Assembly (NCBI RefSeq): GCF_003350475.1
Contig: NZ_QQAV01000005.1
Coordinates: 62,001 to 126,000 of the forward strand
Length of the DNA stretch: 64,000 bases
Source: Pseudacidovorax intermedius
GTDB taxonomy: Bacteria > Pseudomonadota > Gammaproteobacteria > Burkholderiales > Burkholderiaceae_C
Direction: 5' to 3'
A program made the translations under genes and the position numbers. Of the stretch, positions 1 to 64,000 are shown one piece after another. The notes beneath the pieces were generated by a model. It searched no databases, was not told where the DNA came from, and was given only the letters and a program-made list of their open reading frames with translations. Numbering within the stretch: the first letter of the stretch is position 1; each line of letters opens with the position of its first letter.

Positions 1-360
1 TGGCAGCTCAGACATTGCGAACGCGCACAGAAGGTGGGAGCGTTCGTGCGATGACGAAAAGAAGTGCACGCTCTTTCCCAACAACTGCCGCTGAGTCACA
101 ACCACTTGGTCATGGTGACTGCCGCGGTAGCCGGCCACAACGTCCTGCTCTCGTGACGAGTCACCCGGCCACCAGCCCCCTTTGCATAGCACGTCGGGAA
201 CGCCCTGGAGTTCGGACAGGACGTCAAAGACGTCCGGGACGGACAGCGGTGAATGCCTGTACTTTGAGCCCTTCTCGGCCTCGATGGAAAACACTAAACG
301 GCCGTTCTCGACATATGCAAATGCTCCGTCGTGGCCAGGGTTATAGGAAAGTATTTTCAT
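1..360 (-). CDS. Carbamoyltransferase, CmcH/NodU family (N-terminal part, runs off the left edge)
   Basis: The frame opens at an ATG at 360 and stays open to base 1, so 120 residues are visible and the C-terminus is outside the window. The N-terminus shows the family start MKILSYNPGHDGAF (ASKHA-type nucleotide fold), then SIEAEKGS, a GGWW motif and SSSHERSHLLCAF, the conserved histidine segment of carbamoyltransferases such as 3-hydroxymethylcephem carbamoyltransferase (CmcH) and NodU. The family transfers carbamoyl from carbamoyl phosphate, via carbamoyl-adenylate, to a hydroxyl group. The start lies 8 bp after the stop of the fusion glycosyltransferase, so the two are co-transcribed; a carbamoylated glycan is the inferred product. 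Family assignment is from motifs only. Confidence 0.8.
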   Translation of the reverse strand, partial: MKILSYNPGHDGAFAYVENGRLVFSIEAEKGSKYRHSPLSVPDVFDVLSELQGVPDVLCKGGWWPGDSSREQDVVAGYRGSHHDQVVVTQRQLLGKSVHFFSSSHERSHLLCAFAMSELP

Positions 361-368
361 GCAGGGCC

Positions 369-2564
369 TCAGTTTGCCTCTGAAATGGTCAGGATGGGGC
401 CGAGCGCAACGCGAGTGTCGTGCGAGGATGGGTCGTGCTGCTTCGCGCGAATCGACTGCACATGGGTGATGGCGGGAAGCCAACGGGTACGAAGTCGCCC
501 CGCGAGTTCAGTGGATCGTGTCGGCCAGGTGTTGACATGTAGCTTCATGGGCAAATGGGGAATTGGGGTGGGATTCCAAAGCACACGTCGATGGACAAGC
601 CGGTCATCCACCCACCACTGGATCTCGCGCGGGGTCCATTCGATGGCATAGCGATGCATTCCGCTCGATGCATCGAAACCAAGATCAATATGGCTTGGGG
701 CACCGCGGTAGCCGTAGTCGAAAGGAGCACCTTCTCCTCCCGGGTTGTAGAACACGTTGACAAGGAGACGGCTTGGCATGTTGCCGGCAATCTCGATGTC
801 GATCTCCTGATGCGGGGAGTTGCGGTGAAGAAAAAATCCAGTAATCACCCCTGGTACGTTGGAAGTCTGGAAGGTTGACTCGAATCTCCCGTAAAGGTAG
901 TTGGCGCTGCTACTGAGTGCGCCTGCGCTGTACTGTCGTACCCCCAACTCTTCCCGTCGCACGGACAATATCGCGCCGTTTACACCGTCGAATTCGACGT
1001 TGAGTGGACGGAACAACGCCAGATTGCCAGTGAAGGTGTCGGACCTTGCAAACCATCGCGGCGTGTTCAGACGCTGCAAGCCATCCTCGACATCAACCCA
1101 TTGGCCTTCGCTCGGATGGCTGGTTGATGCGAGTTGAATGCCTGACCAGCAGCGGTTCTCAGATTCAATGACCCACGGCGACCGATCTCGCTGAGGGTTT
1201 GTGCGTTGGCGAGCAAGCTCAGGCTGGACGTGTGCATCGAGGATGGACCGTTGCCCCAAGTCCTTCAGCTTTGGGAACGAACACGAAGGAGGTGCGCACT
1301 TTAGGTATTCGCAAAGCGTCCGCCAAGCGTCGGGGTCCTCTGAATCAAGCACGACAACATCTGCGCCGTTAAGGCCGGATGGAGTATTCCAAGCAGCTTG
1401 GAGTGCGGCTTGCGCTTGAGGAACTGTCAAGACGAACTTTGCTTGTGGATAAGCACGTCGCAGGTCCCCGACTGCTGATTCCAGACATCCGATATTGACG
1501 TACGCGTTAAAAATGCGTTGATCACTGCCTTGGGAAAGCCTCGACATCTCCAGCAGTGGCAGTTCCTGCAGATCGCTGCAGCATCGGTATCCAAGCATTG
1601 AAAGCGCCATCGCCAAGGACGTCTGGCCTGAGTTCGGCGGACCAAACGCAAAGATAGGCACCTGAGTCGGACGAATGTTGAATAGGGCTGCGCCCTCGCT
1701 GTTGATCGCCCCAATCTTAGAGAGGCTGGGCAGGATCGAGTATGAATTTGTGGAGGTCGCGTCTGTTCTTTGGCGGACAAGTGAGCGCCTGGTGGCTCGT
1801 ACGTTCAGAACGTTAAACTGGTGATTGATCCAGAGATCGACTGGGCCGCGGCAAGGTAGTAGAGCAAGAAGTTTTTCTGCGCCTTTTCGGGAAAGGATGT
1901 AGCCTGACAAAAACCACAGCCCACGCACCGGCCGGAACACATTGCTCGATATAAACGTCTTCGGCGCGCCGTGCGTCGCTTCCATAAACGAAACGTAGAG
2001 GATATCAAATCCTTCGTGCTTTTCGCTTTCGCTCGCGACGTCTTTCCAAGCCTGGTCCAGGTGACGGGAAAAATTGGGATGAAACCATACGTCATCCTCA
2101 AGGATGAGAGCATGCCTCTGGGTACCCTGTGCAACTCGCCTCCAAACCTCAATGTGTGACCTGGCTACCGCCACTTCCGCCCTGCTCATTCGGATCGGTG
2201 CTTTGAGCTCGTAGTGAGTCGGAAGTGTCCGAGGTTGAGGTTCAACAAAAAGTTGATCTGCCAAGGTGTAGTAGGGATCGATTTCAGCGTCTTTGGAAGG
2301 ATCCTTAGAGAACCCTTTTGCATCAACAGCGGCATGCCGTTCCGCGAGGCTGAGAAGATCGTTCCCGTGTCTATCCCGTATGCGTTGAAGCTCCTGCTTG
2401 ATGCGCGTCCAACGCGTTGGCTGGCGTTCGAGGTTGATGACGTAGATCTTTTCAATGCTCTGCCCGTGTGACGCGCGATGAGTGCCAAAGGCACGCGAGG
2501 TCTGAATCGGAAGCATTTTGCGAAGGCCATGTCCCAGACGAAACGCCAGGCGAAGTGCGGCCAT
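369..2564 (-). CDS. Three-domain fusion: GT25 glycosyltransferase, sulfotransferase-like P-loop domain, GH16 glycosidase/transglycosylase
   Basis: A 731-residue protein with three recognisable parts. Residues about 40-260 are a glycosyltransferase family 25 domain (KIYVINLERQPTRW at 40, acidic EDD at 156-158, GYILSRKGAEKLL near 221). Residues about 300-440 resemble PAPS sulfotransferases: phosphate-loop-like FGPPNSGQTSL near 307, then WRTLCEYL and FPKLKD near the end. Residues about 478-720 are a GH16 domain with the ExDxE catalytic motif (E587, D589, E591). No signal peptide or membrane segment is seen, so the GH16 part should be cytoplasmic, which is odd. The start at 2564 was chosen because it lies 17 bp after the upstream stop; an ATG at 2693 is in frame but overlaps that gene by 112 bp. 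GC is lower than the rest of the window. Confidence 0.8.
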   Translation of the reverse strand: MAALRLAFRLGHGLRKMLPIQTSRAFGTHRASHGQSIEKIYVINLERQPTRWTRIKQELQRIRDRHGNDLLSLAERHAAVDAKGFSKDPSKDAEIDPYYTLADQLFVEPQPRTLPTHYELKAPIRMSRAEVAVARSHIEVWRRVAQGTQRHALILEDDVWFHPNFSRHLDQAWKDVASESEKHEGFDILYVSFMEATHGAPKTFISSNVFRPVRGLWFLSGYILSRKGAEKLLALLPCRGPVDLWINHQFNVLNVRATRRSLVRQRTDATSTNSYSILPSLSKIGAINSEGAALFNIRPTQVPIFAFGPPNSGQTSLAMALSMLGYRCCSDLQELPLLEMSRLSQGSDQRIFNAYVNIGCLESAVGDLRRAYPQAKFVLTVPQAQAALQAAWNTPSGLNGADVVVLDSEDPDAWRTLCEYLKCAPPSCSFPKLKDLGQRSILDAHVQPELARQRTNPQRDRSPWVIESENRCWSGIQLASTSHPSEGQWVDVEDGLQRLNTPRWFARSDTFTGNLALFRPLNVEFDGVNGAILSVRREELGVRQYSAGALSSSANYLYGRFESTFQTSNVPGVITGFFLHRNSPHQEIDIEIAGNMPSRLLVNVFYNPGGEGAPFDYGYRGAPSHIDLGFDASSGMHRYAIEWTPREIQWWVDDRLVHRRVLWNPTPIPHLPMKLHVNTWPTRSTELAGRLRTRWLPAITHVQSIRAKQHDPSSHDTRVALGPILTISEAN

Positions 2565-2581
2565 TGGGGCACGTGCCGGAT

Positions 2582-3454
2582 TCACAGCGTGTCCGGAAGA
2601 GATGCACGGTACGCCTGCTGATTGGAGAGTCTCCAGTTCCGCGAGTCGTTTCTGTAGCTGAGGGGCCACTGGCTGGTGGATGTCAGTTCCCAATCGTGCA
2701 CAACCATCAGCGCGTCAGGCGAGCATCCTTCGTTCAGAACTTCGAACACCGAGCGAGTGAGATTTCCAGGACCGGTAGTCGCTTGGACCTCGGGCAACCC
2801 ACTCGCGAGGTTCGCCTCAAGAGATTGAGTCGCGTTGAGCAATGCTCTTTCAACGATGGGGTGATTGGGCGACGCGATCAGGGGCGTCGTGTTGAAGTAG
2901 AAGATCCAACCCGGCTGGTTGGCGCCTGGTTCAGTGAATAGGGGAGGTTCAACCATCCGAGACGTTGAAATGTCGTAGCAGAATGGCTGGAGCTTCAGCC
3001 GCCCGTCCGCGAAAAATTGCTCGATAGGTGTGCCGTGGTACACGTCGTCGGCATCGATGTAGAAGCCTCCTTCCACGAGCACGTACGAGTATCGAAAGTA
3101 GTCCGACATCATCGAAGGGTGGTAGCACTTGTCGAAAGCGCTCTCATGGCGCGCCCCCAAGCGGTTTCGGATGAACGTTCTCGCTGCGCCCTCGTCAAAC
3201 ACCTCTATTTCGAATCCGATCTGTTCGAGTTGCTTCCATGAGTCCATGCAGGCTTTGACGTCTTCGGGCAATCGGTCCAGGTTGTTCCAGAACTGGACAA
3301 TTCGCCTGGGGATCGGGGTGGACCACGCCGTTAAGGCCAGTGTTGAGTCATGACGTCGCTGCACCATATCCCGCACGAAGTTGGATCGCGCGCGTTCGGC
3401 AGACCCGAGTGGATCGACTTGAGCGGTGTCGTTGGAGACGTTTACTTTGAGCAT
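2582..3454 (-). CDS. Glycosyltransferase, GT32-like (Gly_transf_sug / DXD family)
   Basis: 290 residues. The core reads IPRRIVQFWNN at about 48, SDYFRYSYVLVEGGFYID at 117-134 and a DAD motif at 134-136, the signature of sugar-binding DXD glycosyltransferases that work on capsule, LPS or other surface glycans with a nucleotide-sugar donor and divalent metal. It is the first gene of the three-gene low-GC operon running leftwards; 17 bp separate its stop from the chosen start of the fusion gene. No strong Shine-Dalgarno is visible. The donor sugar and acceptor cannot be told from the sequence. Confidence 0.8.
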   Translation of the reverse strand: MLKVNVSNDTAQVDPLGSAERARSNFVRDMVQRRHDSTLALTAWSTPIPRRIVQFWNNLDRLPEDVKACMDSWKQLEQIGFEIEVFDEGAARTFIRNRLGARHESAFDKCYHPSMMSDYFRYSYVLVEGGFYIDADDVYHGTPIEQFFADGRLKLQPFCYDISTSRMVEPPLFTEPGANQPGWIFYFNTTPLIASPNHPIVERALLNATQSLEANLASGLPEVQATTGPGNLTRSVFEVLNEGCSPDALMVVHDWELTSTSQWPLSYRNDSRNWRLSNQQAYRASLPDTL

Positions 3455-3697
3455 CTTTGCGTTAGCCCTTTGGATTATGAAAATTTTCGATATTGCAGCA
3501 TAGGTTTAGGGAAGGTTTGCAAAACTCGACTTGCTGTGCACGCCATTGCTTGCACTGGACGAGGTACTTCTTCCGCTTTTTTGCGCAGCACGAGATCCGC
3601 GCGGCCGTCGGTCTGGACCGTCGGCTACCGCTGCAAAGCAGCCGGCGAAGACGGAAATAGTGGTCGCCGACTCCTGTATCCCGCCCGAGTACTAGGC
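3455..3697. other. Junction between low-GC glycan island and high-GC chromosome
   Basis: About 240 bases without a credible gene. Bases 3470-3530 are AT-rich and should hold the promoter of the leftward glycan operon, but no clear -35/-10 pair could be set. From about 3570 the composition turns GC-rich. A short open stretch reading EIRAAVGLDRRLPLQSS ends in a stop near 3658 and may be the tail of a lost gene; it was not recognised. No tRNA, inverted repeat or IS end marks the boundary. Confidence 0.4.
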
Positions 3698-3856
3698 ACG
3701 GTCTTCGACCGCTTCTTTCGTGTGCCAGGCGGCAACACGGACGGCAGCGGGCTGGGCCTGGCGATTGCGCAGGCCGCCGCCTCTCGCTGCGGCATGACGC
3801 TCAGCCTGCGGAATCGCGAAGACCGCAGCGGCCTGGTGGCGCGGCTTGAGCAGTAA
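3698..3856 (+). pseudogene. Remnant of a sensor histidine kinase (C-terminal ATPase end only)
   Basis: Only the last 52 codons of a HATPase domain survive: VFDRFFRVPGG is the F box and GSGLGLAIAQAAASR the G2 box of two-component sensor kinases, followed by a normal kinase ending and a stop. No start codon, dimerisation domain or N box precedes it; the sequence upstream is unrelated and meets the low-GC island. The most likely reading is that insertion of the glycan island, or a linked deletion, removed the rest of the kinase. No partner response regulator is in the window. Confidence 0.7.
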
Positions 3857-3924
3857 GCGACTGCTGGCGCCATGCTCGGCGAGCTCAAGAGCCGCCGCGC
3901 CGGCGTACCTGCCCAGCCGGGTAT

Positions 3925-3938
3925 TTGACAGAGCGCAA
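3925..3938 (+). promoter_or_regulatory. Possible FNR/DNR-type half-matching site upstream of the stress protein
   Basis: TTGA, six bases, GCAA matches the FNR consensus TTGA-N6-TCAA at seven of eight positions and sits 125 bp before the universal stress gene. Anaerobic control of Usp genes by FNR-like regulators is known in proteobacteria. The TTGACA could equally be a -35 box, although no good -10 follows. Weak evidence. Confidence 0.25.
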
Positions 3939-4063
3939 ATCGCATTCCTGAAGGACGCGCACGATAGCGACATCCCTTCTTCGTCGATGGGATGCGTCCG
4001 TTCCGCCTTGTGCGCCGACGCGGCGAGACGCTCGTGCCGTCGGCGCATGCGAGAGGCGCAACC

Positions 4064-4888
4064 ATGTCGACCCTAGCCCGATCCATCCTCGTCCACCTCG
4101 ACAGCTCGCCGCACGGCGCCGCGCGGCTGAGACTCGCGGCGGAGCTCGCGCAGGCCTTCGATGCGCACTGCCATGCGCTCCCGTGCATCCTCAGCGCGTA
4201 CGAGCGCTACCCCTATGCCATGGATTTCACCGGTGCGGCGCTGTCGTCGCTCCAGACCCTGGATCGGGAGGCGCTCGACCGGGCGCGGACGACCTTCGAC
4301 ATCGTGGCCGCCGACTCGGACCGCATCAGCTGGCTGTCGCCGCGCGGCAGCACGCCCTGGGCCTTCGCGCAGTGCGCGCTGTTCCACGACCTGGTGGTGC
4401 TGGGTCAGCGCGATCCGTCCGATCCGCAGGTGGACGAGGTTTCCGCCGGCTTTGCCAGCGCCGTGATGATCGCGAGCGGCAAGCCCACGCTGATGGTGCC
4501 GTGGGCGGGCCGCTTCGACATCCTGGGCCGGCGCGTGCTGGTGGCCTGGCGGCCGACGCGGGAGTGCGCCAGGGCCGTCTCAGCGGCCATCCCTTGGATG
4601 CGGCTTGCGCGGGGCGTCGACCTGGTGTCGTATTCGGACGCGGCCCTGCAGGAACTGGCGCCGTTGAAGGAGTACCTGCAACAGCACGGCATCGACGCCG
4701 TTGTGCATGACGGCGGGCGCGAGCACGGCGACGCGCCCGAGCGCCTGCTGTCGCTCGCCGCCGATCTGGGCTCCGGGCTGCTGGTCATGGGTTGCTGGGG
4801 CCACAGTCGCGTCCACGAATGGGCGACGGGCGGGATGACACGCAGCGTGCTGGCGTCGATGACCCTGCCGGTGTTGATGGTGCACTGA
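4064..4888 (+). CDS. Universal stress protein, tandem UspA domains
   Basis: 274 residues, about twice a single Usp domain, so two Usp folds in tandem. The second half ends with the ATP-binding style motif GCWGHSRVHEWATGGMTRS (about 243-261), matching G-x2-G-x9-G-S/T; the first half keeps the SILVHLDSSPHG start but a weak nucleotide motif. Such cytoplasmic proteins help survival under oxygen, starvation or redox stress. GAGAGG at 4051 precedes the chosen ATG at 4064; a longer upstream frame from 3992 lacks a ribosome site and is low-complexity. It lies alone between the kinase remnant and the LysR gene. Confidence 0.85.
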   Translation: MSTLARSILVHLDSSPHGAARLRLAAELAQAFDAHCHALPCILSAYERYPYAMDFTGAALSSLQTLDREALDRARTTFDIVAADSDRISWLSPRGSTPWAFAQCALFHDLVVLGQRDPSDPQVDEVSAGFASAVMIASGKPTLMVPWAGRFDILGRRVLVAWRPTRECARAVSAAIPWMRLARGVDLVSYSDAALQELAPLKEYLQQHGIDAVVHDGGREHGDAPERLLSLAADLGSGLLVMGCWGHSRVHEWATGGMTRSVLASMTLPVLMVH

Positions 4889-5178
4889 CCGGCGGCTTGC
4901 ACCGGGCGCTGGCGCCGCGCGGCCCGCCCTATCCGCCTGGCAGTGCACGTCTCGCGCGACCACAAGCACAAGATCCACAGCCTGTTGGTCAAGGAGCTCG
5001 GCACAGAGGTGAACCTGCCCAACCTGGAGCGGGAGGGGCTCTACATCACCGAGCCGGGCCGTTCGCATACTCATGGGCCTACCGGCTCGCGGGTTCGGCC
5101 CGGCCGATTGAGGCGGCGGCCGGGGGCCGGAGGGATGCCCGGATGGCGCCGAGCACGTCGCGCCCGGATACTGCCGCC
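4889..5178 (+). other. Spacer with a short unassigned open frame
   Basis: A GTG-started frame at 4943-5182 contains a protein-like stretch, HVSRDHKHKIHSLLVKEL and VNLPNLEREGLYITEPG, that then decays into Arg/Gly-rich sequence. It has no clear ribosome site and matches no family known to me. It may be a decayed gene tail or leader for the LysR gene. No function is proposed. Confidence 0.25.
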
Positions 5179-6138
5179 ATGAGACTCACCCTGCGCCAGC
5201 TGCGCTATTTCGTCGCCATCGCGCAAGGCCGCAGCTTCTCGCGGGCGGCGGCACAGCTGGCCATCGCCCAGCCGGCACTGAGCCAGAACATCGCCACGCT
5301 CGAAGCGCTGATGGGCGCCCGGCTGTTCGAGCGGCATGCCCGGGGCGTGGACCTGTCGCCGGCGGGCGAGCGCTTGCTGGTCGAGGCCATGGACCTGCTG
5401 GCGCGGCTGGACACCCTGCCGGCCCAGGTCGCGGGCACCGAGGCACGCATCCAGGGCGTGGTGCGCCTGGCGATGGCCGGCTCGCTGGCGGCCGTGGTCG
5501 TGGCGCCACTGCTGCGGCAGGTGCAGGAGCGCCATCCCGGCGTGTCATTGGACGTGAGCGAGGGCCTGTCGTCCGAAGTCCGCATGCGACTCGAATCAGG
5601 GCGCGTGCACCTGGCGGTAATGCCGGGCGCGTCGGAGCTTCAGGGCATCGCTTCCATGCCGCTCTACGAGGAGCGATTCATGCTCTACGGCGCCGTCGGG
5701 GCGATGCAGGCACTGCCGGCCACGCCCTCTTTCGCGCGGGTGGCAGGCCTGCCGCTGGCCGAGCCCGACGGCGCGCATGACCTGCGAAAGATCATCGAGC
5801 GCGCCGCCACGCAGCAGGGTCTGCGACTGGATGTGCGCTACGAGCTGAACAGCCCGCCGATGCTGATGGCGGTGGTCCGCGAGGGCCTGGCTTTCGCCAT
5901 CATGCCGCCCAGTGCCTGCGTGGATGCGGTGGCGTTGGGTGATGTGGCGGGCCGTGCGATTCGCGGCGGTGACCTCGCACGGGTGCAGGCCGTGGCCTGG
6001 CCCGAAAGTCCCGTTCCGGGTCCGGCAGAGATCGCGGTCCGCGACCTCGTCGTCCAGGTGGTGCATGGCCTTATCGCGCAGGGGCGGCTGCCGGGCCGGC
6101 GTCTGCGGCCGTCTTCGACGACCAGCACCGCGCCATAA
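5179..6138 (+). CDS. LysR-family transcriptional regulator
   Basis: 319 residues. The winged helix-turn-helix fills residues about 3-62 (LTLRQLRYFVAIAQGRSFS, then AQPALSQNIATLEALMGARL), followed by the periplasmic-binding-like effector domain from about 92. The spacing and ending resemble the NAC/CynR group of LysR proteins. It precedes, on the same strand and 112 bp away, the sulfatase-dehydrogenase-Bug operon and is its probable regulator, with the sulfate ester or a breakdown product as possible inducer. The gap to the sulfatase holds a small palindrome, CTGCGTCGCAG at 6155-6165, of unproven role. Confidence 0.9.
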   Translation: MRLTLRQLRYFVAIAQGRSFSRAAAQLAIAQPALSQNIATLEALMGARLFERHARGVDLSPAGERLLVEAMDLLARLDTLPAQVAGTEARIQGVVRLAMAGSLAAVVVAPLLRQVQERHPGVSLDVSEGLSSEVRMRLESGRVHLAVMPGASELQGIASMPLYEERFMLYGAVGAMQALPATPSFARVAGLPLAEPDGAHDLRKIIERAATQQGLRLDVRYELNSPPMLMAVVREGLAFAIMPPSACVDAVALGDVAGRAIRGGDLARVQAVAWPESPVPGPAEIAVRDLVVQVVHGLIAQGRLPGRRLRPSSTTSTAP

Positions 6139-6250
6139 GAAAAAACGAAGGCTGCTGCGTCGCAGACGGTATTGGACGCCGCTGCCGCCAGGTTGCAAAG
6201 TGCCGACATCGTGCCCTTCCAGCGGCATGCATTCCACGGAGACAACCGCC

Positions 6251-7699
6251 ATGAGCCGACGCAACCTTGTCGTCATCATGTCCGACGAGCACGACCCGCG
6301 CATCATGGGCTGCTCCGGGCATCCTTTCGTCCAGACGCCCCATCTCGACGCCCTGGCGGCGCGGGGTCAGCATTTCACTAACGCGTACACGCCCAGCCCC
6401 ATCTGCGTGCCGGCGCGGGCGGCCTTCGCCACCGGTCTGCGCGTGCACCAGCTGCGCCTTTGGGACAACGCCATGCCTTACACGGGTCGTCAGCGCGGCT
6501 GGGGGCATGTGCTGCAGGACCATGGCGTGCGCGTCGAGAGCATCGGCAAGCTGCACTACCGGAGCGAGGAAGACCCGGCCGGCTTCGATGCCGAGCACCT
6601 GCCCATGCACGTGGTGGGCGGCCACGGCATGGTGTGGGCCTCGATCCGCAATCCCTACCGCCCGCGCCCCGATGGTCCGCGCATGCTGGGCGAGCGCATC
6701 GGCCCGGGCGAGTCCTCTTACACGCAGTACGACCGCTCGGTGACGGCGCGCACAGTGGAGTGGCTGCGCGACGCAGGCAGCCGACCCGAAGAGCCCTTCG
6801 TGCTGTACGTGGGCCTGGTCGCGCCGCACTTTCCGCTGGTCGTGCCGCAGGCCTTCTACGATCTCTATCCGCTGGACGGGCTCGGGGAGCCCAAGCTGCA
6901 CCCCGGGACGGGCTATGCGCGGCATCCATGGGTGCAGGAATACTGCGACTTCATGGGCTCGGAAGAGAAGTTCAAGGACGCCGACGAGCGCCGCCGCGCC
7001 TTCGCGGCCTACTATGGCCTCGTCTCCTGGCTCGACCACAACGTGGGGCAGATCCTCGGCGCGCTCGACGACAGCGGCCTGGGCGCCAACACCCAGGTCG
7101 TCTACACATCGGACCATGGCGACAACCTGGGCGCCCGAGGTGTCTGGGGCAAGAGCACGCTCTATGAGGAGAGCGTGAAGGTGCCCATGCTGCTGGCGGG
7201 CCCCGACGTGGAGCCGGGCGTGTGCCGCACGCCGGTCGACCTGCTCGACTTGTTCCCGACCATCCTGGAGTCGGCCGGCATCGACCCGGCGCCGGAGATG
7301 GGCGAGCGGCCCGGCCGCTCGCTCTTCGACATCGCCCGTTCGCCCGAGGAGCCTGAACGGCCGGTGCTCTCGGAATACCACGCCGCCGGCAGCAACTCGG
7401 CGGGCTTCATGCTGCGTCGGGGCCGCTGGAAGTACCACCACTACGTTGGCTTCGCGCCCGAGCTCTTCGACCTGGCCACCGACCCCGAGGAACTGCATGA
7501 CCTGGCCGGCGATTCGGCGCATGCCGGCACACTGGCGGACATGCGCGCCGCGCTGGGCCGGATCTGCGACCCCGACGCGGTGGATGCCCTGGCCAAGGCC
7601 GATCAGGCGGCCTTGATCGAGGGCTACGGTGGCATCGAAAAGGCGCACACGCTGGGCTCGTCGACATCGACCCCCGTGCCCGCAGGTGCGACGTCATGA
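6251..7699 (+). CDS. Type I sulfatase (arylsulfatase / choline-sulfatase-like)
   Basis: 482 residues of the alkaline-phosphatase superfamily. The N-terminus NLVVIMSDEHDP carries metal-binding acidic residues and the sulfatase signature is PICVPARAAFATG with C52; that cysteine must be oxidised to formylglycine to hydrolyse sulfate esters. SDHGDNLGARGVWGKSTLYE later completes the Ca-binding site. No signal peptide, so cytoplasmic. GGAG at 6238 supports the start at 6251. Its stop overlaps the next start by four bases, tying sulfate-ester cleavage to the following dehydrogenase. Phosphonate monoester hydrolases share this fold and cannot be excluded. Confidence 0.85.
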   Translation: MSRRNLVVIMSDEHDPRIMGCSGHPFVQTPHLDALAARGQHFTNAYTPSPICVPARAAFATGLRVHQLRLWDNAMPYTGRQRGWGHVLQDHGVRVESIGKLHYRSEEDPAGFDAEHLPMHVVGGHGMVWASIRNPYRPRPDGPRMLGERIGPGESSYTQYDRSVTARTVEWLRDAGSRPEEPFVLYVGLVAPHFPLVVPQAFYDLYPLDGLGEPKLHPGTGYARHPWVQEYCDFMGSEEKFKDADERRRAFAAYYGLVSWLDHNVGQILGALDDSGLGANTQVVYTSDHGDNLGARGVWGKSTLYEESVKVPMLLAGPDVEPGVCRTPVDLLDLFPTILESAGIDPAPEMGERPGRSLFDIARSPEEPERPVLSEYHAAGSNSAGFMLRRGRWKYHHYVGFAPELFDLATDPEELHDLAGDSAHAGTLADMRAALGRICDPDAVDALAKADQAALIEGYGGIEKAHTLGSSTSTPVPAGATS

Positions 7700-9042
7700 G
7701 CAGCACTGTGCTTGAGGTCGACATCGACCCGCGCTTCCTGGCCGACTGGAGCGGCCTGCAAGGCGGCCGTCCGCGCGAGGTGCTGCGACCGGTGTCCACG
7801 GCCGAGGTGTCCGCCATCCTGCGGCGCTGCCATGCCGAGGGCCAGCGCGTGACCATCCAGGGCGGCATGACCGGCGTGGCCGGCGGCGCGGTGCCCGACG
7901 CCGGCGATGTGGTGATCAACCTGGAGCGCATGAACCGCATCGAATCGCTCGATGACATCGAAGGCTTGATGCAGGTGCAGGCAGGCGCCACGCTGCAGAG
8001 CGTGCAGGAGGCGGCTGCCGCCGCGGGCTGGCAGTTCGCGGTCGATCTTGGCGCGCGCGGCAGTTGCCAGGTGGGCGGCAATGCCGCGACCAACGCCGGT
8101 GGCATCCGGGTGCTGCGCTACGGGACCATGCGCGACCAGGTCCTGGGCGTGGAGGCCGTGCTGGCGGACGGCACCGTCGTCGAGTCGCTGGGGCGGCTCA
8201 TCAAGAACAGCACGGGGCTGGAGGCGCGCCAGCTCTTCGTCGGCACCGAGGGCACGCTGGGCGTCATCACGCGGCTGACGCTGAGGCTGCATCCACCGAT
8301 GGGCGAACCGCAGGCGGCGTGGGTGTCGGCCTCGCGCTTCGAGCATCTGCCCGCGTTGCTGCGCCGGTTGCGGCAGAGGCTGGGTGCATCGCTGTGCGCA
8401 TTCGAGTTCATGTCGGGCGACTTCGTCGCGCTGGCCTCGCAGCTCAGCGGCACGACGCCGCCGCTGGCCGATGCGCCATGGCACGTGCTGGTGGAGGTGG
8501 CCGGCGAAGCGCATGCGAGCCCGAGCCATCTGGCGGAAGCCCTGCAGGCCGGTCTGGCCGATGCCGTGGAGGCCGGTGAGATCGACGACGCCGCCCTAGC
8601 AGCGTCGCTGGCCCAGCGCGAGGCTTTCTGGCGGTTGCGTGAAGCCATCCCCGAAGTGCTCACGCATCTGAAGCCCGCCGGCGCCTACGACGTGGGACTG
8701 CCTTGGCGCGAGACCGGTCCGTATGTGCAGCAGGTGGATGCGGCGCTGCGCGCCGCCTTGCCAGAGGCCCGTCACCTGTTCCTGGGCCACCTGGGCGACA
8801 ACAACCTGCACCTCATCTGCGGCCCGCTCGACGACGCCACCCAACATGCCGTGTGCGACCGCATCGTCTACGAGGGTCTGCGCGGGCGCAGCGGCACGGT
8901 GAGCGCCGAGCATGGCGTGGGCCGGCTCAAGAAGGAGGTCCTCGCCATCACCCGAGGGGGGAGCGAGTTGGCGCTGGCCCGGCGCATCAAGGCGGCGCTG
9001 GACCCGACTGGCATCCTGAACGTGGGGCGCGTCATGGACTGA
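7696..9042 (+). CDS. FAD-binding D-2-hydroxyacid dehydrogenase (GlcD / D-lactate dehydrogenase type)
   Basis: 448 residues. A PCMH-type FAD-binding domain covers about 25-205 (VTIQGGMTGVAGGAVPDAGD, GGNAATNAGGIRVLRYG), and an FAD-oxidase C-terminal domain follows, ending with HLGDNNLHL and SAEHGVGRLKKE, which hold the metal- and substrate-binding histidines of D-lactate, glycolate and D-2-hydroxyglutarate dehydrogenases. It oxidises a D-2-hydroxyacid and passes electrons to a quinone or electron-transfer flavoprotein. The ATG overlaps the sulfatase stop (ATGA), so it probably acts on the alcohol acid released by desulfation. Confidence 0.88.
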   Translation: MSSTVLEVDIDPRFLADWSGLQGGRPREVLRPVSTAEVSAILRRCHAEGQRVTIQGGMTGVAGGAVPDAGDVVINLERMNRIESLDDIEGLMQVQAGATLQSVQEAAAAAGWQFAVDLGARGSCQVGGNAATNAGGIRVLRYGTMRDQVLGVEAVLADGTVVESLGRLIKNSTGLEARQLFVGTEGTLGVITRLTLRLHPPMGEPQAAWVSASRFEHLPALLRRLRQRLGASLCAFEFMSGDFVALASQLSGTTPPLADAPWHVLVEVAGEAHASPSHLAEALQAGLADAVEAGEIDDAALAASLAQREAFWRLREAIPEVLTHLKPAGAYDVGLPWRETGPYVQQVDAALRAALPEARHLFLGHLGDNNLHLICGPLDDATQHAVCDRIVYEGLRGRSGTVSAEHGVGRLKKEVLAITRGGSELALARRIKAALDPTGILNVGRVMD

Positions 9043-9092
9043 GATCCGCGCGCCCCCGATTTCGAAGACGACAAGAAGCACGGAGACAAGCG

Positions 9093-10073
9093 ATGAAAAG
9101 ACGAGACATCCTGACGGCACTGGGCGCCGCACCGGCCGCCCTGACGCTGCCCCGCCTGGCAAGCGCGCAGGCCTGGCCCAACCAGCCGATCCGCATGGTC
9201 GTGCCGTATGCGGCCGGCGGCGGCATCGACGCCGTGGCGCGCCTCATCGCCAAGGCGATGGGCGAGGACCTGGGCCAAAGCCTGGTGGTGGACAACCGGG
9301 GCGGCGCGGGCGGCATGCTGGGCGCCGAGATCGTGGCCCGCGCCGCGCCGGACGGCTACACCGTGCTGTTCGCCGGCAACCCGGAGCTCACCATCACGCC
9401 CTGGTTGCAGAAGGCGAGCTACCAGCCGCTGGTCGACTTCAAGCCGGTGGAACTGGTGTCGCAGTCGCCGAGTGTGATCGCCTGTCTGCCGACCCTGGGT
9501 GCGGCCACACTGCGCGACGCCCTGGCCGCGGCGAAGAAGCGGCCGGGTGGCATCACCATCGGCACGCCAGGCAATGGCTCGCCGATGCACGTGGCAGTGG
9601 AACTGCTGCGCGCGCAGAGCGGGCTGGACATCGTGCATGTGCCCTACAAGGGCGCAGGCCCGGCCACCGTGGCGCTGCTGGGCGGCGAGATCGCCTTCGC
9701 CCTGGTGGGTGCGCCACCGCTGCTGCCGCACATCAACGCCGGCAAGATCCAGGCGCTTGCCGTGACGCAGCCGCAGCGCTCGCCGCTGCTGGCGCAGGTG
9801 CCCACGATCGGCGAAGCCATGGGCTTCATGAAGGATGTCGATTTCGTGGCCTGGTACGGGCTGCTGGTACCGGCCAAGGCCCCGGCAGAGGTGGTGGACC
9901 GCCTCCAGAAGTCTGCGGCATCCGCACTGGCTCAGCCTGCAGTGCGTGAGCGACTGCAAGCGCTGGGCACGGATCCGGTTGCCATGCCGGCTGTACCTTT
10001 TGCAGAGCGCATGAAGACCGAGTCGGCGCAGTACCAGCAGATCATTCAGCGCTTCCAGATCAAGGCGAACTGA
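9093..10073 (+). CDS. Bug/TctC-family periplasmic substrate-binding protein
   Basis: 326 residues. The leader MKRRDILTALGAAPAAL looks like a Tat-type signal ending near ASAQA. Mature parts are classic Bug: PIRMVVPYAAGGGIDAVAR, VVDNRGGAGGMLGAEIVA, APDGYTVLF, and VPYKGAGPATVALLGGE. These proteins bind organic acids with a water-mediated carboxylate clamp. GGAG at 9082 sets the start. It closes the LysR-sulfatase-dehydrogenase operon; no TctA or TctB membrane gene is near, so it serves a distant permease or signals ligand. Confidence 0.9.
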   Translation: MKRRDILTALGAAPAALTLPRLASAQAWPNQPIRMVVPYAAGGGIDAVARLIAKAMGEDLGQSLVVDNRGGAGGMLGAEIVARAAPDGYTVLFAGNPELTITPWLQKASYQPLVDFKPVELVSQSPSVIACLPTLGAATLRDALAAAKKRPGGITIGTPGNGSPMHVAVELLRAQSGLDIVHVPYKGAGPATVALLGGEIAFALVGAPPLLPHINAGKIQALAVTQPQRSPLLAQVPTIGEAMGFMKDVDFVAWYGLLVPAKAPAEVVDRLQKSAASALAQPAVRERLQALGTDPVAMPAVPFAERMKTESAQYQQIIQRFQIKAN

Positions 10074-10109
10074 GCGCGTGCGTGCAAAGGGGCGGTGCCG
10101 AAGAGTCTG

Positions 10110-11426
10110 CTAGCCGGCGAGCCGCGTTGCCAACCCCTTGGCCTGTCGCGCCGTGGCGCCCTTGCCCGTGATCGCCACGGCCGGCGCATGCGCGAGCATG
10201 CCCTCGAACACGGCGCGCACTTCATGGGCACCGATGTCCTCGATCAGTGCCAGCGCCTCGTCCATGGGCATCACCGTGCCGGTGGCCAGCAGCTCTTCCA
10301 CCGCCTGCTCCATCGTCCCGTAAGTGCGTTCGGCGGTGCGCACGCGCGACACGGTCAGCTGGTTGCGAGCGCGCTCCAGGTGCACGGGGTCGATGGCCGC
10401 CGCATGCGCGCGCAGCAGATCGCCAGTGGCCGCGACCAGCGCGTCCAGCTTGTCCGGCGTGGTCACGGCACTGACCACGAAGTTGGCCCAGATGTCGCCC
10501 TTGTCGATGCTGGCGTCCACGGTGTAGGCGAGGCCCAGTTTCTCGCGGATGGTGTCCGACAGGGGCGACGACATGCCGCTGCCCAGCAGGTTGGCGGCCA
10601 GCTGGGCCGTGAGGCGCCAGCGTGTCTGCGCCACGGCCTGCGGGTCCGAGGGCGCGATGGGATAGGCGATGTTCACGAACACCTGAGACACCTGGGTGAA
10701 GCGCCGCGCCAGCGCCTGGCCGACGTAGGCGGCAGGCACAGGCGCCTGGGTCGCTGGTGCAGCAGGTGACGCCGGCATGGCCCCGAAGAGTTCTTCCGCC
10801 AGCGCCATCCAGCCTTCGACGTCGAAGTGGCCGGCCGCCGCCACGATGGTCTTGTCGGCCACGTAGTGCGCCTGCACATGGCGCACGAGATCGTCGCGGC
10901 GGAAGCCTTCGATGTTCTCCAGCGTGCCGATCACCGGCATGCCCATCGACGCATCGCCCCAGATGGCGCGGTCGAGCAGGTCGTCGGCGCTGTCCTGCGG
11001 GTCCTCGTCGTACTCGATGGCCTCCTGCCGGATCACCTCCAGCTCGCGCTGCAGTTCGTCTTCGGGAAAGGTGCTGTTGAGCACGATGTCCGCCGTCATG
11101 CTCAGCAGGTGGTTGGCATGCCGGCCCAGGCCGGTCATGAAGTAGGCGGTGCTGTCCTTGCCGGTGAAGGCGTTGACGTCGGCGCCCAGGCGCTCGGCGT
11201 CGAGGTTGATGGCCTGCACCGAGCGCGTGGCCGTGCCCTTGAAGGCCATGTGCTCCAGCACATGGCTGATGCCGTTGGTGGCCGGCGTCTCGTCGCGCGA
11301 GCCAACGCGCAGGAAGACGCCGACGCTGGCGCTCTGCACCTGCGGCATGGGCACGGCGAGCAGGCGCACGCCGTTGGGCAAGGTGCGAAGGACGGTGGCC
11401 GCGGGCGAGCCGGAGATCGACGCCAT
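10110..11426 (-). CDS. M16-family zinc metallopeptidase (processing-peptidase-like)
   Basis: 438 residues, the usual size of a single-chain bacterial M16B peptidase. The inverted zinc motif is present as HVLEH (H55, E58, H59) and the third ligand region appears downstream as ELEVIRQEAIEYDEDPQD. The C-terminal half is the non-catalytic M16 repeat with SPLSDTIREKLGLAYTVDAS. No signal peptide, so cytoplasmic. Its ATG lies three bases after the stop of the XRE gene. Members cleave small peptides or process precursors; the substrate here is unknown. Confidence 0.88.
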   Translation of the reverse strand: MASISGSPAATVLRTLPNGVRLLAVPMPQVQSASVGVFLRVGSRDETPATNGISHVLEHMAFKGTATRSVQAINLDAERLGADVNAFTGKDSTAYFMTGLGRHANHLLSMTADIVLNSTFPEDELQRELEVIRQEAIEYDEDPQDSADDLLDRAIWGDASMGMPVIGTLENIEGFRRDDLVRHVQAHYVADKTIVAAAGHFDVEGWMALAEELFGAMPASPAAPATQAPVPAAYVGQALARRFTQVSQVFVNIAYPIAPSDPQAVAQTRWRLTAQLAANLLGSGMSSPLSDTIREKLGLAYTVDASIDKGDIWANFVVSAVTTPDKLDALVAATGDLLRAHAAAIDPVHLERARNQLTVSRVRTAERTYGTMEQAVEELLATGTVMPMDEALALIEDIGAHEVRAVFEGMLAHAPAVAITGKGATARQAKGLATRLAG

Positions 11427-11429
11427 CGT

Positions 11430-11687
11430 TCAGCGGTCCTGCGGTGGCTGCGGCTGCACGCCGATGCCGTACAGCGCCAGCAGGCCGACCATGTGGCCGA
11501 CGGAGACGCCCGGCTCGCCGGATTCGATGCGGCCGATGGTCTGCACGTGCACGCCCAGGCGCGCAGCCGCGGCGGCCTGGCCTTCGCCGGCGGCCAGCCG
11601 GGCCGCCTTGGCCGCGGCGCCGAGGGTCTGGATGGTGTGGAGGGCGTCGTCGCCGATGTCGGTGGAAATGCGCTTGCCTTGGGCCAT
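11430..11687 (-). CDS. Small XRE-type helix-turn-helix regulator
   Basis: 85 residues. A single Cro/XRE helix-turn-helix spans about 25-80: AKAARLAAGEGQAAAAARLG, then VHVQTIGRIESGEPGVSVG and a final hydrophobic helix MVGLLALYGIGV. No effector domain is fused. It is the first gene of a two-gene unit with the M16 peptidase, three bases apart, so it may control or be co-expressed with it. The first ATG after the intergenic sequence, at 11687, was chosen; the longer open frame upstream reads antisense to the MarR gene. Confidence 0.75.
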   Translation of the reverse strand: MAQGKRISTDIGDDALHTIQTLGAAAKAARLAAGEGQAAAAARLGVHVQTIGRIESGEPGVSVGHMVGLLALYGIGVQPQPPQDR

Positions 11688-11771
11688 CGGGGCATTCTCG
11701 CCGGCCCTCTGGGTCCGAGATGTTCCGGGGCGGCTGGCCCCGGGTCGGGTGCTTAAACTGATCGCGGCCCC

Positions 11772-12203
11772 ATGACGCACAGAACCTTCGACCTCCAAGC
11801 CCACCTGCCCTACCTGCTGCGGCGCGCCCACTTCGCGGCCGACGCCATCTTCAGCCAGGTCTATGGCACGGACTTCACGTCCCGGCAGCTGGCGCTGCTG
11901 GTGGCGATCGCCCAGCGGCCCGGCATCTCGCAGATCCAGGCGGCCCAGGAGATCGGCCTCGATGCCAACACCTGCAGCGACCTGGTCATGCGCGCCATCG
12001 GCAAGGACCTGCTTCGGCGCGAAAAGTCGCCAATCGATGCCCGGCAGTTCTGCCTCTATCTCACACCCGCAGGTGAAGATGTGCTGGACCATGGCCTGGC
12101 TCTTGCCCGCGAATACCAGGCCGAGGTGTCGCGCCGGTTGAGCGAGGCCGAGCGCGAGCAACTGGCCGCCCTGCTGCGCAAGATGCTCGATTTCGGCGGC
12201 TGA
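11772..12203 (+). CDS. MarR-family transcriptional regulator
   Basis: 143 residues, standard MarR size. A winged helix lies at about 35-105 (TSRQLALLVAIAQRPGISQI, then QEIGLDANTCSDLVMRAI and the beta-wing around KSPIDARQFCLYLTPAGE), flanked by dimerisation helices. It lies directly upstream of, and on the same strand as, the hydrolase-led catabolic operon, and an 18-bp imperfect palindrome sits between them. It is probably the ligand-released repressor of that operon. Confidence 0.88.
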   Translation: MTHRTFDLQAHLPYLLRRAHFAADAIFSQVYGTDFTSRQLALLVAIAQRPGISQIQAAQEIGLDANTCSDLVMRAIGKDLLRREKSPIDARQFCLYLTPAGEDVLDHGLALAREYQAEVSRRLSEAEREQLAALLRKMLDFGG

Positions 12204-12256
12204 GCGCCTCAAGCCACGCTGCAGACGCGACTTGCCGGCCTCTTCGTCCGTCCATA

Positions 12257-12274
12257 TGATACGAATACGTACTA
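12257..12274 (+). promoter_or_regulatory. Candidate MarR operator before the hydrolase operon
   Basis: TGATACGAATACGTACTA is an 18-bp interrupted palindrome (six of nine base pairs match, core TACG-N4-CGTA) in the only AT-rich stretch between the MarR gene and the next start at 12293. The length fits MarR operators. No experimental support. Confidence 0.4.
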
Positions 12275-12292
12275 AATAGAGAAGGCGCCGAC

Positions 12293-13141
12293 ATGCCGGA
12301 TGCTTCGTGGTGGGATGCCCAGTACCAGGCCCTGGCCGGCGTGGACCCCAAGGCGCTGTTCGGCGCCTGGGCCCAGCGCTCCGAGCAGGCCCGCGAGGTC
12401 CTGGGCGGTCGGCTCGATGTGCCCTATGGTCCGACGCCGGCGGAGACGCTCGATGTGTTCATGCCCGCGCCCGGCACCCCGGTGCGGGACGTGCTGGTGT
12501 TCTTCCACGGCGGCTTCTGGCGCGGCTCCGACAAGGCGCTGCACCGCTTCATCGCGCCGGCGTTCACGGCGGCCGGCGCCGCGGTCGTGCTGCCCAACTA
12601 CGCGCTGTGCCCGGCCGTGACCATCGGCACCATCCTTGAGCAGGCCGCGGCGGCCCTGCGCTGGGTCGAGGCGCAGGCGGCGGCATGGGGCAACCCAGGG
12701 CCGGTGCGCATCACCGTGGCCGGCCATTCGGCGGGCGGTCACCTGGCGGCCATGCTCGGCGTGCAGCAGGCGGCCAGGGTGTTCAGCCTGTCGGGCCTGC
12801 ACGACCTGCAGCCGCTGATGCAGGTGCCCTTCCTGCATGACGATCTGCGGCTGTCGACGGAGACGGCGCGGGCCTGGAGCCCCGCTTTGCACCGGCCCGC
12901 CGCAGGGACGGTGGTCCATGCCATGGTCGGCGGCGCGGAAAGCGCGGAGTTCCATCGCCAGACGCAATTGCTGCGCGAGGCCTGGGGCGAGCCGGCGGTG
13001 CCTGTCGTGGGCATCTGCCCGGACGCGGGCCACTTCGCCGTGGTCGAGGCCCTGGCCGATCCGGACCACGAGGTCCACCGGGCGTGCCGCGTTCTCATGG
13101 CCCGCGCCTTGGCATCCGTCCCTGCTTCTTCGAACCCCTGA
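12293..13141 (+). CDS. Alpha/beta hydrolase, kynurenine-formamidase/esterase-like
   Basis: 282 residues. The oxyanion segment FFHGGFWRGSDK (HGG at 72-74) and nucleophile elbow AGHSAGGH with S146 place it in the hormone-sensitive-lipase/carboxylesterase group close to kynurenine formamidases; the catalytic histidine is probably in DAGHFAVVEAL near the end. Such enzymes split amides of N-formyl compounds or small esters. First gene of the probable MarR-controlled operon; the RidA-like gene starts 14 bp after its stop. Substrate unknown. Confidence 0.85.
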   Translation: MPDASWWDAQYQALAGVDPKALFGAWAQRSEQAREVLGGRLDVPYGPTPAETLDVFMPAPGTPVRDVLVFFHGGFWRGSDKALHRFIAPAFTAAGAAVVLPNYALCPAVTIGTILEQAAAALRWVEAQAAAWGNPGPVRITVAGHSAGGHLAAMLGVQQAARVFSLSGLHDLQPLMQVPFLHDDLRLSTETARAWSPALHRPAAGTVVHAMVGGAESAEFHRQTQLLREAWGEPAVPVVGICPDAGHFAVVEALADPDHEVHRACRVLMARALASVPASSNP

Positions 13142-13154
13142 CACGCCCATCGCG

Positions 13155-13928
13155 ATGACCATGCCTTCCACCATTTCCGTCCCTCAAGGCGGCTTCCGCT
13201 ACCTGCCGGGCGGCTTCCAGTACTCGGCAGCGGTCGTTGCGGAGCCGGGCTTCGTGATCGAGCGCGCGGTCTTCGACGCCGCCCTGCCGCTCGAAGAGGG
13301 CTTCGCACGCATCGAGGCCCATCTGCGCGCCCTCGGCCGCCCGATGGCGGCGCTGTGCGCCTGCGAACTGCGTTCGCCCGCACCGCTGACCGAAGCGGAT
13401 TTCGTGTCCTTCAACCGGCGCTATGTGCAGCCGCTGGAGCAATGGGGCATCTACCTGGATGGCGCCAACCCGGTGGCCCGATGCAATCTGGTGCCGGCCG
13501 ACCGGCCGCCGAAGACCGTCGTGTTCCACGCCTTCAGCTACACGCGCCCCACCGCGGTGGCGCAGCAGCGGCCCGACTTCGTCACCTCGGGCGCGGCCGA
13601 ATGCCCCGACCGCCCGGGTTACCGCGACGCGATCGTGCGCCTGGGCGAGACCTCGCCGGATGCGCTGTGCGAGAAGCTGGCGTTCGCCCTCGGCGACCTC
13701 GAGTCGCGCTTCGCGCCACTGGGCGTGGGTTGGGCCGACGTGAAGGAACTCAACCTCTACAGCGTCCACGACCTGCATCGGCCGTTGCTGCAAGGCCTGT
13801 CGTCGCGTGCAGGCGCCGACTGCGCCGTCACCTGTCATGCGGTGCGGCCGCCGGTCGTCGATCTGGAGATCGAACTCGATGCACGTCGTCACGGCAGCGC
13901 GCTGCTGCTGCCGCGCACGCCCGGTTGA
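13155..13928 (+). CDS. RidA/YjgF-like protein, double-length, function unknown
   Basis: 257 residues, about twice a RidA monomer. Sequences like GGFRYLPGGFQYSAAVV, FARIEAHLRALGRPMAALCA and the second-half LESRFAPLGVGWADVKELNLYSVHD resemble the YjgF/Rid fold. Rid enzymes hydrolyse enamines and imines and some act as deaminases in aminomuconate-type pathways; the usual catalytic arginine could not be placed with confidence. It follows the formamidase-like hydrolase, so the pair may treat an N-containing compound. The start at 13155 has a second in-frame ATG two codons later. Confidence 0.6.
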   Translation: MTMPSTISVPQGGFRYLPGGFQYSAAVVAEPGFVIERAVFDAALPLEEGFARIEAHLRALGRPMAALCACELRSPAPLTEADFVSFNRRYVQPLEQWGIYLDGANPVARCNLVPADRPPKTVVFHAFSYTRPTAVAQQRPDFVTSGAAECPDRPGYRDAIVRLGETSPDALCEKLAFALGDLESRFAPLGVGWADVKELNLYSVHDLHRPLLQGLSSRAGADCAVTCHAVRPPVVDLEIELDARRHGSALLLPRTPG

Positions 13929-13952
13929 TTGGCTCTGATGAAAGGACTCCCG

Positions 13953-14948
13953 ATGCCCCGCTTTCGATCGCACACCGTCCGGCGCTGGCTCCGCGCCGCC
14001 GCCACCTTCTGCGTGGCCGGCCTGGTCGGGACGGCCGCCATGGCCCAGGCCGACGCCATGGGCGGGCCGATCCGCATCCTGGTTGGCTTTCCGGCGGGCG
14101 GCACCATCGACGTGGTGACCCGGCAGGTGACCGAAGAGATGAGCAGGACGCTGGGCGTGCCCATGGTGGTGGAGGTGGCGGCCGGCGCTGGCGGCCAGCT
14201 CGCGGCCCAGCAGCTCAAGCGCGCGGCACCCGACGGCCGAACGCTGATGGTCGCGCCCGATCACACGGCGGTGATCCTTCCCCTGACCTTGGCCAACCCC
14301 GGCTTCGACATGGCGACCGACTTCCAGCCCGTCGGCATGGTGGCCCATTACGCAGGCGCATTGGCGGTGAGCCAGGCGAGCGGCATCCAGGACATGGCAG
14401 GCCTGATGGCCCGTGTGAAGGCCGACCCGCCGGCGGGCAACGTCGGTGTGTCCGCGCCCGGCAGCAAGCCGCAGTTCCTGCTGTCGATGCTGGCGAAGCA
14501 GCAGGGACTGGCGCTGACCGCCGTGCCCTATCGCGGCTCCGTGCCCATGGTGCAGGACCTGGCCGGCGGCCATCTCACGGCCGGCATCACGGCGCTTGGC
14601 GACTTCCTGGAGTTTCACAAGGCCGGCAAGCTCAGGGTGATCGCCGTGACTGGCGAGCAGCATGTGCCTCAGCTGCCGATGGTGCCCACGGCAACGGAGG
14701 CCGGCTATGCCTTGAAGATGAACTTCTGGATCGGCATGTTCGCCCCTGCAGCCGTGCCGCGTCCGATGGTGGACCGCCTCAACCAGGCCCTGCAGAAGGC
14801 CCTGGGCACGCCGGCCGTGCAGGAGCGCATGGCGGCCCTGGTGTTCGAACCCAGTCCCTCGACGCCGGATCAGCTGAAGGCCCGCATGGCGGCGGAGACC
14901 CGCGAGTGGGCGCCTGTGATCAGCGCCTCGGGCTGGATGCGGCAATAG
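13953..14948 (+). CDS. Bug/TctC-family periplasmic substrate-binding protein
   Basis: 331 residues. Signal peptide rich in Arg then a hydrophobic run, cut near AMAQA. Bug motifs: IRILVGFPAGGTIDVVTRQV, AAGAGGQLAAQQLKRAAPDG and VPYRGSVPMVQDLAGG. AGGA at 13942 favours this ATG; another in-frame ATG is at 13938. Within the hydrolase operon it presumably captures the operon's substrate or a related acid in the periplasm. No cognate TctAB genes. Confidence 0.88.
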   Translation: MPRFRSHTVRRWLRAAATFCVAGLVGTAAMAQADAMGGPIRILVGFPAGGTIDVVTRQVTEEMSRTLGVPMVVEVAAGAGGQLAAQQLKRAAPDGRTLMVAPDHTAVILPLTLANPGFDMATDFQPVGMVAHYAGALAVSQASGIQDMAGLMARVKADPPAGNVGVSAPGSKPQFLLSMLAKQQGLALTAVPYRGSVPMVQDLAGGHLTAGITALGDFLEFHKAGKLRVIAVTGEQHVPQLPMVPTATEAGYALKMNFWIGMFAPAAVPRPMVDRLNQALQKALGTPAVQERMAALVFEPSPSTPDQLKARMAAETREWAPVISASGWMRQ

Positions 14949-15106
14949 GGCCGGGTCGCCGGGCAGTCGGCAGGCTGCCATCGCGGGGCAGCCGCCTGTG
15001 ATTGGAAGGTTTCGCCAACGCCCCCGACCGATCCAGCCATTGGGTGCAGCGCCGGCGCTGCCTACGCTCGGGCCGTCTGAACGAACCCGCCCCGAGCGTC
15101 CGCACC

Positions 15107-16624
15107 GTGTACCTCACCCAAGGCCTGCATCGCGCCCTGCAGAGACATCCCGAGAAGATTGCCCTCACCCACGTCGGTGACGGCTTCGTGCGGCAGCACC
15201 GCTTTGCGCAACTGCTGGAGGACGTCGCGCGCCATGCCGCGGCCTTGCGCGGGCGCGGCGTGGCGGCCGGCGATCGCGTGGCACTGCTGGCGCCCAACGA
15301 CGACCTGCTGGTGCGCGCGCTCTATGCCTGCTGGTGGCTGGGGGCCGTGGCCTGTCCGCTGAACGTGCGCTGGTCGGCGGCCGAGGTGGCCCATGCGGTG
15401 GCCGACAGCGGCGCGCGGCTGCTGCTGATGGGCGACGGCCTGGGGTCGGCCCTGCCGAACGGCCTCGACGTGCCGGTGCTGCGCCTGGCGGCGCTGGCGG
15501 ACGAGGCCGCCACCTGCCCGCCGGTGCCCGACACCCGCACCGGCGGCGATGCGGTGGCCTGCCTGCTCTACACCGGCGGCACCACCGGGCGCGCCAAGGG
15601 CGTGGTGCTCAGCCATGCGAACTTCTGGACGGCGTCGATGACGCGCGGCGCCGAGCTCAACAACGCGCCCGAGTCGGTGTCCTTGCTGGTGGCGCCGCTC
15701 TTCCACGTGGCGGGCCTGGGCCGGCTGGTGGGCCAGACGCTGGTCAGCGGCAGCGCCATCACCATGGCCCAGTTCCGGCCGGCCGATGTGCTCGCGGCCA
15801 TCGAGCGCCACGGCATCACCGACGTGATCCTGGTGCCGACCATGCTGCAGGCCCTGCTGGACGAGCCGGGCTTCGCGCCCCGGCGCGTGCGCAGCCTGGA
15901 CCGCATCGCCTTCGGTGCGGCGCCTATGCCGCCCGACCTGCTCGACCGGGCCCTGCAGGCCTGGCCGCATGCCGAGTTCTTCCAGGCCTACGGCCTCACC
16001 GAGACGGCCGGCGCGGTGTGCATCAACCTGCCCGTCAACCACCGCTCGGCCGAGGCGCGTGCCGCAGGCCGCCTGCAATCGGTGGGCCGGGCCGGCCTGG
16101 GGGCCGAGATCGAGATCGTCGACGAAGACGGCCACGCGGTGCCCCGTGGCACGGCGGGCGAGATCGTGGTGCGCGGGCCCATGGTCACGCGCGGCTACTG
16201 GCGCAACGACGAGGCCACCGCGGCAGCCTTCCGTGACGGCTGGTTCCGCACGGGCGATGCGGGCTGCATGGACGCCGAGGGTTACCTGCGCATCGTCGAC
16301 CGCATCAAGGACATGATCATCACGGGCGGCGAGAACGTGTATTGCGCCGAGGTCGAAGGCGCGCTGCGCAGCCATCCGTCCGTGGCCCAGGCGGCCGTGA
16401 TCGGACTGCCCGATGCCCATTGGGGCGAGCGGGTGCATGCGGTGGTGGTGGCCCGGCCGGGCACGCAAGCGCCGACGCTCGATGCACTGCGCGACTGGTG
16501 CCGCGAGCGGCTGGCCGGCTACAAGTGCCCGCGCAGCCTGGCCGTGCTGCCGCAGCTGCCGCTGTCGGCCGCCGGCAAGGTGCTCAAGAACGTGCTGCGC
16601 GAGCAGGCGCGCACCGAGGCATGA
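15107..16624 (+). CDS. Acyl-CoA synthetase (AMP-forming, class I adenylate-forming enzyme)
   Basis: About 505 residues from the GTG at 15107; a longer frame from 15002 lacks family similarity, so the GTG was preferred although no clear ribosome site is seen. The ATP loop LLYTGGTTGRAKGVVLSH, the motif QAYGLTETAG, and GWFRTGDAG, IVDRIKDMIITGGENVY with the C-terminal catalytic lysine in LSAAGKVLK are all present. It activates a carboxylic acid to its CoA thioester. Its stop overlaps the start of a PaaI thioesterase (ATGA). Confidence 0.9.
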   Translation: MYLTQGLHRALQRHPEKIALTHVGDGFVRQHRFAQLLEDVARHAAALRGRGVAAGDRVALLAPNDDLLVRALYACWWLGAVACPLNVRWSAAEVAHAVADSGARLLLMGDGLGSALPNGLDVPVLRLAALADEAATCPPVPDTRTGGDAVACLLYTGGTTGRAKGVVLSHANFWTASMTRGAELNNAPESVSLLVAPLFHVAGLGRLVGQTLVSGSAITMAQFRPADVLAAIERHGITDVILVPTMLQALLDEPGFAPRRVRSLDRIAFGAAPMPPDLLDRALQAWPHAEFFQAYGLTETAGAVCINLPVNHRSAEARAAGRLQSVGRAGLGAEIEIVDEDGHAVPRGTAGEIVVRGPMVTRGYWRNDEATAAAFRDGWFRTGDAGCMDAEGYLRIVDRIKDMIITGGENVYCAEVEGALRSHPSVAQAAVIGLPDAHWGERVHAVVVARPGTQAPTLDALRDWCRERLAGYKCPRSLAVLPQLPLSAAGKVLKNVLREQARTEA

Positions 16625-17067
16625 CCGGCGCGCCGCAGGCCCCCGTCGCCGGTCCGCGCCCGGTGACGGGCGACGATCCACGCCAGCTCTTCGCCAGGGT
16701 GCCTTTCTGCACGCTGCTGCAGATGCGGCGCGAGCACTCGGCGGGCGGCCGCGCGCGCATGAGCCTGGATGCCCGCGAAGAGCTGGGCAATGTCATCGGT
16801 GCCGTGCATGGCGGCGTAGTGTCCACGCTGCTGGACGTGGCCATGGCCAGCGCGGCCGTCTCGCAGGTGGACTTCGCGCGCACCGCCGTCACGCTCAACC
16901 TGAGCACCAGCTTCCTGGAGCCGGGCCACGGCACGCTCACCGCCGATGCGCAGGTGGTGGCCACCGATGGCCAGGTGGTCTGGTGCCGCGCCGTCGCCAC
17001 CGATGCCGAGGGCCGCACGGTGGCCCGGGCGCAGGGCAGCTTCCGCTACCTGCCGCTTCCACGCTGA
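16621..17067 (+). CDS. PaaI-family hotdog thioesterase
   Basis: 148 residues, one hotdog fold. The active-site strand IGAVHGGVVSTLLDVAMASA carries HGG and the catalytic acid typical of PaaI acyl-CoA thioesterases, and the ending GRTVARAQGSFRYLP is the usual last strand. Start codon overlaps the acyl-CoA ligase stop, so ligase and thioesterase are translationally coupled; the thioesterase may relieve stalled CoA thioesters. Cytoplasmic. Confidence 0.88.
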   Translation: MTGAPQAPVAGPRPVTGDDPRQLFARVPFCTLLQMRREHSAGGRARMSLDAREELGNVIGAVHGGVVSTLLDVAMASAAVSQVDFARTAVTLNLSTSFLEPGHGTLTADAQVVATDGQVVWCRAVATDAEGRTVARAQGSFRYLPLPR

Positions 17068-17113
17068 CCGCGCACTGCCTGCCGACCCCACCACAACGAA
17101 GGAGACACGACCC

Positions 17114-18100
17114 ATGACCACCGTCATCGCCTCGCCGCGCCGCCGGCGCCTCGTCGCCGGCCTGGCCGCACTGAGTGCCGTCCCGATGGCCTTCACGGCC
17201 CGGGCCAATGCGCCCTACCCCAGCCGGCCCATCCAACTGGTGCTGCCCTTCCCGCCCGGCGGCTCCTTCGACCCGGTGATCCGCGCGCTGGCCGAGGCCG
17301 CCTCGCGCGAGCTGGGCCAGCCCGTGGTGCTCATGCACCACCCCGGCGCCGGTGGCGTGACGGGCACGGCCAACGTGGCCCTGATGAACGAGGCCGACGG
17401 CTACACCATCGCGGTGATCCACAACTCCGTGATCCGCGCCCCGCTGGTGCAGCGCGTGAACTGGGATCCGCTCAAGGACTTCAGCTACCTTGGCAACCTG
17501 TTCGGCCTGACCACCGGCGTGTGCGTGGCCGCCGATGCACCCTGGAAGCGCTTCGACGATCTCATGGCCGACGCCAAGGCCCGGCCCGGCAAGATCAGCT
17601 GGGGCAACGTGGGCGCCATCAGCATCAACCGCATCACGGCCGAGCGCCTGGCCCGCTCGGCGGGCACGTCCTTCAACATGGTGCCCTACAAGGGCGGTGG
17701 CGAAGCCTTCCAGGCGCTGATCGGACGCCACCTGGACGTGTATTCCGACCCCGGCTTCGGTGCCCAGGTGCAGGGCGGGCGCGTGCGCCTGCTGGCCACC
17801 TTCACCGCGCAGCGGCTGCCCAACCATCCGGACGTGCCCACGCTGCGAGAGCTGGGCTACGACTTCGTGATCGAGTCGCCCGTGGGCCTGGTCGCACCCA
17901 AGCGGCTGCCCGCGCCCATGGTGCAGCGCCTGCACGAGGCCTTCCGCGCCGCTTCCGCCTCGCCGGCCTACCTGCGCCAGCTCGACCTGTACGACATGGT
18001 GCCGCAGCCGAGTTCGCCCGAGGCCCATGCCGCCTTCGCCCGCGAGCAGTTCGCGCGCGACCAGAAGATGCTGGCCGAGATCGGCTTCAAGCCCGAGTAG
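17114..18100 (+). CDS. Bug/TctC-family periplasmic substrate-binding protein
   Basis: 328 residues with an Arg-rich signal peptide (SPRRRRLVAGLAALSAVP) ending near ARANA. Bug segments IQLVLPFPPGGSFDPVIRAL, HHPGAGGVTGTANVALMNEA and VPYKGGGEAFQALIGRHLD are clear. AAGGAGA at 17098 sets the start. Second Bug gene of this operon, which suggests two related ligands or duplication followed by divergence. Confidence 0.9.
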   Translation: MTTVIASPRRRRLVAGLAALSAVPMAFTARANAPYPSRPIQLVLPFPPGGSFDPVIRALAEAASRELGQPVVLMHHPGAGGVTGTANVALMNEADGYTIAVIHNSVIRAPLVQRVNWDPLKDFSYLGNLFGLTTGVCVAADAPWKRFDDLMADAKARPGKISWGNVGAISINRITAERLARSAGTSFNMVPYKGGGEAFQALIGRHLDVYSDPGFGAQVQGGRVRLLATFTAQRLPNHPDVPTLRELGYDFVIESPVGLVAPKRLPAPMVQRLHEAFRAASASPAYLRQLDLYDMVPQPSSPEAHAAFAREQFARDQKMLAEIGFKPE

Positions 18101-18141
18101 CGCAGGCCCCGCTGCCCACGCCTTTCCACAGGACCTTTGCC

Positions 18142-18960
18142 ATGACTACATCCCCCGCCGCTCCCATGTTCGATTTCTCCGGCCGCCATGTCTTCGTGGC
18201 CGGGGGCTCCTCCGGCATCAACTTCGGCATCGCGAAGGGCTTTGCGCGGGCCGGCGCGCGCATCGCGCTCATCAGCCGCTCGGCCGACAAGGTGGCCACG
18301 GCCGTGTCGCAGCTCGAAGCCGAAGGCGCCGAGGCCTTCGGCCAGGCGGCCGACGTGCGCCAGCCCGAGGCCGTGCAGGCCGCGCTGGAGGCGGCAGCCG
18401 CCCGCTTCGGGCCCATCGACGTGCTGGTCTCCGGCGCAGCCGGCAACTTCCTGGCCAGCGTGCTGGACATGTCGCCCAATGCCTTCCGCACGGTGGTGGA
18501 CATCGACCTGCTCGGCAGCTTCCACGTGGCCCGGCTGGCCCATGCGCACCTGCGCCAGCCGGGGGCGTGCGTGATCCAGATCTCCGCCAGCCAGGCCTTC
18601 ACGCCCACGCCCTTCCAGGCGCATGTGTGCGCGGCCAAGGCCGGCGTGGACATGCTGACGCAGGTGCTGGCCATGGAATGGGGCCCGCAGGGCATCCGCG
18701 TCAATTCCATCGTGCCCGGGCCCATCGCCGACACCGAGGGCCTGCGCCGCCTGGCGCCCACCGACGACACGCTGGCCGCCATGGCCCGGCGCGTGCCGCT
18801 GAGCCGGCTGGGGCAGACGCAGGACATCGCCCGCATGGCCATGCTGCTGGCCAGCGACTGGGGCAGCTATGTGACCGGCGCCATCATCCCGGTGGACGGA
18901 GGGCTGGCGCTGACCGGACCGCGCGACTTCAGCGCCGCCGCGGCGGCCAGCCGCCGATGA
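18142..18960 (+). CDS. Short-chain dehydrogenase, 2,4-dienoyl-CoA reductase-like
   Basis: 272 residues. N-terminal NAD(P) loop VFVAGGSSGINFGIAKGFA, then SGAAGNF. The usual YxxxK is absent: the catalytic region reads ISASQAFTPTPFQAHVCAAK, with the lysine kept and no tyrosine four residues before it, as in peroxisomal/mitochondrial-type 2,4-dienoyl-CoA reductases, followed by AMEWGPQGIRVNSIVPGPIA. It probably reduces an unsaturated acyl-CoA made by the ligase pathway. Overlaps the next start by four bases. Confidence 0.82.
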   Translation: MTTSPAAPMFDFSGRHVFVAGGSSGINFGIAKGFARAGARIALISRSADKVATAVSQLEAEGAEAFGQAADVRQPEAVQAALEAAAARFGPIDVLVSGAAGNFLASVLDMSPNAFRTVVDIDLLGSFHVARLAHAHLRQPGACVIQISASQAFTPTPFQAHVCAAKAGVDMLTQVLAMEWGPQGIRVNSIVPGPIADTEGLRRLAPTDDTLAAMARRVPLSRLGQTQDIARMAMLLASDWGSYVTGAIIPVDGGLALTGPRDFSAAAAASRR

Positions 18961-19298
18961 GCGCCGGCGTCGGCAGCGACGTGGAGGCTTGCGCGGCAGG
19001 CAACGACGCCCTGCGCAGCACCGCGCTGCTGCATGCCGCCCTGGCCCGCGCGGCTCGCGTGCGGCTGAGCGATGTCCGCCGCCCGCTGGCGGCCGTCGAC
19101 ATGCAGCTGATGTTCAGCGGCGTGCCCGGCGATGCGCCGCGGGCCCAGGCCGAAGCCACCGGCGGTGGACGTTCGGTGTGCTTCTGCGAGGCCGAGCTGC
19201 AGGATGCGCAGGGCCGCACCGTCGCGCGGGGCATGGCGACCTTCCGCTATGCGGAGGTGGGGGCGCCTGGAAAGGTGGACAGCGAGGGCGGTGTTTGA
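18957..19298 (+). CDS. Half-size hotdog-fold protein (PaaI-like, lacks HGG segment)
   Basis: 113 residues. The C-terminal half resembles PaaI thioesterases (AEATGGGRSVCFCEAELQDA, then GRTVARGMATFRYAEV) but the catalytic HGG helix is missing and the N-terminal part LLHAALARAARVRLSDVRR is unusual. It may be a structural partner or a decayed paralogue of the thioesterase at 16621. Starts within the SDR stop codon (ATGA). Last gene of the operon, followed by a hairpin. Confidence 0.6.
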   Translation: MSAGVGSDVEACAAGNDALRSTALLHAALARAARVRLSDVRRPLAAVDMQLMFSGVPGDAPRAQAEATGGGRSVCFCEAELQDAQGRTVARGMATFRYAEVGAPGKVDSEGGV

Positions 19299-19324
19299 AC
19301 GAACGGGGGCGATGGATGTGCCCC

Positions 19325-19360
19325 CTTCTCCCCAACCCCTCTTCCGCGAGGGGAGAGAAG
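19325..19360. terminator. Terminator-like hairpin between convergent operons
   Basis: Two nested arms pair: CTTCTC with GAGAAG outside, and CCCCTC with GAGGGG inside around a six-base loop. It lies between the ends of the plus operon (19298) and the minus operon (19418). No T-run follows on either strand; the motif also resembles a common high-GC intergenic repeat. Confidence 0.45.
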
Positions 19361-19417
19361 CTCTGGCTGCGGCGCGATGCGGCCCGCCTTGAGCTGTCTA
19401 CCGCAGTCGGGGCTTCT

Positions 19418-20416
19418 TCAGTTCAACCGGATCTGCGCGTCCCGGATGATGGCCGCATAGGCCGCCGCATCGCTGCGCAGCACGGCGGCGAACTCGGCCG
19501 GCGTGTCGCCGGCGGGCACCAGGCCCAGCGCCTCGATCTTCTCGCGCACATCGGGCAGCGCCAGGATGCGCAGCGACTCGGCCGAGAACTTCTGCACCAC
19601 CGGCTGCGGCGTGCCCGCCGGCATCAGCATGCCGAACCAGCCCAGCGGCTCGAAGCCGGTGAGGCCCTGTTCCTTGAAGGTGGGGACATCGGGCAGCCAG
19701 CTCACGCGCTGCGTGCCGGTGATGCCCAGCAGCTTGAACTTGGGCAGATGCGGCCGTGACGAGCCCGCATCCACGAAGGCGGCCGACAGCTGCCCGCCCA
19801 TCATCGCGTTGACCAGCGGGGCGCCGCCCTGGTAGGGCACGTGCACCATGTCCAGGCCGCCCTGCAGGTTCAGCAGCGAGCCCTGGATGTGCGACGAACT
19901 GCCCGCCCCGTAGGAGCCATAGCTGTACTTGCCCGGCTGCGCCTTCACCAGCTCCACGAACTCGCGCACGTTCGAGGCCGGCGTGCTGCGCGGCACGGCC
20001 AGGATGCTGGGGCTCAGCGCCACGCGCGTCACCGGCACGAAGTCCTTGAGCGGGTCGTAGGGCAGGTTCATGAGCGGGATCTGCTGCACCAGCGCCACGA
20101 TGCTGAAGAGCACGGTGTGGCCGTCGGGCGCGGCGCGCGCCACCAGCTGCGTGCCGAGGGTGCCGCTGGCGCCGGGGCGGTTGTCGACCACCACCGGCAC
20201 CTTCCAGGCCTCGCCCAGCTTCTGCGCCACCAGGCGCGCGAGCACGTCGGTGGCGCCGCCGGCCGGATAGGGCACGACCATGCGGATGGGCCGGTTGGGA
20301 TCGGGATAGGCGGGCGAGGCCTCGGCCGCGGCCGGCAGCGAGCCGGCGAGGCCCAGCGCTCCCGTGGTGCCGGCGAGGGCCAGCCCGAGCAGCGAACGGC
20401 GTGCAATGCGCATCAT
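19418..20416 (-). CDS. Bug/TctC-family periplasmic substrate-binding protein
   Basis: 332 residues. Signal peptide MMRIARRSLLGLALAG onward, cut near AAAEA; RRSLLG may use the Tat route. Bug motifs IRMVVPYPAGGATDVLARLV, VVDNRPGASGTLGTQLVARA and VPYQGGAPLVNAMMGG. GGAGACAC precedes the start. Last gene of the minus-strand beta-oxidation operon, so its ligand is probably that operon's carboxylic acid. Confidence 0.9.
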   Translation of the reverse strand: MMRIARRSLLGLALAGTTGALGLAGSLPAAAEASPAYPDPNRPIRMVVPYPAGGATDVLARLVAQKLGEAWKVPVVVDNRPGASGTLGTQLVARAAPDGHTVLFSIVALVQQIPLMNLPYDPLKDFVPVTRVALSPSILAVPRSTPASNVREFVELVKAQPGKYSYGSYGAGSSSHIQGSLLNLQGGLDMVHVPYQGGAPLVNAMMGGQLSAAFVDAGSSRPHLPKFKLLGITGTQRVSWLPDVPTFKEQGLTGFEPLGWFGMLMPAGTPQPVVQKFSAESLRILALPDVREKIEALGLVPAGDTPAEFAAVLRSDAAAYAAIIRDAQIRLN

Positions 20417-20458
20417 GGTGTGTCTCCTGGGTTCTTCGTGGTGGATGCGGGAAGCGGC

Positions 20459-21613
20459 TCAGCGCGCGGCCTGGCGCACCATGTTGCGCGCGATGACCAT
20501 CTGCTGGATCTGCGTGGTGCCCTCGTAGATGCGGAACAGGCGCACGTCGCGGTAGAAGCGTTCGATGCCGTACTCGGCCATGTAGCCGGCGCCACCGAAG
20601 ATCTGCACCGCCCGGTCGGCCACGCGGCCGCACATCTCGGAGGCGAACATCTTGGCGCAGGAGGCCTCGACGGCGACGGGCCGGCCGTCGTCGCGACGGC
20701 GGGCGGCGTCCAGCACCATGCAGCGGGCGGCATACACCTCGGCCTGCGAGTCGGCCAGCATGGCCTGCACCAGCTGGAAGTCGGCGATGGGCTGGCCGAA
20801 CTGGCGCCGGTCCATCGCATAGGCCAGGGCGTCGCGCAGCATGCGCTCGGCCACGCCCACGCAGATGGCGGCGATGTGGATGCGGCCCTTCTCCAGCACC
20901 TTCATGGCCGTCTTGAAGCCCTGCCCTTCCCGCCCGCCGATGAGCTGGCCGGCGGGCACGCGGCAGTTGTCGAAGATCACGTCGGCGGTGTGCGCGCCCC
21001 GGTGGCCCATCTTGCGGTCGGGCTTGCCGATGGTGATGCCGGGCGTGCCGCGCTCCACGATGAAGGCCGACACGCCGCCCGCGCCCTTGTCGGCGGGATC
21101 GGTGCGCGCCATCAGCGTGAACAGCCCCGCGTGCGGCGCGTTGGTGATGTAGCGCTTGGTGCCGTTGACGACGTAATGGTCGCCGTCGCGGATGGCGGTG
21201 GTGCGCAGCGAGGCGGCGTCCGAGCCGGCCTCGGGCTCGGTCAGGGCGAAGGAGGCGATCAGCTCGCCAGTGGCCAGGCTGGGCAGGTAGCGGGCCTTCT
21301 GCTCGGCCGTGCCGTCGAACACGATGCCCTGCGAGCCGATGCCCACGGTGGTGCCGAACAGCGAGCGAAAGCACGGCGAGGTCTGGCCCATGGCCAGCAT
21401 CACCTCGGTCTCCTCCTCCATGGTCAGGCCCAGGCCGCCGTATTCCTCCGGCACGGTCAGGCCGAACAGGCCCAGGGCCTTCATCTCCTGCACCAGGGCA
21501 GGCGGGATCTCGTCGGTCTCGGCCACCTCGGCCTCGGCCGGCACCAGCCGCTCGCGCACGAAGCGGTTCACGCTGTCCAGCAGCTGTGCCAGGGTGTCGG
21601 GGTCTCGGATCAT
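20459..21613 (-). CDS. Acyl-CoA dehydrogenase
   Basis: 384 residues, full length. FAD/substrate motifs FALTEPEAGSDAASLRT and YITNAPHAGLFTLMART, then QIFGGAGYMAEYGIERFYRD and catalytic glutamate in RIYEGTTQIQQMVIAR. It introduces the alpha-beta double bond into an acyl-CoA and reduces ETF. Second acyl-CoA dehydrogenase of the operon; unlike the one at 24261 it keeps glutamate at the standard C-terminal position, so the two may act on different intermediates. Confidence 0.92.
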   Translation of the reverse strand: MIRDPDTLAQLLDSVNRFVRERLVPAEAEVAETDEIPPALVQEMKALGLFGLTVPEEYGGLGLTMEEETEVMLAMGQTSPCFRSLFGTTVGIGSQGIVFDGTAEQKARYLPSLATGELIASFALTEPEAGSDAASLRTTAIRDGDHYVVNGTKRYITNAPHAGLFTLMARTDPADKGAGGVSAFIVERGTPGITIGKPDRKMGHRGAHTADVIFDNCRVPAGQLIGGREGQGFKTAMKVLEKGRIHIAAICVGVAERMLRDALAYAMDRRQFGQPIADFQLVQAMLADSQAEVYAARCMVLDAARRRDDGRPVAVEASCAKMFASEMCGRVADRAVQIFGGAGYMAEYGIERFYRDVRLFRIYEGTTQIQQMVIARNMVRQAAR

Positions 21614-21693
21614 GCAGTCGTTCCTCGTTCAAGAAGGCAGGGGTGCCGCCGCCCCGCTGCAGTGGCGCGCGGCGCAGCGCGGCGTGCGCGGTG

Positions 21694-22500
21694 TCAGGCC
21701 GCCGACGGCCAGCTGAAGGGCAGCGGGCGCTTGTCCAGGAAGGCGGCCACGGCTTCGCGGTGGGCCGGCGTGCCGGCCGCCACGGTCTGGGCATTGGCCT
21801 CGGCGTCGAGCGCCTGGGCCAGCGAGGGCGCGCCGTCGGCCAGTGCGCGCTTGATCAGGCTCACGGCCGTGGGCGATGCGCCGGTGAAGCTGCGCGCAAT
21901 GGCCCAGGCGCGCGGCAGCAGCGCCTCCGGCGCATGCAGCTCGGTCACGATGCCCAGGCGCAGGGCCTCGTCGGCGCGCACGTCCCGGCCCGACAGCATG
22001 AGCTCGCGCGCCCGCTGCACGCCCACCACGCGCGGCAGCGTGTAGAAGGCGCCCACGTCCGGCACCAGCCCGACCTTGATGAAGGACATGGCGAACCAGG
22101 CGCGCGGCGTGGCGATCACGAAGTCCGCCGCCAGCGCCAGGCTGAAGCCCGCCCCCGCCGCGGCCCCGTCGACCGCGGCGACCACCGGACGGTCGAGCGT
22201 GAGCAGGTCACGCAGCCATTCGTGCACGTTGCCCAGGCGCTCGCGCCACTGGCCGCTGTCGATCTGCAGGCTGCCGATGTTGCGCAGGTCGCCGCCGGCG
22301 CAGAAGTGGCCGCCCGCGCCGGTGAGCACCACGGCGCGGATGTCGCGGTCGCGCCGCACCGTGCGCACGGCTTCGGCCAGCTGGTCGCGCAGCACCAGGT
22401 CGAAGGCATTGCGCTTCTCGGGGCAGTCGAGGGTGAGGGTGGCGACCTGTTCGCGCACCTCCAGGCGCACCATGCGCCGGGCTTCTGGCGATGCCGTCAT
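21694..22500 (-). CDS. Enoyl-CoA hydratase/isomerase (crotonase) family
   Basis: 268 residues. The CoA-binding and oxyanion-hole segment is HFCAGGDLRNIG, and the second oxyanion element DGAAAGAGFSLALAADF. By alignment from memory, the first catalytic glutamate of hydratases is replaced (SFIKVGLVPDVGAF) while the second remains (RARELMLSGRDV), which suits a PaaG-like isomerase better than a standard hydratase. ATG overlaps the upstream ligase stop by four bases. Start read from that overlap. Confidence 0.85.
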   Translation of the reverse strand: MTASPEARRMVRLEVREQVATLTLDCPEKRNAFDLVLRDQLAEAVRTVRRDRDIRAVVLTGAGGHFCAGGDLRNIGSLQIDSGQWRERLGNVHEWLRDLLTLDRPVVAAVDGAAAGAGFSLALAADFVIATPRAWFAMSFIKVGLVPDVGAFYTLPRVVGVQRARELMLSGRDVRADEALRLGIVTELHAPEALLPRAWAIARSFTGASPTAVSLIKRALADGAPSLAQALDAEANAQTVAAGTPAHREAVAAFLDKRPLPFSWPSAA

Positions 22501-24197
22501 GCGGCCTCCTGGGTGGGGATGAGGGCCGCGCGGGCTTCGGCCTCCTGCAGGGCGCGCCAGGCGACCTTGCCGGTTGCCGAGCGCGGCAGCGCGGACAGAA
22601 AGCGCACGCTGCGCGGCACCTTGTAGGCCGACATGCGCGTGCGGCACCAGTCGAGCAGGCCGGCCTCGGTGAGCGGGCGGCCGGGCCGCGCGACGACGAG
22701 CGCCCGCACCGTCTCGCCGCGGCGGGGGTCGGGCACGCCGACCACGCAGGCTTCGAGCACGGCCTCGTGCTCGTACAGCATGGCCTCGACCTCGGCGGGC
22801 CAGACCTTGAAGCCGCTGGCATTGATCATGCGCTTGAGGCGGTCGCGCATGAAGAAGTAGCCCTCCTCGTCCACCTGCGCGAGGTCGCCGGTGCGCAGGT
22901 AGCGCTGGCCGTCGATGGTGACGAAGGCCTGGGCATCGGCCTCGGGCTGGCGCCAGTAGCCGAGCATGAGCTGCGGGCCGCGCGTGACCAGCTCGCCCAC
23001 CTCGCCGGGCGGCAGCGGCGCCAGCGACTCCGGATCGACCACCAGCGAATGCACACCCTGCGTGGGCAGGCCCAGGCACTGGCGCTTGCCGCGGTCCACG
23101 GGGTTGGCATGCAGGAAGGCCGCCGTCTCGGTCAGGCCGTAGGCCTCGTTGTAGGCCAGGCCGAAGCGCGCCTGCAGCATGGCGGCCACCGCCTCGGGCA
23201 TCGCGGCGCCGCCGCCGGAGAGCATCGACAGGCTGCTCAGGTCCGCCGTGGCCGCTTCGGGCTGGGCAAAGAAATCCATCACCATGGCCGGGGGGGCGGC
23301 CCAGACGCTCACGCGGTGGCGGGCCACCAGGGCCACCGCCTGGGCCGCGTTCCAGCGGGGCATCATGACCACGGTGGCACCCAGGGTGATGGGCAGGTTC
23401 ATGCCGTTCTGCATGCCCAGCATGTGGAACAGCGGCGCCACGCACAGGAAGACCGATTCCGAATGCAGCCCGCGCCACACCTGCGAAGCCAGGTTGGAGG
23501 CCAGCAGCGTGGCATGCGAATGCCGGCAGCCCTTGGGCGCGCCGGTGGTGCCCGAGGTGTAGGGCAGCGCGGCCAGCGCATGGACATCGGCATGCGAAGG
23601 CGGCGGTGCCAGGCCTTCGGCAATGGCCGCCTCGAAGCCGTGGTAGGGCCCGTCGGGCAGCGGGCGCCGTGCCTCGGCCAGCGCCGGCACGCCCTGCACG
23701 GCTTCGGTCTGCGTCGAGACGCCATCGGCGGTGAGCGCATCGGCATAGGCCAGCACGAGCACCGCATCGAGCAGGCCGTCGGCCACCGCCTGCTGTACCG
23801 GCCCGAGCAGCTCCTGCGCGCAGATGGCGACCCGTGCGCCGCTGTCGTGGGCATAGTGGGCCAGCTCGGGCGCGGTGCTCATCGGGTTGACCGGCACCAC
23901 CGCCGCGCCGGCGCGCTGGATGCCGAAGGTGGCGACCACGAACTGCGGGCAGTTCTGGGCCACGAGCAGCACGCGGTCGCCCGGCCGCACGCCCAGGCGT
24001 TGCGCCAGATGACCGGCCAGCGCGCAGCTGCGCTGCCAGAGGCCGGCGTAGTCCAGCGTGCTGCCGGCGAACACGATGGCCGGCTTGTCGGGCCAGCGCT
24101 CGGCGGCGGTCTGCAGGTAATGCGTGAGCGGCACCTGGGGCACCCGCACGTCGGCGGGCACGCCACGGGGCCAGAAGGGACGATTGGGCGAGGGCAT
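22497..24197 (-). CDS. Acyl-CoA synthetase (AMP-forming, long-chain fatty acid ligase type)
   Basis: 566 residues. ATP loop ALPYTSGTTGAPKGCRHSH, adenylation motif NEAYGLTETAAF, then RYLRTGDLAQVDEEGYFFMR, RLKRMINASGFKVWPAEVE and the C-terminal lysine in SATGKVAWR. It commits the operon's acid to CoA-bound degradation. Cytoplasmic or membrane-associated. Coupled to the crotonase by a four-base overlap. A second, unrelated ligase of the same class is at 15107. Confidence 0.92.
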   Translation of the reverse strand: MPSPNRPFWPRGVPADVRVPQVPLTHYLQTAAERWPDKPAIVFAGSTLDYAGLWQRSCALAGHLAQRLGVRPGDRVLLVAQNCPQFVVATFGIQRAGAAVVPVNPMSTAPELAHYAHDSGARVAICAQELLGPVQQAVADGLLDAVLVLAYADALTADGVSTQTEAVQGVPALAEARRPLPDGPYHGFEAAIAEGLAPPPSHADVHALAALPYTSGTTGAPKGCRHSHATLLASNLASQVWRGLHSESVFLCVAPLFHMLGMQNGMNLPITLGATVVMMPRWNAAQAVALVARHRVSVWAAPPAMVMDFFAQPEAATADLSSLSMLSGGGAAMPEAVAAMLQARFGLAYNEAYGLTETAAFLHANPVDRGKRQCLGLPTQGVHSLVVDPESLAPLPPGEVGELVTRGPQLMLGYWRQPEADAQAFVTIDGQRYLRTGDLAQVDEEGYFFMRDRLKRMINASGFKVWPAEVEAMLYEHEAVLEACVVGVPDPRRGETVRALVVARPGRPLTEAGLLDWCRTRMSAYKVPRSVRFLSALPRSATGKVAWRALQEAEARAALIPTQEAA

Positions 24198-24260
24198 CGG
24201 CGTTGTCTCCGGTCATGCGCGCCGCCCTGCACCGGGGCGGCGGGTGGGATCACGGGGCGG

Positions 24261-25412
24261 TCACAGGTTGCGGGCGATGAGCTCCTTCATCACCTCGCTC
24301 GTGCCGCCGTAGATGCGCATCACGCGCGAGTCGACGAAGGCCCGGCAGATGGGGTAGTCCATCATGTAGCCGTAGCCGCCGTACAGCTGCAGCATCTCGT
24401 CGAGCGCGCGGCCCAGCTCCTCGGTGGCGAAGAGCTTGGCCATGGCGGCTTCGTCCAGCGTCAGCCGGCGGCGCAGGTGTTCCGCCAGGTACTGGTCGAC
24501 CATCATGCGCACCGCCGTCGCGCGGGTGCGGATGCCGGCCAGCGCGAAGCGGGTGTTCTGCATGTCCAGCAGCGGCTTGCCGAAGACGATGCGCTCGCGG
24601 GTGTAGCGCACCGTCTCCTCGTACATGGCCTCCAGCTTGGCCGCCGCGCCGAGCGCGATGACGAAGCGCTCCTGGGCCAGCTCCTGCATCAGGTAGCCGA
24701 GCCCCTTGTTCTCCTCGCCCAGCAGATTGCCGGCGGGCACGCGCACCCCCTCGAAGAAGAGCTCGGCCGTGTCGGCGGCCTCCTGGCCCATCTTGTCGAG
24801 CTTGCGCCCGCGGCGGAAGCCCGGCCGGTCGGCCTCCACCAGCAGCAGCGAGACGCCCTTGCCGCCCAGGTCCGGCGCGGTCTTGGCGACCACGACCACC
24901 AGGTCGCAGTTCAGGCCGTTGGAGATGAAGGTCTTGCTGCCGTCGATGACGTAGTCGTCGCCCTCGCGCCGGGCCGTGGTGCGGATGGCGCGCAGGTCGC
25001 TGCCGGCGCCGGGCTCGCTCATGGCGATGGCCAGGATGGTCTCGCCGCTCACGCAGCCGGGCAGCCAGCGCGCCTTCTGCGCCTCGGTGCCCAGCCGCGC
25101 GATGTACGGCGCGACCACATCGGAATGCAGGCCGAAGCCCAGGCCCGAGATGCCCGAGCGGCCGATCTCCTCGACGATCACGGCCGCATGGCCGAAGTCG
25201 CCACCGCCGCCGCCCCAGGCGCTGTCGAGCGTGGGGCACAGCAGGCCCTCGCGGCCGGCCTTGAGCCAGGTCTCGCGGTCCACGCGACCTTCGCGGTCCC
25301 ACTCGGCCTGGCGGGGGCGGCATTCGCGGTCCAGGAAGCGGCGCACGGTCTGGCGCAGCAGCTCATGGTCGTCGCGGAAGACCTGGCGGGGATAGGTGAG
25401 GATGCTTTCCAT
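24261..25412 (-). CDS. Acyl-CoA dehydrogenase (LCAD/isovaleryl-type catalytic arrangement)
   Basis: 383 residues. ILAIAMSEPGAGSDLRAIRT and TFISNGLNCDLVVVVAKT bind FAD; LQLYGGYGYMMDYPICRAFV follows. The C-terminal motif reads RIYGGTSEVMKELIAR, with glycine where most family members have the catalytic glutamate; long-chain and isovaleryl-CoA dehydrogenases share this and use a glutamate from another helix. 22 bp separate it from the SDR gene upstream in the operon. Confidence 0.92.
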   Translation of the reverse strand: MESILTYPRQVFRDDHELLRQTVRRFLDRECRPRQAEWDREGRVDRETWLKAGREGLLCPTLDSAWGGGGGDFGHAAVIVEEIGRSGISGLGFGLHSDVVAPYIARLGTEAQKARWLPGCVSGETILAIAMSEPGAGSDLRAIRTTARREGDDYVIDGSKTFISNGLNCDLVVVVAKTAPDLGGKGVSLLLVEADRPGFRRGRKLDKMGQEAADTAELFFEGVRVPAGNLLGEENKGLGYLMQELAQERFVIALGAAAKLEAMYEETVRYTRERIVFGKPLLDMQNTRFALAGIRTRATAVRMMVDQYLAEHLRRRLTLDEAAMAKLFATEELGRALDEMLQLYGGYGYMMDYPICRAFVDSRVMRIYGGTSEVMKELIARNL

Positions 25413-25434
25413 GGTCGCCCTCGCTCACGCTTTC

Positions 25435-26262
25435 TCAGGGCTTGCCGCCGCCGCAGACCAGCACCTGGCCGCTGACGAAGTCGGACTCGGGAATGCACAG
25501 CAGGTAGACGGCGCCCGCGGCTTCTTCGGGCGTGCCGCCGCGGCCCAGCGGAATGGTCTGCTCGATGGACTTGAGGATCTGCGGATTCACGCCCACGCGG
25601 ATCTGACGGCCGGCGATGTCGATGCTCGCGTCGCTGCCGGCGGGCGCTTCGGTCAGGCGCGTCATGATGAGCCCGAAGGCCACGCTGTTGACGTTGACGC
25701 GGTAGCGGCCCCACTCCTTGGCCAGCGCCTTGGTCAGGCCGTTGATGCCGGCCTTGGCAGCGGCGTAGTTGGCCTGGCCGGCATTGCCGTAGACGCCCGA
25801 CACCGACGAGATGTTGACCACCTTGCGGTGCACCGGCCGGCCTTCGTCGGCCTCGCGGCGGGCGGCGTCGCGGATGAACGCCGACGCCGCGCGCAGCACG
25901 CGGAAGGGTGCCGTCAGGTGCACGGCCAGCATGGCCTCCCACTGCTCGTCGCTCATCTTCTGCACCACGTTGTCCCAGGTGTAGCCGGCGTTGTTGACGA
26001 TGATGTCGAGCCCGCCGAAGGTGTCGATGGCGGTGGCGACGAAGCGCTCGGCGAAGCCGGCTTCGGTGACGCTGCCGATGCAGGCCACGGCCTGGCCGTC
26101 GCGGGCCTGGATGTCGCGCACGGTCTGCTCGGCCGGGCCGGCGTCCAGGTCGTTGATGACCACGCGGGCGCCTTCGCCCGCGAGCTTGAGGGCGATCTCG
26201 CGGCCGATGCCGCGGCCGGAGCCCGAGACGATGGCGACCTTGCCTTCGAGTTTTCTTGACAT
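25435..26262 (-). CDS. Short-chain dehydrogenase/reductase, 3-hydroxyacyl-CoA dehydrogenase-like
   Basis: 275 residues. NAD(P) loop VAIVSGSGRGIGREIALKLA, VNNAGYTWDN, serine in NISSVSGVYGN and YAAAK active site. The tail PLGRGGTPEEAAGAVYLLCI is standard. In this operon it probably oxidises the 3-hydroxyacyl-CoA made by the MaoC pair. A longer open frame to 26604 runs over the MaoC gene and was rejected; the ATG at 26262 fits a GGGA-rich leader. Confidence 0.87.
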   Translation of the reverse strand: MSRKLEGKVAIVSGSGRGIGREIALKLAGEGARVVINDLDAGPAEQTVRDIQARDGQAVACIGSVTEAGFAERFVATAIDTFGGLDIIVNNAGYTWDNVVQKMSDEQWEAMLAVHLTAPFRVLRAASAFIRDAARREADEGRPVHRKVVNISSVSGVYGNAGQANYAAAKAGINGLTKALAKEWGRYRVNVNSVAFGLIMTRLTEAPAGSDASIDIAGRQIRVGVNPQILKSIEQTIPLGRGGTPEEAAGAVYLLCIPESDFVSGQVLVCGGGKP

Positions 26263-26308
26263 GGATTTCTTTCGGGAGGGAATGGGGGAGCGGATGCGGG
26301 GCCGCCGG

Positions 26309-26770
26309 TCAGCCGATCGCGACGACGGCCTCGCCCTGCAGCTTGATCTGGCCGGCCTCGTTGGTCGTCTGCAGCAGCAGCCGCGCACGGCGCTCGCCCT
26401 GCTCGACGACGATGTCGGCCACTTCTCCGGTGCAGCGGATGGCCTCGCCGACATGGGTGATGGCGGCAAAGCGCACCTCGAAGCGGCGCAGGGCCTGCTG
26501 CGGCACCCAGTCGGTGAGCAGCCGGCCCAGCCAGGCCATGGACAGCATGCCGTGCGCGAAGACGTCGGCCTGGCCGGCGCCGCGGGCGAAGTCGCTGTCC
26601 ACATGGATGGGGTTGTGGTCGCCCGAGGCGCCGCAGTACAGCGCCAGGGTGAGGCGGCTCACCGGTGGCAGTTGCAGCGGCGGCAGCCGGTCGCCCACGC
26701 GCAGTGCGGCGAGCTGTGCGGGCGCGAGCCGGGTGGCGGCGGGCGCGGTGTCGGCCAGGACCTCAGCCAT
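26309..26770 (-). CDS. MaoC-type enoyl-CoA hydratase, catalytic subunit-like
   Basis: 153 residues, a single hotdog domain. The hydratase motif is YCGASGDHNPIHVD followed by QADVFAHGMLSM, with the catalytic Asp and His of R-hydratases. It overlaps the preceding MaoC-N gene by eight bases. Two small MaoC proteins encoded side by side generally form a heteromeric hydratase, one chain catalytic (this one) and one chain shaping the acyl pocket. Confidence 0.9.
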   Translation of the reverse strand: MAEVLADTAPAATRLAPAQLAALRVGDRLPPLQLPPVSRLTLALYCGASGDHNPIHVDSDFARGAGQADVFAHGMLSMAWLGRLLTDWVPQQALRRFEVRFAAITHVGEAIRCTGEVADIVVEQGERRARLLLQTTNEAGQIKLQGEAVVAIG

Positions 26771-27206
26771 GGCGCATCACCGTCACGCTGCGCAGGTCGG
26801 CCACGTGCTCGCCGCGCTGGTTGCTCACCCGGGTCTGGCGCACGACGAACTCCAGCGCGCCGCCCTTCTTGTCGTAGATGTCCTCGATGCGCTGCGCAAA
26901 GCGCAGGCGGTCGCAGGCATGGGCGAGCCGGTGGTAGGCGAAGCCCTGCTCGCCATGTAGCAGGCGGCGGTAGTCCAGCCCGAGCAGGTTGCGGATGGCG
27001 GCCGGGTCGGGCGACTCCATCTCCAGGCAGAACAGGAAGGTGGGCGGCACCGGCAGGCCTGGATGACCCGCGGCGCGCGCCGCCGCCTCGTCGGCATACA
27101 CGGGGTCGGTCTGGCCCGTGGCCTTGGCGAAGAAGCGCAGCCGGCCCGGCTCCACGTCCACCTCGAAGGGCGGCATGGCATGGCCGATGTACTGGCGGTC
27201 GATCAT
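26763..27206 (-). CDS. MaoC N-terminal-type (FAS1-like dehydratase) hotdog subunit
   Basis: 147 residues. It reads PPFEVDVEPGRLRFFAKATG, QTDPVYADEAAARAAGHPGL then VPPTFLFCLEME, the MaoC_dehydrat_N pattern with weak or absent catalytic Asp-His. RLRFAQRIEDIYDKKGGALEF matches the second strand set. Start overlaps the thiolase stop by four bases and its end overlaps the next MaoC gene, so the two hydratase chains and the thiolase are tightly coupled. Confidence 0.85.
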   Translation of the reverse strand: MIDRQYIGHAMPPFEVDVEPGRLRFFAKATGQTDPVYADEAAARAAGHPGLPVPPTFLFCLEMESPDPAAIRNLLGLDYRRLLHGEQGFAYHRLAHACDRLRFAQRIEDIYDKKGGALEFVVRQTRVSNQRGEHVADLRSVTVMRHG

Positions 27207-28402
27207 GCGCCGACCTTCTCGTAGAGCGTGACCACGCAGGCGCCGCCCAGTCCCAGGTTGTGCTGCAGCGCCAGCCGCGCGCCTTCCACCTGCCGCTGCT
27301 CGGCCTGGCCGCGCAGTTGCCAGACCAGCTCGGCGCACTGGGCCAGGCCCGTCGCGCCCAGCGGATGGCCCTTGGACAGCAGGCCGCCCGACGGATTGGT
27401 CACCACCCGGCCGCCATAGGTGTTGTCGCCGTCGAGGATGAAGCGCTCGGCCGTGCCCTCGGGCGTGAGGCCCAGCGCCTCGTAGGTGATGAGTTCGTTG
27501 GCCGTGAAGCAGTCATGCAGTTCGACCACGTCCAGGTCTTCCGGACCCAGGCCGGCGGCTTCGTAGACCTGGTTGGCGGCGGCCACGCTCATGTCGTAGC
27601 CGACCACGCGGCGCATGTCGCCGCTGTCGAAGGTGCTGGGGCGGTCGGTGGTCATGGCCTGGGCGCGGATCGCCACGCTGGCATCCAGGCCGTGCTTGCG
27701 GGCGAACTCCGCCGAGCACACCACGGCGGCCGCCGCACCGCAGGTGGGCGGGCAGCACTGGTAGCGCGTGAGCGGATCGAACACCGTGGGCGCCGCCATC
27801 ACCTCTTCGAGCGTGAGCGTCTGCCTGAACACGGCCAGCGGATTGCGGGCCGCATGCTGGCGCGCCTTGACCGAGATGCGGCCGAAGGTGTCGGGCCGGA
27901 TGCCATGCGCGCGGATGTAGTCGCGCCCCGCACCGCCGAAGAACTGCGCCGCGCGCGGTGCGGCCGCGTCGAAGCCCTGGTGCTCGGTCATGACCTCGGC
28001 GAAGCGGGCCATGGGCGACGGGCGGTCGTCCCAGGCACCCTTGAGCGCACCGGGCTGCATCTGCTCGAAGCCGAGGGCAATGGCGCATTCGACCATGCCG
28101 CTTTCCACCGCCTGGCGCGCCAGGAAGAGCGCACTGGAGCCCGTGGAGCAGTTGTTGTTGACGTTGAACACCGGAATGCCGGTGAGGCCCACGCCGTAGA
28201 TCGCGGCCTGCCCGGCGGTGGAGTCGCCGTAGACATAGCCCACATAGGCCTGCTGCACCTCGCCGTAATCGACGCCCGCGTCCCGCAGGGCGGCCTGGGC
28301 GGCGCGCATGCCCATGACGGTGTAGGGCTCGCTGGCGCCGGGCTTGGTGAAGGGGATCATGCCCACGCCCACGACGTGGACGGTTCGGCCGGTTCGGGTC
28401 AT
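27203..28402 (-). CDS. SCP2/SCPx-type thiolase (acetyl-CoA acetyltransferase family)
   Basis: 399 residues. Catalytic cysteine in NVNNNCSTGSSALFLARQAV, histidine motif VELHDCFTANELITYEALGL (HDCF, typical of SCP2 thiolases rather than FadA), and SGGLLSKGHPLGATGLAQ with GHP. First gene of the beta-oxidation operon, downstream of the AraC gene. It probably cleaves the beta-ketoacyl-CoA. Mycobacterial Ltp aldolases look similar but act with a DUF35 partner, which is not present here. Confidence 0.9.
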   Translation of the reverse strand: MTRTGRTVHVVGVGMIPFTKPGASEPYTVMGMRAAQAALRDAGVDYGEVQQAYVGYVYGDSTAGQAAIYGVGLTGIPVFNVNNNCSTGSSALFLARQAVESGMVECAIALGFEQMQPGALKGAWDDRPSPMARFAEVMTEHQGFDAAAPRAAQFFGGAGRDYIRAHGIRPDTFGRISVKARQHAARNPLAVFRQTLTLEEVMAAPTVFDPLTRYQCCPPTCGAAAAVVCSAEFARKHGLDASVAIRAQAMTTDRPSTFDSGDMRRVVGYDMSVAAANQVYEAAGLGPEDLDVVELHDCFTANELITYEALGLTPEGTAERFILDGDNTYGGRVVTNPSGGLLSKGHPLGATGLAQCAELVWQLRGQAEQRQVEGARLALQHNLGLGGACVVTLYEKVGA

Positions 28403-28459
28403 CGGTGGTTCCTCTGGCGTTGCTCCATGGCAGCCAGTGTGGCCAGCGCACCCCTTGGG

Positions 28460-28490
28460 GCCAATCGCGGATCGGCGCAAAAGGATTGGC
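28460..28490. promoter_or_regulatory. Inverted repeat before the beta-oxidation operon
   Basis: GCCAATC at 28460-28466 and GATTGGC at 28484-28490 form a perfect 7-bp inverted repeat, 17 bp apart, in the only gap (28403-28526) between the AraC gene and the thiolase. It could bind the AraC regulator, although that family mostly uses direct repeats. Confidence 0.25.
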
Positions 28491-28526
28491 AGAAAACATC
28501 GCCGGCCCGGGGGCCGGCCCGCGCCG

Positions 28527-29603
28527 TCAGTGCGCCAGCTGCGGCTCGGCGGACGGTGCCGCTGCGTCCTGCGCCCGCGCCAGGTAGCGCTCGCGGTAGG
28601 CGCCGGGCGCGAGCCCCGTCCAGGCCTTGAAGGCGCGGTGGAAGGTGCTGGCCTCCGAATAGCCCAGGCGCTCGGCGATCTCGATCAGCGTGAGGTCGGG
28701 CCGCGACAGGTATTCCACCGCCACGTCGCGGCGCAGGCTGTCCTTGATGGCCTGGAAGCCCTGCCCTTCGCGCTGCAGCCGCCGGCGCAGGGTCTGCGGC
28801 GTCACGGCGAGCGACGCGCTCACCTGCTCCAGCGAAGGCAGCTCCTCGTGCAGGTGGCGGCGCAGCACGCGGCGGATGCGTTCGGTCAGGCTGGTGTGGT
28901 CGCGGTAGCGCACCAGCAGGTCGCCCGGCACGCTGCGCAGGAAGCCCTCCACGCTCTCGGTGCTCTGCACCACCGGCAGGTCGAGCCAGCGCGACTCGAA
29001 GCGCAGGCCCATCCAGTCGCGGCCCGCACTGACCGGCGCCTGGAAGAGGCGCGAGGCTTCGGAGCGCTGCACATTGACCGCGCGGTCGTAGACCACCTCC
29101 TGCAGCGGAATGCGCCGCGCCACCAGCCAGCAGGCCAGGCCGAAGGCGAAGAACATGAAGGAGCGCTGGGCGTATTCGAGCGGTGCCGACGGTGGTTGCC
29201 GCGTGTCGATGCGCAGCGTGACCAGGCCGCCGTGGCGCTGCACATGCACGCCGATGTCCGGCAGCACCTGGTGCGCATAGCGGGCGCCCTGGCGCAGCGC
29301 CTCGCCCAGCGTCTCGCAGCGCACCAGCATGCGGCAGCCGGTGGCGAAGGTGCCCAGCGGCACCGGCCGGCCGGCCAGGCCCCAGAGCTCGTCGCGCATG
29401 CGCCGCGTGAGCTGCACGACCAGCGTGGCGTACTGCGCCTGCGTGACACGCGCGAGGTGCGAGCCCAGCAGCGTGGGCGCGATGCCCGCGCGGCGCAGCA
29501 GCGCATCGCAATCCAGCCCGCGGGCGCGGGCGCCCTGCAGGATCTGGTCGACCTGTGCGATGGCGATGGTGTGCTGGACGGTGCGGGCGAAGCTGGGAGG
29601 CAT
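28527..29603 (-). CDS. AraC-family regulator with ligand-binding N-terminal domain
   Basis: 358 residues. The N-terminal two thirds match the Arabinose_bd (OruR/PhbR-like) domain, from IAQVDQILQGARARGLDCDA to about residue 210; the C-terminal double HTH reads LEQVSASLAVTPQTLRRRLQ and IAERLGYSEASTFHRAFKAW. Located between the CoA transferase and the beta-oxidation operon on the same strand, so it probably activates that operon in response to its acid or acyl-CoA. The ATG at 29603 was preferred; the frame stays open further upstream without similarity. Confidence 0.9.
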   Translation of the reverse strand: MPPSFARTVQHTIAIAQVDQILQGARARGLDCDALLRRAGIAPTLLGSHLARVTQAQYATLVVQLTRRMRDELWGLAGRPVPLGTFATGCRMLVRCETLGEALRQGARYAHQVLPDIGVHVQRHGGLVTLRIDTRQPPSAPLEYAQRSFMFFAFGLACWLVARRIPLQEVVYDRAVNVQRSEASRLFQAPVSAGRDWMGLRFESRWLDLPVVQSTESVEGFLRSVPGDLLVRYRDHTSLTERIRRVLRRHLHEELPSLEQVSASLAVTPQTLRRRLQREGQGFQAIKDSLRRDVAVEYLSRPDLTLIEIAERLGYSEASTFHRAFKAWTGLAPGAYRERYLARAQDAAAPSAEPQLAH

Positions 29604-29673
29604 GGCAAGGGACGCGGGCCGCGGCGGGCCGGCGCCGACCGTACCCGAAAGGCACCCGTGGCTCAATGGGGCC

Positions 29674-30870
29674 TCAGCCGATGGCGGCCACGGCCCGAAG
29701 CTGCTCCCGCTCCTCTTCGCTCCAGCCCAGTTCGGCCAGCACCTCGTCGGTGTGCTGGCCCGGCGCGGGCGCATCGTGCCGGACGGCGAAGTCATGCCCG
29801 CTGATGCGCACCGGCGGGCCGAGCTGCCGGTCGCCCGCGGGGGCCGTGACCGCCATGCCCCGGGCCTGCATCTGCGGATGGGCCAGGGCCTCGTCCAGCC
29901 GCAGCACAGGCGTGACGCAGCAGTCCTCCTGCGCGAACAGCGCGGCCCAATGGGCCTGGCTGTGCTGGCGCAGCGCGGCGGCGACCTCGGCCTTGACGGC
30001 ATGGCGGTCGGGCGCCTCGGCGTCGGGCAGGTGGTCCGCCAGATCGGGCCGGCCGATGCAGGCGCAGAAGCGGCGCCAGAACTTCGGCTCCAGGGCGCCC
30101 ACCGCCATCCAGCGGCCATCGGCGGTGGCGTAATGGTCGTAGCAGGCCAGCGCGCCGGTGAGCTTGTCGGCGCCCAGGGGCCGCGCGCGGCCGCCGCGCG
30201 TCACGGCCATGTGGGGAATGACGGCATGGGCCAGCAGGCCGTCGGCGATGGCGACATCCACATGCCGCCCGCGGCCGGTGCGACATGCATCGAAGAGCGC
30301 GGCCAGGATGCCCATCACTGCCGGCATGGTGCCGCCCAGCAGATCGGCCACAGGGATGCTGGACAGCGCGGGCGGCGCGCCCGCGCGGCCCATCTGGTCG
30401 GCCACGCCCGTCAGCGCGGCGTAGTTCATGTCGTGGCCCGCGGCATCGCGCATCGGCCCGGTCTGGCCGTAGCCGGTGATGCTGCAGTAGACCAGCCGAG
30501 GGTTGCGCGCCTGGGCGGCGGCCACGCCCACGCCCAGCCTGTCCATGACGCCGGGGCGAAAGGACTCGACCAGCACGTCGGCCCGCTCGCACAGCCGCAG
30601 CAGCGTCTGTACGCCCCCGGGCTGCTTGAGGTCGAGGCGGATGCCGCGCTTGTTGCGGTTGACCTGCCGGCGCACGCCGTCGACGGCATAGTCGCCGGCA
30701 CCCAGGTCCTCGATCTTGATCACGTCCGCGCCCAGGTCGGCGAGGTGCAAGGTGCACATGGGGCCCGGCAGCAGCCGGGTCAGGTCCAGAACGCGCACGC
30801 CCGCCAGCGGCGCGCCCTGGGCGCTCGCGGCGGGCGAGGTTGGATGTCGGTCTTGGGTGTCGTTCCACAT
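29674..30870 (-). CDS. CoA transferase family III (CaiB/BaiF type)
   Basis: About 398 residues. GVRVLDLTRLLPGPMCTLHL and ADLGADVIKIED at the N-terminus, catalytic aspartate in GHDMNYAALTG, and PVADLLGGTMPAVMGILAAL. Family III enzymes move CoA between acids or racemise 2-methylacyl-CoA; TRLLPGPMCTL is the form common in alpha-methylacyl-CoA racemases. It stands upstream of the AraC gene and the acyl-CoA operon and may activate or racemise the same substrate. A GTG three codons upstream is an alternative start. Confidence 0.9.
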   Translation of the reverse strand: MWNDTQDRHPTSPAASAQGAPLAGVRVLDLTRLLPGPMCTLHLADLGADVIKIEDLGAGDYAVDGVRRQVNRNKRGIRLDLKQPGGVQTLLRLCERADVLVESFRPGVMDRLGVGVAAAQARNPRLVYCSITGYGQTGPMRDAAGHDMNYAALTGVADQMGRAGAPPALSSIPVADLLGGTMPAVMGILAALFDACRTGRGRHVDVAIADGLLAHAVIPHMAVTRGGRARPLGADKLTGALACYDHYATADGRWMAVGALEPKFWRRFCACIGRPDLADHLPDAEAPDRHAVKAEVAAALRQHSQAHWAALFAQEDCCVTPVLRLDEALAHPQMQARGMAVTAPAGDRQLGPPVRISGHDFAVRHDAPAPGQHTDEVLAELGWSEEEREQLRAVAAIG

Positions 30871-30959
30871 GCGGGCCACTCTAGGCAGCGCGGGGCTGCG
30901 GGGGAATGGCCCAAAGCCTCATCCGGCTTCGCAGGAACGATCAGGCGCGAGTGCAGCGG

Positions 30960-31181
30960 TCAGGTGCCCGCCTTGTCGATCTGGTCGTCGTTGGTCGAGG
31001 CCCGCGTCCCCTTGAGGTGCATCTCGACGTCAGGCGCTTTGTCGCCCACGGCGGACACGGCTTCCTTCAGTTGTGCAGCGGTGACGTTGAGCTTGCGCTC
31101 CCATCGCTGAAGGGATTCGGCGGAGTCGATGTCGATGCGCTCGATGCCGTCGCCGCGAGAGGGTTCGGTGGATGGGGTCAT
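30960..31181 (-). CDS. DUF3606-family small protein
   Basis: 73 residues. The core IDIDSAESLQRWERKLNVTA, AQLKEAVSAVGDKAPDVEMH is the DUF3606 pattern, a short three-helix cytoplasmic domain of unknown role common in proteobacteria and often stress-related. GGAG lies seven bases before the ATG at 31181; the longer open frame is not supported. Confidence 0.75.
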   Translation of the reverse strand: MTPSTEPSRGDGIERIDIDSAESLQRWERKLNVTAAQLKEAVSAVGDKAPDVEMHLKGTRASTNDDQIDKAGT

Positions 31182-31390
31182 GGGTGAGGTCTCCAGGTGA
31201 CAGGGATGACTGGCCATGTTGCGGTGCGAGCCGTGGCCCTCCTGTAGGCTGTCGCCGCCCGGCATCGCGGGTGATTCAAGCGTGCCGAACGTTCAGCCAC
31301 GCAGCAGCGTCGTCCGACAACCGAGGGCGCATGCAGCCCGCGGACCGCACCCGTGCCGCTGGCACACTGCGCGAATTTCAAGGAGCTCCC

Positions 31391-31558
31391 GTGCCTTCTT
31401 CCGCCTCACCCCAGACCGCCATCCTGAACGTGAGCACCCGCCCCTTCTCGATCAGCGCCAAGGTCGAGGTGACCCCTGGCGGCATGTTGGCCATCGCGGC
31501 ATTGGTGACGGGGATTCTGCTGTCCACCGCGGTGATCGTGCGCGTGGCCAAAAGCTGA
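31391..31558 (+). CDS. Small single-span membrane protein
   Basis: 55 residues. AAGGAG at 31380-31385 and the GTG at 31391 give a well-placed start. A polar N-terminus (NVSTRPFSISAKVEVTPGG) is followed by one membrane helix, MLAIAALVTGILLSTAVIV, and a short basic tail RVAKS. No family recognised; the gene is too short for many annotation cut-offs. It lies between the DUF3606 gene and the SDR. Confidence 0.55.
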   Translation: MPSSASPQTAILNVSTRPFSISAKVEVTPGGMLAIAALVTGILLSTAVIVRVAKS

Positions 31559-31771
31559 AGGGCGGCCCGCGCCCCTGCCCCCCCGCCCTCCGCGACCGAG
31601 TGAGGCGTGCCCGGGAAGTGGGCTCCCGTCAGCCAACCGTCCATCCGGGCGCTCAGACGCTGTCTCCCTCGTCCGACGTCGAGTCCAAGGCGGCGATGCC
31701 CCAATCGCATGGCGCCGGCAGTACGGTGCCCCAGCCCACGAATCTCCGGGCTGTGTCGACCAGGGAAACGC

Positions 31772-32557
31772 ATGGACCTCCATCTCGAACAAAAGCGCGT
31801 GCTTGTGACCGGCGGCAGCTCCGGCCTGGGTGCGGCCATCGTCAAGGCCTTTGCCGACGCCGGTGCCCGCGTGGCCATCAACTACCGCTCCAAACCCGAA
31901 GCCGCGGCAGCGCTGGCCGATGCCTGCCGTCACACGGCGGCGGGCCGGCCGATCACGGTGCACGCGGACATCGCCGACGCGCAGGCCGTGGACGGCATGT
32001 TCGAGGCGCTCGACCAAGCCTGGGGCGGTATCGATGTGCTGGTCAACAACGCCGGCATCGACGGCGAGCATGCCCTGGCCTGGGAAGCCGACGCGCAGGC
32101 CTGGGGCCGCGTGATCGACGTGAACCTCAAGGGGGCCTTCCTGTGCGCGCACCATGCGCTGCGTCGCATGGTGCCGCAGAGGTCGGGCGTGATCCTCAAC
32201 ACGACCAGCGTGCACGAGACCATCGCCTGGAGCGGCTACAGCGCCTACTGCGCGAGCAAGGCCGGCCTCACCATGATGGGCCGCACCTTGGCGCAGGAAG
32301 CCGCGCCCCATGGTGTGCGCGTGCTCAGCCTGGCGCCCGGCGCCATCCGTACGCCCATCAACCGCGACGTCTGGGAAGACCCGGAAGGCCATGCCGACCT
32401 GATGCGAAAGATTCCCCTGGGTCGCATGGGCGAACCCGAGGACATCGCCGACATGGCGGTGGTGCTTGCATCGCATGCGGCGCGGTACATGACCGGCACC
32501 ACCGTGTTTGTCGATGGCGGCATGACCGACTACCCCGACTTCGCACACGGCGGATGA
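31772..32557 (+). CDS. Short-chain dehydrogenase, glucose 1-dehydrogenase-like
   Basis: 261 residues. VLVTGGSSGLGAAIVKAFAD binds NAD(P); VNNAGIDGEH, serine in NTTSVHETIAW, and YSAYCASK form the active site; PLGRMGEPEDIADMAVVLA and FVDGGMTDYPDF end it. Similar to glucose/sugar 1-dehydrogenases. Its stop overlaps the GH15 start, so it may oxidise the glucose released by that enzyme. Confidence 0.88.
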   Translation: MDLHLEQKRVLVTGGSSGLGAAIVKAFADAGARVAINYRSKPEAAAALADACRHTAAGRPITVHADIADAQAVDGMFEALDQAWGGIDVLVNNAGIDGEHALAWEADAQAWGRVIDVNLKGAFLCAHHALRRMVPQRSGVILNTTSVHETIAWSGYSAYCASKAGLTMMGRTLAQEAAPHGVRVLSLAPGAIRTPINRDVWEDPEGHADLMRKIPLGRMGEPEDIADMAVVLASHAARYMTGTTVFVDGGMTDYPDFAHGG

Positions 32558-34464
32558 ACGCGCCGCGTCCAACCCCTGTCCCTCGCACTGCGGTGGCCGA
32601 GGGTGAAGGTGCCGTGCCCGCCGCCCCTCCGCGCCGGATCGAGGACTATGCGCTCATCGGCAACATGCTGTCGGCCGCGCTGGTCGGGCGAGACGGCTCC
32701 ATGGACTGGCTGTGCCTGCCGCGTTTCGACTCGCCCGCCTGCTTCGCCGCCCTGTTGGGCGATGAGCGCCATGGCCGCTGGCGAGTGGCACCTGCGGCCA
32801 TCGAGGTCCAGGTGAGCCGGCGCTATCTGGCCGATTCGGCGGTGCTGGAGACACGCTTCCAGACCGCCACCGGCGTGGTCACGCTCACCGACTTCATGCC
32901 GCGCAATGACGAGGACCCGGCGCATGTCGATGTGGTGCGCATCGTGGCGGGTGTCGAGGGCGAGGTGGAGATGCAGTTCGATCTCACGGTCCGCTTCGCC
33001 CACGGCTGCACGGTGCCATGGGTGCAGCGCAAGGACTACGGCCTCGGCATGGTGGCTGGGCCCGACGCCATCGAGCTGCATGCCGACCTGCCCCTGGAAG
33101 GCCGCGGCATGAGCACACGCGCGCGCTTCACGGTGCGCGCTGGCGATCGCGTCCCGATGACGCTGGCCTACCACCCCTCGAACCGCCGGCCGCATTTCGT
33201 GGACGACCGCGAAGAGTCGCTGGAGCGCACGGTGCTCTGGTGGCACGACTGGGTGAGCCGCGCCACCCTGCCGCCGATGCCGCCGGCCTGGCGCGGCGCG
33301 GTGGTGCGCTCGCTCATCACGCTCAAGCTGCTGACCTACGCGCCCACCGGCGCCATCGTTGCGGCGCCGACCACCTCCTTGCCCGAAGCCATCGGCGGCC
33401 CGCGAAACTGGGACTACCGCTACTGCTGGGTGCGCGATTCCGCCCTCACCCTGTACGCATTGCTCAATGCCGGCTACCGCGAGGAGGCGCAGCATTGGCG
33501 TCAGTGGCTGATGCGCGCCGTGGCCGGCTCGCCGAACCAGCTGCAGATCATGTACGGCATCGGCGGAGAACGCTGGTTGCCCGAATACGAGCTGCCCTGG
33601 CTGCCCGGCTTCGAGGGCAGCCGACCGGTGCGCGTGGGCAACGGCGCCGCGGGCCAGATGCAGATCGACGTCTACGGCGAGCTCATGGACACGTTGCACG
33701 CCGCGCGCTGCGCCGAACTGCAGCCCAATGCCGAAGGCTGGTCCATGCAGAAGTCGCTGCTCGCGCATCTGGAGACGGTCTGGCGCGAGCCGGACCAGGG
33801 CATCTGGGAGACCCGCGGTCCGGCCCGCGCGTATACCCATTCCCGCCTGATGGCCTGGGTGGCGTTCGACCGCGCGGTGGCCGCGGTGGAACACCATGGC
33901 CGGGACGGCCCGGTCGAGCACTGGCGGGAGGTGCGCGATGCCATCCATGCCGACATCTGCGCGCACGGCTTCGACCCGACGCTTGGCACCTTCGTGCAGT
34001 ACTACGGCGGGCAGAGCCTGGATGCGGGCCTGCTGCTGATGCCCCAGGTGGGCTTCCTGCCAGCCACGGACCCGCGCGTGGCCGGCACCATCGCCGCCAT
34101 CGAGCGCGGGCTGATGCAGAACGGGCTGGTCCAGCGCTACTCCACTGGCGCCACCGACGATGGCGTGGGCGGTCAGGAAGGCGCCTTCCTGGCGTGCAGC
34201 TTCTGGCTGGCCGATGCCTATGTGCTGGCGGGGCGGCACCGCGATGCGGTGGCCCTCTTCGAGCGGCTGCTGGGACTGTGCAACGACGTCGGTCTTCTCT
34301 CGGAGGAATACGACATGCAGGCCGGTCGGCAGCTGGGCAACTTTCCGCAGGCCTTCTCGCACATCGGGCTGATCAACACGGCGCACAACCTGGCGACCGC
34401 GCAGGGGCCGGCGCGGCAGCGCGCCGCGCGGTCGGCGCCGGGAGGCCGTGCTCAGAAGGTGTGA
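32554..34464 (+). CDS. GH15 family glucoamylase/trehalase-like glycoside hydrolase
   Basis: 636 residues, the usual length for bacterial GH15. RIEDYALIGNMLSAALVGRD and DGSMDWLCLPRFDSPACFAA begin the N-terminal domain; RNWDYRYCWVRDSALTLYAL starts the alpha6/alpha6 barrel. The two catalytic glutamates are probably in QGIWETRGPARAYTHSR and GLLSEEYD. No signal peptide, so it acts on internal alpha-glucans or trehalose. Coupled to the SDR by ATGA overlap. Its last codons lie in the long palindrome at 34452. Confidence 0.92.
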   Translation: MNAPRPTPVPRTAVAEGEGAVPAAPPRRIEDYALIGNMLSAALVGRDGSMDWLCLPRFDSPACFAALLGDERHGRWRVAPAAIEVQVSRRYLADSAVLETRFQTATGVVTLTDFMPRNDEDPAHVDVVRIVAGVEGEVEMQFDLTVRFAHGCTVPWVQRKDYGLGMVAGPDAIELHADLPLEGRGMSTRARFTVRAGDRVPMTLAYHPSNRRPHFVDDREESLERTVLWWHDWVSRATLPPMPPAWRGAVVRSLITLKLLTYAPTGAIVAAPTTSLPEAIGGPRNWDYRYCWVRDSALTLYALLNAGYREEAQHWRQWLMRAVAGSPNQLQIMYGIGGERWLPEYELPWLPGFEGSRPVRVGNGAAGQMQIDVYGELMDTLHAARCAELQPNAEGWSMQKSLLAHLETVWREPDQGIWETRGPARAYTHSRLMAWVAFDRAVAAVEHHGRDGPVEHWREVRDAIHADICAHGFDPTLGTFVQYYGGQSLDAGLLLMPQVGFLPATDPRVAGTIAAIERGLMQNGLVQRYSTGATDDGVGGQEGAFLACSFWLADAYVLAGRHRDAVALFERLLGLCNDVGLLSEEYDMQAGRQLGNFPQAFSHIGLINTAHNLATAQGPARQRAARSAPGGRAQKV

Positions 34465-34616
34465 GTGAATCCGGCGTGGCCGAGCGGGCTGCGAAAACGC
34501 GGCCAATCAAGGCGCAAAGCGCAGCCATAGCTCGGGCTATGGCGAGCATTTGCAACGCCGAGTGGGCGTGTTTTGGCAGGACGAGCGGACATGGCGGGTT
34601 CGCTCGCACCTTCTCA
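34452..34616. repeat. Long imperfect palindrome spanning two convergent gene ends
   Basis: About 80 bases on each side pair in opposite orientation around a TCGG loop at 34532-34535. The centre is perfect (CCATAGC/GCTATGG), and outer blocks also match, for example TCAGAAGGTG at 34452 against CACCTTCTCA at 34607, and CTGCGAAAAC at 34489 against GTTTTGGCAG at 34570, with a one-base shift. The left arm includes the last 13 bases of GH15 and the right arm ends on the stop codon of the VOC gene. It could be a bidirectional terminator or a MITE/REP-like element. Confidence 0.75.
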
Positions 34617-35495
34617 GCAGATGCCGTCGAAGTCCTCGCGCCCGCGCCGGTAGTTGACGTTGGTCAGCGCCGTGTCGCGGTTGACGAGCACGCGGTTGTA
34701 CAGAGGGTGACGGGTGCTGCGCACCTCGTGCTCGACCTGGAAGAGGCGACGGCCATCCCGTGGATCGCAGATCCATTCGAAGCGCCATTCGTGAGGCGCG
34801 TCGTCCCGCGTGAGCAGGCCGTGCTCGCGCAGCCAGGCATGCGGGCGGGCGAAGTCCGCCAGGTAGATCAGGAAGTGGTGGCCGTCGTAGTCCCGCAGTG
34901 GCGCGTCGCACTCGGTGAAGCGCAGGGTCTGGAACAGGCCGGCGCACACGGTGGCCCGGCGGCCGTCCACCTGCGAGGGGGTTCCGATCACCTGGTCGTA
35001 GAAGCGGGCGATGCCCTCCACGGTGCCCGGCGGCACGTCGAAGTCGATGTAGACCAGGCCGAGCTGCACGCCATCGAAGGCGTCGGAGGGGGCATGGCAC
35101 CGAACCCGGGTGCCCCAGGGGCAGTGCAGGTCGATGCAGTCGCGCCCGTCCGTGGCGTCGAATTGCAGGGCGCGGCCGGGCGCCACACGCTGCATCTCTG
35201 CCTCGGCGAAGTCGAGGCGTGCCCGCATCGCGTCCAGGTCCGGTACCACGAAGCCCAGCGTGCCTCGCAGCAACTGCGACCGGGGCGCCGCGCCGCGGCT
35301 GGGCAGGTGCACCTGCGTGCGGCCGAAGTTGACCCACATGTTGTCCAGGCCCGTGAACAGGTAGGGGTCGCGCGTGCCGCCCAACGCGGTCACGTAGAAG
35401 AGCGTGGCCAGGCGCTGGTCGTCCACGGTGGCGTTGTAGTGCTCCAGCAGCACGATGTTGCCGATGCTGTCGGCGGCGCGGTCGGGGGCGGTCAT
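34614..35495 (-). CDS. VOC-superfamily protein (glyoxalase/dioxygenase fold)
   Basis: 293 residues with two VOC modules: IVLLEHYNATVDDQRLATLF and GGTRDPYLFTGLDNMWVNFG in the first, LGLVYIDFDVPPGTVEGIAR and DYDGHHFLIYLADFARPHAW in the second. Histidines in LLEHYN and GHHF and the acid in FQVEHEV may bind metal. The reaction cannot be named. It is last in a minus-strand unit with SMP-30 and IclR. The longer frame to 35597 overlaps the SMP-30 gene and was not used. Confidence 0.75.
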   Translation of the reverse strand: MTAPDRAADSIGNIVLLEHYNATVDDQRLATLFYVTALGGTRDPYLFTGLDNMWVNFGRTQVHLPSRGAAPRSQLLRGTLGFVVPDLDAMRARLDFAEAEMQRVAPGRALQFDATDGRDCIDLHCPWGTRVRCHAPSDAFDGVQLGLVYIDFDVPPGTVEGIARFYDQVIGTPSQVDGRRATVCAGLFQTLRFTECDAPLRDYDGHHFLIYLADFARPHAWLREHGLLTRDDAPHEWRFEWICDPRDGRRLFQVEHEVRSTRHPLYNRVLVNRDTALTNVNYRRGREDFDGIC

Positions 35496-35505
35496 CGTCG
35501 TGTTC

Positions 35506-36402
35506 TCAGTGGCCGTCTGCCGGGTGGGCGAAGCGGTGTTCGGGCAGGCCGGGCACGCCCACATCGATGGCCAGCACCGAGCCGGCCAACGGTTCACGCA
35601 GCAGCTGCGCGCGATCCAGGAACTTGCGGGCGGTGGTGACGAACAGGGTGCGCCGCTCGGGGCCGCCCAGGCAGACGCAGGTGGGGTTGGTGACCGGCAG
35701 CTCGATCACGCGGTCGACCTGGCCGTCGGGCGTGAAGCGGATGACCTTGCCGGCCGCGAAGATGGCGTTCCAGACATGCCCCTGCGCGTCGACACAGGCG
35801 CCGTCGGGTCGCCAGCGTTGCGCGCCATGGTCCACGAAGACGCGCCGGTTCGTGGCCGTGCCGGCGGCCGCGTCGAAGTCGAACTGCCAGGTCGTGAATC
35901 GGCGTGTGTCGGAGAAGTACAGCCGCCGCTGGTCGGGCGAGAAGGCCACGGTGTTCGACACGATCACGTCGCCGAACTGCCGGTGCACGGTGCCGTCGGC
36001 GTCGACGCGGTAGAACGCACCGTGCGGTCGGTGCAGCTGGTTGTCCATGGTGCCCACCCAGAAGCGGCCCTGCGCATCGCAGCGGCCGTCGTTGAGCCGG
36101 TTGTCCAGGGCGGCGTCTTCCACCTGGCAGAGCGGCTGCAGTTCTCCGCGGCCCATGTGGAACAGGTACAGCCCCAGGTCGATGCCCAGCAGCACCACGG
36201 ACGGATCGCGCGTCAGCGCGAGCGAGCCGACGAAGCGCTGCGTGAAGGCGTGGCTGTCGCGGCGACCGCTCTCCGGATGAAAGCGCTGCAGCCTCCCGCC
36301 ATCGATGTCGAGCCACAGCAGGGATTGCGTCGCTTCGCACCACAGGGGCGACTCGCCCAGGAGGTCGTGGGCAGGAACGATGCAGCGGATGTCGGTGCTC
36401 AT
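35506..36402 (-). CDS. SMP-30/gluconolactonase family protein
   Basis: 298 residues, a six-bladed calcium beta-propeller. Conserved positions: LGESPLWCEATQSLLWLDID with the Glu, NRLNDGRCDAQGRFWVGTMD, SNTVAFSPDQRRLYFSDTRR with the Asn, and PDGACVDAQGHVWNAIFAAG with the Asp. It hydrolyses sugar or sugar-acid lactones, fitting the GMC oxidoreductase across the IclR gene, which could make a lactone. Start at 36402; an ATG five codons upstream is possible. Confidence 0.88.
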   Translation of the reverse strand: MSTDIRCIVPAHDLLGESPLWCEATQSLLWLDIDGGRLQRFHPESGRRDSHAFTQRFVGSLALTRDPSVVLLGIDLGLYLFHMGRGELQPLCQVEDAALDNRLNDGRCDAQGRFWVGTMDNQLHRPHGAFYRVDADGTVHRQFGDVIVSNTVAFSPDQRRLYFSDTRRFTTWQFDFDAAAGTATNRRVFVDHGAQRWRPDGACVDAQGHVWNAIFAAGKVIRFTPDGQVDRVIELPVTNPTCVCLGGPERRTLFVTTARKFLDRAQLLREPLAGSVLAIDVGVPGLPEHRFAHPADGH

Positions 36403-36424
36403 GCAGGGCTCCATCTCAGGGGGT

Positions 36425-37273
36425 TCATCGTGCGGCGCGCACGGTCTTGCGCGCTGGCGGCGGCGGCTTGTCGCCCACATTGCCCCAGGTGCCCAGGTTG
36501 GCCGACTTGAGCAGGGGGGAGGCCGCGCCCGTCGCGGCGAGCTCGTTCGCCGCGGCCAGCAGGGCCGGGCCGAAGCGGTTCATCTTGGCCGTGCTCAGCC
36601 GCAGCGACGGGCCGGCGATCACCAGCACGCCGGTGGCCGCTTCGCCCTGCCGCTGGATGGGCGCCGCCATCGAGCTCATGCCGGGCGCATACACGTCCTG
36701 GATGATGCTGAAGCCGCGCTTGCGATGCTCGTCGAGCATCTTGAGCAGGGCCCGCACCGAGGTGGGTGCATTGGGACCGAAGTTGCGCGGCGTGCCCAGG
36801 CCCTGGCGGCTCACATGGCCGATGGCCAGGTCCTCCGGCAGCGTCATCAGCCAGGCATGGCCGGCCGCGCTGCAGGACAGCCGCAGGTCGATGCCCATGT
36901 CGGGGTCATAGAGCAGGCCCGAGCGCGCGCCCTGCGCCTTGGCGATGAGCGTCAGGCGCTCGCCGTCCACGATGGCGAGGCGGACCAGCTCCTCGGTGCT
37001 GCGGGCCAGCCGGTCGATCACCGGCTGGGCGATGTCCACCACGCCGGACTTGCCGATGAAGTTCAGTCCCATGGCCGGCAGCCGCGTGGTGAGGGCGTAG
37101 TCGCCGCGGGGCGTCTGCCGCACATAGCCGAAGCGCACCAGCTCCTGCAGCGTGCGATGGCAGCCACTGCGCAGCTGGTTGAGCTCGGTGGCGATCTGGC
37201 CGAGGCTGACGCCGTCGGGATGGTCGACGAGGTATTCGAGGATGGCCAATGATTTTTCGAGGGCGCCGCTCAT
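36425..37273 (-). CDS. IclR-family transcriptional regulator
   Basis: 282 residues. HTH at about 5-60 (SLAILEYLVDHPDGVSLGQI, then RSGCHRTLQELVRFGYVRQT), IclR effector domain about 75-250. The Pro/Lys-rich tail is not conserved. AAGGAG precedes the ATG at 37273. It is divergent from the barrel-protein/GMC/TRAP operon, and two palindromes lie in the shared 196-bp gap, so it probably controls both sides. Confidence 0.92.
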   Translation of the reverse strand: MSGALEKSLAILEYLVDHPDGVSLGQIATELNQLRSGCHRTLQELVRFGYVRQTPRGDYALTTRLPAMGLNFIGKSGVVDIAQPVIDRLARSTEELVRLAIVDGERLTLIAKAQGARSGLLYDPDMGIDLRLSCSAAGHAWLMTLPEDLAIGHVSRQGLGTPRNFGPNAPTSVRALLKMLDEHRKRGFSIIQDVYAPGMSSMAAPIQRQGEAATGVLVIAGPSLRLSTAKMNRFGPALLAAANELAATGAASPLLKSANLGTWGNVGDKPPPPARKTVRAAR

Positions 37274-37294
37274 GCCGCTCCTTTCGTGGAAGCC

Positions 37295-37309
37295 ATTCAA
37301 ATTTTGAAT
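37295..37309. promoter_or_regulatory. Candidate IclR operator 1
   Basis: ATTCAA, three bases, TTGAAT: a perfect 6-bp inverted repeat 22 bp upstream of the IclR start in an AT-rich stretch. Together with the second site 27 bp away (centre to centre) it suggests two regulator dimers side by side. Confidence 0.4.
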
Positions 37310-37322
37310 CTTATCGCCAAGT

Positions 37323-37335
37323 TGAATGGCATTCA
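37323..37335. promoter_or_regulatory. Candidate IclR operator 2
   Basis: TGAATG-G-CATTCA is a perfect 13-base palindrome sharing the GAAT/ATTC core with operator 1. It lies between the divergent IclR and barrel-protein genes. Confidence 0.4.
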
Positions 37336-37469
37336 CAACTCTGGCAGCATCCGGCCCAATTTCAAGAACACGGGTTGGAGACGAGTCATGAAGCAAGCGA
37401 TGGTTGGGGCGGCTGCAGGGCGGCTGCGACGGTGCGGCCCGGGCCCGCAGGTCTGCTGAGGGCGCGGCA

Positions 37470-38153
37470 ATGGCAATGCTCGGCAATGCGGCCCTGGCCA
37501 TGTGGTGGGACATGGCCCCGGCGATGCGACAGGACTTCGAGGACTGGCACGCGCACGAACATTTTCCGGAGCGCCTGGGCATACCGGGCTTCCGACGGGC
37601 CAGCCGCTGGTCCTGCGCGGAAGGGGGCGAAGGCGTGTTCGTGCTCTACGAGCTCGAGGACTTCTCGGTGCTCTCGTCGCCGGGCTATGCGGCACGCCTG
37701 AATGCGCCCACGCCGTGGTCCACACGCATGATGCCGCACCACCGCCACATGGTGCGCAGCCAGTGTCGCGTGCTGGGCAGCGAGGGCGCGGTCACGGCGC
37801 GCCAGGCGCTCACGGTGCGGCTCTCGCCCGCGCCAGGTCAGGAGGCCGCGCTGCGTGACGCGTTGGGCCGCCTCGGTCGGGGGCTTCGCCTGCGTCCGGG
37901 CCTGGTCGGCCTGCACCTGATCCGTCATGAGGCGCCGCCGCTGGCGCCCACCGAGGAGCAGCGCATGCGTGGCCTGGCCGACCGCTTTGCCGACTGGGTC
38001 CTGATCGCCTGCGGCTACGACGCGCAGGCCGTGCAGGCGCTGGCACAGGCCGAGTTGTGCGCAGACGCGCTGCAGGCGCTGGGCGCGCAGGAAGGTGCGG
38101 TGCACCAGCGCTTCGCCCTGGCCTATTCGGCCACGCCTGGAGACGTGCGATGA
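37470..38153 (+). CDS. Dimeric alpha-beta barrel-like protein (EthD-like), function unknown
   Basis: 227 residues. The segment DFEDWHAHEHFPERLGIPGF (about 22-41) resembles the first strand-helix of EthD/Dabb ferredoxin-like barrels, and a second repeat (FADWVLIACGYDAQAVQALA) follows, so it may be a two-domain barrel. Such proteins are found as small enzymes or accessory factors in catabolic clusters. GAGG sits at 37459. First gene of the operon divergent from IclR. No reaction can be assigned. Confidence 0.65.
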   Translation: MAMLGNAALAMWWDMAPAMRQDFEDWHAHEHFPERLGIPGFRRASRWSCAEGGEGVFVLYELEDFSVLSSPGYAARLNAPTPWSTRMMPHHRHMVRSQCRVLGSEGAVTARQALTVRLSPAPGQEAALRDALGRLGRGLRLRPGLVGLHLIRHEAPPLAPTEEQRMRGLADRFADWVLIACGYDAQAVQALAQAELCADALQALGAQEGAVHQRFALAYSATPGDVR

Positions 38154-38231
38154 GCGTCGCACAGTGCGCCCCGCCTTCGCGCACGGGGGTGCGTCGCCAC
38201 ATCGTGCAGGCCTCGATGAGCTGTCGGCACC

Positions 38232-39821
38232 ATGGCCTGGGACGCTGAATTCGACTTCGTCGTGGTCGGCGCCGGCAGCGCCGGTTGCGTGCTGGCCGAC
38301 CGCCTTACCGAGGATGGCCGGCACCGGGTTCTTCTGATCGAGGCGGGTCCGCCCGACCGCAGCCCCTTCATCCATGTGCCCGCGGGCTTCCTGCGCCTCA
38401 TCGACCACCCGCAGCTGAGCTGGCGCTACCGGATGGCCGCCGACCCCGAACTCGGTGGCCGCGAGATCCCGCTGCCGCAGGGCCGCATGCTGGGCGGCAC
38501 CGGCTCGATGAACGGCATGCTGTACGTGCGCACCTCGCCCGAGGAGCATCGCCGTTGGCTGGCGATGGGTTGCACCGGCTGGAGCCATGAAGAAGCCCTG
38601 GCCTGCTACGCGCGTATCGAGGCGACGCTGCCCGACACGGCCGGGCCTCCGCTGCCCGTGAGCGAGTTCATGGAGACGCATGCGCTCAGTGCTGCATTTC
38701 TTGCGGCCTGCGGCGAGGCCGGTATGCGGGTGCAGCCGAGCGTGAATGGCCCGGAGCGAGAAGGCGCGGCGCCCTTTCAGCAGAACCGCCATGGCCGCTT
38801 CCGCCGAGGTCCGGCCCAGACCTATCTGCGCCGTGCGCGGCGCCGGCCCAACCTGCGCGTCATGACCGGAGCGCTGGCGCAGCAGCTGTTGTTCGAGGGC
38901 ACACGCGCCGTCGGCGTGCAGGTGCGGCACCAGGGTCGCGTCCAGCAGGTGCGGGCGCGGCGCGAGGTGATCGTGGCCTGCGGCGCGATCCGCTCGCCGC
39001 ACCTGCTGCAGCTGTCGGGCATCGGCCCGGCCGATCTTTTGCGCACGCTGGGCGTGCCGGTCGTGGCCGACCGGCCTGCCGTTGGCGAGAACCTGCGCGA
39101 TCACTACTCGGTCCGGCTGACCCAGCGCGTGCGCGGCATCCGCACGCTGAACGAGCGCACCCACGGCCTGGCGATGCTGGGAGAACTGGCGCGCTACGTC
39201 GTGCAGGGCCGGGGCCTGCTCACGCTGGGCGCCAGCACCTGCGCCGCCTTTGCGCGCAGCGATGCCGCGCAGCCTTTCCCCGATCTGCAGCTGAGCTTCG
39301 CGCCGGCCAGCTTCGAGCCGGGCACCTACCGGCTCGAACAGGCGCCGGGCATGACCATCAATGTCTACCAGTCCCTGCCCGAAAGCCGCGGCACCGTCCG
39401 GGCACGCTCACGCGACGCGGCCCAGCCGCCGCACATCGCGGCGCGGTATCTGAGCCACGAGGCCGACCGCGCCGCCGTCGTGGCCGGCCTGCGGCTGGGC
39501 CGCCGTCTGTTCGGCATGCCGGCGCTGCAGCAATGGGGCATCCAGGAGACGCTGCCGGGCCCCGCCGTGGACGACGACGCGGCCCTGCTGCGCTATGCCC
39601 TCGACCGCGGCGTCTCGGGCTACCACCTCGTCGGCACCTGCCGCATGGGCGGCGACGAGGACTCGGTCGTCGACCCGCAGCTGCGGGTGCGCGGCGCCCA
39701 GGGCCTGCGGGTCGTCGATGCCTCGGTCATGCCCACCTGCACCTCGGGCAATTCCAACGCGCCGACGCTGATGGTGGCCGAACGCGGCGCAGCGATGGTG
39801 CTGGCCGCGCACCGGGCCTGA
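38232..39821 (+). CDS. GMC-family FAD oxidoreductase (choline-dehydrogenase-like)
   Basis: 529 residues. FAD-binding FVVVGAGSAGCVLADRLTED at the N-terminus, GMC signature 1 GRMLGGTGSMNGMLYVRTSP, signature 2-like GAIRSPHLLQLSGIGPADLL, and catalytic histidine in SGYHLVGTCRMGGDE with the terminal NSNAPTLMVAERGA. It oxidises an alcohol or sugar to aldehyde or lactone. The SMP-30 lactonase and the TRAP binding protein in this cluster suggest a polyol or sugar-like substrate. Confidence 0.92.
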   Translation: MAWDAEFDFVVVGAGSAGCVLADRLTEDGRHRVLLIEAGPPDRSPFIHVPAGFLRLIDHPQLSWRYRMAADPELGGREIPLPQGRMLGGTGSMNGMLYVRTSPEEHRRWLAMGCTGWSHEEALACYARIEATLPDTAGPPLPVSEFMETHALSAAFLAACGEAGMRVQPSVNGPEREGAAPFQQNRHGRFRRGPAQTYLRRARRRPNLRVMTGALAQQLLFEGTRAVGVQVRHQGRVQQVRARREVIVACGAIRSPHLLQLSGIGPADLLRTLGVPVVADRPAVGENLRDHYSVRLTQRVRGIRTLNERTHGLAMLGELARYVVQGRGLLTLGASTCAAFARSDAAQPFPDLQLSFAPASFEPGTYRLEQAPGMTINVYQSLPESRGTVRARSRDAAQPPHIAARYLSHEADRAAVVAGLRLGRRLFGMPALQQWGIQETLPGPAVDDDAALLRYALDRGVSGYHLVGTCRMGGDEDSVVDPQLRVRGAQGLRVVDASVMPTCTSGNSNAPTLMVAERGAAMVLAAHRA

Positions 39822-39864
39822 CCCTGCGCTTTCCTTCCCTTCCCAACCAGAACAGGAGACCTCC

Positions 39865-40875
39865 GTGAAGCTCATTCAACTGATCCGTGCGGCCGCGATC
39901 ACGCTGGCCTGTGCCGCCACGGCCCATGCCCAGTCACCGGCGCCGATCACGCTGCGCTTCGGCCATGTGGTGCAGCCGGGCCATCCGATCTCGCTGGGCG
40001 CGCAGAAGCTCGCCGAGATCCTCAACACACGCAGCAACGGCCGCATCAAGCTGATGGAACTGGGCGGGGGCTCCATCGGCGGCGAGGCGCAGCAGCTCAG
40101 CGCCGTGCAGGGCGGCGTGCAGGACATCACCCTGCCCTCCGCCACCATCATGGGCGGGGTGATCAAGGAGTTCACGCTGCTGGACATTCCCTTCTCCTTC
40201 AACAGCGCGCAGCAGGTCGATGCGCTGCTGCAGGGCCCCTTCGGCCAGCTGCTGATGAGCCGCCTGCCCGACAAGGGCATGGTTGGCCTGGACTTCTGGG
40301 AGACGGGCTTTCGCAACTTCACCAACAGCCGCAAGCCCATCGTCAATGTCGAGGACCTCAAGGGCCTGAAGCTGCGGGTCATTCCCAACCCGCTGTTCCT
40401 CGACAGCTTCTCGGCCCTGGGCACCAACCCGGCGCCCATGCCCTTCCCCGAGCTGTATGGCGCGCTGGAGTCCCGCGCCATGGACGCGCAGGAAAACCCC
40501 TTCTCGGTGGTGCTGACGAGCAAGTTCTACGAGGTGCAGAAATACCTGAGTGTGACCAACCATGTGTATACCGCCAACCCGGTGGTGATCAGCCGCAAGA
40601 CCTGGGAGAAGCTCTCGCCCGCCGACCAGCAGCTCGTCAAGACGGCCGTGCAGGAAGCGGGCGCCTTCCAGCGCCAGACCAGCCGGGAGGCCTCCACCGT
40701 GGCCCGCAAGGAGCTGGAGTCGAAGATGCAGGTCAACGACGTGCCGCCTGCCACGCTGGCGCGCATGCGCGAGCTGACCAAGCCCGTGGGCGAGAAGTTC
40801 GCGGCCTCCTACGACCCAAGCGTCGTCAAGGTCTACCGCGCGGAGCTCGAGAAGGTCCACGCCAGCGTCAAGTGA
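39865..40875 (+). CDS. TRAP transporter substrate-binding protein, DctP family
   Basis: 336 residues with a signal peptide cut near AHAQS. ITLRFGHVVQPGHPISLGAQ begins the mature chain; LKLRVIPNPLFLDSFSALGT with the conserved Arg and ALESRAMDAQENPFSVVLTS are DctP landmarks. GTG start after a CAGGAGAC site. It delivers an organic acid to a DctQM permease, but no dctQ or dctM is in the window. Overlaps the SDR start by four bases (GTGA). Confidence 0.92.
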   Translation: MKLIQLIRAAAITLACAATAHAQSPAPITLRFGHVVQPGHPISLGAQKLAEILNTRSNGRIKLMELGGGSIGGEAQQLSAVQGGVQDITLPSATIMGGVIKEFTLLDIPFSFNSAQQVDALLQGPFGQLLMSRLPDKGMVGLDFWETGFRNFTNSRKPIVNVEDLKGLKLRVIPNPLFLDSFSALGTNPAPMPFPELYGALESRAMDAQENPFSVVLTSKFYEVQKYLSVTNHVYTANPVVISRKTWEKLSPADQQLVKTAVQEAGAFQRQTSREASTVARKELESKMQVNDVPPATLARMRELTKPVGEKFAASYDPSVVKVYRAELEKVHASVK

Positions 40876-41669
40876 GTGCGCCATACATGGCCGCAACGGC
40901 ACTGTGCATTCCGGACCTGCGGGGCCAGGTGGCGCTGGTGACCGGCGCCAGCCTGGGCATCGGCGCGGCCGTGGCGCGCGCCTGCGGCGCCCAGGGCATG
41001 CGGGTGGCGGTGCACTTCCACAGCTCGCGCGGTCCCGCCGAGGCGGTGGCCGCCGACATCGAGGCCGCCGGCGGACAGGCGCTGCTGGTGCGGGGCGATG
41101 TGCGCGACCCTGCGGCGATCGCGCGCTGCGTCGCCGAGGTGGAGGCCGCCTTCGGCGACATCGCGGTGCTGGTCAACAACGCGGGCAGCATGGTGGCGCG
41201 GGTGCCGCTGGCGGACCAGTCGGACGCCTTCTTCGACGAGGTCATGCACACCAACGGCCGTTCGGTGGTGGCCTTCACGCGCGCGGTGCTGCCCGGCATG
41301 CGGCGACGCGGCGGTGGCAGCGTGGTGAGCACGACCTCGGTGTCGGCGCGCAGCGGCGGCACGGCCGGTGCGTCGCTCTATGCGGCGTCGAAGGGCTTCG
41401 TGAGCACGCTCACGCGCTCACTGGCCCGTGAGCTGGCCGCCGACCGCATCCGCGTGAATGCAGTGGCGCCGGGCGTGATCCAGACGCCGCTGCAGGACAA
41501 GTTCTCGACGCCGGAGATGCTTCGGGGCTTCGCGGCCGGCATCCCGCTCGGCCGCATCGGCACGCCGGAGGATTGCGTGGGCGCCTACCTGTACCTGGCC
41601 TCGGAGGCGCTGTCGGGCTATATGACCGGGCAGGTGCTCGAAGTGAACGGCGGGCAGCTGATGCCCTGA
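40872..41669 (+). CDS. Short-chain dehydrogenase/reductase
   Basis: 265 residues. NAD(P) loop VALVTGASLGIGAAVARACG, VNNAGSMVAR, serine in STTSVSARSGG and YAASK. PLGRIGTPEDCVGAYLYLAS and GQVLEVNGGQ finish it. GTG start inside the TRAP gene stop. Third enzyme-type gene of the IclR-controlled plus operon; it probably handles the product of the GMC oxidoreductase. Ends seven bases before the convergent PutA gene. Confidence 0.88.
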   Translation: MSAPYMAATALCIPDLRGQVALVTGASLGIGAAVARACGAQGMRVAVHFHSSRGPAEAVAADIEAAGGQALLVRGDVRDPAAIARCVAEVEAAFGDIAVLVNNAGSMVARVPLADQSDAFFDEVMHTNGRSVVAFTRAVLPGMRRRGGGSVVSTTSVSARSGGTAGASLYAASKGFVSTLTRSLARELAADRIRVNAVAPGVIQTPLQDKFSTPEMLRGFAAGIPLGRIGTPEDCVGAYLYLASEALSGYMTGQVLEVNGGQLMP

Positions 41670-41676
41670 GCAGCGA

Positions 41677-44600
41677 TCAGCCCATCGTCATCAGGCTGGC
41701 ATTGCCCCCCGCGGCGGCCGTGTTGACGCTCAGCGAACGCTCGCTGAGCAACGCCGCGAGCACCGTGTCGGCATCGGCCGGCGGCCAGGGGTCCAGCGCG
41801 ACGATGGGCCCCTGGCGCTCGGCCAGCTGTCGGGCCACGACCAGCCGCTGTGCGGCGTCACCCTCGTGGATCACCCGTTCGAGCGCTGGGCCGCCCCCGC
41901 CCAATGGATCGGCGACGAGCGTCACATGGGACTGCACGCTCGAGGGCAGCCGGGCAAGCAGTGAGGCCGTCGGTGGGCTTTCGGGCCACACGGCGCGGCT
42001 TCCGGCGGCCAGCACGGCTGCGAGTTGTGCCAGGCGCGAGGGGTCGTCCTGCGCCAGGCACAGCACCTGGGTACGCGGATGCAGGGCGTAGCGGTTGCGT
42101 TCGCCCGTCGGGCCGTCGAGCAGCCAGGCCGTGGTGCGCGGCATGGCTTCGTGCAAGTGCGCGCACTGCTCGGCGAGCTGCGCGTCGCCTGTGCTGCGGG
42201 CCCAGTCCTGCAGGGCGCGCAGCGGCGCGCGGTCCGCCGCGGTCATTTCGTCGGCCTTGGCGGTTGGCAGCGCGGAAGCGATGGCGCTGGCCAGGAAGCC
42301 GCGCGGTCGCCGCGCCAGCAGCCGGTACAGGTACAGCGGCCCGCCGGCCTTGGGTCCGGTGCCCGACAGGCCTTCGCCGCCGAAGGGCTGCACGCCCACC
42401 ACGGCGCCGACCATGTTGCGGTTGACATAGACATTGCCCACCGGCGCGGCCTGCACCACACGCTCGATGGTCTCGTCGATGCGGGTGTGCAGACCCAGGG
42501 TGAGGCCGTAGCCTGTCGCGGCGATCTGCGCGAGCAGGTCATCCAGCGCATCTCGCCGCCAGCGCAGCACATGCAGTACCGGGCCGAAGACCTCGCGCTG
42601 CAGTTCCTCCAGGCTGTCGATCTCGATCAGCGTCGGTGGCACGAAGGTGCCGCGTTCCGTGGCGCCAGGGCGCGCACGGCCGCTGCGGTGCACGCGGCGT
42701 CCGCGCGCCTGCATGGCCTGCACGTGGGCTTCGATGCCGGCCTGTGCTTCGGCGTCGATCACGGGCCCGATGTCCGTGTGCAGCAGCGCAGGATCGCCCA
42801 GGTTCAGCTCGGCCATGGCGCCACGCAGCATGTGCAGTAGCGCGTCGGCCGACTCTTCCTGCACGCACAGCACGCGCAGGGCCGAGCAGCGCTGGCCGGC
42901 GCTGTCGAAGGCCGAGGCGAGCACGTCGGCCACCACCTGCTCGGTGAGCGCGGAGGAGTCCACGATCATGGCGTTCTGCCCGCCCGTCTCGGCGATGAGC
43001 GGCACGGGCGCGCCATGGGCGCCCAGCCGTTGCGCCAGGCTGCGCTGCAGCAGCCTCGCCACCTCGGTGGAACCGGTGAACATCACGCCCTGTACGCGCG
43101 GGTCGGCCACCAGGGCGGCGCCCACGGTTGCCCCATCGCCGGGCAGCAACTGCAACGCCGCGCGGGGGATGCCGCCCTCGTACAACAAGCGCACGGCCTC
43201 GGCCGCGATCAGCGGTGTTTGCTCGGCGGGCTTGGCGAGCACCGGGTTGCCGGCCGCGAGTGCCGCGGCGATCTGGCCGGTGAAGATGGCCAGCGGGAAG
43301 TTCCAGGGGCTGATGCACACCACGGGGCCCAGCGGCGCGTGATCGGTGCCTTGCAGGGCGCGGCGCGCCTGGCCGGCATAGAAGCGCAGGAAGTCGATGG
43401 CCTCGCGCACTTCGGCGATGCCGTTGGCGAAGGTCTTGCCCGCCTCGCGGGAGAGCAGTGCGACCAGTTGCGGCATGCGGGCCTGCATGCAGTCGGCCGT
43501 GCGTTCGAGCGAAGTGGCGCGTTCTGCGGCCGGCGAGTCGGCCCAAGGGCCGGCGAAGTCGTGCGCTGCGGCCAGCGCGGCTGCCACGTCGTCGGGCGTG
43601 GCGGGACGCACGGTGCCGACGATGTCGTCATGCCGGGTAGGGTTGCGCACGGGCACGGGCGCGGAGATCGCGTTGGTCATCGTCGCCAAAGGATCAGCGG
43701 TCGAAGGATCTGCCATTGGCGCTCCCGCCGTCTGCGGCCCGGCTGCGACCATCGGCGCGGCCTGCCATTCGACGCGCCTGCTCTCTGCGACGGCGGCGTC
43801 CAGCACGGCCAGTTGCGCGTCGTCCGCCAGGTCCATGCCCTGCGAATTGGCGCGCGCCTCGCCGTACAGCCGCATCGGATGGGCGATGGCCGGGTGCGGG
43901 GTGCCGGCCCGGCCCTCCTCGGTCGCCAGTCGGTCCACGGTGGCGACGGGGTCTTCCACGAGTGCATCGATGGGCAGCGTTCGGTCGGCGATCCGGTGCA
44001 CGAAGGAAGTGTTGGCACCGTTCTCCAGCAGGCGACGCACCAGGTAGGCCAGAAGCGTCTCGTGCGTGCCCACGGGCGCGTAGATGCGGCAGGGCCGGCC
44101 CAGCCGGCCGTCTTCGCTGCGGCCCACCACCTGTTCGTACAGCGGCTCGCCCATGCCGTGCAGGCACTGGAATTCGTACTGGCCCGGCTGCCAGCGGGAC
44201 GGATCGGCCAGGGTGTGAATGGCTGCCAGGGTGTGGGCGTTGTGGGTGGCGAACTGCGGGTACACCTGCGCCGGCGCGGCCAGCAGTTTGCGCGCGCAGG
44301 CCAGGTAGGCCACGTCGGTGTGGACCTTGCGGGTGTAGACCGGAAAGCCGTCCTGCCCGTCCACTTGTGCGCGCTTGATCTCGCTGTCCCAGTAGGCGCC
44401 CTTGACCAGGCGCACCATCAGCCGCCGGCCGCTGCGCGCAGCCAGGTCGATGAGGAAGTCGATGACGAAGGGGCAGCGCTTCTGGTAGGCCTGCACCACG
44501 AAGCCCAGGCCGTTCCATCCGGCCAGGGCCGGCTCGAAGCACAGGCGCTCCAGCAGGTCGAGCGACAGCTCCAGACGGTCGGCCTCTTCGGCGTCGATGT

Positions 44601-45528
44601 TGAGGCCGATGTCGTGCTGCCGGGCCAGGGCGGTCAGGTCGCGCAGCACCGGGTACAGCTCGTTCATCACCCGCGACTTCTGCGCCCGGCTGTAGCGCGG
44701 ATGCAGGGCCGAGAGCTTGATCGAGATGCCCGGCCCGTCGATGGGACCGCGGCCCACGGAAGCCCGGCCGATGGCATGGATCGCCTCCTCGTAGGCACGG
44801 CGGTAGCGTGCGGCGTCCTCGGCGGTCATGGCGGCTTCGCCCAGCATGTCGTAGGAATGGCGAAAGCCCTGCGCCTCCAGCGGGCGTGCCTTCGTCAGCG
44901 CCTCGCCGATGGTCTGACCGGTGACGAACTGCTCGCCCATCATGCGCATGGCCAGGTCCACGCCCTTGCGGATCAGCGGCTCGCCGCCCTTGGCCACCAG
45001 CCGGCCGAGCTGGGCCGAGAGACCTGTTTCGCTGTGCGTGGCCACCAGCCGGCCCGTGAGCAGCAGGCCCCAGCTGGCGGCGTTGACGAACAGCGAGGGG
45101 CTGCGGCCGAGGTGGGCCTGCCATTCGCCATGGGCGATCTTGTCGCGGATGAGGGCATCGCGGGTGGCCGCATCGGGAATGCGCAGCAGCGCTTCGGCCA
45201 GGCACATCAGGGCGACGCCTTCCTGCGAAGACAGGGTGTATTCCTGCAGCAGGCCCTGCACCAGGCCGCTGCGGCCGGCGCCCGCGCCGCGCTCGCGCAG
45301 GTGCTGGGCCAGGCGGCAGGCGAGTTCGTGGGTGGCGCGGGCCTGGGCGGGCGACAGGCGCGCCTCGCCGAGCAATGCCTGGACCGCCGTGGCCTCGTCC
45401 TGCCGGCAGGCCCCGGCAACGGCATTACCCAGCCGCGGTGCCATGGTGGCGGCATCAATGGTGCCGGTGCCGGCATGGTGTGCAGAGGGGTCGGCGACGG
45501 TCGGTCGAGGCGTGGCGAAGGCAGTCAT
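41677..45528 (-). CDS. putA: Bifunctional proline dehydrogenase / L-glutamate gamma-semialdehyde dehydrogenase
   Basis: 1283 residues. The PRODH barrel covers about 165-500 (RGPIDGPGISIKLSALHPRY, RLMVRLVKGAYWDSEIKRAQ), the aldehyde dehydrogenase about 620-1080 (SPWNFPLAIFTGQIAAALAA, Glu in LIAETGGQNA, Cys in DSAGQRCSALR), and a C-terminal ALDH-like domain ends the chain. No ribbon-helix-helix DNA-binding domain, so it cannot repress itself; the divergent Lrp-type gene takes that role. Oxidises proline to glutamate with electrons passed to quinone and NAD. Confidence 0.96.
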   Translation of the reverse strand: MTAFATPRPTVADPSAHHAGTGTIDAATMAPRLGNAVAGACRQDEATAVQALLGEARLSPAQARATHELACRLAQHLRERGAGAGRSGLVQGLLQEYTLSSQEGVALMCLAEALLRIPDAATRDALIRDKIAHGEWQAHLGRSPSLFVNAASWGLLLTGRLVATHSETGLSAQLGRLVAKGGEPLIRKGVDLAMRMMGEQFVTGQTIGEALTKARPLEAQGFRHSYDMLGEAAMTAEDAARYRRAYEEAIHAIGRASVGRGPIDGPGISIKLSALHPRYSRAQKSRVMNELYPVLRDLTALARQHDIGLNIDAEEADRLELSLDLLERLCFEPALAGWNGLGFVVQAYQKRCPFVIDFLIDLAARSGRRLMVRLVKGAYWDSEIKRAQVDGQDGFPVYTRKVHTDVAYLACARKLLAAPAQVYPQFATHNAHTLAAIHTLADPSRWQPGQYEFQCLHGMGEPLYEQVVGRSEDGRLGRPCRIYAPVGTHETLLAYLVRRLLENGANTSFVHRIADRTLPIDALVEDPVATVDRLATEEGRAGTPHPAIAHPMRLYGEARANSQGMDLADDAQLAVLDAAVAESRRVEWQAAPMVAAGPQTAGAPMADPSTADPLATMTNAISAPVPVRNPTRHDDIVGTVRPATPDDVAAALAAAHDFAGPWADSPAAERATSLERTADCMQARMPQLVALLSREAGKTFANGIAEVREAIDFLRFYAGQARRALQGTDHAPLGPVVCISPWNFPLAIFTGQIAAALAAGNPVLAKPAEQTPLIAAEAVRLLYEGGIPRAALQLLPGDGATVGAALVADPRVQGVMFTGSTEVARLLQRSLAQRLGAHGAPVPLIAETGGQNAMIVDSSALTEQVVADVLASAFDSAGQRCSALRVLCVQEESADALLHMLRGAMAELNLGDPALLHTDIGPVIDAEAQAGIEAHVQAMQARGRRVHRSGRARPGATERGTFVPPTLIEIDSLEELQREVFGPVLHVLRWRRDALDDLLAQIAATGYGLTLGLHTRIDETIERVVQAAPVGNVYVNRNMVGAVVGVQPFGGEGLSGTGPKAGGPLYLYRLLARRPRGFLASAIASALPTAKADEMTAADRAPLRALQDWARSTGDAQLAEQCAHLHEAMPRTTAWLLDGPTGERNRYALHPRTQVLCLAQDDPSRLAQLAAVLAAGSRAVWPESPPTASLLARLPSSVQSHVTLVADPLGGGGPALERVIHEGDAAQRLVVARQLAERQGPIVALDPWPPADADTVLAALLSERSLSVNTAAAGGNASLMTMG

Positions 45529-45587
45529 GGCAGTCCCGCAGATGGGCGCTGGGTTAGCGGATGCCTGAATAATCCCGCAGACTTCGC

Positions 45588-45597
45588 CGAATATTCG
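45588..45597. promoter_or_regulatory. Candidate Lrp-type operator between putA and its regulator
   Basis: CGAATATTCG, a perfect 10-bp palindrome, lies in the 86-bp gap between the divergent starts (45528 and 45615), followed by a similar half site TTCGAAT. Lrp/AsnC proteins bind AT-centred palindromes of this kind. Confidence 0.4.
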
Positions 45598-45614
45598 TTC
45601 GAATCCCTCTCATC

Positions 45615-46109
45615 ATGCCGAACAAACCACTGAATGCAGCGCCGGATCTGGACCGCCTGGACCTGCGCATCCTGGCCACGCTGCAGGCCGATGGCCGCAT
45701 CACCAACGTCAAGCTGGCCGAGACCATCGGTCTCTCGCCCACGGCGGTGCTGGCGCGGGTGCAGCGGCTCACCGACGAGGGCTACATCCTCGGCTACGAG
45801 GCGCGGCTGAACCCGCTCAAGCTGGGCGCGGGCATGCTGGTCTTCGTGGAGGTGCTGCTGGACCGCACCACACCCAACGTGTTCGACGCTTTCAAGGCCG
45901 CGGTGCAGGTGCACCCCGAGATCATGGAATGCCACATGGTGGCCGGCGGCTTCGACTACCTGCTCAAGACCCGCAGCGCCGACATGGCCGACTACCGGCG
46001 CTTTGCGGGTGCGGTGCTGTGGCAGTTGCCGGGCGTGCGCGAGACGCGCACCTATGCGGTGATGGAAGAGGTCAAGGACTCGGCCCGGCTGCACCTGCCG
46101 GGAGGCTGA
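45615..46109 (+). CDS. Lrp/AsnC-family regulator, probable activator of putA
   Basis: 164 residues. HTH at about 15-60 (LDLRILATLQADGRITNVKL, LSPTAVLARVQRLTDEGYIL), RAM/AsnC_trans_reg effector domain about 78-160 (MECHMVAGGFDYLLKTRSAD). Divergent from putA by 86 bp with a shared palindrome, the arrangement of PutR/BkdR-type proline activators in proteobacteria. No gene symbol given, as family members have several names. Confidence 0.93.
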   Translation: MPNKPLNAAPDLDRLDLRILATLQADGRITNVKLAETIGLSPTAVLARVQRLTDEGYILGYEARLNPLKLGAGMLVFVEVLLDRTTPNVFDAFKAAVQVHPEIMECHMVAGGFDYLLKTRSADMADYRRFAGAVLWQLPGVRETRTYAVMEEVKDSARLHLPGG

Positions 46110-46111
46110 TT

Positions 46112-46148
46112 CCTGCGGCGGCGGTGGTCCATTGCCGCGGCCCGCAGG
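46112..46148. terminator. Bidirectional terminator-like hairpin
   Basis: CCTGCGG at 46112-46118 pairs with CCGCAGG at 46142-46148 and an inner GC-rich stem continues with one bulge. It lies between the Lrp gene end and the convergent FGE-like gene end. No T-tract. Confidence 0.45.
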
Positions 46149-46149
46149 C

Positions 46150-47172
46150 TCAGGGCCCGTCCTCGCGCACGAGCCGGATGCCCACCAGCGTGTAGCGCGT
46201 GTCCGGCGCATTCCAGTTGCGGTAGCTGGCGCGGGCATAGAAGGGCCAGGTGTGCCACGAGCCGCCGCGCCGCACCCGCACCGAACCGTCGGCAGGGCCC
46301 TGCGGGTCGTCGACGGGCGAGCGGGCGTAGTAGTCCTCGCCGTACCAGTCGGCCACCCATTCCCAGGCGTTGCCGTGCATGTCGTACAGGCCCCAGGCAT
46401 TGGGGGCGCCGCTGCCCACCGGCGCGGTGAAGGCGAAGCCGTCGTCGGCCGGAAGGGCCATCGCCTTCCACCGTGGCCAGTAGGCCGCGGTGCTCTGGTC
46501 GAAGACGTTGGCGCTGCCGCGCAGCGAGGCGGGATCGTTGCCCGTGCTGTAGCGGGTGCGGCTGCCGGCCCGGCAGGCGTATTCCCATTCGGCCTCGGTC
46601 GGCAGGCGGTAGCGGCGGCCCTCGGTGCGGCTGAGCCACGCGGCCAGGGCCTGGGCATCGTTCCAGGTCACGTTGACCACCGGGTGGTCGTCGCCCTGCG
46701 CAAAGCCGGGGTTGTTCCAGGCATAGCGCGGGTCGCGGCCTTCGAAGGCATCGCCGCGCGCGGTCTTGGCGGGGTCGTAGTCGACGCGCCAGCCATAGCC
46801 GCCGGTGCCATCGGCGATGGATTCCGGCACATAGCCCGAGCGCTCGAGGAAGCGGCGGAACTGGCCCACCGTAACCTCGTGCTGTCCCATCCACAAGGCA
46901 TGCGTGATGCGCACCTTGTGCACCGGGCCTTCGTCGCCCAACAGAGCAAAGCGCTCGGGCGGCAGCTGCGGAAAGTCACGGGCCAGGGTGGCGGCCGGCT
47001 CATCGCTGCCCATCAGGAATTCGCCCGCGGGGATACGGACGAAGCGCATGCCCAGGCTGTTCGTCTGCACGGCGGGCGCCCCGGCCGACGGCGGTGGCGC
47101 GGCGAGGGGAACCGCGCATCCGGCAACGGCCAGAGCGGCAGAGACGATCCAGAAGCGGCGGCGGAAGTCCAT
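46150..47172 (-). CDS. SUMF1/FGE-fold lipoprotein lacking the catalytic cysteines
   Basis: 340 residues. A lipobox LAVAGC with C19 marks an outer-membrane or periplasmic lipoprotein. The SUMF1 fold is clear: FVRIPAGEFLMGSDEPAATL, QHEVTVGQFRRFLERSGYVP, RLPTEAEWEYACRAGSRTRY, NAWGLYDMHGNAWEWVADWY and VRRGGSWHTWPFYARASYRN. In active aerobic formylglycine-generating enzymes the last segment holds two copper-binding cysteines; here it has none. So it probably does not mature the sulfatase at 6251; SUMF1 relatives also act in glycan binding or other oxidations. Confidence 0.85.
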   Translation of the reverse strand: MDFRRRFWIVSAALAVAGCAVPLAAPPPSAGAPAVQTNSLGMRFVRIPAGEFLMGSDEPAATLARDFPQLPPERFALLGDEGPVHKVRITHALWMGQHEVTVGQFRRFLERSGYVPESIADGTGGYGWRVDYDPAKTARGDAFEGRDPRYAWNNPGFAQGDDHPVVNVTWNDAQALAAWLSRTEGRRYRLPTEAEWEYACRAGSRTRYSTGNDPASLRGSANVFDQSTAAYWPRWKAMALPADDGFAFTAPVGSGAPNAWGLYDMHGNAWEWVADWYGEDYYARSPVDDPQGPADGSVRVRRGGSWHTWPFYARASYRNWNAPDTRYTLVGIRLVREDGP

Positions 47173-47270
47173 CGGTCCATGCTAGCCAGGGCCTGGGCTG
47201 GCGCCAACTGGGCGAACGGCCGAGCCCTGCCGCTATTCTTCGGACGTCTTCTCTCTGCCGGAGCCCTGCC

Positions 47271-47744
47271 ATGCCTTCCCTCATCCGCCCGTTGGCCCTT
47301 GCCGCCGCCCTCCTGGTCGTCGCCTCTGCCCATGCCCAGGTCACCGTCAAGGACGCCTGGGTGCGCGCCACCGTGCCGCAGCAGAAGGCCACGGGCGCCT
47401 TCATGCAGTTGCAGTCGGCGCAGGATGCGCGGCTGGTGTCGGTGAGCACGCCGCTCACCGCCAGCGCCGAGGTCCACGAGATGGCGCTGCAGGACAACGT
47501 GATGCGGATGCGGCCGATGCCTGCGCTGGACTTGCCCGCTGGCAAGACGGTGGAACTCAGGCCCGGCGGCTACCACGTGATGCTGATGGACCTGAAGCAG
47601 CAGGTGAAGGAAGGCGAGACGGTGCCGCTCACGCTGGTCTTCGAAGGCAAGGACGGCAAGCGCCAGACGGTGCAGGTGCAGGCTCCCGTGCGGCCGCTGC
47701 GGCCCGAGGCCATGCCGATGCAGCACGGCGAGCACAAGCACTGA
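47271..47744 (+). CDS. Periplasmic copper chaperone PCuAC
   Basis: 157 residues. Signal peptide MPSLIRPLALAAALLVVASA cut after AHA. The copper motif H-M-x-H/M is present: AEVHEMALQDNVMRMRPMPA and GGYHVMLMDLK, plus a Met/His-rich tail MPMQHGEHKH. It delivers Cu(I) to the CuA or CuB site of cytochrome oxidase. Stands alone on plus between two minus-strand genes; ATG at 47271. Confidence 0.9.
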   Translation: MPSLIRPLALAAALLVVASAHAQVTVKDAWVRATVPQQKATGAFMQLQSAQDARLVSVSTPLTASAEVHEMALQDNVMRMRPMPALDLPAGKTVELRPGGYHVMLMDLKQQVKEGETVPLTLVFEGKDGKRQTVQVQAPVRPLRPEAMPMQHGEHKH

Positions 47745-47749
47745 GGCTG

Positions 47750-48046
47750 TCAGCGCCAGTGGCCGGAGTCGAACACCACCAGCCGCTCCGTCTGACCGGC
47801 CATGAAGGCCTTCATCTCCTGGTGCACGGCACTGATCTGGTAGCGCTCGTGGGCGGCCTCGTCGGCGAAGCAGGCCACCACCGCATGGCTGAAGCCTTGC
47901 GCGCGGCTGGCCTCGTTGGGCGCGTAGAGGTAGCTCACCAGGCCGGGTGAGCCCGCGCGGATCTGCGCCGCGTAGTCCTCCACGCGCTGGTGGAAGGCCT
48001 CGTCGGTGCCGGGCTTGAAGGCCATCAGGACGGCATGGATGAACAT
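47750..48046 (-). CDS. Dabb (stress-responsive alpha/beta barrel) domain protein
   Basis: 98 residues, one dimeric ferredoxin-like barrel: FIHAVLMAFKPGTDEAFHQR, VEDYAAQIRAGSPGLVSYLY and HAVVACFADEAAHERYQISA with the HxxY helix. It starts three bases after the fused LivHM stop, so it is the last gene of the ABC transporter operon and may be a small decarboxylase, isomerase or cyclase acting on the imported compound. Function unproven. Confidence 0.85.
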   Translation of the reverse strand: MFIHAVLMAFKPGTDEAFHQRVEDYAAQIRAGSPGLVSYLYAPNEASRAQGFSHAVVACFADEAAHERYQISAVHQEMKAFMAGQTERLVVFDSGHWR

Positions 48047-48049
48047 GGC

Positions 48050-49942
48050 TCAGCCTCCCTTGCCCGCGCCGGCCGGGTTGCGCCCGCCCAGGCGGTTCCA
48101 GCCCTGCACCGCCAGGCCCACCAGCCCTTCGCGGAACAGCAGCACGCAGGCGATGAAGATGACGCCCTGCACGATCAGCACCCACGAGCCGAGCGGCGCC
48201 AGGTAGTTCTGCAGGGTGACGAAGGTCAGCGCGCCGACGATGGGGCCCAGCAGGGTGCCGATGCCGCCAAGCAGGCTCATCAGCACCACCTCGCCCGAGG
48301 CGTGCCAGTGCACGTCGGTGAGCGAGGCCACGCCGAACACCAGCACCTTCATCGAGCCCGCCAGCCCCGCCAGCCCCGCCGACAGGGCGAAGGCCTGGAG
48401 CTTGTAGCGCGACGTGCCGTAGCCCAGCGAGCGGGCGCGCTGCTCGTTGTCGCGCACCGCGCGGATCACCTCACCGAAGGGCGACTGCAGGATGCGCACC
48501 ACGAACAGGTAGGCCGCCAGGAAGACGGCGAGCACCACGTAGTACATGACCATCGAGTTGCCCAGGTCGAACAGGCCGAAGAGCCTGCCGCGGGGCACGT
48601 TCTGCAGGCCGTCCTCGCCCCCCGTGAAGCCGGCCTGCACGGCCACGAAGTACACCACCTGCGACAGCGCCAGGGTGATCATGGAGAAGTAGATGCCCTG
48701 CCGGCGGATGGCCAACGCGCCGAACACCAGCCCCAACAGCACGCCGGTGGCCGTGCCGGCCAGCAGGCCGAGCTCGGGCGTGAGCGCCCAGGCCTTCATG
48801 GCCATGCCGGTCGAATAGGCCGCCGCGCCAAAGAACGCCGCATGGCCGAAGGACAGCAGGCCGACGTAGCCCAGCAGCAGGTTGAAGGCCGCCGCGAAGA
48901 GCGCGAAGCACAGCACCTTCATCAGGAAGGTGGGGTAGAGCACCAGCGGCGCCACCAGCGCCAGGGCCAGCAGCAGCCACCAGCCCAGCACCTGGTACCG
49001 GCGCGCCAGGCGCAAGCTGACGCGGGTGGCCTCGGCCGCCACGGTGTTCTGCACCTGCAGCGGCCGGCCGAACAGGCCCGAAGGCTTGACCAGCAGCACG
49101 ATGGCCATGATCACGAAGATCACGAAGTTCGACGCCTCGGGATAGACGACCTTGGTGAGCCCCTCGATCACGCCGAGCCCGAGGCCGCTCACGATGGCGC
49201 CGCCGATCGAACCCATGCCGCCGATGACCACCACCGCGAACACCACGACCACCAGGTTGGAGCCCATGAGCGGGCTGACCTGGTAGATGGGCGCGGCCAC
49301 CACGCCGGCGATGGCCGCCAGCGCGACGCCCAGGGCATAGGTCAGCGTGATGTAGCGAGGAACATTGATGCCGAAGGACTTGACGGTCGCGGGGTTCTCG
49401 GTGGCGGCGCGCAGCACCGCGCCCAGCCGCGTGCGCTCCATCAGCAGCCAGACGCCCACGCACACCACCAGCGAGACGACGATGGCCCAGGTACGGTACA
49501 GCGGCAGGAACATGAAGCCCAGGTCGATGCCGCCCAGCAGCTGCTCCGGGATGGCATAGGGCAGCCCCGACACGCCATAGGCCTGCCGGAACGCGCCCTC
49601 GATGCACAGCGCCAGCCCGAAGGTCAGCAGCAGGCCGTAGAGGTGATCCATCTTGTAGGTGCGCGCGATGATGGTCTTCTCCAGCACCACGGCGAGCACG
49701 GCCATGATGAGCGGCGCCAGCACCAGCGCGCCCCAGTAGCCGATGCCCAGGTAGTTCAGCAGCATCCAGGCGATGAAGGCGCCGGCCGTGTACTGCGCGC
49801 CGTGCGCGAAGTTGATGATGTTGAGCAACCCGAAGATGACGGCCAGCCCGATGGACAGCGTGGCGTAGAAGGCGCCGTTGATCAGCCCCAGCAGCAGCTG
49901 GCTCAGCAGCGCGGAAGACGGGATCCCGAAGATGTCGAACAT
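48050..49942 (-). CDS. Fused LivH-LivM branched-chain-type ABC permease
   Basis: 630 residues with about 16 predicted membrane spans. Residues 1-295 are LivH-like (GLAVIFGLLNIINFAHGAQY, GGMGSIGGAIVSGLGLGVIE), about 320-620 LivM-like (LLLGYVGLLSFGHAAFFGAA, YFSMITLALSQVVYFVAVQA, GGIGTLLGPIVGALTFVTLQ). The two half-permeases, normally separate genes, are joined by a 20-30 residue linker. Operon partners: LivG, LivF and the binding protein across the promoter region. Substrate may be an amide, amino acid or aromatic acid. Confidence 0.94.
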   Translation of the reverse strand: MFDIFGIPSSALLSQLLLGLINGAFYATLSIGLAVIFGLLNIINFAHGAQYTAGAFIAWMLLNYLGIGYWGALVLAPLIMAVLAVVLEKTIIARTYKMDHLYGLLLTFGLALCIEGAFRQAYGVSGLPYAIPEQLLGGIDLGFMFLPLYRTWAIVVSLVVCVGVWLLMERTRLGAVLRAATENPATVKSFGINVPRYITLTYALGVALAAIAGVVAAPIYQVSPLMGSNLVVVVFAVVVIGGMGSIGGAIVSGLGLGVIEGLTKVVYPEASNFVIFVIMAIVLLVKPSGLFGRPLQVQNTVAAEATRVSLRLARRYQVLGWWLLLALALVAPLVLYPTFLMKVLCFALFAAAFNLLLGYVGLLSFGHAAFFGAAAYSTGMAMKAWALTPELGLLAGTATGVLLGLVFGALAIRRQGIYFSMITLALSQVVYFVAVQAGFTGGEDGLQNVPRGRLFGLFDLGNSMVMYYVVLAVFLAAYLFVVRILQSPFGEVIRAVRDNEQRARSLGYGTSRYKLQAFALSAGLAGLAGSMKVLVFGVASLTDVHWHASGEVVLMSLLGGIGTLLGPIVGALTFVTLQNYLAPLGSWVLIVQGVIFIACVLLFREGLVGLAVQGWNRLGGRNPAGAGKGG

Positions 49943-49964
49943 GGTGTGATTTCCTGCTGCTGCG

Positions 49965-50660
49965 TCAGACGCCGAGCTGGCGCCGGATGCGCTCGGGCTG
50001 CGCCGCGGCTTCGGCGGCGCTCAGGTGGTCGACCACGACGCCGTGGTCCATGATGTAGAGGCGGTCCGCCACCGACGAGGCGAAGTGGAAGTTCTGCTCC
50101 ACCAGCACGATGGTGAAGCCGCGCTGCTTGAGGGCACGGATGGCGGTGGCGATCTGCTTGACGATCACGGGCGCCAGACCCTCGGTGGGCTCGTCGAGCA
50201 GCAGCATGCGCGCGCCGGTGCGCAGGATGCGGCCGATGGCCAGCATCTGCTGTTCGCCGCCCGACAGATTGCCGCCGGTGCTGCCGGCGCGCTCCTTCAG
50301 GTTGGGGAAGAGCGCATGGATCTCGTCGACGCTCAGACCGCCAGGCGCGAGCACCGGCGGCAGCATCAGGTTCTCGGTCACCGTCAGGCTGCGGAACACG
50401 GCCCGTTCTTCCGGGCAGTAGGCCAGACCCAGGCGCGGGATGCGGTGGTCGGCCATCGCGATGGTCTCGGTGCCGTCGAACACGATGGAGCCGGTGCGCC
50501 GCTCGATCATGCCCATCAGGGCGCGCAGCGTGGTCGTCTTGCCGGCGCCGTTGCGCCCGAGGATGGTCACCAGTTCGCCCTGGCGCACTTCGAGGTTCAC
50601 GCCCTGCAGGATGTGCGACTCGCCATACCAGGCGTGCAGGTTGCTGACCTGGAGCATCAT
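49965..50660 (-). CDS. livF: LivF-type ABC transporter ATP-binding protein
   Basis: 231 residues. Walker A GRNGAGKTT, signature LSGGEQQMLAIGR, Walker B MLLLDEPTEGLAP, and H-loop region. Its start overlaps the LivG stop by four bases. The C-terminal sequence (LYIMDHGVVVDHLSAAEA) is the LivF form. Energises import with LivG and the fused permease. Confidence 0.93.
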   Translation of the reverse strand: MMLQVSNLHAWYGESHILQGVNLEVRQGELVTILGRNGAGKTTTLRALMGMIERRTGSIVFDGTETIAMADHRIPRLGLAYCPEERAVFRSLTVTENLMLPPVLAPGGLSVDEIHALFPNLKERAGSTGGNLSGGEQQMLAIGRILRTGARMLLLDEPTEGLAPVIVKQIATAIRALKQRGFTIVLVEQNFHFASSVADRLYIMDHGVVVDHLSAAEAAAQPERIRRQLGV

Positions 50661-51424
50661 GCGGCCTCCTGCACGGCTTCGACGCCCATGTAGGCGGTGA
50701 TGACGCGCTCGTCGGTCGAGACGCGCTGGTAGTCGCCTTCGGCCAGGATGCTGCCGCGCGCCAGCACGGTGATCGTGTGACAGAGCTCCGAGACCACCGA
50801 CAGGTTGTGCTCCACCATGAGCACGGTGCGATGGGCCGACACGCGCCGGATCAGGGCGGTGATGCGCGCGACGTCCTCCTGGCCCAGGCCGGCCATGGGT
50901 TCGTCGAGCAGCAGCATGCGCGGGTCCAGCGCCAGCGTCATGGCGATCTCCAGCGCGCGCTTGCGGCCATAGGGCAGTTGCGCGGCGCGGGTGCCGGCAT
51001 CGGCCTCCAGCCCGACCTCGCCCAGCAGCCGCGCGGCCTCGCCGTCCAGATGGCCCATGGCGCGGGCCGGCCGCCAGAACTTCGGGCCCAGCCCGGTGCG
51101 CTGCAGCAGCGCGACGCGCACGTTCTGCAGGGCCGTGAGGCCCAGGAACACGGCCGAGATCTGGAAGGAGCGGACCATTCCCAGCCGCGCGACCGCCTCC
51201 TGCTGCAACCGGGTCACGTCGCGACCGAAATAGGCGATGCGGCCGGCATCGGGCTGCAGCACCTTGGTCAGCAGGTTGAAGCAGGTGGTCTTGCCGGCCC
51301 CGTTGGGACCGATCAGCGCGTGGATGGTGCCCTCGCGCACGGTCAGCGACACGTTGTCGACGGCCTTGAAGCCGCCGAAGCGCTTGGTGAGCCCCTCGCA
51401 GGCCAGGGCGATGCGTTCAGCCAT
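50657..51424 (-). CDS. livG: LivG-type ABC transporter ATP-binding protein
   Basis: 255 residues. Walker A GPNGAGKTTCFN, the LivG-style signature LPYGRKRALEIAM in place of LSGGQ, and Walker B MLLLDEPMAGLGQ. Nine bases after the SDR stop. The change from LSGGQ to PYGxxR is normal for LivG. Confidence 0.93.
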   Translation of the reverse strand: MAERIALACEGLTKRFGGFKAVDNVSLTVREGTIHALIGPNGAGKTTCFNLLTKVLQPDAGRIAYFGRDVTRLQQEAVARLGMVRSFQISAVFLGLTALQNVRVALLQRTGLGPKFWRPARAMGHLDGEAARLLGEVGLEADAGTRAAQLPYGRKRALEIAMTLALDPRMLLLDEPMAGLGQEDVARITALIRRVSAHRTVLMVEHNLSVVSELCHTITVLARGSILAEGDYQRVSTDERVITAYMGVEAVQEAA

Positions 51425-51433
51425 GCGGGCTCC

Positions 51434-52213
51434 TCACATGCGGGCGAGCATGCCGCCGTCGATGGCCACCACCTGGCCGTTGATGAAGGCGCCGCTGCGG
51501 CCGGCAAAGGCCACGACCAGCGGTGCGATGTCCTCGGGCTCGGCCCAGCGGCCAGCCGGCACGGACTGCTCGATGAAGGACTGGAAGCCCTCGCGCGCCT
51601 GCAGCGCCGAGGTAAAGCGCGTCTTGACGAAGCCGGGGGCCAGCGCGTTGCAGGTGATGCCGCGGGGGCCGTATTCGACGGCGATGGCCCGCGTGAGGGC
51701 GGCCAGCGCGCCCTTGGCCGTGGCGTAGGCCGCGATGCCCGGCATGGTGGCCTGGCCCGCCACCGACGACATGTTGACCACCGTGCCGCGGCCGGCCGCC
51801 ACCATGCCCGGCAGCACGGCGTGGCAGCAGTTGAAGGCGCCTTCCACATGCACCGCCTGGATCTGCTTCCACTCGTCGAGGGACATCTCGACCAGCGGCT
51901 TGCGGTTCTGGTTGCCGGCGTTGTTGACCAGGATGTCGGGGGCCCAGCCCGTCGTCTGCAGCTGCGCGACTTCGGCATGCACGGCATCGCTGTCGGTCAC
52001 GCTGAAGACGGCACCGCGGGCCTCGATGCCGGTCGCCTGCAGCTGCGCGACGGCGGCAGCGCAGGCGTCGGCGGCCAGGTCGTTGACGACGACGCGGGCA
52101 CCCGCGCCCCCCAGGCTGCGCGCAATGGCGAAGCCCAGGCCCGAGGCCGCGCCGGTCACCAGCGCGGTGCGGCCGGCAAGGCCGAAGGTCTCGGCCAGAA
52201 AGGCTGAATTCAA
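51434..52213 (-). CDS. Short-chain dehydrogenase/reductase with TTG start
   Basis: 259 residues. NAD(P) loop ALVTGAASGLGFAIARSLGG, VNNAGNQNRK, serine in NMSSVAGQATM and YATAK. The start is read as TTG at 52213 because a GGAGA site lies at 52219-52223, six bases before it; upstream ATGs have no ribosome site and would run through the operator region. First gene of the minus transporter operon, so it may transform the imported compound. Confidence 0.85.
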   Translation of the reverse strand: MNSAFLAETFGLAGRTALVTGAASGLGFAIARSLGGAGARVVVNDLAADACAAAVAQLQATGIEARGAVFSVTDSDAVHAEVAQLQTTGWAPDILVNNAGNQNRKPLVEMSLDEWKQIQAVHVEGAFNCCHAVLPGMVAAGRGTVVNMSSVAGQATMPGIAAYATAKGALAALTRAIAVEYGPRGITCNALAPGFVKTRFTSALQAREGFQSFIEQSVPAGRWAEPEDIAPLVVAFAGRSGAFINGQVVAIDGGMLARM

Positions 52214-52285
52214 GCTTGTCTCCTTGTTCGATGGCGGCAGCCAGGTGCCGCACGTATGGCGTTGAGCCATGTGCTGAATCAATAA

Positions 52286-52306
52286 AAGTCTCGTTTCATG
52301 AGACTT
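52286..52306. promoter_or_regulatory. Inverted repeat operator in the divergent transporter region
   Basis: AAGTCTC (52286-52292), seven bases, GAGACTT (52300-52306): perfect 7-bp arms. The right arm overlaps the TTGACA -35 box of the plus-strand promoter, so a bound protein would block it. The IclR at 54157 is the obvious candidate. Confidence 0.45.
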
Positions 52307-52333
52307 GACACGATTTCTACTATACGAAAGAAT
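52305..52333 (+). promoter_or_regulatory. Sigma-70-like promoter for cupin and binding-protein genes
   Basis: TTGACA at 52305-52310 is a perfect -35 box; 17 bases later AAGAAT at 52328-52333 is a weak -10. It would give a leader of about 60 bases before the cupin start at 52400. Confidence 0.4.
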
Positions 52334-52399
52334 TTTTCGGCCATCCAAGCTTTCGACCTCCGGGGAAACCCGGCCCATCCATCCAAGGAGACATCCGTC

Positions 52400-52798
52400 A
52401 TGGCGCTAGAAACACCCGGCGAGGCCGGGGCCCATCTGCTCGGCCCGCTGGCCTCCCATTACCTCGATGTGGAGGCACTGCCGTGGAAGCCGACGCAGGT
52501 GCCCGGCATCGACATCAAGGTGCTCGTGCAGGACAAGGAGACGGGGCTGCTCACGGCCCTCTTCCGCTGGCAGCCGGGCACGGAGCTGCCCATGCACGAG
52601 CATGTGGAGATCGAGCAGAGCTACATCCTCGAAGGCTCCATCGTGGATGCCGAGGGCGAGGCGCGGGCCGGCGGCTATGTCTGGCGACCGCGCGGCAATC
52701 GCCACGTGGCTCGGTCGCCCCACGGCGCGCTGGTGCTCTCGTTCTTCCTCAAGCCCAACGTGTTCATCGACCAGTTCGCCGGCCAGAAGCTGGAATAG
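52400..52798 (+). CDS. Cupin-domain protein (ChrR-like)
   Basis: 132 residues, a single cupin barrel. Metal-binding motif 1 in LPMHEHVEIEQSYILEGSIV and motif 2 in RPRGNRHVARSPHGALVL. Similar to ChrR cupins and to small dioxygenase/acetylacetone-cleaving cupins, so it may bind zinc or iron. AAGGAGA precedes the ATG at 52400. Encoded ahead of the binding protein and probably acts on the imported molecule or senses it. Confidence 0.82.
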   Translation: MALETPGEAGAHLLGPLASHYLDVEALPWKPTQVPGIDIKVLVQDKETGLLTALFRWQPGTELPMHEHVEIEQSYILEGSIVDAEGEARAGGYVWRPRGNRHVARSPHGALVLSFFLKPNVFIDQFAGQKLE

Positions 52799-52847
52799 CG
52801 CGGACGACTGCCGCTTTGCATCCCATACCGACAACAGGAGACAACCC

Positions 52848-54065
52848 ATGAAGAAGCATCCCACCCTCGCCTGCGCCGCCGCAGGCCTGCTGAGCCTGGC
52901 CGTGGCCGGCGCCGCCCATGCGCAGACGGTGTCCAACGACGTCGTCAAGATCGGCCTGCTGAACGACCAGTCGGGCCTGTTTGCCGACATGTCGGGCAAG
53001 ATGTCCATCGAGGCTGTGAAGATGGCCATCGACGACTTCGGCGGCAAGGTGCTGGGCAAGCCGATCCAGATCGTGTCCGCGGACCACCAGAACAAGGTCG
53101 ACATCGGCCTGGCCATCGCCCGCAAGTGGTACGAGCAGGAGGGCGTGGACATGATCCTGGACGTGCCCAACTCGGCCATCGCGCTGGGCGTGCAGGAGCT
53201 GACCAGGCAGATGAACCGCGTGGCCATCTTCACCAGCCCCGGCACCTCCGACCTCACCGGCAAGGCCTGCTCGCCCAACGGCGTGCACTGGACCTACGAC
53301 ACCTATGCCTATGCCTCCGGCGCGGCGTCGGGCGTGATGGCCGAGGGCGGCAAGAGCTGGTTCTTCATCACCTCCGACTATGCCTTCGGCCATGCCCTGG
53401 AGCGCGATGCCTCGGCCGTCGTCAAGGCGCAGGGCGGGCAGGTGCTCGGGGCCATCCGGCACCCCATCGGCAGCTCGGACTTCTCGTCCTATCTGGTGCA
53501 GGCCCAGGCCAGCAAGGCGCAGGTGATCGGCCTGGCCAACGGCAGCGCCGACACCATCAACACCATGAAGCAGGCACGCGAGTTCGGCATCGGCACCGGC
53601 AAGCAGCGCATCGCGGCGCTGTACATGGGCATCAACGACGTGCACAGCATGGGCCTGGCCATCGGCCAGGACATCAACCTGGTGGAGGCTTTCTACTGGG
53701 ACCAGAGCCCCGAGAGCCGGCAGTGGTCCGAACGCTTCTACAAGGTCGCGGGCCGCATGCCTTCGGGCGTGCAGGCCAGCAACTATGCGGCCACGCTGCA
53801 CTACCTCAAGGCCGTGCAGGCGGCCGGCACCGACGAGGCCGGCGCGGTCATGAAGAAGATGCACGAGATGAAGATCAACGACCTGATGACCAAGGACGGC
53901 ACCATCCGCGAGGACGGCCGCGTGATGCGCGATCTGTACCTCTACAAGATCAAGAAGCCGTCCGAGTCCAAGCGCCCCTGGGACTACTACACGGTGGTGC
54001 GCACCATCCCCGCGCAGCAGGCCTTCAAGGCGCCGGACCCGGCCTGCCCGCTGGTCAAGAAGTGA
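52848..54065 (+). CDS. Branched-chain-type ABC transporter substrate-binding protein
   Basis: 405 residues. Signal peptide ends near GAAHAQT. Periplasmic-binding-protein type 1 fold: VVKIGLLNDQSGLFADMSGK, VDMILDVPNSAIALGVQEL, FFITSDYAFGHALERDASAV, IGSSDFSSYLVQAQASKAQV. GGAG at 52837 sets the start. Despite the Liv name, this subgroup commonly binds aromatic or other organic acids. Works with the LivG, LivF and fused LivHM genes on the opposite strand. Confidence 0.93.
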   Translation: MKKHPTLACAAAGLLSLAVAGAAHAQTVSNDVVKIGLLNDQSGLFADMSGKMSIEAVKMAIDDFGGKVLGKPIQIVSADHQNKVDIGLAIARKWYEQEGVDMILDVPNSAIALGVQELTRQMNRVAIFTSPGTSDLTGKACSPNGVHWTYDTYAYASGAASGVMAEGGKSWFFITSDYAFGHALERDASAVVKAQGGQVLGAIRHPIGSSDFSSYLVQAQASKAQVIGLANGSADTINTMKQAREFGIGTGKQRIAALYMGINDVHSMGLAIGQDINLVEAFYWDQSPESRQWSERFYKVAGRMPSGVQASNYAATLHYLKAVQAAGTDEAGAVMKKMHEMKINDLMTKDGTIREDGRVMRDLYLYKIKKPSESKRPWDYYTVVRTIPAQQAFKAPDPACPLVKK

Positions 54066-54156
54066 GCCGAAACGCACTGCGGCCGGCCTGCGCGCGGGGC
54101 TGCCCGGAAGGGCCCGCGCGATAAACTGCCGCCGCACCTGGAGAGCCCCGTCCCCG

Positions 54157-55020
54157 ATGTCCCACAGCGATCCTGACGAGTCCACCGACGCTGGCGGCGC
54201 CCGCGGCAACGGCACGCCCGATGGCAGCCTGGACAAGATGCTCAGCATCCTGAACCTCTTCACCGAGGACAACAGCGCCATCACCCAGGAGGACATCGTG
54301 GCGCACATCGGCTGCTCCCGCGCCACGGCCTATCGCTACCTGAAGTCGCTGTCCACCGCGGGCCTGATCAGCCCGGTGCACGGCGGCGCGTACGTGGTCG
54401 GCTCGCGCATCATCGAGCTCGATCGCCTGCTGCGCCTGCGCGACCCGATCCTGCTGGCCGCCCGGGACGTGATGGCCACGCTGGCCCGAGAGCAGAAGGT
54501 CAACGTCATGCTCTGCGCCTACTACGGCGACAAGGTGATGTGCGCCGACACCGAGTGGCCCGACACCAGCTACACCTCCAGCTACGAGCGCGGCAAGCCG
54601 ATGCCGATGTTCCTGGGCGCGACGGCCAAGGCCATCCTGGCCCACCTCACGCCTTACCAGCAGCGCAACCTGATGCTGTGGCACCCGGCCGAGATCCGCG
54701 CCGCCGGCCTGGGCGACAACTGGGACGAGTTCCGCGCCAACATGCGCCGCGTGCGCAAGGAGGGCGTGGTCGTCTCGCACGGCGAGATCGACAAAGGTCT
54801 GATCGGCGTGGGTGCACCCATCTTCAGCGCCGAACAGAAGGTGCTGGGCAGCCTGGTGGCCATCGTGCCGGCCAAGGGCCGGGCGGCCAGCGCGACGGCA
54901 CTCGAACGCCTGCGCGGTGCGGTGCAGCAGGCTGCGCAGGCCCTCACGGACAAGTTGCGCGCCGGGCAGCGCGATGCTCCGCCCGCGCGCGCCTCGCGGC
55001 CTCGGCGCATCGAGGGCTGA
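54157..55020 (+). CDS. IclR-family transcriptional regulator
   Basis: 287 residues. HTH at about 28-82 (KMLSILNLFTEDNSAITQED, CSRATAYRYLKSLSTAGLIS), effector domain 95-265 with KPMPMFLGATAKAILAHLTP. Same strand and 91 bp after the binding protein, so it belongs to the transporter cluster and probably binds the inverted repeat at 52286. A perfect hairpin follows its stop. Confidence 0.92.
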   Translation: MSHSDPDESTDAGGARGNGTPDGSLDKMLSILNLFTEDNSAITQEDIVAHIGCSRATAYRYLKSLSTAGLISPVHGGAYVVGSRIIELDRLLRLRDPILLAARDVMATLAREQKVNVMLCAYYGDKVMCADTEWPDTSYTSSYERGKPMPMFLGATAKAILAHLTPYQQRNLMLWHPAEIRAAGLGDNWDEFRANMRRVRKEGVVVSHGEIDKGLIGVGAPIFSAEQKVLGSLVAIVPAKGRAASATALERLRGAVQQAAQALTDKLRAGQRDAPPARASRPRRIEG

Positions 55021-55025
55021 CCGCG

Positions 55026-55044
55026 CGGCCCGCGGCGCGGGCCG
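55026..55044. terminator. Bidirectional terminator-like hairpin
   Basis: CGGCCCGCG and CGCGGGCCG, 9-bp perfect arms with one central base, fill the 30-bp gap between the IclR stop and the convergent GntR stop. No T-run. Confidence 0.5.
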
Positions 55045-55050
55045 GGCCGA

Positions 55051-55788
55051 TCAACCCTTCTTGCCGGGTGCAGCGGCACTTTCGCGCTCGTGCTCGAAGA
55101 TGCTGGCCGTGCGCCGGTAATGCTCCGCCAGCAATGCCCGCGCGTGTTCCAGCTCGCCCTGCATGACGGCGTCGAAGATGGCGCGGTGCTCGTCGTGCTC
55201 GTTGCGCCGCTTGTAGGCCACGCGGGCGGCGAGCTGGCGGAAGCGGTAAGCCTGGTCGTAGAGCTGCTCGCAGAAGCCCAGCAAAAGTGAGGAGCCGCAG
55301 CCCGCCAGCAGGGCGCGATGGAAGGCCCGGTGCTGGCGCTCCCACTCCGGGTTCTCGGCATACGCGTCGTCGGAGATCGACCGGGGCGTGCGCGACAGGC
55401 GATGGAAGGCCAGCACCAGCGGCTCCTCCCACTCCGGTCCGCGGCGGGCGAAGGCCTGGCCGATGGCCAGCGACTCCACCGCGACGCGGGTGTTCACGAG
55501 GTCTTCCAGCTGGGCCTGCGTGGCTTGGGCCACCGCGAAGCCACGCTGGTCGTTGTGCACCACCCATTCCTCGCTGGCCAGGCGGTTGAGTGCCTCCCGC
55601 AGCGGACTCGCGCCCACCTGGTAGCGCTCGCGCAGCTCGTGCATCAGCAGCTTGCGCCCGGGCTGCCAGTGGCCGGCCAGCAAATCGGCACGCAGGCGCT
55701 CATAGGTCTGGCGCGCCAGCGTGGGCGACGAGGCATCGGCGACGGCGGCCAGCCCTGGGACAATCCCTGGTTCCGTTTTTATCGACAA
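55051..55788 (-). CDS. GntR-family (FCD) transcriptional regulator
   Basis: About 245 residues from a TTG at 55788, chosen because GAGG lies six bases upstream; the frame extends to a GTG at 55821, but that start has no ribosome site and would place the candidate operator inside the gene. HTH at about 20-85 (TYERLRADLLAGHWQPGRKL, YQVGASPLREALNRLASEEW), FCD ligand domain about 95-225. It regulates the divergent FAH-led operon and probably itself. Confidence 0.88.
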   Translation of the reverse strand: MSIKTEPGIVPGLAAVADASSPTLARQTYERLRADLLAGHWQPGRKLLMHELRERYQVGASPLREALNRLASEEWVVHNDQRGFAVAQATQAQLEDLVNTRVAVESLAIGQAFARRGPEWEEPLVLAFHRLSRTPRSISDDAYAENPEWERQHRAFHRALLAGCGSSLLLGFCEQLYDQAYRFRQLAARVAYKRRNEHDEHRAIFDAVMQGELEHARALLAEHYRRTASIFEHERESAAAPGKKG

Positions 55789-55797
55789 AACATCCTC

Positions 55798-55817
55798 TTG
55801 ATAATTAATATCGTCAA
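55798..55817. promoter_or_regulatory. Candidate GntR operator between regulator and FAH operon
   Basis: A 20-bp interrupted palindrome, TTGA-N2-AT-N4-AT-N2-TCAA (12 symmetric positions), in an AT-rich gap. It overlaps a GATAAT -10-like box at 55800-55805 reading towards the FAH gene, so binding would block transcription. Confidence 0.4.
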
Positions 55818-55846
55818 ACACCAGTCAGCAAGGGTTTGTCGAAATT

Positions 55847-56704
55847 ATGTCCAGATATGCGCGCGTGACGCCACCAGGGCGCCCCACCCAATGGGCCGTG
55901 GAGCGCGGAGGCGAGTTGTGGGGCCTGGGTGACCAGGTGCCGGCCGGGGTGGACGACAGCGCCTGGCTCGACCTGACGGCCCACGGCCCGAGCGCCCGGC
56001 AGCTGGAGCAGGCCACACCGCTCGTGCCCGATGCTGTGCGCTGGGAGCTGCCCGTCGCCCGTCCCGGCAAGGTGATCTGCCTGGGCCTGAACTACGCCGC
56101 CCATGCCGCCGAGGGTGGCAATGCGGCGCCCGAGTACCCCAGCTTCTTCATGCGCGGCGCCAGCTCGCTGATCGCCCATGGCGCGCCGCTGGTGCGGCCC
56201 CGGGTGTCGGACAAGCTGGACTTCGAGGCCGAACTTGCGGTGGTGATCGGCCGCCGCGCGCGGCACTTGACCGAAGCGGATGCCCTGTCGGCCGTGGCGG
56301 GCTATGCCTGCTTCAACGACGGCACGCTGCGCGACTACCAGCGCCGCACGGCCCAATGGACCATCGGCAAGAACTTCGACGGCACCGGCGGCTTCGGCCC
56401 CTGGCTGGTGCCGGCGGCCGACCTGCCGCCCGGCGCTGCGGGCCTGAAGGTCGAGTCGCGCCTGAACGGCCGCGTGATGCAGAGCGACGACACCGGCCAC
56501 ATGATCGTCACGGTGGCCCGCGCGCTGGTGCTGCTGAGCGAGGTGCTCACGCTGGAGCCGGGCGATGTCATCGCCATGGGCACGCCGTCGGGTGTGGGCT
56601 ATGCGCGCACGCCGCCGGTGTGGATGCAGCCGGGCGATCGCATCGAGATCGAGATCGAGGGCGTGGGCCTGCTGGCCAACCCCGTGGTGCAGGAGGAAGG
56701 CTGA
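55847..56704 (+). CDS. Fumarylacetoacetate hydrolase (FAH) family protein
   Basis: 285 residues. Metal and substrate motifs: VICLGLNYAAHAAEGGNAAP, DFEAELAVVIG with the two Glu, YACFNDGTLRDYQRRTAQWT and IGKNFDGTGGFGPWLV. The family hydrolyses or decarboxylates acylpyruvates and ring-cleavage diacids. First gene of a GntR-controlled operon with a deacetylase-fold enzyme, two Bug proteins and a CocE hydrolase; probably the C-C-cleaving or hydrating enzyme of the pathway. No ribosome site is obvious. Confidence 0.9.
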   Translation: MSRYARVTPPGRPTQWAVERGGELWGLGDQVPAGVDDSAWLDLTAHGPSARQLEQATPLVPDAVRWELPVARPGKVICLGLNYAAHAAEGGNAAPEYPSFFMRGASSLIAHGAPLVRPRVSDKLDFEAELAVVIGRRARHLTEADALSAVAGYACFNDGTLRDYQRRTAQWTIGKNFDGTGGFGPWLVPAADLPPGAAGLKVESRLNGRVMQSDDTGHMIVTVARALVLLSEVLTLEPGDVIAMGTPSGVGYARTPPVWMQPGDRIEIEIEGVGLLANPVVQEEG

Positions 56705-56705
56705 G

Positions 56706-57554
56706 ATGGACCCCGTCATCACCCGCCTGCCCGATGACTTCCGCTGGCCGGGCGGCCACCGGCTCGCGGTCATCTTCAACATTGCCTACGAGGCCTGGTC
56801 GGACGGCCAGGCGCCGGGCATCGGGCCGATGGGCAATGTGCTCAAGCCGGGCTTCTTCGACACCAATGCGCATTCCTGGGCCAGCTTCGGCCTGGTGCGC
56901 GGCATCCACCGCCTGCTGGGCATTGCGCAGAAGCACGGCGTGCGTACCAGCGTGATGGTCAACGGCGTCATCTGCGAGCGCGACCCGGCCACGGTGCGCA
57001 AGCTGGCCGAGCTGGGCCACGAGGTCATCAACCACTCGTGGGGCATGGACGTGATCCCGGTCTATTTCGACGAGGCCGGCGAGCGCGCCAACCTCGCCCG
57101 CAATCACGAGCTGCTCACGGCCACGGCCGGTGTGGCGCCCCTCGGCTGGATCAGCCCACGCGGCACCGGCAGCCCCATCAGCTCGCGCCTGCTGGCCGAG
57201 GCGGGCTACCTGCACCACGGCGACGTCAACGACGACGACCGGCCCTATGTGATGGACTTCGGCGGCAGGCGCATCGTGGGCATTCCGCTCACCATGGACG
57301 TGAACGACCTGCCCACCTGCATCCGCTACGGCCAGGGGCCGCGGCACATGCTGGAGACCTTCGAGGACACCTTCGCCGCCATGCGCGCCGAGCCGGTGCC
57401 GCTGATGCTGGACGTGACGGCCCACACGCACGTGATGGGCCGGCCCTCCGGCGCCTGGGTCTACGACGAGATCATGGCCCGCGTGAAGCAGGCCGGCGAC
57501 GTGTGGATCTGCACCCGCGAGGAGATGGCGCGGCACGTGCTCGCTTCCGTCTGA
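56706..57554 (+). CDS. Polysaccharide-deacetylase (NodB) fold hydrolase, PuuE-like subgroup
   Basis: 282 residues. NodB-fold landmarks are present in changed form: AVIFNIAYEAWSDG near 20 in place of the TFDDG motif, VINHSWGMDVIPVYFD with His-Ser instead of H-S/T-x-x-H, and ISPRGTGSPISSRLL. This is the PuuE/metal-independent allantoinase-like pattern, so amide or ring hydrolysis is more likely than sugar deacetylation. One base after the FAH stop; catabolic role inferred. Confidence 0.8.
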   Translation: MDPVITRLPDDFRWPGGHRLAVIFNIAYEAWSDGQAPGIGPMGNVLKPGFFDTNAHSWASFGLVRGIHRLLGIAQKHGVRTSVMVNGVICERDPATVRKLAELGHEVINHSWGMDVIPVYFDEAGERANLARNHELLTATAGVAPLGWISPRGTGSPISSRLLAEAGYLHHGDVNDDDRPYVMDFGGRRIVGIPLTMDVNDLPTCIRYGQGPRHMLETFEDTFAAMRAEPVPLMLDVTAHTHVMGRPSGAWVYDEIMARVKQAGDVWICTREEMARHVLASV

Positions 57555-57630
57555 GCCACCGGGCTGCCGGGCAGCCCACCGGTCCGAGCCGTCGCAGAAG
57601 CGGCCGGGCCATTTCCCAGGAGACAAAGAC

Positions 57631-58602
57631 ATGGCATCCAAGCTCTGGCGGCGCCTGCTGCCGGCCCTCGCCCTTGCGGCGCTGCCGCTGGCGGGCATGG
57701 CGCAAGACAAGTGGCCCGCGCGACCCGTGCGCTTCGTGGTCGCATTCGCGCCGGCCGGCCCGGCAGACATCATTGCCCGGCTGCTGGCGCATCGGCTGGC
57801 CCAGCCTCTCGGCCAGAGCGTGGTGGTCGAGAACAAGCCGGGTGCCGGCGGCAGCGTGGCTTCGGCCCTGGTCGCACGCGCCGAGCCGGACGGCTACACC
57901 CTGCTGATCAACACCAGCTCCTACGCCGTCAACCCGTCGATGCAGCGGCAGCTGGGCTTCGACCCCAAGGGCGACCTCACGCTCGCGGCATTGGTCGCGG
58001 CCAGCCCCAACCTGATCGTCACGGCGCCCAACCTCAAGGCCCGCACGCTGCAGGAGGTGGTGGCCGACGCCAAGGGCGGCAGCTACAACTACGGCACGGC
58101 CGGTGCCGGCACCACACCGCACCTCACCGCCGAGTACTTGTTCAAGGTGCTGGCCAAAGTGCCCGTGACGCATGTGCCCTACCAGGGTGCGGCGCCGGCG
58201 CTCAATGCCGCGATGAGCGGCCAGACGCAGCTGGCCAGCGTGGCGCTGCCGGCGGCGGTGGAGCTGGTCAAGTCCGGCCGCGTGCACGGGCTGGTGGTGA
58301 CGGGCGCGCAGCGCTCGCCCGCCTTGCCCGATGTGCCGACCGTGGCGGAGTCGGGGTTTCCCGGCTTCGAGGACGTGACCTGGGTCGGCGTCTTCGCGCC
58401 GGCCAAGACGCCGCCGGCCGTGCTGCAGCGGATCAACGACGAGGTGGCGCGCCTGCAGAAGGACCCGGAGTTCCTGGCCCGCCTGGCTGCCACCGGCTTC
58501 GAGCCCATGGGCGGCAACCTGGAGGCCGTGCGCGGCTATTTGGATCGCGAGCTGGACAAGTGGTCGCGCGTGGTGCGCGAAACCGGCGCACTGCCGAACT
58601 GA
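57631..58602 (+). CDS. Bug/TctC-family periplasmic substrate-binding protein
   Basis: 323 residues. Signal peptide MASKLWRRLLPALALAALPL ends near GMAQD. VRFVVAFAPAGPADIIARLL, VENKPGAGGSVASALVARAE, and VPYQGAAPALNAAMSGQ show the Bug fold. GGAGAC precedes the start. One of two adjacent Bug genes in this operon. Confidence 0.92.
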   Translation: MASKLWRRLLPALALAALPLAGMAQDKWPARPVRFVVAFAPAGPADIIARLLAHRLAQPLGQSVVVENKPGAGGSVASALVARAEPDGYTLLINTSSYAVNPSMQRQLGFDPKGDLTLAALVAASPNLIVTAPNLKARTLQEVVADAKGGSYNYGTAGAGTTPHLTAEYLFKVLAKVPVTHVPYQGAAPALNAAMSGQTQLASVALPAAVELVKSGRVHGLVVTGAQRSPALPDVPTVAESGFPGFEDVTWVGVFAPAKTPPAVLQRINDEVARLQKDPEFLARLAATGFEPMGGNLEAVRGYLDRELDKWSRVVRETGALPN

Positions 58603-58648
58603 CGCTTCGACGCACGCGTCCGAGCTTCACAAGAGAGGAGACATCGCC

Positions 58649-59629
58649 ATGATCCATCGCCGGCACTGCCTGGCCACGCTGGGTGCGCTCGCTGCGGCCC
58701 CGTTCACGCCTGCCTTCGCGCAGGGCGCCTATCCCAACCGGGCGATCAAGCTTCTGGTGCCTTTTTCGGCCGGCGGCAGCCCGGACCTGCTGGCCCGCGT
58801 CATCGGCACGCAGCTGGGCCAGCAACTGGGTCAGGGCGTCATCGTCGACAACCGCCTGGGGGCCAACGGCATCGTGGCGGCCGAAGCGGTGGCGCGTTCC
58901 GCGCCCGACGGCTACACGCTGCTGGTGACCACCGGTTCGCAGGCCATCAACCCGAGCATCTACAAGAGCCTGCCCTACGACACGCTGGCCGACTTCGCGC
59001 CGGTCACGCTCTTCACGATCGCGCCGGCGCTGACGCTGGTGGTGGCGCCCGACTCGCCGTACAAGAATTTCGGCCAGTTTCTGGAGGCGGCACGCAAGGC
59101 CGATGCCCAGATCACCTATGGCTCGCCCGGCACCGGCAACACCCTGCACCTGGCCGGCGAGCTGCTCAACGAGACCGCCGGCACCCGCATGCTGCATGTG
59201 CCCTACAAGGGCGCGGCACCGGCGCTCAATGCCGTGATGAGCAAGGAGGTGACGGCCTGCTTCCTCAGCACCGCCGCGGCCACGATGGCGGTGAAGGCCG
59301 GGCAGGTCCGGCCGCTGGCCGTCACCAGTGCCAAGCGCATCGCGGCCTTTCCGGACGTGCCCGCCATGGCCGAGAGCGGCGTCGCAGGCATGGACTACAA
59401 CGGCGGCTGGGTCGGCCTGTTCGCGCCCGGCAAGACGCCCGAGGCCGTGGTACAGAAGCTGGCCGCCGAAGTGCAGCGCGCCATGCAGGTGCCGCAGGTC
59501 AAGGACAAGATGGTCGGCTGGGACAGCCCGCCGGCCACGCTGAGCACGCAGGAGTTCGCTGTCTTCTTCCGCCAGGAGATGGACAAGTTCGCCCGCATCG
59601 TCAAACAGGCCAACGTGCCGCTGCAGTAA
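58649..59629 (+). CDS. Bug/TctC-family periplasmic substrate-binding protein
   Basis: 326 residues. Signal peptide cut near PAFAQG. IKLLVPFSAGGSPDLLARVI, VDNRLGANGIVAAEAVARSA, VPYKGAAPALNAVMSKE. Close in layout to the gene at 57631 (both carry GAAPALNA) but with different ligand-loop residues, so probably a tandem duplication with altered binding. GGAGACA precedes the start. Confidence 0.92.
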   Translation: MIHRRHCLATLGALAAAPFTPAFAQGAYPNRAIKLLVPFSAGGSPDLLARVIGTQLGQQLGQGVIVDNRLGANGIVAAEAVARSAPDGYTLLVTTGSQAINPSIYKSLPYDTLADFAPVTLFTIAPALTLVVAPDSPYKNFGQFLEAARKADAQITYGSPGTGNTLHLAGELLNETAGTRMLHVPYKGAAPALNAVMSKEVTACFLSTAAATMAVKAGQVRPLAVTSAKRIAAFPDVPAMAESGVAGMDYNGGWVGLFAPGKTPEAVVQKLAAEVQRAMQVPQVKDKMVGWDSPPATLSTQEFAVFFRQEMDKFARIVKQANVPLQ

Positions 59630-59648
59630 GAAAAGGAGCCCGAGGAGG

Positions 59649-61367
59649 ATGAGCGCCATGCCCAATCTGGAAACCCGCACCACCGTCGAGAACGGCCTGG
59701 TGTTCATGCGTGACGTGGCCGTGACCATGTCCGACGGCGTGACGCTGCGCGCCAACGTGTTCCGCCCCGAGGCGCCCGGCCGCTATCCCGTGGTGATGGC
59801 CATGGGCGCCTACGGCAAGGACGTGCACTTCGAAGACGCCTTCAACCCGCAGTGGCAGGTGCTCAAGCGCATCTACCCGGGCCTGGACACCGAGGGCAGC
59901 ACCGGCCGCTACCTGCGCTGGGAAGTGGTGGACCCGGAACGCTGGGTGCCCGAAGGCTTCGTGGTCATCCAGGTCGACTCGCGCGGCACCGGCCGGTCTG
60001 AGGGCTACCTGGACCCTTTCGGCCCGGTGGAGACGCGCGACTTCTACGAATGGATCGAATGGGCCGGCACGCAGCCGTGGAGCAACGGCAAGGTGGGGCT
60101 CATCGGCGTGTCGTACCTGGCCATCAAGCAGTGGCAGGTCGCGGCTTTGCGGCCACCGCACCTGGCGGCCATCGTGCCGTGGGAGGGCTCCAGCGAGTTC
60201 TACCGCGACGGCGGCCACCACGGAGGCATTTTGAGCAACAGCTTCACCTTCGAATGGTGGCCGCGCCAGGTGCTGGCCAACCAGTACGGCAGTGGCAAGA
60301 GCACGCACCGCGACCGGCTCACGGGCGAACGCACCACCGGCCCCGCGCTGTCGGACGAACTGCTGGAAGGCAGCCGCGCCGACCATCCCAACGACCGCCT
60401 CTCGCACCCGCTGGACGACGCCTGGAACCGTGCCCGCGCGGCCAACCTGCCGGCCATCGAGGTGCCGCTGCTGTCCGCCGCCAACTGGGGCGGCCCGGGC
60501 ATGCACCTGCGTGGCAACTTCGAAGGCTGGCTGCGTGCCGGGTCGCGGCAGAAGTGGCTCTTCGCGCACATCGGCACGCACTACGAAAGCTTCTACCTGC
60601 CGCACTACGTGGCCATCCAGCAGCGCTTCTTCAAGCACTTCCTGGCGGGCGAGGACAACGGCTGGGACCGCGAGCCGCCTGTGCAACTCGCCATCCGTCA
60701 TGCCGATGGCACGGCCGAGATGCGAACGGAGCAGGAATGGCCGCTCGCGTGCACCGCCTGGACGCCCTTCCACCTGGACGCCGCCGACGGCTCGCTGGGC
60801 GACGTGCCGCCGCGCGGCGCCGGCCGGGCCAGTTTCGAAGCCATGGGCGAAGGCCTGAGCTTTTCGACCGCGCCCTTCGCGCAGGACACCGAGTTCACCG
60901 GCCCGGCCGTGCTGCGGCTGTGGGTCTCGTCCAGTACCACCGATGCCGACCTGTTCGTCGTACTGCGCGTCTTCGATCCGGACGGGCAGGAGATGAGCTA
61001 CGTGGGCGCGCACGAGCGCGTGCCCATGGCCATGGGCTGGCTGCGTGCCTCGCACCGCAAGCTGGACCCGGCGCGCAGCCTGCCCTGGCGGCCCTGGCAT
61101 GCCCATGACGAGGTGCAGAAGCTCGTGCCCGGCGAGGCCTATCCGGTGGAGGTGGAGATCTGGCCCACCTGCCTGGTCTTTCCCAAGGGCTGGCGTCTTG
61201 TGCTCACGGTACAGGGCCACGATTTCATCGTGACCCCGCCCGGTCGCATGCGCCATGACCATCCCGAGGACCGGCCTGTGGCGGAGTTCGGCGGCGTGAC
61301 CACGGTCCTCACGGGTGGCGACCACGACAGCCGACTGCTGATGCCGCTGATTCCGGCGCGACGCTAG
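59649..61367 (+). CDS. CocE/NonD-family hydrolase (X-Pro dipeptidyl-peptidase-like)
   Basis: 572 residues. The alpha/beta-hydrolase domain carries the nucleophile elbow GVSYLAIKQ with S155, and a C-terminal jelly-roll domain (GPAVLRLWVSSSTTDADLFV, LTVQGHDFIVTPPGRM) as in CocE and S15 peptidases. It hydrolyses esters or amides, e.g. cocaine-type esters or beta-lactam-like acyl groups. Two starts are possible: ATG 59649 and 59658, both after AGGAG-type sites. No signal peptide. Confidence 0.9.
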   Translation: MSAMPNLETRTTVENGLVFMRDVAVTMSDGVTLRANVFRPEAPGRYPVVMAMGAYGKDVHFEDAFNPQWQVLKRIYPGLDTEGSTGRYLRWEVVDPERWVPEGFVVIQVDSRGTGRSEGYLDPFGPVETRDFYEWIEWAGTQPWSNGKVGLIGVSYLAIKQWQVAALRPPHLAAIVPWEGSSEFYRDGGHHGGILSNSFTFEWWPRQVLANQYGSGKSTHRDRLTGERTTGPALSDELLEGSRADHPNDRLSHPLDDAWNRARAANLPAIEVPLLSAANWGGPGMHLRGNFEGWLRAGSRQKWLFAHIGTHYESFYLPHYVAIQQRFFKHFLAGEDNGWDREPPVQLAIRHADGTAEMRTEQEWPLACTAWTPFHLDAADGSLGDVPPRGAGRASFEAMGEGLSFSTAPFAQDTEFTGPAVLRLWVSSSTTDADLFVVLRVFDPDGQEMSYVGAHERVPMAMGWLRASHRKLDPARSLPWRPWHAHDEVQKLVPGEAYPVEVEIWPTCLVFPKGWRLVLTVQGHDFIVTPPGRMRHDHPEDRPVAEFGGVTTVLTGGDHDSRLLMPLIPARR

Positions 61368-61380
61368 GGCCGCGAGGCTT

Positions 61381-61611
61381 TCAATCCCGTTGGCTGGCGC
61401 ATTGGCCGTTCGGCTTGCGATAGCCGGGCCCGCCGCGCGAGCCGCAGCCCCCGCTGCCACCCCCGCCCCCAACCCCGCCTGCACCGCCCCTGTAGGTCGC
61501 GTGGCGGCTGCCGGACGAGTGACCCCCACGTCGGCCTCGCGCGTTGGCGTTGGCGCCCACACCCCCGAAGAGGGTGGCAATCAAAACTGCTCCCAGCAAT
61601 CGGCGCTTCAT
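61381..61611 (-). CDS. Small Gly-rich secreted protein
   Basis: 76 residues. Signal peptide MKRRLLGAVLIATLFGGVGA ends near NANA; the mature part is Gly/Ser/Arg-rich and ends in the recurrent motif PGYRKPNGQC followed by ASQRD, seen in small exported proteins of proteobacteria. Two cysteines. Its ATG overlaps the stop of the next small gene by four bases. Function unknown. Confidence 0.65.
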   Translation of the reverse strand: MKRRLLGAVLIATLFGGVGANANARGRRGGHSSGSRHATYRGGAGGVGGGGGSGGCGSRGGPGYRKPNGQCASQRD

Positions 61612-61862
61612 GGCTTGCGTGTCCCTTCCTTGCCGGTGTGGGGATTGACGTTGCCTTTGGTGCTCCAGTTGTCCAGCTTGGTCTGGTTCGGATTGGTGGC
61701 ATGGCTGGGCGCGACGTGGGTTCCGTCGTGCCGGGTGTAGCCGCTCACCGAATGGCTGCCCGAATGAAGGCCGCCGCCGCTGCTGTGCCCTCCGCCTCCG
61801 CCCTTGGCAGCCGCGGCGACACACAGCGACAAGGCTGCGGCCAGGATCATTGCTTTCCTCAT
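61608..61862 (-). CDS. Small secreted protein with WSTKGNVNPHTGK motif
   Basis: 84 residues. Signal peptide MRKAMILAAALSLCVAAAA, then a Gly/Ser/His linker and the motif VSGYTRHDGTHVAPSHATNP, DNWSTKGNVNPHTGKEGTRK, which recurs at the end of many small exported bacterial proteins of unknown role. Followed in the same transcript by the Gly-rich protein. The neighbouring predicted propeller gene runs the other way; start region is AT-richer than the rest. Confidence 0.7.
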   Translation of the reverse strand: MRKAMILAAALSLCVAAAAKGGGGGHSSGGGLHSGSHSVSGYTRHDGTHVAPSHATNPNQTKLDNWSTKGNVNPHTGKEGTRKP

Positions 61863-62066
61863 GTGCCTGTCTCCTCTCGCGCCGGGTTCGGCGCAACGGG
61901 ATGCTGCACTTAAGCATTTGGCAATACAAGTCAACATTCGGCCGTTTGGTCTAAGGGGTTTGCCGAGGCCGGGGTGAGGGACGGCGCGGCATGGCGCTTT
62001 GAACCCGCCGCGACCCGGGTGGAATCTCCAAGTGGAAAACATTTCCTCTTTGGATAGAGTGCACGC

Positions 62067-63530
62067 ATGCATGCGTTCACGCCCTCCCCTTTTCTCTATG
62101 CCTGCCGTCTGGCGCTGTCGCTGGCGGCCGTCGCGACGCTGTCCCTCGGCACGGCCATGGCTCAGCCGGCAGCGGCCGCCGACCCCGACCGCACCGTTCT
62201 GCCAGAGCAGCGCGCGCGCCTCGCCTTCGTCTCGCCCACACAGCTCACGCCGCTGGGTGAGCGCCGTGCGGTCTTCACCGCGGTGCATGCGCTCAGCGGC
62301 CAGGAGCTGTGGATCACCGACGGCACGGCCGGCGGCACGCGCCTGCTCAAGGACATCCTTCCGGGCTTCCGCGGTGCCTATCCCTCCAGCCTGACGCCAT
62401 ACCGGGGCCGCATCTATTTCGCCGCGACCGACGGTGAGCACGGCGTGCAGCTTTGGCGCACCGATGGCACCGAGCGCGGCACGGTGGCGGTCACCCGACT
62501 GCCCGGCGCGCCCGGCAGCGATGGCGCCTTGCCGGCCGAGCTGACGGTCTTCAAGGACGCGCTCTATTTCGTCGCCAAGGAGCCGGACGGCGGCTTCCAG
62601 CTCTGGAAGACGCAGGGCACGGCCCAGAACACGGTGCGCGTCGCCGCCATCGCGCCGGGGTCACGGGCCCTGGTGCGGCAGCTCACCGTGGTGGGCGACC
62701 GGCTCTTCTTCACCGCCACCACGGCCGAGCATGGCCATGAACTCTGGGTGAGCGATGGCAGTGCCAAGGGCACCCGGCTTGTGAAGGATGTCAGAGCCGG
62801 GCCCGAGGACGGCGGCATCGCGCGCCTGACGGCCGTGGGGCGGCAGCTGTACTTCACCGCCAACGACGGCCAGCACGGCACCGAGTTGTGGACGAGCGAT
62901 GGCACGGCGGAGGGCACGCGCCTGGTGAAGGACGTGCGGGCCGGCGACGCCGCGTCGCAACCGCGGCACCTGACGGCGATGAAGGGCGTGTTGTACTTCG
63001 CGGCCGACGACGGCCGCCATGGCATCGAGCTGTGGCGCAGCGACGGCACGACCGAAGGCACGCGCCTGGTCAAGGACATCCAGCACGGGCCGCGCGGCAG
63101 CCTGTCGAGCCCCATGGCCGTGATGAACGGGCGGCTCTACTTCGCGGCCACCGATGGGGAGTCCGGGGCCGAGCTGTGGAGCTCGGACGGCACGGAGGCT
63201 GGCACGCGGCGCGTGGCCGACATTGCCGCGGGCGCATCGAGCGCGACACCCTCGCGCTTCGAGGTGGCGGCGGGCCGGCTGTGGTTTTCGGCCGGCGATG
63301 CCATGCATGGCGTGGAGCCCTGGTCCACCGACGGCACGGCCGCCGGCACGCGCCGCATGGCCGACGTGGTGCCCGGCGCGGCGCATTCGATGCCGGTCGG
63401 CTTCACTGCAGTCGGCGATGCCGTCCTGTTCACCGCCGACGATGGCCACGGCAACGAGCGCCTGTGGCGCATCGACCGCGCCGGCCGGCTCAGCCTGCTG
63501 GGCGATCCGCTTCAGCAGCGGCTGCGCTGA
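62067..63530 (+). CDS. Exported ELWxTDGT-repeat beta-propeller protein
   Basis: 487 residues. A long N-terminal signal segment (ACRLALSLAAVATLSLGTAM, cut near AMAQP or AAAADP) is followed by eight repeats from residue 80. Each repeat is 47-50 residues and most are exactly 48, reading ELWxxDGTxxGTRLVKDI then xRLYFxAxDGxHG. Eight units fit an eight-bladed predicted propeller, with RLWRIDR closing. The repeats occur in surface or secreted proteins of many bacteria. Role unknown; may bind sugars or protein partners. Confidence 0.85.
   Translation: MHAFTPSPFLYACRLALSLAAVATLSLGTAMAQPAAAADPDRTVLPEQRARLAFVSPTQLTPLGERRAVFTAVHALSGQELWITDGTAGGTRLLKDILPGFRGAYPSSLTPYRGRIYFAATDGEHGVQLWRTDGTERGTVAVTRLPGAPGSDGALPAELTVFKDALYFVAKEPDGGFQLWKTQGTAQNTVRVAAIAPGSRALVRQLTVVGDRLFFTATTAEHGHELWVSDGSAKGTRLVKDVRAGPEDGGIARLTAVGRQLYFTANDGQHGTELWTSDGTAEGTRLVKDVRAGDAASQPRHLTAMKGVLYFAADDGRHGIELWRSDGTTEGTRLVKDIQHGPRGSLSSPMAVMNGRLYFAATDGESGAELWSSDGTEAGTRRVADIAAGASSATPSRFEVAAGRLWFSAGDAMHGVEPWSTDGTAAGTRRMADVVPGAAHSMPVGFTAVGDAVLFTADDGHGNERLWRIDRAGRLSLLGDPLQQRLR
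62304..63458 (+). repeat. Eight tandem protein repeats of about 144 bp within the predicted propeller gene
   Basis: The repeats start at each [EQ][LP]W motif with periods of 48, 50, 47 and then 48 residues five times. Codon-level identity between units is only moderate, so this is an old protein repeat rather than a recent DNA expansion. Confidence 0.8.
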
Positions 63531-63538
63531 GCACGCGG

Positions 63539-64000
63539 CTAACTGCCGCTGGACGCATAGCGGCGCAGGCCCAGGCGCCACACGCCGAACGCGAGCCCCA
63601 GAAAGACAAAGCCCGCCAGGGGCGAGACGGCGCCCACCCAGGCGGGCGCGCCCAGCGGATCGGCGCGGCCCAGGACCCACAGCGCCGGGTAGTAGGCCAC
63701 GCAGGCCAGCGGCACGCCGAAGGTGAGCAGGCGCCTGAACCACCGCGCGTACAGCGCCATGGGGTACTGCCCCGCCTCCACGCCGCCGTAGGTGAACACG
63801 TTGGCGATCTCCAGGCTTTCCACCGTCCAGAAGGCGAGCGCGCCCTGCAGCACCAGGATGCCCAGGAACAGCGCCACGCCGCCCGCGACCGCGAACACGG
63901 CCACCGCGATGGCGGCCGGCGTCCAGTCGATGCCCGCCTGCACGCTGCCGAAGGCCAGCACCAGCCCGGCCTGCAGCAGACGGCCCAGTCGGCTCAGCCG
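63539..64000 (-). CDS. ABC-2 family permease (ABC2_membrane_6 / DUF990), cut at the right edge
   Basis: The frame is open to base 64000, so the N-terminus is missing; 153 residues are visible. Membrane helices include ALFLGILVLQGALAFWTVES, TYGGVEAGQYPMALYARWFR (a typical DUF990 loop), LTFGVPLACVAYYPALWVLG and SPLAGFVFLGLAFGVWRLGL. The family forms export-type ABC complexes with a second DUF990 permease and an ATPase expected just beyond the edge. Substrate unknown. Confidence 0.8.
   Translation of the reverse strand, partial: RLSRLGRLLQAGLVLAFGSVQAGIDWTPAAIAVAVFAVAGGVALFLGILVLQGALAFWTVESLEIANVFTYGGVEAGQYPMALYARWFRRLLTFGVPLACVAYYPALWVLGRADPLGAPAWVGAVSPLAGFVFLGLAFGVWRLGLRRYASSGS

Follow-up and report, generated by a model that had tools for sequence, protein, structure and literature searches.

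The described enzymes closest to those of a small gene cassette in Pseudacidovorax intermedius are the O-carbamoyltransferases of the NodU/TobZ/CmcH type, the GT32 glycosyltransferases Och1 and SetA, the GT25 enzymes (LPS-type and collagen galactosyltransferases), and the GH16 lichenases and Crh-type transglycosylases. GT25 and GT32 genes are common in lipopolysaccharide (LPS) and capsule loci, and NodU modifies an exported sugar. Known defence systems consist mostly of nucleases, NTPases, and TIR or other nucleotide-signalling enzymes. The cassette occupies the same genomic places as Gabija, Wadjet and the P2-hotspot systems (a Gabija site in a sister genome, Gabija and Wadjet neighbourhoods, and the portal side of a P2-like prophage), but it differs from them in that no nuclease or ATPase domain was found by Pfam in its three proteins, which are carbohydrate-active enzymes instead. 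Among open-access papers, no title or opening of an abstract dealt with this gene combination.

Genomic Location of the Cassette

The window analysed here is a stretch of 64,000 nucleotides, and the cassette lies at its left edge. Three genes are encoded on the minus strand: a GT32 gene (2582..3454), a fusion gene (369..2564) and a carbamoyltransferase gene, of which the first 120 codons lie at 1..360. All three frames are real, with gaps of 17 bp (GT32/fusion) and 8 bp (fusion/carbamoyltransferase). In 500-bp windows, the GC content was 0.54–0.59 over 1–3500, compared with 0.67–0.73 from 3751 to 12000 and 0.66–0.75 in the 16 kb left of the block; the three-gene block had about 56% GC and the chromosome about 70%. 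Based on GC and flank comparison, positions 1..3600 (no strand) form the right part of a foreign block of only about 5 kb (approximately C5:60.4–65.6 kb). The block reaches about 1.5 kb beyond the left edge of the window, and its last gene ends 1.27 kb beyond that edge. The flanks of the island are common to sister genomes, which have other DNA in between. A direct repeat of 22 bp (86%) flanks the island at L003:4520-4541 and 9504-9525. Because 26 direct-repeat families of comparable strength were found, this one was not claimed as an attachment site.

Neither the island nor its surroundings showed an export, flippase or polymerase gene; the left neighbours, named by eye, were an epimerase, an amidohydrolase and Bug-like binding proteins. 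A hydropathy scan of the window's two core proteins found no strong hydrophobic segment. An earlier note on this DNA had described three leftward genes of the same families, with the same gaps and a GC content below that of the flanks, and the frames, Pfam domains and GC values agree with that description. It had also placed the glycan on the cell surface, against which stand the left neighbours, the absence of visible export genes and the hydropathy result.

Domains and Conserved Motifs of the Three Proteins

The Pfam matches of the three proteins were all above Pfam's own cut-offs. The first core gene encodes 290 aa and was assigned to GT32 from Pfam, profile comparison and RefSeq naming, the E. 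coli homologue being named "glycosyltransferase family 32 protein". It matched Gly_transf_sug (PF04488) at 2e-5, with 25.6 bits against a cut-off of 23. The single sequence gave no match to solved structures at 0.1, and a profile of 53 GT32 homologues matched Och1 at 1.7e-5 and SetA weakly, at 0.17. The alignment comprised the window and 52 of the 57 listed rows (L077, L091, L115, L116 and L123 were left out). In its 53 rows, D134 and D136 of the D-x-D-D motif (residues 134–137, 3044..3055, minus strand) were invariant and D137 was present in at least 90%; the role of this motif is assumed here. The domain, the D-x-D and the profile match are shared with Och1 and, for the first two, SetA, and the cassette enzyme differs from both in adjoining the fusion.

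The second core gene starts with the ATG at 2564 and encodes a protein of 731 aa in which Pfam identified GT25, sulfotransferase-like and GH16 domains, all on the minus strand. Its AF2 model (mean pLDDT 81.9) opens with a basic N-terminal helix, which could attach the fusion to the membrane. The fusion alignment comprised the window and 70 of the 80 genome-scan loci, with L067, L087 and L118 (stops), L109 (N), L100, L102, L103, L106, L116 and L121 omitted; a reduced alignment also lacked L045, L077 and L112. The GT25 domain (residues 38–243, 1836..2453) matched PF01755 (Glyco_transf_25) at 3e-15, and its acidic E-D-D motif (residues 156–158, 2091..2099), presumably functional, was found in 71 of 71 rows. 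These features and a sequence match to procollagen galactosyltransferase 1 are shared with described GT25 enzymes, from which the window's domain differs by its place in a three-domain fusion.

The GH16 domain (residues 539–695, 480..950) matched PF00722 (Glyco_hydro_16) at 1e-28 and has the lichenase fold, with VIA Z values of 27.1 to 3i4i and 23.1 to Crh5. E587, D589 and E591 of the motif E-I-D-I-E (residues 587–591, 792..806), which we take to be catalytic, were conserved in 71 of 71 rows. Fold and E-x-D-x-E motif are those of lichenases and Crh-type transglycosylases, but the cassette domain follows a glycosyltransferase and a sulfotransferase-like domain in one fused protein. It is probably cytosolic, because the fusion has no strong hydrophobic N-terminal segment.

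The middle domain (residues 304–381, 1422..1655) looks degenerate. The window fusion matched Sulfotransfer_4 (PF17784) only borderline, at 2e-5 over profile positions 2–97 of 215, and the same family matched in 68 of 68 rows of the reduced alignment. The domain was folded and searched alone because GH16 hits took up the PDB lists obtained with the complete fusion, and its closest folds were SgdX2 (Z 10.2) and Cpz8 (Z 9.5). The usual 5'-phosphosulfate (PAPS) loop has a basic residue ahead of Ser/Thr-Gly, and this pattern was found in 0 of 71 fusion homologues; a basic residue stood at this position only in L097, where the next glycine is lost, while SgdX2 has R there. In SgdX2, two successive aligned stretches are separated by about 69 residues, and the part missing from the middle domain is presumably the 3'-phosphate site region. 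On the loop pattern and the shortened length, sulfation by this domain is not supported. Given its sulfotransferase fold and its presence in all 68 rows, the domain may have an unusual activity.

The carbamoyltransferase of 541 aa starts at 360 on the minus strand and continues 1,266 bases past the left edge of the window (L003:4735-6360). It matched Carbam_trans_C and Carbam_trans_N at 7.8e-53 and 7.5e-22, respectively, and TobZ at 4.6e-32 among solved structures. Among the most similar carbamoyltransferases of known structure, TobZ, GdmN and the novobiocin enzyme act on antibiotics. The motifs H-E-R-S-H (H105, H109) and G-P-R-A-L-G-N-R-S (G374-S382), whose roles we assume, were present in at least 97% of 45 cassette members. 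With both domains, both motifs and the TobZ match, the protein belongs to the NodU/TobZ-type O-carbamoyltransferases, but it scored 255.9 bits against the NCBIfam NodU equivalog (nodulation) cut-off of 1000, and it travels with GT32 and the fusion. When 300 genomes of the order were searched with it, 57 gave a match, the best beyond its own copy at 37% identity.

Distribution and Mobility of the Cassette

Homology to the fusion yielded 88 loci, and 80 of the 148 genome-scan loci found were kept. GT32 stood beside the fusion in 83 of the 88 loci and the carbamoyltransferase in 54, and any other family occurred in at most 6. The complete three-gene order was found in 43 loci from many genomes and is more than chance. 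No carbamoyltransferase was seen in 34 loci, four of which had less than 1.7 kb of contig left downstream. Each of 27 genomes carried one copy only. The cassette was present in 1 of 15 genomes of its own genus and 1 of 397 other genomes of a phylum sample, and a full-length fusion was found in 1 of 250 genomes of a family sample, its own.

Hosts ranged from Pseudomonadota and Bacteroidota through to Actinomycetota isolates. The phylum labels of two loci were taken as bin contamination because of near-identity to other loci: L045 (Methylomirabilota) was 99.97% identical to L058 (Burkholderiaceae) over the whole 5,788 bp, and L112 (Fusobacteriaceae) was 99.1% identical to L110 (Aliarcobacter). 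Related copies were 90–95% identical between genera or classes. Haliea and Cupriavidus share a 3,478-bp unit with 95.3% identity, and the rest of the 22 kb had no match. Copies were also carried on plasmids, and E. coli has a two-gene version (WP_172408789.1 and the fusion WP_172408790.1) on a probable ICE, which was detected only with the Klebsiella copy as the query; a search with the window's own DNA found none. The fusion had no match in a phage collection. On the L125 contig, a single gene separates the cassette from the portal gene of a P2-like prophage, the kind of place reported to be an anti-phage hotspot (PMC9122126).

Genes Adjacent to the Cassette

At the same chromosomal site, sister genome G551 carries Gabija (GajA 2.2e-259, GajB 1.5e-232); no PADLOC model was matched by the third protein beside Gabija or by two further inserts at this site in the genus. 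Neighbours were compared with PADLOC for 20 of the 27 long-contig loci, including the close relatives L076 and L077. At 1e-20, the 132 neighbours matched 146 models, a count of models rather than proteins and redundant because many are Gabija models, and the 137 control proteins matched 2; the controls came from other chromosome stretches of the same contigs rather than from other mobile cargo. Three proteins, all long, had been set aside, namely 2 of the 134 neighbours and 1 of the 138 controls. By this excess over other stretches of the same contigs, the cassette counts as a defence-island gene set. Unrelated mobile cargo also gathers in defence islands.

The systems named beside copies were Gabija, Wadjet, Zac, TmtA, BilD, bSEFIR and LmuB. 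Three plasmid neighbours matched PDC-S06, Orf5 and NsnA at 8.5e-158, 2.1e-169 and 6.7e-33, respectively, and 3 of 10 large neighbours picked by hand had no match at 1e-40. The three cassette proteins themselves matched no PADLOC 2.0 model at 0.01. Drug-resistance genes adjoin one plasmid copy, and L058, which is among the closest relatives (76%), has DegT and flippase-like genes 4–7 kb downstream.

Discussion

We consider the locus a self-contained mobile cassette with an optional carbamoyltransferase, whose likeliest role is in conflict with phages or other mobile elements (probability about 0.55). At the level of sequence, it is a conserved unit transferred across genera and classes, and its neighbourhood is enriched in defence genes. 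The GT25, GT32, GH16 and carbamoyltransferase signatures are intact, and the sulfotransferase-like domain is degenerate. The earlier note had read a transferred locus that makes and then trims or transglycosylates a carbamoylated, perhaps sulfated, surface glycan. Transfer holds, given the GC content, the rarity in the genus, the other DNA at the sister site and the related copies across genera or classes; the carbamoyltransferase is a true family member, and the GH16 domain with its intact catalytic residues could perform either reaction. The surface and sulfate parts are not supported. The same gene order was indeed found in other genomes, and the wide distribution, mobility and enrichment beside defence genes had escaped that note.

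These three properties point to phage conflict over a plain glycan pathway. The main alternative is that a lipid-linked O-antigen, capsule or other envelope glycan is modified at the inner membrane face, changing surface antigens or hiding phage receptors. The frequency of GT25 and GT32 in LPS and capsule loci, the likeness to NodU, the basic helix and the polysaccharide-type genes downstream in L058 would suit it, but no export, flippase or polymerase gene recurs among the loci, the core proteins have no strong hydrophobic segment, and GH16 sits behind cytosolic-looking domains. Because the hosts span several phyla, a common surface acceptor is also hard to see, and we regard this alternative as unlikely.

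Metabolic or stress cargo that makes a carbamoylated sugar unrelated to phages and hitchhikes in mobile hotspots would fit the resistance and metabolic genes that adjoin some copies, and also the proteins at the genus hotspot that match no known defence model. Defence models were, however, far commoner beside the 20 copies than in the matched control, and one copy lies in a P2-like phage hotspot, which makes such cargo improbable. A diffusible carbamoylated glycoside that blocks phages or competitors, comparable to carbamoylated antibiotics, would fit the antibiotic-acting relatives of the carbamoyltransferase and the resemblance of the middle domain to Cpz8 and SgdX2; with no recurrent scaffold gene or exporter, and with 34 of the 88 loci lacking a visible carbamoyltransferase, it appears very improbable.

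Under the preferred reading of phage conflict, the proteins would act in the cytosol. From nucleotide sugars, GT32 and GT25 would assemble a short glycan on an acceptor in the cytosol; candidates are a phage or host protein, a nucleic acid or an inner-leaflet lipid. The GH16 domain would cut or transfer a beta-linked piece of this glycan, and the pseudo-sulfotransferase domain might hold a nucleotide or the glycan end without sulfating it. The carbamoyltransferase, where present, would cap a hydroxyl with a carbamoyl group from carbamoyl phosphate and ATP. On infection, such modification of the target would arrest the growth of the phage or of the cell. From the sequence comparisons we infer that the cassette probably has anti-phage activity and that its acceptor is probably among these candidates.

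More tentatively, and at somewhat under even odds, the cassette would represent a new class of immunity made wholly of carbohydrate-active enzymes, in which, during infection, a cytosolic machine of two glycosyltransferases and GH16 attaches and processes a glycan on a molecule of the phage or the host, with carbamoylation as an option, and which has spread over many phyla via plasmids, conjugative elements and prophages. Because E. coli has a two-gene version, the defence reading is directly testable with standard strains and phages. If it is true, a widely shared glycan-enzyme cassette would bring to immunity a chemistry so far not associated with it, and it would raise the tractable question of which cytosolic molecule is glycosylated and carbamoylated.

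The island and its chromosomal site

The island consisted of three minus-strand genes: a GT32 gene (290 aa, window 2582-3454, Pfam Gly_transf_sug), a fusion gene (731 aa counted from the ATG at 2564, window 369-2564, Glyco_transf_25, Sulfotransfer_4 and Glyco_hydro_16), and an O-carbamoyltransferase gene (541 aa, both carbamoyltransferase domains). The last ran leftwards from window 360 (L003:4735-6360, where L003 is contig NZ_QQAV01000005.1, 56,001-72,000), the contig left of window base 1 supplying its remainder. The families named in the earlier note held, with all Pfam domains over Pfam's own cut-offs, GT32 and sulfotransferase only barely. The gaps of 17 bp (GT32/fusion) and 8 bp (fusion/carbamoyltransferase) were confirmed, as was the low GC: this small block of about 5 kb in a 5.98-Mb genome had a GC content of 0.54-0.59, against about 0.70 on either side. 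A 22-bp direct repeat (86%) lay outside the three genes at L003:4520-4541 and L003:9504-9525 (right copy, window 3504-3525) and may be either an attachment site or a chance match.

Of 15 genomes in the genus, one had the fusion (cut-off 1e-30); in a sample of 250 genomes from the family, one had it at full length and 17 others gave partial matches only. The DNA of the left flank was 94-96% identical in four sister genomes. In G551, both flanks were on a single contig (95% identical) and enclosed a complete Gabija pair (L179:2928-6549; GajA 2.2e-259, GajB 1.5e-232), beside which a 429-aa protein without a Pfam or PADLOC match was encoded on the opposite strand. The inserts of G550 and G549 encoded a 1,641-aa protein on DNA of 41-51% GC (L181:10702-15627) and a 731-aa protein (L182:3259-5454), respectively; neither matched PADLOC or Pfam, and both may be undescribed defence genes. 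The right flank showed 88% identity in G550, while in G549 the USP-like gene was absent and the match began farther out, at 85%. In G546, the two flanks were on separate contigs. Since different inserts lie between shared flanks, the site is a turnover hotspot. Window 3683-3856 (plus strand) resembles the C terminus of a sensor histidine kinase, with a GSGLGLAIAQ box that we take to be the motif of such kinases; G551 has the same stretch, which looks like the relic of a gene at the hotspot's right edge.

Distribution and gene order of the cassette

In the plasmid collection, nine records covered 80% or more of the fusion (Citrobacter IncC, Rhizorhabdus wittichii, Klebsiella michiganensis, four Aliarcobacter, Sphingobium and Rhizobium), and scanning genomes with seven aligned fusions as the query gave 148 relatives. 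The window locus, six plasmid records that were read, the best 80 of the 148 genome relatives and one viral locus formed a set of 88 loci. Queried with the three window proteins, these loci matched the fusion, GT32 and carbamoyltransferase in 88, 83 and 54 cases, respectively. The gene order noted in the window, GT32-fusion-carbamoyltransferase, was present in 43 of 88 loci; GT32-fusion alone was found in 32, a divergent carbamoyltransferase in six, and the carbamoyltransferase first in two. The Sphingobium (L043) and Rhizobium (L044) plasmid copies had the carbamoyltransferase first. Of the five loci without GT32, three were truncated by the contig start (L100, L102, L103), L121 had only a shortened fusion, and L124 gave no GT32 match. 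The carbamoyltransferase is the optional component. No widespread fourth family recurred beside the cassette among the 88 loci, the next gene cluster (an integrase by eye) being present in six. Pairwise identities of the fusion correlated with those of GT32 (0.88, 75 loci) and of the carbamoyltransferase (0.67, 49 loci), values reached by 0 of 500 permutations, which indicates that the genes mostly travel together. Each of 27 genomes examined had one copy of the fusion (E <= 1e-50), and the fusion was rare: among 397 further genomes from the phylum, one had it (1e-60).

Several copies were irregular. On pSWIT02 of R. wittichii RW1 (L040:12783-13604), the carbamoyltransferase was split by a gene annotated as an IS4-family transposase. 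In an Aliarcobacter butzleri plasmid (L042:9077-9926), the annotation divides the GT32 region into two short frames, pointing to a broken copy. A copy on a Candidatus Beckwithbacteria chromosome (L119, Patescibacteria) had two internal stops in the genome search and none in the shorter stretch used for the fusion alignment. Sinorhizobium plasmids NZ_CP023069, NZ_CP029233 and NZ_CP035039 showed 79% identity over 71% of the carbamoyltransferase; as none is among the nine full-fusion records, these may be cassette remnants.

Mobility

The earlier proposal of a transferred locus was supported by the low GC, by the rarity in the genus, by the different DNA that sister genomes carry at this site, and by related copies that are 90-95% identical between genera or classes. 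Haliea (L101) and Cupriavidus (L115), which belong to different classes, had 3,478 bp in common at 95.3% and nothing else matching in 22 kb; Acidovorax and Hydrogenophaga shared 5,112 bp at 89.8%, and two Sphingomonas 4,812 bp at 90%. A quick tree of 71 fusions (the window and 70 genome loci) spanned 20 phylum labels, two of them contamination and many others from single metagenome bins, with at least seven changes for Pseudomonadota on starred branches. In 17 of 20 genomes, the cassette had a lower GC content than the matched control. In E. coli, a two-gene version (at least 80% query coverage) occurred in 4 of 5,426 genomes, two of these being one strain. The three copies read were chromosomal, beside an integrase pseudogene and amid VirB, MobC and ArdC genes, which make an ICE the probable carrier; an ABC-three-component system lay about 8 kb or more upstream.

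The viral-contig collection held three full-length copies. In L125, a portal gene (phrog_68, 1e-136), with terminase and head genes adjoining, and a DNA methyltransferase gene preceded the cassette operon, families and an order that we take to be those of a P2-like prophage. This contig stops at the carbamoyltransferase and covers the portal side, not the gpA side. PMC9122126 reports the cos-proximal gpQ-gpA region of E. coli P2-like phages as an anti-phage hotspot. In L212, OLD-like and UvrD-like genes (by eye) were close to the cassette.

Enzyme domains and predicted location

Residues E156-D157-D158 of GT25 and E587, D589 and E591 of GH16 were present in 71 of 71 rows, and D134 and D136 of GT32 in 53 of 53. 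The GH16 part had a lichenase fold (Z 27.1 to 3i4i, 207 residues, 2.1 A; Z 23.1 to the Crh5 transglycosylase), and the carbamoyltransferase matched TobZ, GdmN and a novobiocin enzyme. The middle domain of the fusion had a sulfotransferase-like fold (nearest SgdX2, Z 10.2; Cpz8, Z 9.5), and Sulfotransfer_4 matched 68 of 68 fusion rows. However, the sulfated product suggested earlier was not supported: about 69 residues of SgdX2 are absent from the fusion, and none of 71 rows fitted the usual sulfotransferase loop, L097 alone having a basic residue there without the following glycine. The loop was entirely lost in the L043 and L044 plasmid fusions.

The main alternative to an anti-phage role is modification of a surface glycan, the product proposed in the earlier note, which had pointed to the contig left of base 1 for export or polymerase genes. 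None was seen around the island when L003 was read by eye; epimerase, amidohydrolase-like and Bug-like binding protein genes lay to the left instead, and a USP-like gene to the right. In L058, among the closest relatives, DegT and flippase-like genes were downstream of the cassette, and Fic, HipA, HTH/M78 and NYN genes surrounded it. Peaks of 19-residue hydropathy were 0.92, 0.66 and 1.73 for the window fusion, GT32 and carbamoyltransferase, respectively, and exceeded 1.6 in 3 of 84 fusions, 0 of 78 GT32 and 2 of 53 carbamoyltransferases, one of these being that of the window. The cassette proteins are therefore predicted to be probably cytosolic, and an N-terminal helix possibly touches the membrane. 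The surface glycan of the earlier note was thus not supported.

Defence genes around the cassette

Up to seven nearest genes (100-1200 aa) were taken from 20 of 27 long-contig loci (134 taken, 132 scanned), with a 20-kb stretch elsewhere on the same 20 contigs as the control, using the same gene caller (138 taken, 137 scanned). At 1e-20, cassette neighbours matched 146 PADLOC models, which are redundant and count models rather than distinct proteins, versus two (one protein each) for controls, which represent other chromosome and not other mobile cargo, the chief weakness of the comparison. At 1e-60, the 25 of 47 models listed included Wadjet JetA and JetC, Gabija GajA and GajB, ZacB and ZacC, TmtA, BilD, PDC-S06 and a type I methyltransferase. 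Seven of ten hand-picked large neighbours matched PADLOC at 1e-40, in L088 (both Gabija genes), L096, L105, L085, L080 and, only via a helicase stretch, L049; the three in L048, L074 and L083 had no match at this threshold. Three plasmid neighbours of our choosing matched as well.

The cassette is a compact, mobile and widely shared set of glycan enzymes. Compared with other chromosome, it is over-represented beside known defence genes, and it is located at known or local defence hotspots. Its novelty rests on two points: its architecture, and the fact that neither PADLOC 2.0 nor the literature searched includes it. If it modified a surface glycan, it would be a version of something already known in kind. 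We infer instead that the cassette probably serves in anti-phage defence, through a cytosolic glycan product that would optionally be carbamoylated.
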